DNA of 32,037 nucleotides from positions 1-32,037 of the forward strand of contig JACQKW010000009.1 of assembly GCA_016204385.1 (NCBI GenBank). Reading direction: 5' to 3'. Both the position numbers and the translations under genes were made by a program. Source of the stretch: Candidatus Liptonbacteria bacterium. GTDB taxonomy: Bacteria > Patescibacteriota > Minisyncoccia > UBA6257 > 2-01-FULL-56-20. Position 1 is the first letter of the stretch, and every line of letters begins with the position of its first letter. This document shows positions 1-32,037 of the stretch, piece after piece. The notes beneath the pieces are model-generated. The model was not told the origin of the DNA. It searched no databases and was given only the letters and a program-made list of their open reading frames with translations.

Positions 1-18
1 GAGAGATATTGTCTTTCT

Positions 19-67
19 TACCCCTTCATCCGGTAGTAGAGCCGATGAAGGGGCGGATGAAGGGGTA
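19..67. repeat. Hairpin TACCCCTTCATCC / GGATGAAGGGGTA
   Basis: 13-bp perfect inverted arms (19-31, 55-67), with an additional GATGAAGGGG copy at 44-53. Confidence 0.7.
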
Positions 68-68
68 A

Positions 69-311
69 TTAGGCCGAATTTTTGATAAAATAGGTTCGTA
101 CCGAGTTGTAGTCATTCACCATAGATAGGACAAGGTCAGTTTCAGAAAAATTTTGATGGGCTTCCGCATAGGAAGCCCATTGATTTTGAGCCACGCCGCG
201 CGCTTCGCGCGATTTTAGTGTGAGGTTGCGAAAAGACGAAGCCGAAGATTTTTTGGAAGAAGATTTTTTTGGAGGGGAGGTCGGTAACGCAAGATATAAC
301 CCTTGCCCCAC
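69..311 (-). pseudogene. Vestigial recombinase C-terminal tail
   Basis: 80-aa ORF sharing its core with the C-terminus of the 6379-7974 recombinase; it lies in the left inverted repeat and lacks catalytic domains. Confidence 0.6.
117..227. repeat. Left copy of a 111-bp perfect inverted repeat bounding the recombinase/RM island
   Basis: 117-227 is the exact reverse complement of 7780-7890; weaker similarity extends inward to about 284 and 7733. Encodes the same C-terminal recombinase peptide NLTLKSREARGVAQNQWASYAEAHQNFSETDLVLSMV. Confidence 0.95.
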
Positions 312-367
312 CCTTCCCGTGCGCGGGTTATGAAAACTTTGCCGATTTTCAGATCGGCAAGCTCCCC

Positions 368-2158
368 TTATTCAGAATCAATACTAATTTTTAGAGAATC
401 ACTAATCCATTTAATAAGACTATTCAAGGCATTAAAATCCTTCGCCTCTATTTTTGTGAGTTTGGAAAGTTCGTCTTCAAAATGCCGAGCTATATTTAAT
501 TTTGATATTTCTTCTATCCCCAAGCTATTGTCTTTTATATATTCTTCAAGTTTTTCCATCACGCCACTCTTTGCGGTTGAACTGAAGTCCTTGCTTGGCT
601 TACTACAAACCCCGTCATCTACAAGCTCCTGAATATATGCGTTTACGGCAAGATTAAAATATTTACGCGGGAGTAAATCTTCAATAGTTAATGCGTCACT
701 ATTAAAATCACTGACTTCTTTCACTTTGGCCGCTTCTGTAAATTTAACGATTCCGTTCTTTGCCCTCTTGCCGGATTTGTCCGAATCTACGAGGACAACA
801 TAAGGTCGTTCCTCCGACTTAACAATACGACACATTGAGGGAGTGTTCGGTGCTCCGCCGGAATCAATGATTGAGAGAATATTTAAATCGGCTTTGATAA
901 ATCTGTTTTCGTTAAATGTTTTCAGAAGTGTTAGAAGGTATAATCTATCGGATGGCCCTTCTACAACTAAGTTGTTATCCGCATAATAAAAACTATCGGC
1001 TAACATCATACCTAAGGAGGCACGCAAGGATTTCCAGTTGTGAATGTATGGCTTCACATCAACCTGTGTTCCTTTCTCTTTGTCTTTACTAACTACCCGC
1101 ACTCTAAAGTTATTTAGGCGATTTATCATAAAGGGCGAATGCGTCGTATAAATCATCTGGTTAAACTCGGAGAGATTTTCAAGGTATAATAGCAAATCCT
1201 TTTGACCTCGCGGATGAAGAAATATTCCCGGCTCGTCAATCAAGAAAATAAAATCTTTCAAGTCTCCATCGTGATACTCCTTAAATTTTAAGATAAAAGA
1301 TAAGAAGAATAGAAAACCCCTACTACGAGTAGAAACATCCCCGTATGTGTTGAAATCTTCAATGTCTATATTTAAAAAGTTTCCATCATTACTCAAACTC
1401 AACTTAATCTCAATGTCGTCCTCTTTACCCTGAATCCAAAGTTTCTTTAACTGTTTAGTAAGCTCCTTTGCTCCATTTAATCTAAGTTGGCGGGCAACTG
1501 CTGTGTCTTCAAATATAGCGGCCTCTTTTGTATTCAATCCTGCGAGCTTCATCAAGCCGTTAGTTACATCGTTTGTTTTACCTGTAATTTCGGCCTTTGG
1601 AATCCTATGATTTAAGCGGTCTTCAAAAGTATCAAAGTAAAAAATATTTTTTTCTAATTTCTCTTGAAGAAAATCAACGGCGGCTTGCTCTTGGTCATCG
1701 CCCAGTCCTTCGGGGCTAATAACTGTATAGTAATTTTCTTTTCCATCGTGATAACTTATCTCCAACTCAACCGTCTTCCCTATGCTTACCGGCTTTCGTT
1801 GTTCTGTCTTCTCTGCTGGAATTTCGTCAGCAGAAGCGACCTCCGTTTTTTGCGTTTGACTATCGTCTGTTTTTTCCGAAGCGGCCAACTTTTCATTTAA
1901 AGCCTTTATGTCTTCGTCGGTAAGTGTAAATTCGTAAATGACACTTGTCTCATCAACTTTGTCAGCAATAGGATTCTTAGAAATACGCTTATCCGATTCC
2001 AGTATGGGAGTGGTGAAATCTAATAATTGAATTGCTTTCAGTAAATTAGTTTTTCCGTGTTCGTTCGCTCCAACAACACTTGTGAGATTTTTATCCACAG
2101 GGAAATCTGCCTCCGCGACAGATTTGTAATTTTTGATTTTTACCCTGTTTAGCTTCAT
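368..2158 (-). CDS. OLD-like ATP-dependent endonuclease (AAA ATPase with TOPRIM domain)
   Basis: N-terminal MKLNRVKIKNYKSVAEADFPV..VVGANEHGKTNLLKAI (Walker A), FLIDEPGIFLHPRGQ (Walker B/ABC type), C-terminal TOPRIM-like VVEGPSDR and VLVDSDKSG. Confidence 0.88.
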   Translation of the reverse strand: MKLNRVKIKNYKSVAEADFPVDKNLTSVVGANEHGKTNLLKAIQLLDFTTPILESDKRISKNPIADKVDETSVIYEFTLTDEDIKALNEKLAASEKTDDSQTQKTEVASADEIPAEKTEQRKPVSIGKTVELEISYHDGKENYYTVISPEGLGDDQEQAAVDFLQEKLEKNIFYFDTFEDRLNHRIPKAEITGKTNDVTNGLMKLAGLNTKEAAIFEDTAVARQLRLNGAKELTKQLKKLWIQGKEDDIEIKLSLSNDGNFLNIDIEDFNTYGDVSTRSRGFLFFLSFILKFKEYHDGDLKDFIFLIDEPGIFLHPRGQKDLLLYLENLSEFNQMIYTTHSPFMINRLNNFRVRVVSKDKEKGTQVDVKPYIHNWKSLRASLGMMLADSFYYADNNLVVEGPSDRLYLLTLLKTFNENRFIKADLNILSIIDSGGAPNTPSMCRIVKSEERPYVVLVDSDKSGKRAKNGIVKFTEAAKVKEVSDFNSDALTIEDLLPRKYFNLAVNAYIQELVDDGVCSKPSKDFSSTAKSGVMEKLEEYIKDNSLGIEEISKLNIARHFEDELSKLTKIEAKDFNALNSLIKWISDSLKISIDSE

Positions 2159-2176
2159 AAAGTCTTAATTGCTATA

Positions 2177-4450
2177 TCACAAAGCTCTTAGTTTCGTCAA
2201 AATTTCTTCCGTATTCCCTTTATGGACGAGGAAGAAGTGAGTTTTGCCTTTACCAAGCTCCTCCCATACTTTCCCAATCTCCACTTTGTAGGCGGTATCA
2301 TCGTTGCTTATCCGGTCTTCACCCTTCCATTCAAGGGCAACGATATTACCTTTTTTCGTCATAGCTACAAAGTCGGGATAGAACTTGCCGCGTCGCCAAC
2401 CTTGAATGTAGAACGGGTCTACCTTCTCGCGGTTTCGCACCCAAAAGTCTATGTTGTTCAACGCTCCGAGGTCAATTCGCTCTACAAAACCCCGTTCTTC
2501 GCCGTTTATCGCGTCCACCTTTTCGTAAAGGTTTTTGTTAAAGACTTTTGGCACGGGCGACTTTAAGGCGATAGTCGCCGGAAACGAATCAAACAGGCCG
2601 AGCTTAACTTCTCCATTCTTCAACAGGTCTTTGAAAACTTTTTGCGTATACGCTTCAAGTATTTCGTTGATGACGGCACTAAGGCGGTCGGCGAGTAAGT
2701 ATCTGTTCACCGACAGCTCGGCAAGTTTTCGTTTCTTTTTTATCTGCGTCTCAACGGCTTTTTGTATGAAGGCGGCCTTGTCGTCTTGATTAAGCATTGG
2801 GAAGCGGAGCTTTTTATCAAGCCACGACACCAACTCCTCTACGGAGTGATTGCCTTCAAGATATTGATACGGCAATGAAAGCTGTTTGCCTGTGAGCCAT
2901 TCGTCGTCTTCCGTTATGTCTATCGTTGCTTGCCCGTCAAAGTCGTAATGGATTTTGAAGTCAAAATCCGCGTTCTGCTTCACCAACTTGAAGTCCTCGC
3001 CCAAGAGGTCTTCAAACGATAGTTTATCTTTCCCGAACGCCATCATCGGCACTTTCAAATCTTTCTTGATTGCTTTCTTTGCTTCTAACGGGTCGGAGTA
3101 TCCGCTTTCTTCTGCGACGCTTACAAAGTCGCCCCTGCTGTATCCGTTGTCTTCAAGCCCCTTGATGACTTTGCTTGCCGCGTCGTTGAAATCCTCCGAA
3201 GAAGCAAACACATAACTGCGGTTCATCGCTTCGTCGTCCTTACGCTTCGCGTTCGGCATACGAAGCACGCGACCGATGATTTGCTCCACCGCAACTTTCG
3301 CTCCCAAGTTCGCTACGGAGATAAGCACATAAGCGAAGGCACAATCCCAACCTTCCGCCAGCGCGTTTACTGTGAGAATGTATCGCACTTCGCACTTCTT
3401 GGAGAACAAATCAATGCCTTCCAGTTCGTCCGCTTCGGAAGTCTTAATCTTGATTTGCTCCTCCGGTATCTTCGCTTCAAGAAGCATTTGTTTGAGTTGC
3501 TCTACTGTTATCGTCTGTTTAACTTTGCTTTTCGGTTGGGCTTGGAGCAGGGCGATGGGGCGGATGTATTCTCCCTTCAATTTTTTCGCCCGCTTTTCAA
3601 GCTCCTCTCGCTTTGTTATCCCGTCGGCGACTACCTGTTCCCATTGTCGGCGGTTCGCAAGAACAATCGGAATCTTTACCATTTCTTCAAGTTTCAATTC
3701 GGAAGCACTCGTATTTACGAGAACATTACTGCCGTCTCGCGGTGTAGCCGTAAACTCTATGATGAACGACGGCCGGAGGTCGGAGAGAAACTGAATGGAC
3801 AAGTCCGTTTGTGTATGATGGCCTTCGTCTATAACGATAAGCGGGTTATGCTTGCGAATGACATTCGCAAGAGAGTTTACGACCGTCTTTGCTTTATCCT
3901 TTTCAAGAGCCGAGTCGTCTTTCAGGTTTTGAAAATGCTCCATCAGCGACCCGTTCTCTTTGTAGACTTTGTATTTGTTTTGGATTTTTGCGTCCTTTCG
4001 GAAGGCGTCCAAACTCGCCACAATAATACAAAGGTTATTCCTTACATCTTCGGGCGTAATGGTAAGAGCTTCTTCATTTGAGAACACCTTGAACTTCGTA
4101 TCAAAAGAATCGTTCAGCATTTCGTAGTGAAAGTCCTTCAAGTCGCGAAACTTTTTGAGTGTTTGCGTCTTGATGGAATCGGACGGCACGAACCACATCA
4201 CAATACCCGTGTCCATTTTGTGTTGGAGAGCGGTAGACATTATCCGCTCAATCGCTTTACACCCTACAAGCGTCTTGCCGCCTCCGGTTGGTATGCGGAT
4301 ACACACAAAAGGCACATCGCCGAACCATTCAGCGTTATATTTTTCTTCGGCCAATTCATAAAACGCGAGTTTCGGCTTTTGCTTTTTGAGCAACGCCAAA
4401 AAATCGTCCAGTGTTTCTATCGCGTTTTCTTGGTATCGTTTCAGTTTCAT
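2177..4450 (-). CDS. Type III restriction enzyme Res subunit-like helicase/nuclease
   Basis: PTGGGKTLVG (Walker A), VIDEGHH (DExH), FTATPRDG, QIIGRVLRMP, C-terminal PD-(D/E)XK-like FYPDFVAMTKKGNIVALEWKGED. Confidence 0.92.
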   Translation of the reverse strand: MKLKRYQENAIETLDDFLALLKKQKPKLAFYELAEEKYNAEWFGDVPFVCIRIPTGGGKTLVGCKAIERIMSTALQHKMDTGIVMWFVPSDSIKTQTLKKFRDLKDFHYEMLNDSFDTKFKVFSNEEALTITPEDVRNNLCIIVASLDAFRKDAKIQNKYKVYKENGSLMEHFQNLKDDSALEKDKAKTVVNSLANVIRKHNPLIVIDEGHHTQTDLSIQFLSDLRPSFIIEFTATPRDGSNVLVNTSASELKLEEMVKIPIVLANRRQWEQVVADGITKREELEKRAKKLKGEYIRPIALLQAQPKSKVKQTITVEQLKQMLLEAKIPEEQIKIKTSEADELEGIDLFSKKCEVRYILTVNALAEGWDCAFAYVLISVANLGAKVAVEQIIGRVLRMPNAKRKDDEAMNRSYVFASSEDFNDAASKVIKGLEDNGYSRGDFVSVAEESGYSDPLEAKKAIKKDLKVPMMAFGKDKLSFEDLLGEDFKLVKQNADFDFKIHYDFDGQATIDITEDDEWLTGKQLSLPYQYLEGNHSVEELVSWLDKKLRFPMLNQDDKAAFIQKAVETQIKKKRKLAELSVNRYLLADRLSAVINEILEAYTQKVFKDLLKNGEVKLGLFDSFPATIALKSPVPKVFNKNLYEKVDAINGEERGFVERIDLGALNNIDFWVRNREKVDPFYIQGWRRGKFYPDFVAMTKKGNIVALEWKGEDRISNDDTAYKVEIGKVWEELGKGKTHFFLVHKGNTEEILTKLRAL

Positions 4451-4451
4451 A

Positions 4452-6092
4452 TTAGTAGACTTTTATTTCGTATGGAATTTGTTTGAAGACGACGCCCTTT
4501 TCTCTTAATTCGTCCTCATCTATCAAACAGCGATCCGCGTATACTACGGCGGGCTGTTTGATTTTCAGTTTAGTCAAAGCGGCACGGGTAAGGTCATTCT
4601 TTCCCTTGCCCTCGTAGAGCAGGTAGTATGCCGTGCCGCCGCTAACTCCCACAAGCGGTGATTTTATATTCTTCTTCTCCGCATTTGTTTGCGTTTCGGT
4701 GAAGTAAATATAAGTAGCGAGTTCCGTATACGAACATCGCTCGTTGATTTGTCCCTTCTCATTGAAAAGCGGCTTGGCGAGTTCGCAAAACTCAAAGCCA
4801 TCTTCATACCCATATTTCTTGATAGCTCTTTTTATGCGTTCAGCAGTGATATTCTTCGCAACTCTATCTTCCATCTCTACCATTATAAACTTCCTATTCC
4901 CTCCGTCTTTTTTATTTAAATCCAAAACCGCGTGTCCGGTTGTTCCCGACCCAGAAAAAGAATCAAGAATAATAGAGTTTCTTGTGTTGGATACAGCCCT
5001 TATCAAATACTGAATTAGCGAGATTGGTTTAGGGTAAGCGAACTCTGCTGACGCGCCAAATATACCTCTCAAATCTTTTTTAGCAACATCGTTTGAATAC
5101 TGGGAATCCGTTAAATCAAGCGTGCTTAGTTTCTTAGTGCGGCCAATAGGAATAATTTGGTATGAACCATTAACTTTCTCAATAACTACCTTATAGTAGG
5201 TTTTTGTGTAAATCCTCGGCTCGCCATTTTTACCTTTTTTAACAACAAGAAAGCCGTTCTTATGACCGAAGTTTACCAACTCCTTACTCCATCTCCACGC
5301 CCAATCAGAAGACCTGTGATTTCCAGCTTTTCGTGAGAGAAATTTATCTTTTCTACCTCCGGGGTAATATCGCTTTCCATCAAGCGTTAGTTCATAGTCT
5401 AAAGATTTGCTGTATGACAAGCTATCATAATCAAGAGTTTGTGATAACGCAAAAGAACCTCTTTCTTTGAAGAATTCGTCTTTGTATTTGTATGCCTTAT
5501 CATCAATCGCAAGCGAGGCAAAGACGACGGACTTCTTGTTTTTCGCGAAAACTAATACATAGTCGTTGTTTGCTGAAACAGCGTCAGTTGTCTTACCTGC
5601 TGACTTTGTTCTGCGAGGGAAACTAACAACGAAATTGCCAATTCCAAATATCTCATCCATCAAACTTCGCAAATTACAGTGTTCATTGTCGTCAATAGAA
5701 ATAAAGATTACTCCATTTTCTGTGAGCAAATCCCTTAGTAGTCTAAGTCGCGGATACATCATACAAAGCCACTTATCATGGCGAGTTAAATCTTCGCCTT
5801 CACGGCCAACAACTTTTTTAATCCATTCTTGAATTTTTGGAGAATTAACCTTGTCGTTGTAGACCCAACCTTCGTTGCCCGTGTTGTAGGGCGGGTCAAT
5901 ATAGATACATTTCACTTTGCCCTTATAGAACGGCATAAGTGCTTTGAGTGCTTCAAGATTGTCGCCGTGAATAACGAGGTTTTTTGATTCTTTGCCGACA
6001 GAAGCACTCGGCACTTTATGGAGCAATTTAAAAGGCACTTCTCTGTCGTGATTTACTACCGCGTCTTTTCCTATCCAATTAAGTGAAGCCAT
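4452..6092 (-). CDS. Type III DNA adenine methyltransferase Mod subunit
   Basis: IYIDPPYNTGNEGWVYND (DPPY motif IV) precedes LDSFSGSGTTGHAVL (motif I), the beta-class order of type III Mod; nearly contiguous with Res. Confidence 0.93.
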   Translation of the reverse strand: MASLNWIGKDAVVNHDREVPFKLLHKVPSASVGKESKNLVIHGDNLEALKALMPFYKGKVKCIYIDPPYNTGNEGWVYNDKVNSPKIQEWIKKVVGREGEDLTRHDKWLCMMYPRLRLLRDLLTENGVIFISIDDNEHCNLRSLMDEIFGIGNFVVSFPRRTKSAGKTTDAVSANNDYVLVFAKNKKSVVFASLAIDDKAYKYKDEFFKERGSFALSQTLDYDSLSYSKSLDYELTLDGKRYYPGGRKDKFLSRKAGNHRSSDWAWRWSKELVNFGHKNGFLVVKKGKNGEPRIYTKTYYKVVIEKVNGSYQIIPIGRTKKLSTLDLTDSQYSNDVAKKDLRGIFGASAEFAYPKPISLIQYLIRAVSNTRNSIILDSFSGSGTTGHAVLDLNKKDGGNRKFIMVEMEDRVAKNITAERIKRAIKKYGYEDGFEFCELAKPLFNEKGQINERCSYTELATYIYFTETQTNAEKKNIKSPLVGVSGGTAYYLLYEGKGKNDLTRAALTKLKIKQPAVVYADRCLIDEDELREKGVVFKQIPYEIKVY

Positions 6093-6094
6093 AT

Positions 6095-6292
6095 TTATTT
6101 CGTTAAATCGTCAATGCTCACGCCCAACGCCTTTGCGATTTTTTGAGCCGTCTCAATAGTCGGGTTGGGGCTTTCGTCAGTTTCAATCTTGACGATAGTT
6201 TGAAGCGACAAATCGGCAAGTTTAGATAACTTGTCTTGAGAAATATCTTTCTCTTTGCGTAAGCGTTTTATGTTTTTGCCTATTGTGGACAT
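6095..6292 (-). CDS. XRE-family helix-turn-helix regulator
   Basis: IKRLRKEKDISQDKLSKLADLSLQTIVKIETDESPNPTIETAQKIAKALGV; 2 bp upstream of mod and divergent from the recombinase. Confidence 0.92.
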   Translation of the reverse strand: MSTIGKNIKRLRKEKDISQDKLSKLADLSLQTIVKIETDESPNPTIETAQKIAKALGVSIDDLTK

Positions 6293-6378
6293 ATTATACT
6301 ATAATATAAGTATTGTGCTATAATAGCGTTATCACTTATACCGCAATATTAGCAAATAAAACGCCTTTCATCAATTCT
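6293..6378. promoter_or_regulatory. Divergent promoter region between XRE regulator and recombinase
   Basis: AT-rich tattatactataatataagtattgtgctataatagcg with several TATAAT-like boxes on both strands. Confidence 0.55.
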
Positions 6379-7974
6379 ATGACTAACTATTTCCTTTACG
6401 CCCGCAAAAGCACCGATGTTGAAGACAAGCAAGTCCGGTCTATTGAGGACCAGCTTGCCGTCTTGCGGGCGTTAGCGAAAGAGCAGGGACTAAACATAGT
6501 TACGGAGTTTATTGAAAAGCAATCGGCAAAAATGCCCGGCCGCCCAATCTTCAACGAGATGATGGAACGGATACAGAAGGGTGAAGCGCAGGGCATTGTT
6601 TGTTGGAAACTTGACCGCTTGGCTCGCAATCCGGTGGACGGCGGGCAGATAAGTTGGCTCTTACAACGCGGCGGTATTTCGCATATCCAAACTCACGACC
6701 GGAGCTATAAGCCGACAGACAATATCTTGATGATGAGCGTGGAGTTCGGAATGGCTAACCAATACATTCTTGATTTAAGCGCGAATACCAAGCGCGGACT
6801 TCACGAAAAAGCGCGGCGCGGAGAGTTTCCAAGCGTCGCTCCAATCGGTTATCTCAATAACCCCCGAACCAAGAGAATTGATGTTGATAGAAAGAAAGCT
6901 CCGATTATACGGGCGGCGTATGAGCGATACGCCGAGAATAAATCTCGTTTGGAGGATATATCTATGTTTCTATACGAACGGGGCATACGGACTAAAAAAA
7001 TTAAGCGTTGGAATAGCAAAGGTGAGAAGCTAATCAAAAAAGATACGATAAAGGAAATTCTTACGAATACCTTTTACTACGGCGACTACCAATACGGCGG
7101 AGAAATATACCACGGCATACATACGCCGATTGTTTCAAAGCAGTTGTTTGACCGCGTTCAAGAAGTCATAAAACTACGCGGGAGAGGACAAAAAGCAATC
7201 AAAGACCCGCAAGTCCTTTGCGGACTTTTGAAATGCGGCGAGTGCGGTTGCGGTATTACCGCCGAAGCGATAACGAAACGGCAGAAAAACGGCAATGTCC
7301 ACCGCTATATTTATTATCGGTGTACCAAGAAGAAAGGGAGTTGCTCACAACCCTATATCCGAGAAGAAGAACTAAGCGGGCAGTTATCCAATCTGCTTGC
7401 CCGCTTTGTGCTTCCCAAAGAATACGCCAAAGCTATGTTGCTTATGGCCGACAAAGACGAGAAGGAAACCCAAAGCGTGGCGTCGGCGTCCGTCCAAGAA
7501 CTGCGGGCAAGGGTGGCCGAGATAGACGGCGGAGTGAGCCGTCTTACCGACCTCTATATTGAACAGGACATAGACCGCGACGCTTACCTTTTGAGGAAGC
7601 GTGCGCTTATGTCCGACCGGAAGACGACGGAAGAACAGGTTGCCCGTCTTGAACGGGACGCCACGAGTTGGCTCCAACCTATGAGAGAGTGGATAAACGA
7701 CGCCTCAATGCTTGAAGAAATACAAAAAAATTCCGACCTCCCCTCCAAAAAAATCTCCCTCCAAAAAATCTTCGGCTCCAACCTCACACTAAAATCGCGC
7801 GAAGCGCGCGGCGTGGCTCAAAATCAATGGGCTTCCTATGCGGAAGCCCATCAAAATTTTTCTGAAACTGACCTTGTCCTATCTATGGTGCCCCCGGAGG
7901 GATTCGAACCCCCAACGACTGCTTCGAAGGCAGTAGTGATATCCATTTCACCACGAGGGCGTCTCGATCGCTAA
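6379..7974 (+). CDS. Large serine recombinase (resolvase + recombinase + zinc ribbon)
   Basis: MTNYFLYARKSTDVEDKQVRSIEDQL, CWKLDRLARNPVDGG, zinc ribbon CGLLKCGECGCGIT..YYRCTKKKGSC, coiled-coil C-terminus. Upstream in-frame TTG at 6313 is possible. The ORF runs through the antisense of tRNA-Arg. Confidence 0.94.
   Translation: MTNYFLYARKSTDVEDKQVRSIEDQLAVLRALAKEQGLNIVTEFIEKQSAKMPGRPIFNEMMERIQKGEAQGIVCWKLDRLARNPVDGGQISWLLQRGGISHIQTHDRSYKPTDNILMMSVEFGMANQYILDLSANTKRGLHEKARRGEFPSVAPIGYLNNPRTKRIDVDRKKAPIIRAAYERYAENKSRLEDISMFLYERGIRTKKIKRWNSKGEKLIKKDTIKEILTNTFYYGDYQYGGEIYHGIHTPIVSKQLFDRVQEVIKLRGRGQKAIKDPQVLCGLLKCGECGCGITAEAITKRQKNGNVHRYIYYRCTKKKGSCSQPYIREEELSGQLSNLLARFVLPKEYAKAMLLMADKDEKETQSVASASVQELRARVAEIDGGVSRLTDLYIEQDIDRDAYLLRKRALMSDRKTTEEQVARLERDATSWLQPMREWINDASMLEEIQKNSDLPSKKISLQKIFGSNLTLKSREARGVAQNQWASYAEAHQNFSETDLVLSMVPPEGFEPPTTASKAVVISISPRGRLDR
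7780..7890. repeat. Right copy of the 111-bp perfect inverted repeat, ending in the tRNA-Arg 3' CACCA
   Basis: Exact reverse complement of 117-227. Confidence 0.95.
7827..7851. terminator. Perfect hairpin ATGGGCTTCC-TATGC-GGAAGCCCAT inside the repeat
   Basis: 10-bp perfect stem followed by CAAAATTTTT; also present inverted at 156-180. Confidence 0.55.
7886..7960 (-). tRNA. tRNA-Arg (anticodon TCG), CCA encoded
   Basis: Reverse complement GCCCTCGTGGTGAAATGGATATCACTACTGCCTTCGAAGCAGTCGTTGGGGGTTCGAATCCCTCCGGGGGCACCA folds as a cloverleaf; loop CTTCGAA gives anticodon TCG. Confidence 0.93.
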
Positions 7975-8041
7975 GATTTTATCGCAACCCTCTTATTTGT
8001 CCAATGGAACGTGCCGCGCGAGTGTAGTAAAATGAATCGTG

Positions 8042-8683
8042 ATGAACGATGCAGTATTCCTTGTGTTCCAGCTCGCGGTGCTTCTTTTCTCCGTGATGAT
8101 CCACGAGATCTCGCACGGATATGTAGCGGAGAAGCTTGGCGACCCGACCGCGCGGCTTATGGGGCGGCTGACTTTGAATCCAATGAAGCACTTGGATCCC
8201 GTTGGCTCGATACTTGTTCCTATTTTTCTCTACCTCTCAACCCAAGGGACATTCGTGTTCGCATGGGCAAAACCGGTGCCGTACAACCCCTCGCGGCTCA
8301 AGGATCCGAGGAGCGCCGCGGGGAAGATCGCCTTCGCGGGGCCGCTCGCCAACCTGTTTCTTGCCGTCGTCTTCGGAGTTTTTTTGCGTATCGGAGACGT
8401 GTTCGGGTTTGCGTCGGCGCCGCTTCTCCCGCTTTTCTTCGGCACGATCGTATACCTGAACATTCTGCTTGCGGTGTTCAACTTAGTGCCCATCCCTCCG
8501 CTCGACGGCTCCAAGGTCCTTTTTGCCGCGCTCCCGCCCACCGAGTCTAATTTTAAGCTCATGAATTTCCTTGAGCGTTACGGGTTCTTCCTTGTTTTGT
8601 TTTTCATTTTTTTCGCGTTCGATCTCATCATCCCCATCATTCGCGCGCTCTTCATCCTCATCGCCGGCAAGCCGTTTTTTTAA
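8042..8683 (+). CDS. Site-2 protease family (M50) membrane metalloprotease
   Basis: HEISHGYVAEKLGDPTARLMGRLTLNPMKHLDPVGSILVP (HExxH) and NLVPIPPLDGSKVL; several TM segments. ATG at 8042, alternative GTG at 8039. Confidence 0.92.
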   Translation: MNDAVFLVFQLAVLLFSVMIHEISHGYVAEKLGDPTARLMGRLTLNPMKHLDPVGSILVPIFLYLSTQGTFVFAWAKPVPYNPSRLKDPRSAAGKIAFAGPLANLFLAVVFGVFLRIGDVFGFASAPLLPLFFGTIVYLNILLAVFNLVPIPPLDGSKVLFAALPPTESNFKLMNFLERYGFFLVLFFIFFAFDLIIPIIRALFILIAGKPFF

Positions 8684-8688
8684 AATGG

Positions 8689-8821
8689 ATTGACGCGTCG
8701 TTCCGCATTGCGCGGAACTCCTTAAAACCCAGCGGTTTTAACCCGCTCATCCGCCGGTTGGCGGATTCGCTTTTCCGCCACGGGAAAACTCCCATTTTCC
8801 CGACCCCTTTCTCGCGTCAAT
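8689..8821. repeat. Multi-hairpin palindromic cluster with closing stem
   Basis: ATTGACGCG (8689-8697)/CGCGTCAAT (8813-8821) encloses GTTCCGC/GCGGAAC, TTAAAACC/GGTTTTAA, ATCCGCC/GGCGGAT, CGGGAAAA/TTTTCCCG. Confidence 0.8.
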
Positions 8822-8850
8822 GTGCGCACTCTCAATCAATAATTAACGAT

Positions 8851-8913
8851 ATGCCACGCGAGTACCCACTGGAAAAAGTTGGTAACATAGGGATTATCGC
8901 TCATATTGACGCG
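8851..8913 (+). pseudogene. Truncated fusA 5'-end remnant
   Basis: Encodes [21 protein letters not shown], matching the fusA start at 10139 ([21 protein letters not shown]), then diverges. Confidence 0.88.
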
Positions 8914-9052
8914 TTCGCCGGCGCTCATGGATTCGATTCGGCTCACCATGACCCTGCGCAAGGTCGAATGGGTCAGTGCCAATCTCCTTGAGATTGACAA
9001 CCCCCGCCGCCCCGGGTAGGATGGCGTAAGGCGTGCGCGCGTTTTTTTATTC

Positions 9053-9469
9053 ATGCCCACCATACATCAGCTTATTAAGAGAGGCAGAAAGTCGGCGAAG
9101 GCAAAAACGAAATCGCCGGCACTGTCTTTTTATTTCAATACGCTCAAGAACAGGCCCATTGATTCAAGTTCGCCCTTTAAGCGCGGCGTGTGCCTTAAAG
9201 TGTTCACCACGACCCCGAAGAAGCCGAATTCCGCGCTCCGCAAAGTCGCGCGCGTACGGCTTACGAACGGGATGGAGGTAACCGCGTATATCCCCGGGGA
9301 GGGCCATAATTTGCAGGAACACTCGATCGTGGTGCTTCGCGGCGGCAGGGTAAAGGATTTGCCGGGCGTGCGCTACCACATTGTCCGCGGGGTGCTTGAT
9401 ACGACGGGGGTCGAAGGTCGCAAACAACAAAGATCGAAATATGGCGCAAAAAGACCAAAGAAGCAATAA
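9053..9469 (+). CDS. rpsL: 30S ribosomal protein S12
   Basis: [76 protein letters not shown]. Confidence 0.98.
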
Positions 9470-9474
9470 AACAA

Positions 9475-9533
9475 CTCCGACGCTCCACGCTGTGGAGGTC
9501 GGAGCCCCGACCTCGCTTTGGCGAGCGTCGGGG
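9475..9533. repeat. Double hairpin element after rpsL
   Basis: CTCCGACGCTCCAC/GTGGAGGTCGGAG (9475-9504) and CCCCGACCTCGC/GCGAGCGTCGGGG (9505-9533). Confidence 0.8.
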
Positions 9534-9572
9534 CAAAGATCGAAATACGGTGCGAAACGGCCGAAAGCATAA
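9534..9572 (+). pseudogene. Duplicated rpsL 3' end ([12 protein letters not shown]-stop)
   Basis: caaagatcgaaatacggtgcgaaacggccgaaagcataa aligns with rpsL from 9428; differences over the shared codons are synonymous. Confidence 0.85.
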
Positions 9573-9576
9573 CCCG

Positions 9577-9661
9577 ACGCCACTATGCGAATGAATGCGA
9601 ATTACACTAATCGAAAGAAACACCATCCGCGTCATTCGCGTGCATTAGCGTATTAGGGTCG
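9577..9661. repeat. Palindromic repeat family A copy 1 (gcgaatg/cattcgcg type)
   Basis: actatgcgaatgaatgcgaattacactaat..gcgtcattcgcgtgcattagcgtattag; resembles 20611-20694 and 22239-22334. Confidence 0.65.
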
Positions 9662-9668
9662 CTGTTCA

Positions 9669-10136
9669 ATGAGAAAGAAACGGGTACACAAAAAATATCA
9701 CACGCAGGATATTCGCTACGACCGCGTTGACATCGGGAGATTTATCAATTATATGATGCGCGACGGAGAAAAAGCGCTTGCCGAAAAAGCGGTGTACGGA
9801 GCGTTCGAGAAATTAAAGAAAGACGCAACGCAGGACCCTGTGCATATTTTCGAAAAAGCGATCGAGAACGCGTCGCCGCAGATTGAAGTTCGTTCACGGC
9901 GGATCGGCGGCGCGAACTACCAAATACCGCAGGAGGTTCGGCCGGACAGGAAATTCATACTTGCGAGCCGATGGATCATCGCCGCGGCGCGCGCGCGCAG
10001 GGGCAAGCCCATTGCCGACAAGCTTGCGGCCGAACTCCTCGACGCGTCGAAGAACGAGGGCGCGGCGATAAAGAAAAAACAGGACACGCACCGAATGGCG
10101 GAGGCAAACCGGGCGTTCGCGCACTTTGCGCGATAG
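9669..10136 (+). CDS. rpsG: 30S ribosomal protein S7
   Basis: [69 protein letters not shown]-like. Confidence 0.97.
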
Positions 10137-10138
10137 AT

Positions 10139-12244
10139 ATGCCACGCGAGTATCCGTTGGAAAAAGTTCGTAACATAGGGATTATCGCCCACATTGACGC
10201 CGGGAAAACCACGGTCTCCGAGCGCATCCTTTTCTATACCGGCATTTCGTACAAGATCGGCGAAGTGCACGAGGGCACCACGGTCATGGACTGGATGGAA
10301 CAGGAGCGGGAACGGGGAATTACGATCACGTCGGCGGCAACCACCGTATTCTGGATTCCCACCTATCGCGCCGGCAACAAGGAGTATCAGCACCAGTTCA
10401 ATCTCATTGATACGCCCGGCCACATTGATTTTACGGTCGAGGTGAAGCGCTCGCTCCGTGTCTTGGACGGGGCGGTGGTGGTATTCGACGGGGTGGCGGG
10501 CGTGGAACCGCAGTCGGAGACCAACTGGCATTATGCGGACGAATACCGTGTGCCGCGAATTTGCTTTATCAACAAACTTGACCGGATGGGAGCGAGTTTC
10601 GAGAAAAGTTTGGCGTCCATTTACGAGCGGCTCACGAAGCATGCGGTTGCGATGCAGATGCCCATCGGCGCCGAGGCGCATTTTAAAGGAGTGGTGAATC
10701 TTTTGGAGCACAAGGCGTACGAATTTGAGGGCGAACACGGGGAACGGGTGGTGGAAATTCCGATACCGGAGGGATTAAAGAAGGAGATGCAAGAACGCCG
10801 CCACCATCTCATAGAAAAGATCGTGGATAACGACGATGCGCTTCTGTCGTCATATCTTGAAGGAAAGGAAATTCCCGTCGAGGATCTTCGGCGCGTGCTC
10901 CGCAAAGCCGTGATCGCGAACAAGCTTGTCCCGGTGCTCTGCGGTTCTGCGCTCAAGAACAAAGGGGTGCAATTCGTGCTCGACGCGGTGGTTGACTATC
11001 TTCCCTCTCCGCCGGACCTCCCTCCGGTCAAGGGCACCGATCCGAAGTCCGACGCGGAGATCGTGCGCCGCGCGCGCGACGATGAGCCGTTCTCCGCGCT
11101 CGCGTTCAAAGTTGCCACGGATCCGTACGTCGGAAATCTTACGTATTTCCGCAACTACTCCGGCGTACTCACGCGCGGTTCGTACATTTTGAATGCCTCG
11201 AAGAATCGGCAGGAGCGGATAGGCCGCATCGTGCGGCTCCACGCGAACGAACGGAAGGAGGTGGAAGAGGTCTACGCCGGCGGCATCGCGGCGATCGTAG
11301 GGCTCAAAGACACGACGACCGGGGACACGCTCTGTGCGCCGGACGCCCCAATCGTTCTTGAGCAAATCATCTTCCCCGAGCCGGTGATCGGCGTGCGGAT
11401 CGAGCCAAAAACGAAAGCAGACCAGGAAAAAATGAGCACGGCGCTCCACCGGCTTGCAGAAGAAGACCCGACGTTCCGCGTGGCGGGCGACATCGAGACG
11501 GGCGAGACCATCATCTCCGGCATGGGAGAACTTCACCTCGAAATTATCGTTGATCGGATGAAACGCGAATTCGGCGTTCAGGCAAACGTCGGTCGTCCGC
11601 AGGTGGCGTATAAGGAGACTATAACCCAAGAGGCCGAGGCGGAGGGAAAATACATTCGGCAGTCGGGCGGCCGGGGACAGTACGGCCACGTTCGGCTCAC
11701 GGTAAAACCGCTTGCACGAGAGAAGGGGTTCGTATTCGTGGACGCCATTCGGGGGGGCGACATCCCGAGGGAATTCATCCCCGCCGTCGAGAAAGGGGTT
11801 CGCGAAGCGCTCGAGAAAGGAGTGCTCGCCCACTATCCGATGACGGACGTGGAAGTTACTCTCTACGACGGGTCGTTCCACGAGGTGGATTCCTCCGAGG
11901 CGGCGTTCAAGATCGCGGGTTCGATCGCGCTTCAGGAGGCGGCGCGCCGCGCGAAGCCCGCGGTGCTCGAGCCGATCATGAAGGTGCAGGTGATCGTCCC
12001 GCAGGAATTCCTGGGCGAGGTGACGGGGGATATAAATTCACGGCGCGGGAAGATAGAAGCGATGTCGGACCGCGCGAACGTGAAAGTGGTGGACGCCCAT
12101 GTGCCGCTCTCCGAGATGTTCGGCTATGCCACGGAACTCCGCTCGATGACGCAGGGGCGCGGTTCATTCACCATGGAGTTCAGCCATCGTGAGGAGGTAC
12201 CGGCAAATATTGCTCAATTGATTATTGAGGGCAAGAAGAAATAG
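10139..12244 (+). CDS. fusA: Elongation factor G
   Basis: [62 protein letters not shown]; start at 10139 inside the longer ORF. Confidence 0.98.
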
Positions 12245-12248
12245 CGCG

Positions 12249-13481
12249 TTAGCCCCCGGTTCCGGTATTCGAGGTTATCGTCCCTTGGAGAGGGAGATCT
12301 ACACAGGCGGGTGGAACAGGGAAAAGACATGCCAATGGGGCTGAATACGTGCCGAGTATCCAGACACTGGACTGAATTCCGGCGGTAAGCAACGGACTTG
12401 CTTCTGCGGCGAAAGGTACGAAGAGCCAAAGCGGAGTGACTCCGCCCTGGGCAAAGTCGCCGACAACCATAGCGTAACCCGTACCCGTACACCCGCATCC
12501 AAACGGGAACGGCGTTTCCTTTCCGGTTACGGCAATAATTCCTCCGAGAGGCGTTCCGGTGAGCTGCGCGCGGGCGATTTTGCCTACTCCGAGGGTGTCA
12601 AGGATTGCAAGAAGAGCGTTGCCTATTGAACGCGTTCCGGAGAAGCTTCTCGGCGAATCCTGGACTTGGCGGTTGTAGTGCAGGGCGGTTTTCCGGTATT
12701 TTTCGAAATACGCCGTGAGCTCGCTTTTTTGAATATTTCCCTGCGCTACCCCGATTGCCTTATCGAGCAAAGAGAGCGTGAGTCCGTCGAAGGCGACCAT
12801 TTTCCGGTGCGCATCAAGCATGGGTACGGCAACCCCCATGCCTTTCACGAATGTTATCCGCGCCCGCATATAATCTTTCAGCGTTTCGAAATAACTTTTC
12901 TTTTCCGCGAAATCGTTCTTCTTGAGCGTCACCGCTACGAATTCCAAGGGCATCATCACCGTGCCGCTCGGCCTGCGTTTTATGTCGAGGAACTTTTGGT
13001 AGTCGAAATTGAACTTCCCGGCGTTCGCCGCGATATACGAGGAGTATTCAGTAAGATTTGCAGGCCCGGCGGGGTCTATGCGAAGCTCGCGTACCGTAAC
13101 CGGCGGAAGTTCGAGGAGCTCGTCCGCGCGATACGGCACGATCCGTTCCGAGAATACCGACTCGCCGATTTTCCGGAGCGCTTCCGGCGAGAGCGCCGCG
13201 CTTCCGTTTTTCTTCGCGGCGGGAGGCGCCGCTTGTTCCAGGGCTTTGTCGAAATCGAAGAAATTCGCCCGAGGATCCCGTTCGGGAACCGGTTCCTGGA
13301 ATGCCTGGAACGATTCCGGCTTTTCGGATTGCGGGGCGCTGCCCTCCCGGCTTCCCCGAAGAGGAGAAGCATCCTCGATGGTCGTCGGTGTTCCTGCCGA
13401 ACGGGAAAAGAAGATCAAAATGAGAAACGCGGCAAACGCCCCCGCTGCCACGAGAAAACTTGCAAGTCTTGTGTTCATCAC
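12249..13481 (-). CDS. Hypothetical exported/cell-surface protein with Cys-containing C-terminal domain
   Basis: 410 aa; N-terminal TM/signal LASFLVAAGAFAAFLILIFF, Pro/Ser/Glu-rich linker, C-terminal LGGIIAVTGKETPFPFGCGCTGTGYAM..LACLFPVPPACVDLPLQGTI. Confidence 0.7.
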   Translation of the reverse strand: MMNTRLASFLVAAGAFAAFLILIFFSRSAGTPTTIEDASPLRGSREGSAPQSEKPESFQAFQEPVPERDPRANFFDFDKALEQAAPPAAKKNGSAALSPEALRKIGESVFSERIVPYRADELLELPPVTVRELRIDPAGPANLTEYSSYIAANAGKFNFDYQKFLDIKRRPSGTVMMPLEFVAVTLKKNDFAEKKSYFETLKDYMRARITFVKGMGVAVPMLDAHRKMVAFDGLTLSLLDKAIGVAQGNIQKSELTAYFEKYRKTALHYNRQVQDSPRSFSGTRSIGNALLAILDTLGVGKIARAQLTGTPLGGIIAVTGKETPFPFGCGCTGTGYAMVVGDFAQGGVTPLWLFVPFAAEASPLLTAGIQSSVWILGTYSAPLACLFPVPPACVDLPLQGTITSNTGTGG

Positions 13482-13544
13482 CCTTAGTATAGTATACTTC
13501 CCGGGATACTTCGACGGCGCCTGTGCATTTTCGGGCGGGGTTGA

Positions 13545-13679
13545 CCCCTACACCTAAGGAGGAAAAGGCCCTCCCGAAGCCGCCACCACCTCCGCTGTTT
13601 CGTGTTCCTGAAGATTCGCATATTTACCAGGAGACACATTGGGCATAACTTGCTTCGCGTTCCTCCTTAGGTGTGGGGG
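13545..13679. repeat. Long inverted repeat upstream of tuf (module 1)
   Basis: CCCCTACACCTAAGGAGGAA (13545-13564) / TTCCTCCTTAGGTGTGGGGG (13660-13679), 20 bp with one mismatch/wobble. Confidence 0.85.
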
Positions 13680-13680
13680 T

Positions 13681-13708
13681 TGACAACCAACACGGTATTT
13701 ATATAAGA
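13681..13708 (+). promoter_or_regulatory. Promoter for tuf
   Basis: TTGACA-16-TATAAG, about 105 nt upstream of the tuf ATG. Confidence 0.7.
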
Positions 13709-13814
13709 TAGATAGGTTGTTGCGCCGTCGGCGTAAGCGACAAGTCGAAATAAACAAAAACTTACTATACAAGGAAAAGGGCGATTTTTTTTCTCCCTAA
13801 TCCAAATACATACT

Positions 13815-15014
13815 ATGGCAGAGAAGGAAAAATTCAGTCGGAGCAAACCGCACGTGAACGTGGGGACCATCGGGCATGTTGACCACGGCAAGACCACACT
13901 TACCGCGGCGATTACGCATATTCTCCATATGAAAGGCCTCGCGAAGAAGGAGGAAACGGTTGATCAAATTGACAATGCACCCGAGGAAAAAGCGCGCGGC
14001 ATCACGATCGCGCTCCACCACTCGGAGTATGAATCCGAGAAACGGCATTACGCGCACATTGACGCCCCGGGTCATGCCGACTACATCAAGAACATGATCA
14101 CAGGCGCGGCCCAGATGGACGGTGCGGTGCTTGTGGTTGCGGCGACTGACGGCCCGATGCCGCAGACGCGAGAGCATATTCTTCTCGCGCGGCAGGTGGG
14201 CGTGCCGGCGCTTGTGGTGTTTTTGAACAAGGTTGACCAGGTGGATGACAAGGAACTCATTGACCTGGTTGAATCTGAAGTACGGGAACTTCTCAAAAAA
14301 TACGAATTTCCCGGCGACACGATTCCGGTAATCCGCGGCTCGGCCTTGAAGGCGCTCAATGCAAAGTCCGGCGATGACGCAGATGCGAAGCCGGTGCTCG
14401 ATCTCGTGAAGGCGCTCGACGAGCATATCCCGGACCCCGTGCGGGAACTCGATAAGCCGTTCCTTATGCCCATCGAGGACATTTTCTCGATTGAAGGAAG
14501 GGGCACGGTGGTAACCGGAAGAGTTGAGCGGGGCAAAGTGAAAGTGAATGAGGAAGTTGAGATCGTGGGCTTGCGTCCGACGCAGAAAACCGTGGTCACC
14601 GGCATCGAGATGTTCAACAAGCTTCTCGACGAGGGTCTTGCGGGAGACAATGTGGGCGCCCTCCTTCGGGGACTCAAAAAAGAGGACGTCGAGCGCGGCC
14701 AGGTGATTTCGAAGCCGGGCTCGGTCACTCCGCACACCGAATTCGATACGGAGGTATATATCTTGAGCAAGGACGAAGGCGGGCGGCACACTCCGTTCTT
14801 CAAGGGATACAAGCCGCAGTTCTACATCCGCACGACCGACGTGACGGGTGAGGTAACGCTTCCTGCGGGCATGGAAATGGTGATGCCGGGCGACACTGTG
14901 AAGCTCTCCGTGAAGCTCATCGCGCCGGTTGCGCTTGAAGAGAAGCAGAGGTTTGCGATCCGGGAAGGCGGAAAAACGGTTGGTGCCGGAGTGGTGACGA
15001 AGATATCAAAATAG
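13815..15014 (+). CDS. tuf: Elongation factor Tu
   Basis: [81 protein letters not shown]. Confidence 0.98.
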
Positions 15015-15081
15015 CAAAGCGCGAAGCGCTTATCGCAAATCGCAACAATTAGCGCTTTGCAATTGGCGATAGGCGATTACC

Positions 15082-15411
15082 ATGGCGAAGAAAGAAGTTG
15101 AAATTGCGCAGAAGATCCGCATTAAGATCAAGGCGTACGACCACAAGCTGATCGACGTGTGTGCGCGCCAAATCATTGAGACGGCGGAGCGCCACAACGG
15201 GAACGTGATCGGCCCCATTCCTCTCCCGACCGAGATTAAGCGCTATACGGTGAATCGCTCGACGTTCGTGCACAAAGATTCCCGCGAGCAGTTCGAAATG
15301 CGCATCCATCGGCGGCTTATCGACATCACCAATCCCAGCCAAAAGATCATTGAATCGCTCTCTGGCCTCAACCTGCCCGCAGGCGTTGATGTTGAAATCA
15401 AAATGGTTTGA
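15082..15411 (+). CDS. rpsJ: 30S ribosomal protein S10
   Basis: [71 protein letters not shown]. Confidence 0.97.
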
Positions 15412-15425
15412 TTTCAACATCAACG
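15384..15425. repeat. Perfect 19-bp hairpin spanning the rpsJ stop codon
   Basis: CGTTGATGTTGAAATCAAA-ATGG-TTTGATTTCAACATCAACG; TGA stop is at 15409-15411. Confidence 0.95.
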
Positions 15426-15430
15426 CGAAG

Positions 15431-15525
15431 GAGGGGTCGGGAGGAAAGTCAAAGGTTCCTCCCGCGTAGGAAGACCCCGCCCACGGCGGGGGAGTTAGAA
15501 ACCGCGGGTGTCTAAGGAGCAGAGC
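15431..15525. repeat. Multi-hairpin spacer between rpsJ and its duplicated tail
   Basis: GGGAGGAA/TTCCTCCC inside GGGGTC/GACCCC, CCCCGCC/GGCGGGG, TTAGA/TCTAA. Confidence 0.65.
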
Positions 15526-15529
15526 GACA

Positions 15530-15556
15530 GTGGCCGTTGAGATCAAGATGGTTTGA
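15530..15556 (+). pseudogene. Duplicated rpsJ 3' end (VAVEIKMV-stop)
   Basis: gtggccgttgagatcaagatggtttga compared with gttgatgttgaaatcaaaatggtttga at 15385-15411. Confidence 0.75.
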
Positions 15557-15675
15557 GGCACGCACCGTGCCGCTACAGCGCTCTCGCGAGCGGCGTTTCC
15601 ATGTTATGCGGGCCGTTTGACTTCACCCCCCGGTTCAGATACAATTTCACCCGAGGGAATTAACCGTCGATGCCT

Positions 15676-15706
15676 AAAAAAAGCCGGGGTTCCCGGTATT
15701 TTTTTC
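15676..15706 (+). terminator. Possible attenuator/terminator just upstream of rplC
   Basis: AAAAAGCCGGGGTTCCCGGTATTTTTTTC: short GC hairpin followed by T-run. Confidence 0.4.
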
Positions 15707-15715
15707 ATGAGTGCG

Positions 15716-16285
15716 ATGAGTTTTATTTTGGGAAGAAAATTGAAAATGGGCCAGGTGTGGAAAAACGAGAAACAGGTTCCCATTACGTATGTGGAGGCGG
15801 TTCCGAATGCCGTGTCTATTCTCCGCACAAAACGCAAGGACGGATACGATGCCGTCCAGCTTCGCCTTCGGAAAAAGCGCCGTGAGTTTCGATTGGACAA
15901 GAGCCACCCACTTCCTCGCGAGGTAAAGGTTGGGGAAGAGTTAAACGTGAGCGTGTTTGAGGAGAACGATCTTGTGCGGGTGAGCGGGGTTTCAAAAGGA
16001 AAGGGGTTTCAAGGCGTGGTAAAACGGCATGGCTTCGGCGGCGGGCCGAAGACCCACGGGCAGAAGAACAGGTTTCGGGCTCCCGGTTCGATCGGCAATA
16101 CGGCGCCGCAGAGGGTGGTCCCGGGGCGAAGAATGGCGGGCAGGATGGGAGGAGAACGCGTGACGGTAAAGCACATGAAAGTCGTTGGCGTGGACGCCGA
16201 ACGAAACCTCATCCTCCTCAAAGGAGCGGTGCCGGGTGCGCGAGGCGGGCTTTTGGAAATTTCGAAAGTCCGGAAAATTTCATAA
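15716..16285 (+). CDS. rplC: 50S ribosomal protein L3
   Basis: MSFILGRKLKMGQVWKNEKQVPITYVEA..GVSKGKGFQGVVKRHGFGGGPKTHGQKNRFRAPGSIG. Confidence 0.95.
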   Translation: MSFILGRKLKMGQVWKNEKQVPITYVEAVPNAVSILRTKRKDGYDAVQLRLRKKRREFRLDKSHPLPREVKVGEELNVSVFEENDLVRVSGVSKGKGFQGVVKRHGFGGGPKTHGQKNRFRAPGSIGNTAPQRVVPGRRMAGRMGGERVTVKHMKVVGVDAERNLILLKGAVPGARGGLLEISKVRKIS

Positions 16286-16290
16286 TTATT

Positions 16291-16968
16291 ATGCGCGCTG
16301 ACGTATACAATCAGGCAAACGATAAGGTGGGGACGGTTGAATTGCCCGACGGAGTATTCCGCGCGAAGTGGAACCCATCGCTCATACAACAGGTGCTTAT
16401 CGCGCAGAGAGCGAATGCGCGCCGCCCATGGGCGCATGCGAAAGATCGGAGCGAGGTGCGGGGCGGCGGGAGAAAACCGTGGAGGCAAAAAGGCACCGGC
16501 AGGGCGCGGCACGGCTCTATACGCTCTCCGCTGTGGCGGGGCGGCGGAAAATCGCACGGGCCTTTGCGAGAGCGCGATTATTCGCAGAAAGTGAACAAGA
16601 AAATGAGGCGTCAAGCGGTAAAAAGCGTACTTGCGAAGAAGCTTGGGGACCACGAGGTGAAATTTTTCGATTCAATACGCGCCGAAGAGCCAAAAACGAG
16701 GATGCTCGCGCGGGCGCTTCGGCCGCTCCTCGCGCTTCCTAAGAAAAAAAAGGAATTTGACGTCATTTTGGTCCCCGAAGCGAGCGAAAAAAATCTCACG
16801 CGCGCGGCATCCAATCTGCCGAAGACCAAGGTGTTATTCCCGCAGAATCTTAACGTGCTTGACCTTCTTTCGTATCGGCACGTGTTCATTGACGAGAGGG
16901 CGATTCCGGAAATCGATAAGGCGCTCAAGGTAAAACTGTCGAGCGGGGGCAAAAAAGGGCAAGAATAA
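16291..16968 (+). CDS. rplD: 50S ribosomal protein L4
   Basis: RSEVRGGGRKPWRQKGTGRARHGSIRSPLWRGGG. Confidence 0.96.
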   Translation: MRADVYNQANDKVGTVELPDGVFRAKWNPSLIQQVLIAQRANARRPWAHAKDRSEVRGGGRKPWRQKGTGRARHGSIRSPLWRGGGKSHGPLRERDYSQKVNKKMRRQAVKSVLAKKLGDHEVKFFDSIRAEEPKTRMLARALRPLLALPKKKKEFDVILVPEASEKNLTRAASNLPKTKVLFPQNLNVLDLLSYRHVFIDERAIPEIDKALKVKLSSGGKKGQE

Positions 16969-16976
16969 TTTTGTCT

Positions 16977-17252
16977 ATGGCGAAGCAGGATATTCTCAAA
17001 AAAATAGTTGTCACGGAGAAGGCGTCTCGCTTGAACCGCATGGGCCAGTATGTGTTTATGGTAGAACGGCACGCGACGAAGAACGAAGTAAAGAAGGCGG
17101 TAAAGTTTTCCTATAACGTTGATCCCGTATCCGTGAACATCGTCGTGAAACCCCCGAAGCGAAAAAAGCTCCGCGGGCTCAAAGGCACGCAGCGGGGATA
17201 TAAGAAAGCGATCGTGACTCTCAAAAAGGGGCACACGATAGACGTGGCATAA
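16977..17252 (+). CDS. rplW: 50S ribosomal protein L23
   Basis: VVTEKASRLNRMGQYVFMVERHATKNEVKKAVKFSYNVDPVSVNIV; start MAKQDIL (alternative start at 16971). Confidence 0.93.
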   Translation: MAKQDILKKIVVTEKASRLNRMGQYVFMVERHATKNEVKKAVKFSYNVDPVSVNIVVKPPKRKKLRGLKGTQRGYKKAIVTLKKGHTIDVA

Positions 17253-17256
17253 GAAA

Positions 17257-18078
17257 ATGAAATCATACGCGCCTACCACTCCCTCTCGGCGGGGCATGAC
17301 AACGGTCTACGAGCGCCTCCTCTCGAAAAAGGAACCGAAGAAATCGCTTCTTCGGCGGCTCCCTACGCACGCGGGGAGGAACTCGAAAGGAAGGATTACG
17401 GTTCGCCATCAGGGAGGCGGCCACAAGAAGCTCTATCGGCTTGTGGATTTCGTGCAGGAAAAGCACGGGATTCCCGCGAAAGTTGAAACAATAGAATACG
17501 ATCCCTACCGCACCGCCTTCATCGCTCTTATTCAGTACTCCGACGGCGCCTACTCTTACATACTCGCCCCGCAGGGTCTTCGGCTCGGGAGCGAACTCAT
17601 CTTCGCCGAGCACGCGCCGCTCCATGTCGGCAACCGGATGCGCCTTAGGAATGTTCCGGTTGGGCATCAGGTGCACAACGTTGAGCTTAAACCCGGCGCG
17701 GGGGGAAAACTTGCCCGTTCCGCGGGAAGCGCAGCCGAAGTGCTTGCGAATGCGAATGGGTATACCGACATCAAATTAAATTCCGGCGAGGTTCGGAGGG
17801 TTCTTTGGGATTGTTTTGCGTCGCTGGGCCAGCTTTCAAACCCCGAACACAATCTTGTGACGATCGGGAAAGCCGGAAGGTCGCGGTGGCTCGGAATTCG
17901 TCCCACAGTGCGCGGTTCCGCGATGAACCCCGTGGATCATCCCTACGGGGGCGGCGAAGGGCAAACCCAGCGCGGCACAAGGAAACCGAAAACAAAATGG
18001 GGAAAGATCACCGGGGGAAGGAAAACGAGGAATAGGAAAAAATGGTCGAACGCCCTTATCGTGAAGCGGAGGAAATAA
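17257..18078 (+). CDS. rplB: 50S ribosomal protein L2
   Basis: [54 protein letters not shown]-like. Confidence 0.98.
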
Positions 18079-18080
18079 GC

Positions 18081-18410
18081 ATGTCACGCTCTCTTCGAAA
18101 AGGGCCGTTCGTCGACCCAAAGCTGCTCAAAAAAATTTCGCGAATGAAACCGGCGGATGCCGCGGTGATACGCACATGGGCGCGCGACTCCGAGATATCG
18201 CCCGAGATGGTTGGTTTCGTATTCGGCGTCCACAACGGGAAGACGTTTATTGAGGTGAGAGTGAGCGAAGAAATGATAGGCCATCGGCTCGGAGAATTTT
18301 CTCCGACCAGGAAATTTGTGCGCCACGGAGGGAAAATGCAGCGCGATTTAGAGCAGGGCGCCGCACCCGCCCCTGCCGCGAAGGAAAAAGAAACAAAAGA
18401 AACGAAGTAA
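18081..18410 (+). CDS. rpsS: 30S ribosomal protein S19
   Basis: [58 protein letters not shown]. Confidence 0.97.
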
Positions 18411-18423
18411 GGAATTATTTGTC

Positions 18424-18948
18424 ATGGCAAAACAAGTTGCACAACTGAAATACCTGCGTATCGCGCCGAGAAAGGTGCGAGCGGTCGCCGGCCTCATGAA
18501 GGGGCTCTCGGCGCAGGAGGCGGAGGCCCAGCTTCTCCACGAGCGAAGGAGGCCGGCGAAAGCCCTCCTGAAGTTGCTTCGTTCTGCGATGGCGAACGCG
18601 AAACACACCAAAAACTTGAGCACGGAAAAACTCTACGTCGAGAGCATCCGGATTGATCAAGGGCCGATGCTCAAGCGTTCTCTTCCGCGCGCGAGAGGCA
18701 TGGCCACGCCGATTCAAAAAAAGATGAGCCATGTGATGCTCGTGCTCGACGAACGCGAAAACGCGACGCCGCCTCGTTTCACCATTCTCACTCCCAAGAA
18801 AACCAAGCTCCCGCCCGAGGAAAGGAAAAGGAAGCCAGCGTCCACGTTGACGGAGCGCGAGACAAGAGAGAGGGAATCCTCGGCCAAGAAAGAGAGGCCC
18901 GGATTCTTGAGAAGGGTATTTAGTCGAAAATCCACCGCAGGGACATAG
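18424..18948 (+). CDS. rplV: 50S ribosomal protein L22, basic C-terminal extension
   Basis: AQLKYLRIAPRKVRAVAGLMKGLSAQEAEAQL..RSLPRARGMATPIQKKMSHVMLVL. Confidence 0.95.
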   Translation: MAKQVAQLKYLRIAPRKVRAVAGLMKGLSAQEAEAQLLHERRRPAKALLKLLRSAMANAKHTKNLSTEKLYVESIRIDQGPMLKRSLPRARGMATPIQKKMSHVMLVLDERENATPPRFTILTPKKTKLPPEERKRKPASTLTERETRERESSAKKERPGFLRRVFSRKSTAGT

Positions 18949-18977
18949 GAAAGATATTCATTCCACTTTATACCGCC

Positions 18978-19646
18978 ATGGGACAAAAAATACACCCGCA
19001 TTCGTTTAGAATAGGAGTGACGAAGCAATGGCCAGTTCGCTGGCTCTTGAAGGGCGGCTACAAAAAGTTCTTGGAGGAAGACGAACTCATACGATCGGTT
19101 ATCCGCGACAAAGTGGGGCTCTCGGGCATTGCCGCGATAGAGATCGAACGGACGTCGAATGGCCTTAAGGTGTATATTAAAGCTGCGCGGCCCGGCTTCA
19201 TTATTGGACGGGGTGGGAAAGGAATTGAGGAGTTGACGAAGGCAATCGAGAGAAACATTGAGAAGCTTCGGGGGAAGAAAAAAATAGAGCTTAGCCTTAC
19301 GGTTGAAGAGCTGAAACGCACGGAGATTTCCGCCGCGTACGTTGCGCAACAGATCGCATGGGACATTGAAAAGCGATTGCCGTTCAGGAGAACGATGCGC
19401 AGGCACCTCGACCAGGCGATGCAAAATAAAGAAGTGAAAGGAGCGAAAGTCATGCTCTCGGGAAGACTTGACGGCAAAGAGATCGCTCGGCGCGAGTGGC
19501 TTCGGAAAGGCGAAATGCCGCTCCAGACCCTTCGGGCGGATATTGACTACAGCCAGGCCACGGGGTTTACGACCTATGGGACGGTCGGAGTGAAAGTATG
19601 GATATACAAAGGAGAAGTGTTCGCGAAGGCCAAAAATAAAAAATAA
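18978..19646 (+). CDS. rpsC: 30S ribosomal protein S3
   Basis: MGQKIHPHSFRIGVTKQW..RPGFIIGRGGKGIEEL..ATGFTTYGTVGVKVWIYKGEV. Confidence 0.97.
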   Translation: MGQKIHPHSFRIGVTKQWPVRWLLKGGYKKFLEEDELIRSVIRDKVGLSGIAAIEIERTSNGLKVYIKAARPGFIIGRGGKGIEELTKAIERNIEKLRGKKKIELSLTVEELKRTEISAAYVAQQIAWDIEKRLPFRRTMRRHLDQAMQNKEVKGAKVMLSGRLDGKEIARREWLRKGEMPLQTLRADIDYSQATGFTTYGTVGVKVWIYKGEVFAKAKNKK

Positions 19647-19699
19647 AAAATCAAGCATCACAATGGCAGATAAGAAAAGAGAAATTTGATTTTTTCATC

Positions 19700-20116
19700 A
19701 TGCTTATTCCGAAGAAAGTAAAACACCGAAAGTGGCAAAAAGGGCGGTCGAGGATGCGCAAGACCGAAACGAGGGGCCTTCAGGTCTCCTACGGCCAGTT
19801 TGGGATAAAGGCGATGGGTTCGGCGTGGCTGAATTCCCGGCAAATTGAAGCGGGGAGAAAAACGATATCGAACTACCTTAAACGGAAAGGACGCGTGTGG
19901 ATCCGCGTATTTCCGGATAAACCCGTGACCAAGCGGCCGCCAGAGACGACGATGGGAGGAGGAAAAGGAAGCGTGGAATATTATGTGTTTCCGGTGCGTC
20001 CCGGGCGCGTGATATTCGAGGTGGACGGCGTCCCGCGGGACGACGCACGAGAAGCGCTCCGGCGTGCGGGGTTTAAGCTTCCGTTTAAGACAAAGGTAGT
20101 TGAACGCCACGAATAG
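19700..20116 (+). CDS. rplP: 50S ribosomal protein L16
   Basis: MLIPKKVKHRKWQKGRSRM..VWIRVFPDKPVTKRPPETTMGGGKGSVEYYVFPVRPGRVIFEVDGV. Confidence 0.97.
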   Translation: MLIPKKVKHRKWQKGRSRMRKTETRGLQVSYGQFGIKAMGSAWLNSRQIEAGRKTISNYLKRKGRVWIRVFPDKPVTKRPPETTMGGGKGSVEYYVFPVRPGRVIFEVDGVPRDDAREALRRAGFKLPFKTKVVERHE

Positions 20117-20119
20117 ACA

Positions 20120-20329
20120 ATGAAAAGAAAGGAGATACAAGAACTCAAGGGGAAATCGCGCGAGGAGCTTTTGAAGCTGCTTGCGCTCTCCCGAGAACAG
20201 CTGCAAAAATTGCAGTTTGACGTGGTCGCGGGAAAAGTGAAGAATATCAGCACGCGAAGGATCTTGCGAAAAGACGTGGCGCGCATTCTCACGTTCCTGC
20301 GCACCTTAGACCATGAACAAAAAGGATAA
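20120..20329 (+). CDS. rpmC: 50S ribosomal protein L29
   Basis: MKRKEIQELKGKSREELLKLLALSREQLQKLQFDVVAGKVKNISTRRILRKDVARILTFL. Confidence 0.92.
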   Translation: MKRKEIQELKGKSREELLKLLALSREQLQKLQFDVVAGKVKNISTRRILRKDVARILTFLRTLDHEQKG

Positions 20330-20570
20330 TACCCAGATCAAAAAACGGAGGCTTCAGGGGGTGGTTACGAGCGACAAAATGGCGAAAACGCGCGTGGTCG
20401 CGGTTTCGCGCCTGAAACGCCACCGGAAATACCAGAAATACTACCGCGTTACCACGAAATTCAAGGCGCACGACGAAGCGAATGAGTTTCATGCGGGCGA
20501 CACCGTGATCATCGAGGAGGGACGGCCGCGTTCAAAGGAAAAGCGGTGGGCCATTATTAAAAAAATATGA
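20313..20570 (+). CDS. rpsQ: 30S ribosomal protein S17
   Basis: RRLQGVVTSDKMAKTRVVAVSRLKRHRKYQKYYRVTTKFKAHDEANEFHAGDTVIIEEGRPRSKEKRW; overlaps rpmC. Confidence 0.95.
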   Translation: MNKKDNTQIKKRRLQGVVTSDKMAKTRVVAVSRLKRHRKYQKYYRVTTKFKAHDEANEFHAGDTVIIEEGRPRSKEKRWAIIKKI

Positions 20571-20610
20571 GCAAGGCGTGTCTATCTACGAATAGCGAAT
20601 CCTTAAATAA

Positions 20611-20694
20611 GCGACACCAATATGCGAATGCGCGCGAATGATGCTAATAAATTTTTATTCGCGTTATTCGTGTAAATTAGCGTATTAGCGTCGA
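20611..20694. repeat. Palindromic repeat family A copy 2
   Basis: gcgacaccaatatgcgaatgcgcgcgaatgatgctaat..ttattcgcgttattcgtgtaaattagcgtattagcgtcg. Confidence 0.75.
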
Positions 20695-20702
20695 GACATA
20701 AC

Positions 20703-21071
20703 ATGATTCAAGAACGTTCCATACTTAAAGTAGCAGATAATTCCGGCGCGAAGATCGTGCGGTGCTTTCGGATTCTCGGGGGCACCCGCCGGCGGTATGC
20801 GCGCGTCGGTGATATTGCGGTTGCATCGGTGCAGGTTGCCGAGCCGAGAAAGACCGTGAAAAAGAAAGACATCGTAAAAGTAGTGGTGGTGCGCCAGCGG
20901 CAAGCCCTTCGGCGCGACGACGGCTCATTCGTCCGGTTCGACGAGAATGCGGTGGTGATCGTCGACAACAAGCGGGAGCCTATCGCCACCAGAATTTTCG
21001 GGCCGTTGCCGCGTGAACTCAAGGCCATGGGGTTCGAAAAGATAATGACGATGGCGGAAGAAATCGTATAA
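20703..21071 (+). CDS. rplN: 50S ribosomal protein L14
   Basis: MIQERSILKVADNSGAKIVRCFRILGGTRRRYARVGDIAVASVQVAEP. Confidence 0.97.
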   Translation: MIQERSILKVADNSGAKIVRCFRILGGTRRRYARVGDIAVASVQVAEPRKTVKKKDIVKVVVVRQRQALRRDDGSFVRFDENAVVIVDNKREPIATRIFGPLPRELKAMGFEKIMTMAEEIV

Positions 21072-21126
21072 GGGCTTGGTTGAAAAATTTAAGCAACATG
21101 CGTAGAATTTTTCACTACCAAACCTT
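21069..21126. repeat. Stop-codon-abutting palindromic repeat family B copy 1
   Basis: TAAGGGCTTGGTTGAAAAATTT..GTAGAATTTTTCACTACCAAACCTT; the same sequence follows the rpsH stop at 22724. Confidence 0.85.
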
Positions 21127-21127
21127 A

Positions 21128-21155
21128 CCCCGCACCTTTCGCGAAAGGTGCGGGG
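21128..21155. repeat. Perfect 28-nt palindrome
   Basis: CCCCGCACCTTTCGCGAAAGGTGCGGGG. Confidence 0.9.
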
Positions 21156-21219
21156 TGCGCAATGTTGCAGCCGCTCGGGTTGCGTTATAGAATAACTTGC
21201 CCTCGCGGGTAACAGTGGC

Positions 21220-21525
21220 ATGCATATCAAGAAAGGAGACAAAGTGCAAATACGAAGCGGCCGCGACCGCGGGAAAATAGGGACCGTCATCGCCGTGCTT
21301 CCCCGCGAGGGGCTCGTTTCGGTTGAGGGGATAAATCTGCATAAGAAAAGAATGCGGCCGCGGCAGCAAGGAAAGAAGGGAGAAACGGTGCTTATCGCGC
21401 GCCCGCTTCATTCGTCGAATGTATCGCTCGTGTGCGGTTCCTGCAAAAAAGCGGCTCGGATTGGTTACCGTGTGAGTAACGGAGAAAAAGCGCGGATTTG
21501 CAAAAAGTGCGGGGCGGTCACATAG
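21220..21525 (+). CDS. rplX: 50S ribosomal protein L24
   Basis: MHIKKGDKVQIRSGRDRGKIGTVIAVLPREGLVSVEGINLHKKRMRPRQQGKKGE; C-terminal CxxC pairs. Confidence 0.95.
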   Translation: MHIKKGDKVQIRSGRDRGKIGTVIAVLPREGLVSVEGINLHKKRMRPRQQGKKGETVLIARPLHSSNVSLVCGSCKKAARIGYRVSNGEKARICKKCGAVT

Positions 21526-21545
21526 CGCCCCCCGTTTATAGTTTT

Positions 21546-22046
21546 ATGAAGGAGAACGCGGATTCAGCAAAACAATTTCTCGAAAAAATCGTGGTGAACG
21601 TTGGCGTGGGGCGCCGGAGCCAGGAGCAGAATTTTGAGGAGAAAGTGCTTCCTCAAATCAAGAAAGACCTGGCGTACATTGCAGGACAGGCGCCGCACGC
21701 GAGGCGCGCGCGGAAATCCATCGCGGGGTTCAAGATTCGGCAGGGCCAGATCATAGGGCTTCGCGCCACGCTTCGCGGGAAAAAAATGGTTGATTTTTTC
21801 CAAAAGCTCATTATGATGGTACTGCCTCGCGTACGCGATTTTCGAGGGCTGGATATCACTTCGGTTGACGGCGGAGGATCTCTGAATATCGGATTCAAGG
21901 AGCACATAGTGTTTCCCGAAATTCACCCCGAAGAATCGCTGCTTTCCTTTCCACTTCAGGTTACGCTTGTCCCGAAGCTCAAAAAGAGAGACCGCGCCCT
22001 GGAGAGGTACCGTCGATTTGGAATCCCGCTCAAGAAAGAAACATAG
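21546..22046 (+). CDS. rplE: 50S ribosomal protein L5
   Basis: EKIVVNVGVGRRSQEQ..KSIAGFKIRQGQIIGLRATLRGKKMVDFFQKLI..VRDFRGLD. Confidence 0.95.
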   Translation: MKENADSAKQFLEKIVVNVGVGRRSQEQNFEEKVLPQIKKDLAYIAGQAPHARRARKSIAGFKIRQGQIIGLRATLRGKKMVDFFQKLIMMVLPRVRDFRGLDITSVDGGGSLNIGFKEHIVFPEIHPEESLLSFPLQVTLVPKLKKRDRALERYRRFGIPLKKET

Positions 22047-22049
22047 CGT

Positions 22050-22235
22050 ATGGCAAAATCATCCGTCATTGCGAGGAGCCGGAAGGCTGCAAAATTCAGC
22101 ACGCGCACCGTGAAACGCTGTTTTCGCTGCGGGCGGAAGCGCGGTTATATGAGAACCTTTGGCCTGTGCCGCATTTGCTTCCGCGAAATGGCGACTCGCG
22201 GCGAAATTCCCGGGGTGAAAAAGAGTTCATGGTAG
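22050..22235 (+). CDS. rpsN: 30S ribosomal protein S14 (zinc-binding type Z)
   Basis: [38 protein letters not shown]. Confidence 0.96.
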
Positions 22236-22238
22236 ATT

Positions 22239-22334
22239 GCGATACTAATATACGAATACATGCGAATGATACTAATCATGTGAATTCTCGATTAGTATTA
22301 TTCGTATCATTCGTACCATTAGTATATTAGTATC
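22239..22334. repeat. Palindromic repeat family A copy 3
   Basis: GATACTAATATAC (22241-22253) / GTATATTAGTATC (ending 22334), internal gcgaatgatactaat / attagtattattcgtatcattcgta. Confidence 0.85.
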
Positions 22335-22345
22335 AATTCATCGGC

Positions 22346-22726
22346 ATGTACCACGACCTTATTGTAAGAATTAAAAATGCAGAGCGGGCCGAAAAACGAA
22401 GCGTGCGCGCTCCGTATTCGCACGCGGATTTTTCTATCGCCAAAATTCTTACGGACGCGGGATACCTGAAACAAATCAAGAAAAAAACGATCGAAAAAAG
22501 GAATTACATTGACATCGAATTGTTTGCAAAGGAGAGGCCGCACGCCATTCGCGGCGTGAAGTTTGTAAGCGCTCCCGGACGGCACGTCTATGCGGGCTAC
22601 CGCGATTTGAAGCCGGTGCGGCAGGGGTACGGCCTCGGGATACTTTCCACGTCTCATGGGATAATGACGAATGTCGAGGCGAGGAAACAAAGAGTCGGCG
22701 GAGAATATCTTTTCGAGATCTGGTAA
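22346..22726 (+). CDS. rpsH: 30S ribosomal protein S8
   Basis: MYHDLIVRIKNAERAEKRSVRAPYSHADFSIAKILTDAGYL..GLGILSTSHGIMTNVEARKQRVGGEYLFEIW. Confidence 0.96.
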   Translation: MYHDLIVRIKNAERAEKRSVRAPYSHADFSIAKILTDAGYLKQIKKKTIEKRNYIDIELFAKERPHAIRGVKFVSAPGRHVYAGYRDLKPVRQGYGLGILSTSHGIMTNVEARKQRVGGEYLFEIW

Positions 22727-22793
22727 GGGCTTGGTTGAAAAATTTGCAATCCGCCAGCTGGCGGAGTAGAATTTTTCATCACCAAACTTTCCC
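22724..22793. repeat. Stop-codon-abutting palindromic repeat family B copy 2
   Basis: TAAGGGCTTGGTTGAAAAATTT..TCCGCCAGCTGGCGGA..GTAGAATTTTTCATCACCAAACTTT. Confidence 0.85.
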
Positions 22794-22953
22794 AAGCACA
22801 TACCCATGAATACCTTACGCGTATCACATCGAGAAATTGGGAACAAACGCAAGGGGCGTGTTGAGTTCCGTAGTATGTGCTCGACGTTCAATTGCATTCG
22901 TTGCCGAGACCGCGCTAATAAAACGAGCGTGTCCTCGCAAATAAAATTGGCAC

Positions 22954-23502
22954 ATGGGACGCCTAAGTAAAAAACCGATACCGATTCCCCAGGGAGTAAC
23001 GGTTCGCGAAGAAGCGAATTCGCTCGTGTTTGGAGGACCAAAGGGCGAGAAAAAGCTTATGCGAATGCCTCTTGCCGACGTGCAGGTGCAAAAAGATTCG
23101 ATTGTGATCCGCGCGCAAAGCGGTGAGCGGCAATCGAAAATGAACCAGGGTACGATGTGGGCGCACGTGAGGAATGCCATACAGGGGGTCGCGCACGGCT
23201 ATTCGAAGCAACTCGAGATTAACGGAATCGGTTACCGGGCAGTTATGGAGGGCGACACGCTTGTCCTTTCGCTTGGTTTTGTGCATCCGATCAAGTATAA
23301 AATTCGCCCCGACGTGCGCATCTCGGTGGAGAAGAATGTGATTACCGTCTCGGGAGCCGATAAGGAATCTGTGGGGAGCGCCGCCGCGCACATCAGGGAG
23401 TTTAAGAAAGCGGAGCCGTATAAAGGCAAGGGCATCCGTTACACGAACGAAGTCGTACGGCGGAAATCGGGCAAAAAAGCGCTTGCCGCAGGCGCAGGAT
23501 AG
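22954..23502 (+). CDS. rplF: 50S ribosomal protein L6
   Basis: MGRLSKKPIPIPQGVTV..VFGGPKGEKKL..INGIGYRAVMEGDTLVLSLGFVHPIKY..EPYKGKGIRYTNEVVRRKSGKKA. Confidence 0.97.
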   Translation: MGRLSKKPIPIPQGVTVREEANSLVFGGPKGEKKLMRMPLADVQVQKDSIVIRAQSGERQSKMNQGTMWAHVRNAIQGVAHGYSKQLEINGIGYRAVMEGDTLVLSLGFVHPIKYKIRPDVRISVEKNVITVSGADKESVGSAAAHIREFKKAEPYKGKGIRYTNEVVRRKSGKKALAAGAG

Positions 23503-23516
23503 AGCGTACCAATGCC

Positions 23517-23879
23517 ATGAGAGAAGAAGCGAAGAAAATGAAGAGAAAAGTGAAACGCGCACGCAGGGTTCGTGCGCGTATATTCGGCACATCCGCGCGT
23601 CCGCGCCTCGCCGTGTTCAGAAGCAACCGGACCCTTTCTGTGCAGCTTATTGACGACCATGGCGGGAGAACGCTTGCGGCCGCATCGAAGCTTGATATCG
23701 GCAAGGAAAATTATAAGAAGCCAAAAACGGAACAGGCGATGCTTGTGGGCGAAGCGCTCGCGAAAAAAGCGGCGAAGCTTGGCATTACGAGCGCCGTGTT
23801 CGACAGGCGGTCATACCAGTATCACGGTCGAGTGAAAGCGTGCGCGGACGCAGTGCGAAAACATGGAATCAAGATTTAG
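23517..23879 (+). CDS. rplR: 50S ribosomal protein L18
   Basis: RARIFGTSARPRLAVFRSNRTLSVQLIDDHGGRTLAAAS..FDRRSYQYHGRVKACADAVRKHGIKI. Confidence 0.95.
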   Translation: MREEAKKMKRKVKRARRVRARIFGTSARPRLAVFRSNRTLSVQLIDDHGGRTLAAASKLDIGKENYKKPKTEQAMLVGEALAKKAAKLGITSAVFDRRSYQYHGRVKACADAVRKHGIKI

Positions 23880-24339
23880 GGACAGGCAAAAAACTCCGTG
23901 GGCTAAAGAGGAGTTTAAAGAGAAGGTGCTTGACGTGCGCCGCGTGACGCGCGTGGTTGCGGGAGGAAAACGATTTCGCTTTCGCGCGACGATAGTGATT
24001 GGCGACGAGAAGGGCCGCGTGGGAGTGGGAGTTGGCAAGGGTGCGGACGTCGCGGGCGCGGTGCAGAAGGCGAAGGCGCACGCGAAAAAGAGCGTGATGC
24101 ATGTGGCGCTTGCGCACGGAAGGACCATACCGCACGAGGTCGGCGCGAAATACAGCGCCGCACGCGTATTTTTGAAGCCCGCGGTATCCGGACATGGGCT
24201 CAAGGCCGGGGGCTCGGTTCGCTCGGTACTCGAACTTGCGGGCGTGAAGGATATTACCGCAAAGTGTCTTGGCAGAACGCACAATAAGCTTACCAACGCG
24301 CTCGCAACCATTGAAGCGTTGAAGGAGATAAAGACCTAA
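23863..24339 (+). CDS. rpsE: 30S ribosomal protein S5
   Basis: KVLDVRRVTRVVAGGKRFRFRATIVIGDEKGRVGVGVGKGADV; overlaps rplR by 17 nt. Confidence 0.96.
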   Translation: MESRFRDRQKTPWAKEEFKEKVLDVRRVTRVVAGGKRFRFRATIVIGDEKGRVGVGVGKGADVAGAVQKAKAHAKKSVMHVALAHGRTIPHEVGAKYSAARVFLKPAVSGHGLKAGGSVRSVLELAGVKDITAKCLGRTHNKLTNALATIEALKEIKT

Positions 24340-24345
24340 CGAACC

Positions 24346-24759
24346 ATGCAGCTTCATGAATTTCGGGTAAAGGGGAAAAAACGCCGCAGGGTTGCCCGCG
24401 GGGGGAAGCGCGGCACCTATTCCGGTCGGGGCCAGAAGGGCCAAAAATCGCGGGCGGGGAGAAGAATGAGGCCCGCGTTTCGAGACCTTCTCATTCGGTT
24501 GCCGAAACGAAGGGGGTTTAAGAACAGGCCAAAGTCGCAAAAACCCGTCATAATGAATGTGGGCGATCTCGCGGAATTTGCCGGCGTCTTGGATCGCAAA
24601 AAGCTTGTTGCAATCGGCATAATTCCATCGCGATCAACGCGAAGCATAAAGCTATTGGCAGGGGGCGAGATTCGCCATGCAATTACGGTGAGGGGAATCG
24701 AAGTTTCGAACTCTGCGAAAATGAAAATCGAAAAGGCAGGAGGCACAGTAGAGGGATGA
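24346..24759 (+). CDS. rplO: 50S ribosomal protein L15
   Basis: KKRRRVARGGKRGTYSGRGQKGQKSRAGRRMRPAFRDLLIRLPKRRGF. Confidence 0.95.
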   Translation: MQLHEFRVKGKKRRRVARGGKRGTYSGRGQKGQKSRAGRRMRPAFRDLLIRLPKRRGFKNRPKSQKPVIMNVGDLAEFAGVLDRKKLVAIGIIPSRSTRSIKLLAGGEIRHAITVRGIEVSNSAKMKIEKAGGTVEG

Positions 24760-26027
24760 ATAAATTCTTGCAAATGTTCCGGGTGAAGGATCTTCGGCAA
24801 AAGATCCTTATTGTCGTCGGTTTGCTCGTGGTATTCCGGCTCTTTACCGCGATTCCGATACCCGGGGTTGATGCGGCGCGCCTCCAGGCATTCTTCAGTT
24901 CGAATCAACTGTTCAGTTTCTTGAATCTGTTCTCCGGCGGGGGGCTCTCAAACCTTTCTGTGGCAACGTTGGGAGTGGGGCCCTACATTACCGCGACCAT
25001 TATCATGCAGCTCCTCATGATTGTATTCCCGAAATTCAAGAAGCTGTATTACGAAGAGGGCGCTCGCGGACAGGCGAAATTCAACCAATATGCGCGGTAT
25101 CTTACCGTGCCGCTCGCCGCGCTCCAGGCATACGGATTTCTCGTGCTGCTTATAACGCAAGGAGTGATCGATCGCCCGTCTACCGCAGGGCTCGTGAGCA
25201 ACGTTGTGGCGATTACTGCCGGGTCAATGATTGTCCTGTGGTTGGGCGAGCTTATAAGTGAGCAGAAGATCGGGAACGGGATTTCGCTCATTATTTTTGG
25301 CGGGATCGTAAGCGGGCTTCCCACGGTTGCGACGCAGGCGTGGTTTTCATTTACGCCGAGCGTGCTCCCCACATACCTCGGATTTCTCATCGTGGGAGTG
25401 CTCGTGGTTGCGGGCGTGGTGTACCTGAACGAAGGGGAGCGGAAGGTGCCGATTACCTATGCGCGGCGGGTGCGCGGCACTAAAATGTACGGCGGAGCGT
25501 CGAGCTACCTGCCGCTCAAGGTGAACCAAGCGGGGATGATACCCCTCATTTTCGCTGTCTCCGTGCTCCTCTTCCCGCAGTTTCTTGCACAGATTGCGAC
25601 TGCGATTGCCCCGGGGTTTGGGCTTGCGGTAAACGGCTTTGTCGCGCGCTTCGTGAACAATCAGGCGATATACGGCGTCGCATACTTCCTGCTCGTGTTC
25701 GCGTTCACCTACTTCTACACCTCCATCACATTTGATCCAAAGGAGATCGCGAAGAATCTTCAACGAAGCGGAGGGTTTGTTCCCGGCATCCGTCCCGGAG
25801 AGACGACGAGCGAATTTTTTTCGCACACCGTGCGCCGGCTTACGTTTTTCGGCGCGGTGTTTTTGGGGCTTATCGCGATCTTGCCGATCATCATCCAATA
25901 TATCACGGGTATCGCGGTGCTCACCATCAGCGGCACCGCGCTCCTTATCGTGGTGGCGGTGGCGCTCGAGACCATGCGGCAGATTGATTCACAGCTCACA
26001 GTCCGTGAATACGAGGGGCTCCGGTAG
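24756..26027 (+). CDS. secY: Preprotein translocase subunit SecY
   Basis: DLRQKILIVVGLLVVFRLFTAIPIPGVD..VATLGVGPYITATIIMQLL..YARRVRGTKMYGGASSYLPLKVNQAGMIPLIFAVS. Confidence 0.98.
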   Translation: MNKFLQMFRVKDLRQKILIVVGLLVVFRLFTAIPIPGVDAARLQAFFSSNQLFSFLNLFSGGGLSNLSVATLGVGPYITATIIMQLLMIVFPKFKKLYYEEGARGQAKFNQYARYLTVPLAALQAYGFLVLLITQGVIDRPSTAGLVSNVVAITAGSMIVLWLGELISEQKIGNGISLIIFGGIVSGLPTVATQAWFSFTPSVLPTYLGFLIVGVLVVAGVVYLNEGERKVPITYARRVRGTKMYGGASSYLPLKVNQAGMIPLIFAVSVLLFPQFLAQIATAIAPGFGLAVNGFVARFVNNQAIYGVAYFLLVFAFTYFYTSITFDPKEIAKNLQRSGGFVPGIRPGETTSEFFSHTVRRLTFFGAVFLGLIAILPIIIQYITGIAVLTISGTALLIVVAVALETMRQIDSQLTVREYEGLR

Positions 26028-26184
26028 TTCTTTTTCTGAACCCGCTCCGGCTCGAAAAATGTAGCTTGCTCATCACGAGAAACTACCGCCCTGCACGGCT
26101 TCGCCTAGCGGGCGCCCGGCAGTTTCTCTACTCGCTCGCTCATTTTTTACTCGCCTCCACTTATGGTTCAGAAAAAGAACTACC
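26023..26184. repeat. 162-bp element with 20-bp perfect inverted termini overlapping the secY stop
   Basis: GGTAGTTCTTTTTCTGAACC (26023-26042) / GGTTCAGAAAAAGAACTACC (26165-26184); nested AGAAACTACCGCC/GGCAGTTTCT. Confidence 0.92.
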
Positions 26185-26239
26185 TTCGCCTTTGGAGTTT
26201 AAGGTAGTTCTGCCTGCGGCGGGCACGATTTTTTATAGA

Positions 26240-26270
26240 AAAAACCGGCACAGCTAGAGCCATGCCGGGA
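26240..26270 (-). terminator. Rho-independent terminator of the 26271-26558 gene
   Basis: Minus strand CCGGCATGGCTCTAGCTGTGCCGGTTTTTT. Confidence 0.85.
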
Positions 26271-26558
26271 TCAGATAAGGAGCCAAGCGGGATCATCACT
26301 TACGAGCGCCGCCAGCAGTCGACACTCTTTGCACTCGAGAACCTCCTTCTTTTCAAACAGAGGTATCAGGAGTTCAAGTTCCCGATCGTTCTCGGCGCTA
26401 AAGATGGCCCCGAAGAGATCTTTGTGCTTCTCGCACGCGAATACAGAGTTACCCGGTCCATTTTTCTGAATGTAGTCGCGTAGAGCTTTGATTTTCGGAT
26501 TTAACCTTCCTGCTTGCCAAGCCTTAACGAGAGGCGTGGTTTTCTTATCCTCCTTCAT
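26271..26558 (-). CDS. Small uncharacterised protein with CxxH/CxxC motifs
   Basis: 95 aa MKEDKKTTPLVKAWQAGRLNPKIKAL..FACEKHKDLFG..LECKECRLLAAL; SD AAAGGAGG, promoter TTGACA-17-TATTCT upstream, terminator downstream. Confidence 0.75.
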   Translation of the reverse strand: MKEDKKTTPLVKAWQAGRLNPKIKALRDYIQKNGPGNSVFACEKHKDLFGAIFSAENDRELELLIPLFEKKEVLECKECRLLAALVSDDPAWLLI

Positions 26559-26677
26559 TATTAGCCTCCTTTCGATGCTGCTACGCAATAGAATAGTTCT
26601 GAGAGTCATATCTGTCAATTATTTCTCACATGGTTAAGATTAAAATTGAGAAGCTCGCCTTCTCGCTGATTACTCGG

Positions 26678-26688
26678 TACAATATAAC
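26678..26688 (+). promoter_or_regulatory. -10 box for adk (TACAATATAAC)
   Basis: TACAAT 26678-26683 lies 8 nt before the adk ATG, implying a near-leaderless transcript. Confidence 0.5.
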
Positions 26689-26691
26689 AGC

Positions 26692-27375
26692 ATGAAAAAA
26701 ATCGCGGTAATTATTTACGGACCGCCGGGCTCCGGAAAGGGCACGCAAGCAAATCTTCTCGCCCAAAGATTCAACCTCATCCATTTCGACACCGGAAAAT
26801 TTCTTGAGGCGGTCGTGCATGATCCGGCGCTCACTACATCGGGGAGGATTGGAAAAGAGAGGAAACTTTTTGATTCCGGGAAACTTATGACTCCGAGTTT
26901 CGTTTTAAGCGAAGTGAGCAAGAAGGTGAAGGAAATTCATCGCGCGGGCTGGGGCATCGTGTTTAGCGGCTCGCCGCGGACGGAATATGAGGCCCGCGGG
27001 CTCATGCCGGTTTTATCCAGGCTATATTCGAAGAAGCGCATATTTATATTCGCGCTTCGCGTGCCCCCCGGCGTTTCAATACAGAGAAACAGCAAAAGAA
27101 TCGTGTGTTCGGTCTGCGGCGCGCCGCTCCTCACCCGATACTATCCTTCGAAGCGCGCCTCGCATTGCCCCGTGTGCGCGGGGCCGTTCTACAAGCGCAC
27201 GCTCGATAATCCAAGGACGATCAAGGTGCGGCTTGGGGAGTACCGCGTCCGCACGGAGCCGATTTTTGATTTTATGAAGCGGCAAGGTTTCCATATAATG
27301 AGAATTGATGGTTCACGCCCTCCCTATAAAGTGTTCCGGGATATCGAAAAGCATTTGCGTGCCGCGAAGCGATAG
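26692..27375 (+). CDS. adk: Adenylate kinase family protein (zinc lid)
   Basis: IIYGPPGSGKGTQANLLAQRFNLIHFDTGKFL..FSGSPRTEYEA..CSVCGAPL..CPVCAGPFYKR. Confidence 0.9.
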   Translation: MKKIAVIIYGPPGSGKGTQANLLAQRFNLIHFDTGKFLEAVVHDPALTTSGRIGKERKLFDSGKLMTPSFVLSEVSKKVKEIHRAGWGIVFSGSPRTEYEARGLMPVLSRLYSKKRIFIFALRVPPGVSIQRNSKRIVCSVCGAPLLTRYYPSKRASHCPVCAGPFYKRTLDNPRTIKVRLGEYRVRTEPIFDFMKRQGFHIMRIDGSRPPYKVFRDIEKHLRAAKR

Positions 27376-28140
27376 ATGCCGCGCATAAAGTCGAAAGAAG
27401 AGATCGAAGTCATGGCGGTAGCCGGAGCGAAGCTCGCGCGCATAGTCGAACGTCTTCGAAAGGAAGTGAGCGCGGGCGTACGGGCCGGAGACCTTGATTC
27501 CTTGGCATTCAAGCTTATTTACGAGAGCGGGAGTGAGCCCGCGTTCTTGAATTATCATCCTCTTGGGTCAAAGCGGCCGTTTCCCGCAACGCTCTGCGTT
27601 TCTTTGAACGACGTCGTGGTGCACGGCGTGCCCTCGCGTTCGCGCGTTATTCGCCCGGGAGATCTGGTGAAACTCGATCTTGGTCTTGTGTACAAGGGTT
27701 TTTATTCGGATATGGCGCTCACGGTGGGCGTACCTCCCATTTCTTTCGAGATTGCCGAACTTATCGGGACAACAAGAGAAGCACTCGAAAAGGGCATTAC
27801 GGCCGCGAAGCCGGGCGCTACGCTTGGCGATGTAGGAGCCGCCATATCCGAGAAGGTCCGCAGGAAGGGATTCTCCGTGGTCGAAGCGCTCTGCGGGCAC
27901 GGGATAGGCCGCGCGCTCCACGAGGAACCCTCGGTCTTGAATTTCGGCATTCCTGGAAAAGGCGATACGCTCCGCGAGGGAATGGTGCTCGCAATCGAGC
28001 CCATGGTCGCGGCGGGGAGCGGAGCGGTTATTCTCTACGAGGACGACAGCTACAGGACAAAAGACGGGTCGCTTTCGGCGCATTTTGAGCATACGGTTGC
28101 GATTACCGCCCGCGGCGCAAGAATTCTCACGCAGGCATGA
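27376..28140 (+). CDS. map: Type I methionine aminopeptidase
   Basis: IKSKEEIEVMAVAGAKLA..SLNDVVVHGVPSRSRVIRPGDLVKLDLGLVYKGFYSDMALTV..CGHGIGRALHEEPSVLNFG..LAIEPM. Confidence 0.96.
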   Translation: MPRIKSKEEIEVMAVAGAKLARIVERLRKEVSAGVRAGDLDSLAFKLIYESGSEPAFLNYHPLGSKRPFPATLCVSLNDVVVHGVPSRSRVIRPGDLVKLDLGLVYKGFYSDMALTVGVPPISFEIAELIGTTREALEKGITAAKPGATLGDVGAAISEKVRRKGFSVVEALCGHGIGRALHEEPSVLNFGIPGKGDTLREGMVLAIEPMVAAGSGAVILYEDDSYRTKDGSLSAHFEHTVAITARGARILTQA

Positions 28141-28144
28141 GGTT

Positions 28145-28173
28145 GCGCTTTCGCGAGCGAACGTGTACTATGT
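28145..28173 (+). promoter_or_regulatory. Putative greA promoter
   Basis: TTGCGC-17-TACTAT, about 45 nt upstream of greA. Confidence 0.5.
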
Positions 28174-28219
28174 GTTCCAAGAATTGAAGCGCCGGCGGAG
28201 CGTATTCCGTGAAGAACCT

Positions 28220-28678
28220 ATGTATACCTACTATCTCACGAAAGAGCGGCTTGAGGAATTGAAGGGCGAGCTTGAGGAGCTTAAAACCAAGAAGCGCCTT
28301 GAAGTCGCCGAGCGGCTCAAGGCCGCGAAAGAATATGGCGACCTTTCCGAAAACTCGGAATATACCGAGGCGCGGGAAGAACAAGCGCGCGCGGAACAAA
28401 GAATTCTTGAGCTTGAGGATCTTTTCAAAAAAGCGGTCGTCATCAAAAAGAAAGATGCCGACGACAAGGTTCGGATCGGCTCGACGATTGTGGTGAATAG
28501 GAGCGACAAGGTGTTTACCTATCAGATCGTCGGTTCGAATGAAACGAGGCCGGAAGAGGGGAAAATTTCGAATGCCTCTCCTCTCGGGAGGGCGTTCTTG
28601 GGGCATCGCGTGGGAGACAGCGTTACCATTCACGCCCCGAGCGGGCCGGTAATCTATAAAATCACCAAGATAGGATAA
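28220..28678 (+). CDS. greA: Transcription elongation factor GreA
   Basis: MYTYYLTKERLEELKGELEELKTKKRLEVAERLKAAKEYGDLSENSEYTEAREEQ..SPLGRAFLGHRVGDSVTIHAPSG. Confidence 0.97.
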   Translation: MYTYYLTKERLEELKGELEELKTKKRLEVAERLKAAKEYGDLSENSEYTEAREEQARAEQRILELEDLFKKAVVIKKKDADDKVRIGSTIVVNRSDKVFTYQIVGSNETRPEEGKISNASPLGRAFLGHRVGDSVTIHAPSGPVIYKITKIG

Positions 28679-28683
28679 CAAAA

Positions 28684-28715
28684 CAGTGCCGGGAATCCAG
28701 GCACTGTTTTTATTT
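28684..28715 (+). terminator. Rho-independent terminator of greA
   Basis: CAGTGCCGGGAATCCAGGCACTGTTTTTATTTTTT. Confidence 0.9.
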
Positions 28716-28742
28716 TTTCCCTTTTTTTATGCGCGTTTTCAC

Positions 28743-28807
28743 GACGCTCCGATTGCTTCGATCGGGGCATCGGAGGTCGGGACTCCGACCGCCTTAGCGC
28801 GTCGGAG
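28743..28807. repeat. Second copy of the GGAGGTCGG..CCGAC hairpin element
   Basis: GACGCTCCGAT..ATCGGAGGTCGGGACTCCGACCGCCTTAGCGCGTCGGAG, resembling 9475-9533; overlaps the rpmE 3' end. Confidence 0.7.
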
Positions 28808-29045
28808 TTTTCTTCACTCTCGCCTTTTTTGATTTTGGTGCGACTGCTTTCGCGCGCCTCGCTGTAAAGCGTTCCACGCGCCCCGCGGTGTCAATCAGCT
28901 TTTCCTCGCCGGTGTAGAACGGATGGCACTTGGAGCAAATCTCCACTTGGATTTTTTCCCGGGTCGAGCCGACGGTGAATGTATTTCCGCACGCGCAGGT
29001 TACGCGGGCTTTATCGAAATATTTCGGGTGAATATCTTTCTTCAT
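28794..29045 (-). CDS. rpmE: 50S ribosomal protein L31
   Basis: [60 protein letters not shown]. Confidence 0.96.
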
Positions 29046-29075
29046 TCCCAAGATTATATTCCGTGTTCGGCGATT

Positions 29076-29104
29076 TGACAAGCGCGAGAGCGGGGTATAT
29101 GGTC
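29076..29104 (+). promoter_or_regulatory. Promoter for the small zinc-ribbon gene
   Basis: TTGACA-17-TATGGT. Confidence 0.65.
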
Positions 29105-29141
29105 TTATCCAGCACACCTCATTTCTTAAGAGGAGACGCAC

Positions 29142-29360
29142 ATGTGTCTTCCGGATCTATCGGAGACGATTTCGTGCAAGGTATGCAAGTGGACTGGTTC
29201 TCTCGCAGAGTGTGTTTCCAGGGAAACGGGGAGCGCGCACGATCCCGAGACTTCATTTCAGTGCCCATCGTGCGGGGCGCCTCTCGTTTTAGAGGAGCCC
29301 GACAGTCTCTCGGAGGAGGAACTTCTCGAACTGTATTCTTCCTCCGGCGAGTGCGGGTAG
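29142..29360 (+). CDS. Small zinc-ribbon protein
   Basis: 72 aa [62 protein letters not shown]; terminator follows. Confidence 0.75.
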
Positions 29361-29369
29361 GCCTAGTTC

Positions 29370-29412
29370 CCGGCCAGGCCATTTTTTGAGGCTTCGGCCG
29401 GGCTTTTTTATT
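29370..29412 (+). terminator. Rho-independent terminator
   Basis: CCCGGCC..CGGCCGGGCTTTTTTATTT. Confidence 0.8.
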
Positions 29413-29454
29413 TGCGCGATTATTTGACAGCTTTGCTTCTAAATATAAGTATGT

Positions 29455-29651
29455 GTAATTGAGAAGAGAATGAGTCTGTGGGCCGGTACCGCCCGCGGTG
29501 TGGTCTAGCAAGTGACCCTCTCTCTTCTCGCCGCGAGACGCCTTTCCTGGGAAAATTGGTGAGCTCGGAGAAACGGCAAGAGCCCTAAGCTTAAGCTGGC
29601 GGGGCCGAATACCCCTGAAGGTAACCCAGGGCCTTCAGGGGCTTCTTTATT
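29455..29651 (+). ncRNA. Candidate structured non-coding RNA with intrinsic terminator
   Basis: Upstream TTGACA; GAGAAGAGA (29461-29469)/TCTCTTCTC (29521-29529) stem, GC-rich internal helices, terminator CCCCTGAAGG..CCTTCAGGGG-CTTCTTTATTT (29612-29651); no convincing ORF. Confidence 0.55.
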
Positions 29652-29659
29652 TGTTCATA

Positions 29660-29802
29660 CCCCCGCGCACCTAAGGAAGGCACAGAGTCCTCTGAATGAA
29701 GACGCGGCGTTTGGTTGATGTGCCAGATTTTCAAGAATTGATGAGGGTTTTTGAGAAAACTATGGGATGCTCTCGCTTCGCAATCCTCATTAGGTGGGGG
29801 GG
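29660..29802. repeat. Inverted-repeat promoter module 2 (relative of 13545-13679)
   Basis: CCCCCGCGCACCTAAGGA..TCCTCATTAGGTGGGGGG followed by TTGACG; same architecture as the module upstream of tuf. Confidence 0.65.
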
Positions 29803-29832
29803 TTGACGCCTTCCGCGTCGCCCTTATATACT
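29803..29832 (+). promoter_or_regulatory. Promoter of candidate RNA at 29840-29930
   Basis: TTGACG-18-TATACT (or 16-TATATA). Confidence 0.6.
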
Positions 29833-29839
29833 AAGGGTA

Positions 29840-29930
29840 TGAGATAGGTCCCTTGCATATGTCGAGCGGAGGATGCCGATGGGGGACCATCGGCGTTTCG
29901 TTTGAAAGGGGACCAGGAATAACGACTGCA
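29840..29930 (+). ncRNA. Candidate small structured RNA
   Basis: GGTCCCTT (29847-29854) pairs with AAGGGGACC (29906-29914, one bulge), enclosing perfect hairpin GCCGATGG-GGGA-CCATCGGC (29875-29894). Confidence 0.45.
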
Positions 29931-30036
29931 GCTTGAAAAAATTCCAGCACATATTTTTGGAGTACACGGAGCGCACATGGATATTTTCGCCTTTTCACTT
30001 CTTAGTTGAATAAAAGGAAAAAGCGAGGGTGAAAAT

Positions 30037-30064
30037 AAAAAGCGTACCCTTTCTCTGGGTACGC
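30037..30064 (-). terminator. Terminator of the small membrane protein gene
   Basis: Minus strand GCGTACCCAGAGAAAGGGTACGCTTTTTATTTTC. Confidence 0.85.
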
Positions 30065-30089
30065 GGTCTTCGGCGGAGGAGCTCTTGCT

Positions 30090-30269
30090 TCACCTTCCCT
30101 TGGTCGCGGCCCAGATGATCGTGGCCGTAAACATCCACCCGAGGAAACCCGTCAGAAACTGGGTGGCGGAGCCGGACGAGGCGGCGATGACTCCGCCAAT
30201 GAGAATTGCGAGTACTACCATCCCGCCAAACCACAGCGCCGCGCGGACGCGAGAACCCTCGATTTCCAT
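30090..30269 (-). CDS. 59-aa small membrane protein (not in the supplied ORF track)
   Basis: MEIEGSRVRAALWFGGMVVLAILIGGVIAASSGSATQFLTGFLGWMFTATIIWAATKGR; SD AAAGGAGG, promoter TTGACA-17-TATATT upstream, terminator downstream. Confidence 0.8.
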   Translation of the reverse strand: MEIEGSRVRAALWFGGMVVLAILIGGVIAASSGSATQFLTGFLGWMFTATIIWAATKGR

Positions 30270-30404
30270 AGTACCACCTCCTTTGCTAAGATTAAATATA
30301 GCATGCCGCTGTTATATTGTCAAGGATTTTGCTTGACCCCGTCAATCCGCCCGCCGGCGGACACGAGGCAGGACTCCAAAAATATGTGCTGGGAAATATG
30401 GAAA

Positions 30405-30487
30405 AACTAGGTTGCTGGATTTCTGGGTGTCTGGGTAAAAGTTAATACCCAGATATCTAGATACCCAGAGACCCAGCAGACCTAGTT
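30405..30487. repeat. Long imperfect hairpin
   Basis: AACTAGGTTGCTGG..CTGGGTGTCTGGGTA..TACCCAGATATCTAGATACCCAGAGACCCAGCAGACCTAGTT. Confidence 0.75.
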
Positions 30488-30570
30488 GAAAGTTTTTTTG
30501 TTGTCCCAATACCAAATTTGCCCAAGAAATCGAGCCGCAAGGCGAAGGTTGATTGGCTGCAAATTTGAGT

Positions 30571-30719
30571 ACCCCGCACTAATTTTGCTTCCGAATTATT
30601 AAGCGGCGTGCGTGTGCGAATAGCACATCCCGTTATGGGCGAAGCGCGCCGCCGAGGTTTTTACTGAAGCTGTGAATTACGATACTGCAGGAACTTCGGG
30701 TGCAAAATTAGTGCGGGGT
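30571..30719. repeat. 149-bp element with 18-bp perfect terminal inverted repeats
   Basis: ACCCCGCACTAATTTTGC (30571-30588) / GCAAAATTAGTGCGGGGT (30702-30719); inner GCGGCG../CGCCGC. Confidence 0.85.
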
Positions 30720-30804
30720 TACAGAAAATTCATTTATCGGTTTGGAATTGAACTAAATCGAATACCCAGCACATATTTTTGCGTTATGACTTCAAAAGAA
30801 AACC

Positions 30805-30827
30805 AACCCCTGTGGGGTTGGTAGCAA
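30805..30827 (-). terminator. Terminator of small gene in cassette 2
   Basis: Minus strand CCAACCCCACAGGGGTTGGTTTTCTTTT. Confidence 0.85.
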
Positions 30828-30849
30828 ACCGAGGAGAACCGAAAGAGTT

Positions 30850-31038
30850 CTAACGCGACCGCTCGTCGAAGACGAACATCACATCATGTACCGGTGGAGT
30901 GCTCTCGTGGTGAGTGCGAATTACCTGCACCGCGACCGCGGCTCTACCTTCCCCCTCCTTAAGCTCCTGGAGAGCGCCATTGATGGCCTCTTCGAGCCTG
31001 AGTCTTCCTTCGGACACCTTCCTGATTCTTACGTACAT
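30850..31038 (-). CDS. 62-aa small protein of unknown function
   Basis: MYVRIRKVSEGRLRLEEAINGALQELKEGEGRAAVAVQVIRTHHESTPPVHDVMFVFDERSR; SD GGAGG upstream of this Met, TTGACA promoter element, terminator downstream. Confidence 0.7.
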   Translation of the reverse strand: MYVRIRKVSEGRLRLEEAINGALQELKEGEGRAAVAVQVIRTHHESTPPVHDVMFVFDERSR

Positions 31039-31185
31039 TGTTGTTGCCCTCCATTCAAGATTCTGAATGGACATTAATATACTTTGTTTTGGATGTCAAA
31101 TCATAATGTGTAAATAACGCAAAAATATGTGCTGGGCAAAATTACCCACGCCTACGTCCGCATCAGCGGACTTCGGCGGGGTTTA

Positions 31186-31237
31186 AGAAGCCGCGAAAAA
31201 TTTACTTGCGCAATGCTCGTAAATTTTGGCGGACTTC
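31186..31237. repeat. Hairpin immediately 5' of the 16S rRNA
   Basis: GAAGCCGCGAAAAATTTAC..GTAAATTTTGGCGGACTTC. Confidence 0.75.
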
Positions 31238-31345
31238 TAAAAGAGGATTTGATCCTGGTCCAGGATGAACGCTGGCGGCGTGGATAAGGCATGCAAGTAG
31301 AACGGACGTAGCAGCCAGCTTCCAGCTACTAGCTTCCAGCCCGGA

Positions 31346-31354
31346 TGATATAAT
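31346..31354 (+). promoter_or_regulatory. Extended -10 promoter element inside the 16S gene
   Basis: TGATATAAT (TGnTATAAT) 7 nt upstream of the ATG at 31362. Confidence 0.55.
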
Positions 31355-31361
31355 GGCAAGT

Positions 31362-31712
31362 ATGTCTTTCCGTTACAGAGATTTCCGTGTGTACAAAGAG
31401 GCGATTAGTTTTCATCGCTTGATAGTACAACTCACACGAAAATTTTCTAAAGAGTTTGAGTACTTACGGAATCAAATGAGACGAAGTTCTTTATCGGTAG
31501 TGTTAAATGTTGCTGAAGGGTCAGCGAAAAACTCTGATAAAGATTTCCGAAGATACCTGACAATATCATTAGGTTCGATCAACGAATCTATGGCTGGTTG
31601 TGAAGTAGCGTTAGCTGAGCATCTCATTGTACAAAGTGAGTTTCATCAGGCTGAGAAGGCTGCGGAGAACTTGGTAAAGCAACTCGGCAGTTTTGTTCAG
31701 AAATTGAAGTAG
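31362..31712 (+). CDS. Four-helix-bundle protein (23S rRNA intervening-sequence protein family, IVP)
   Basis: MSFRYRDFRVYKEAISFHRLIVQLTRKFSKEFEYLRNQMRRSSLSVVLNVAEGSAKNSDKDFRRYLTISLGSINESMAGCEVAL; family-typical RDFxVYKxA.. and RRSSLSVxLNxAEGSA. Alternative ATG 31353. Confidence 0.92.
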   Translation: MSFRYRDFRVYKEAISFHRLIVQLTRKFSKEFEYLRNQMRRSSLSVVLNVAEGSAKNSDKDFRRYLTISLGSINESMAGCEVALAEHLIVQSEFHQAEKAAENLVKQLGSFVQKLK

Positions 31713-32037
31713 CTGTTGGCTGGTGGCTGGCAGCTGGTTGCTATGTTAGTTGCGAACGAGTTAGTAACACCCTGGTACGTACCCCAGAGTCGGAGATAGC
31801 TCATAGAAAGGTGAGGTAATATCCGATGGTCCGTCCTTCGCTTTTTGCTCCGCAAAAAGCTTCGGAACGGCAGGCCCGCAAGAGCTTGCCAGTCCGTAGC
31901 TCTTTACGAAGTAAAGAGCGTAGGATGGTAAAGTCGCAAGACGCTCTGGGATCGGCCTAGGTCCGATCAGCTAGTTGGTAGGGTAATGGCCTACCAAGGC
32001 GATGACCGGTAGGGGAGGTGAGAGCCTGACCCCCAAC

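Follow-up and report, generated by a model that had tools for sequence, protein, structure and literature searches.

Insertions in helix 6 (h6, V1) of 16S rRNA occur as ORF-less IVSs in Caedibacter, Helicobacter and Campylobacter, where they leave the 16S rRNA fragmented. Intervening sequences (IVSs) of rRNA in general have been known for more than 25 years and have long been suspected to be remnants of mobile elements, their origin and the function of their ORFs being unexplained (PMC4990558). In Coxiella the S23p ORF of the 23S IVS is preceded by tandem heptamers (GACAGAT), and RNase III cuts this IVS at the first of the repeats (PMC4990558). For CPR bacteria, 23S_rRNA_IVP ORFs were reported in 2024 in insertions of both 16S and 23S, at sites 16IS6, 16IS7, 16IS9 and 23IS11 (Tsurumaki 2024, PMC11270868), and an IVP ORF in a CPR 16S insertion is, to that extent, known in kind. 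Heptameric intergenic repeats have also been described, including the cyanobacterial STRR of Nostoc, GGGAATC in Xanthomonas and TAACTGA in Beggiatoaceae. In the open-access literature no paper was found that joins IVSs, intergenic IVP genes and heptameric repeats.

The window analysed here, 32,037 nt in length, is the whole of one contig (C15) from a CPR-type genome of 605 kb and 80% completeness (G000; G, L and C numbers denote the compared genomes, loci and contigs). In this window the 16S gene is interrupted in helix 6 by a block of 453 nt (Table 1), the last 16S base before the insert being 31298, at the end of the leader GGCATGCAAGT, and 16S restarting from 31752 at GCGAACGAGTTAGTAACACC. 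The alignment to a covariance model that a sequence-only reading of the same DNA had proposed as a check bears this out, since the Rfam bacterial SSU model matches 16S from h6 onward with 146 bits, and in relatives without an insertion h6 occupies 25-92 nt at the same position. The contig stops within 16S, at model position 311, whereas the 3' part of the gene lies on contig C14, with positions 312-766 unassembled; C14 also carries the RNase III gene (rnc), which follows the 16S at a distance of a few kb. No second 16S copy was found in the genome assembly, and 23S is absent from it.

Table 1. Features of the interrupted 16S gene in the window.
Feature	Position	Strand	Remarks
Whole h6 (V1) insertion	31299..31751	+	between 16S GGCATGCAAGT and GCGAACGAG
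5' strand of 32-bp imperfect stem	31301..31334	+	cofold of arms
5' heptad array, five units	31309..31343	+	TAGCAGC CAGCTTC CAGCTAC TAGCTTC CAGCCCG; direct repeat
IVP / S23 four-helix-bundle ORF, 119 aa	31353..31712	+	ATG..TAG, intact, rRNA sense
3' heptad array, five units	31710..31744	+	TAGCTGT TGGCTGG TGGCTGG CAGCTGG TTGCTAT; inverted repeat
3' strand of 32-bp imperfect stem	31718..31751	+	cofold of arms
16S rRNA 3' of insertion, up to contig end	31752..32037	+	RF00177 match

The IVP gene inside 16S is a small gene flanked by two mirror-image arrays of seven-letter repeats. Cofolding of the two ends gives 32 pairs (3+16+13), and a 511-nt stretch folds with a z of -6.15 relative to dinucleotide shuffles, none of 100 being as good. 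Both stem arms are arrays of degenerate heptamers, inverted and mutually complementary, and the first TAG of the 3' array (31710) is at the same time the stop codon of the ORF. The insert thus sits at the tip of an rRNA helix with complementary ends, as an IVS does, and also has inverted complementary heptad arrays on both sides of its ORF. The earlier reading had claimed an IVP-family ORF in rRNA sense orientation, placed in the 16S V1 helix within an imperfect stem of about 31 bp; all of this is upheld, and its span of 31308-31744 agrees almost exactly with that of the heptad arrays, which it had not recognised as such.

Other parts of the 16S gene also depart from the usual outline. The helix 10 region (31842-31920) contains about 77 extra nt forming long, non-heptad hairpins, and in the 3' part of the gene on C14 the helix 44 hairpin is extended (L003:1455-1490). 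A second insertion of about 800 nt lies near E. coli position 1060 (L003:290-1090), holding a seemingly truncated LAGLIDADG_3 ORF fragment (E 9e-10); no Rfam intron matches this insertion at E up to 1.

The 119-aa ORF belongs to the IVP family, with matches to TIGR02436 (2.7e-24; 85.5 bits against a cut-off of 24) and to PF05635, 23S_rRNA_IVP (9.7e-24; 84.1 bits against a cut-off of 33.8). An AlphaFold monomer model (pLDDT 95.8) is a four-helix bundle, for which the nearest solved fold is Xcc0516 (2gsc; TM 0.93), followed by BT_0352 (2rld) and, next after these S23 structures, by Avd of diversity-generating retroelements (8ube, 4dwl; TM about 0.8). The likeness to Avd extends to the four-helix bundle itself, the solved structures of the Avd/S23 type being pentameric. 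Avd systems, however, have a reverse transcriptase (RT) and TR/VR next to the gene, whereas contig C15 contains no RT and the single RT match of the genome is on C8, so that on the RT criterion the ORF was rejected as a retroelement Avd. PF05635 is the only Pfam match in the ORF, which has no LAGLIDADG, GIY-YIG, nuclease or recombinase family match, and a LAGLIDADG or GIY-YIG homing element was likewise rejected. A group I or group II intron was discarded for want of a catalytic core, no Rfam intron model matching in the window at gathering score.

Among the described systems closest to the insert are the 23S IVSs with an S23p/IVP ORF of Coxiella and Leptospira. Like the insert, these are about 430-450 nt long, replace a helix tip, encode an IVP ORF in the sense of the rRNA, and have inverted repeats at their ends that pair into a stem of about 30 bp. 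Heptamers precede the ORF in Coxiella as well, whereas here they occupy both arms. Unlike those IVSs, the insert is in 16S helix 6 and its excision is putative. The site, V1/h6, is that of the IVSs of Caedibacter, Helicobacter and Campylobacter, but theirs are without an ORF. The ORF of the Coxiella IVS is said to be decaying, while the IVP proteins encoded in 16S h6 appear, from sequence comparison, to be under purifying selection, as in the pair from G067 and G044 (dN 0.095, dS 0.61, dN/dS about 0.15). The insertions of Tsurumaki 2024 are likewise IVP ORFs in CPR rRNA, scattered there over several sites; the accessible part of that article describes no IVP site in h6, no inverted heptad arms and no link to intergenic IVP genes (PMC11270868), all of which are present here.

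The link to intergenic genes begins in the genome itself, where three other IVP genes are intergenic, with repeat-rich flanks of different sequence and no rRNA context found at any of these three loci. Flanks were compared by local alignment with strict scoring for 78 IVP loci of the order (121 related genomes) and 173 control ORFs. The complementarity between upstream and downstream flanks averaged 15.4 for IVP loci against 8.6 for controls (p 5e-24), and fell to 8.1 when flanks of different IVP loci were paired with each other. Within the arms of the 78 loci, identity at lags of 7, 14 and 21 nt was 0.61, 0.56 and 0.55, against about 0.28 at most other lags. A further 77 IVP loci, drawn from GTDB genomes across several phyla (among them Fibrobacter, Synergistaceae, Chloroflexi, Acidobacteria and Thiobacillus), gave the same result (p 9e-19; lag-7 identity 0.65). 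Most of the tested intergenic IVP genes, in CPR and in several other phyla, are therefore bordered by inverted complementary heptad arrays, which is not the case for controls, although about one third of IVP loci in the two sets have low scores and no convincing arms. Array sequence varies from locus to locus, the arms of one locus being mostly not complementary to those of others, but TAG or CTA is found within the units of 116 of 178 arrays, where 46 would be expected. Heptads are also present at IVP genes of cyanobacterial plasmids, in direct rather than inverted orientation at L149 and L151. At L149, on a Pseudanabaena plasmid, the IVP gene lies between cas6 and cas4 amid long direct AAAAGCT/AAAAGCC arrays; another IVP locus (L264, in G300) is found amid four tRNA genes. 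Since intergenic IVP genes share these arms, the 16S insert would be one example of a more general mobile cassette rather than something confined to the ribosome.

An indication of movement comes from one junction on Nostoc plasmids, filled by a cassette in L237, L239 and L241 and empty in L238, L240 and L242, the three empty plasmids having a 3-nt intergene without heptads, whence the arms belong to the mobile unit. The cassette is about 420 nt long where uninterrupted, with the layout ATCAGGAGTCAG... ATG-IVP-stop ...CTGACTCCTGACTTCTG, and recurs with matching ends between other genes on plasmids of Aulosira, Trichormus and Scytonema. Internally deleted copies are also present, and in L241 (1296-1476) an ORF-less, heptad-armed element of 181 nt, with heptads resembling those of the host cassette, splits the IVP ORF. 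No clear target-site duplication was seen at the Nostoc cassettes. On these comparisons, the repeat-armed IVP cassette apparently moves among sites in many bacteria.

At 16S h6 the same kind of insert is recurrent, contrary to the view of it as an uncommon, isolated site; for CPR bacteria such ORFs in 16S insertions had already been published (PMC11270868). The search for IVP in 16S genes of related genomes, as suggested by the sequence-only reading, yielded seven genomes with an IVP ORF in h6 in the order-level sample and 11 more in a class-wide search of 384 genomes, making 18 in all (G000 and 17 others of the class), with the ORF in sense orientation in every copy. In IVP trees, built on about 110 columns, the 18 h6 elements form two main clades plus one, the h6 label needing at least three changes, and sister pairs cross family borders (G000 with f88, G032 with f15, G006 and G072 each with f52). 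Moreover, G032 and G026 belong to one genus, yet h6 is filled in the former and empty in the latter; for G000, no closely related strain with an empty site came to light. The pattern at h6 is, judged by these trees and site comparisons, one of homing-like horizontal spread or of repeated entry into the same site. Inserts of 105-190 nt without an ORF occupy h6 in twelve further genomes; several are visibly heptad hairpins, and their pooled lag-7 identity of 0.35 is a modest signal compared with the 0.24 of uninserted h6. In seven h6 inserts (L068, L070, L022, L074, L077, L082, L086) the stem bases are near-palindromic hairpins in their own right, so that a base can form either a pair of hairpins or a single long stem, and in one 16S (L286, in G319) an h6 IVP insert coexists with an intron of group I (58.9 bits to RF00028).

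The arms in h6 differ from those elsewhere in the nature of their mismatches. Over the 18 h6 elements, GU exceeds AC by 62 to 21 (p 8e-6, the elements being related and the trials not fully independent), and does so individually in 15 of 18, whereas non-h6 IVP loci have no such bias (GU 74, AC 86). The restriction of the bias to h6 implies that arm complementarity is generally a property of the DNA, to which maintenance as an RNA stem is added within rRNA, as would be expected if a DNA-level terminal repeat doubles as an RNA stem for RNase III. By analogy, the pattern fits excision by RNase III as in the Coxiella 23S IVS.

Taken together, we consider it probable that the insert is an rRNA IVS formed by a mobile, heptad-armed IVP cassette that has settled in 16S helix 6, in which a single IVP gene is enclosed by two arrays of degenerate heptamers, inverted and complementary to each other. 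The arms would pair in pre-rRNA, RNase III would cleave the resulting stem, and the IVS RNA would leave without ligation, such that a two-piece 16S would be kept together by its own structure. The IVP pentamer may recognise the heptad arms and either mobilise or protect the element; since no nuclease or recombinase family is matched by the ORF, a host enzyme may take part. Several observations count against this explanation, among them the IVP loci with no convincing arms, the two cyanobacterial cassettes with direct heptads and the lack of a clear target-site duplication. Another is the orientation of intergenic cassettes, which between two co-directional genes are sense in 99 cases and antisense in 6. 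Plain transposition of DNA would not be expected to give this bias unless selection acted, and it suggests that the cassettes either depend on transcription by the host or pass through an RNA intermediate.

The latter would be a sub-model of the mobile cassette rather than its competitor, with IVP acting as an Avd-like accessory of a reverse transcriptase in trans, and we give it a minor chance. It would account for the Avd fold match and for the sense bias, in h6 as between genes, and an RT gene is found in 51 of 80 genomes with IVP against 13 of 41 without (p 0.001), G000 having one. That association, however, is confounded by the size of the genomes and by the inclusion of Avd genes in the IVP counts, 29 genomes with IVP have no RT match, and the complementarity of intergenic arms is without an RNA signature. 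Y1 transposases are similarly associated (25 of 80 against 3 of 41; p 0.003), and as both associations are positive, neither enzyme is singled out. We find it rather unlikely that the insert is an ordinary, immobile IVS, acquired once by the lineage and inherited, with a stem solely for RNase III and heptads as slippage noise. The Coxiella IVS is described as vertically maintained, with a variable number of heptamers (PMC4990558), and the RNA-level signature of the stem agrees with such a reading, which does not, however, accommodate an h6 IVP tree departing from the genome tree, the filled and empty sites within one genus, or heptad arms without GU bias at intergenic IVP genes.

Somewhat less probable still is that the arrays lie outside the element, as pre-existing slippage repeats like those of Nostoc, Xanthomonas and Beggiatoaceae, targeted by IVP genes. 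Tandem heptamers are indeed abundant in some genomes, with no stated link to IVP (PMC4692102, PMC4679880), but the empty Nostoc sites have no heptads and uninserted h6 has no lag-7 signal, identical arm sequence accompanies the cassette to new sites, and the upstream arm of a locus is complementary to its own downstream arm and mostly not to arms of other loci. The described repeats resemble the heptads here in being 7-nt tandem intergenic units, some in inverted pairs, whereas the heptads here are the two arms of an IVP cassette. A self-splicing intron with an IVP ORF in place of a homing endonuclease is very improbable, as the sequence-only reading had already judged; group I and II introns do exist at other CPR 16S sites (PMC11270868), but apart from the lack of an Rfam intron match at gathering score and of a LAGLIDADG or GIY-YIG match, the ends of the insert form one continuous stem. 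Finally, an assembly artefact is unlikely, as 6 further genomes of the order and 11 more of the class have IVP ORFs in this very position of h6. The termination of the contig within 16S and the incompleteness of the genome could be cited in favour of a chimera or 16S pseudogene, which we nevertheless regard as scarcely credible, given these 17 other assemblies, the single 16S found, and a flanking 16S that aligns well with its pairs kept. The interpretation of the earlier reading is, overall, partly supported.

The preferred reading, of a mobile cassette settled in h6, places the insert in a wider context. The heptad-armed IVP cassette is apparently, from the sequences compared and with novelty judged on open-access literature, a widespread and previously undescribed kind of mobile element linked to rRNA IVSs. 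We hold it an even prospect that IVP genes constitute a widespread minimal class of mobile elements, each with one gene of about 120 codons in which no recombinase or nuclease domain is recognisable, bordered by inverted arrays of some 3-5 heptamers that often have a TAG/CTA core, and that these elements yield ORF-less derivatives, may explain part of the bacterial heptameric repeats, and enter rRNA genes with their arms serving as RNase III stems; it may be speculated that the IVP pentamer reads one heptad per subunit. If a mobile IVP cassette, through its terminal repeats, provides the ends of IVSs, then the origin of IVSs, the role of the IVP family, a large and uncharacterised one, and part of the heptameric repeats become one question. 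The h6 copies would also expose the length and continuity of CPR 16S genes to horizontal transfer, which is relevant to 16S surveys with primers or cut sites in V1.
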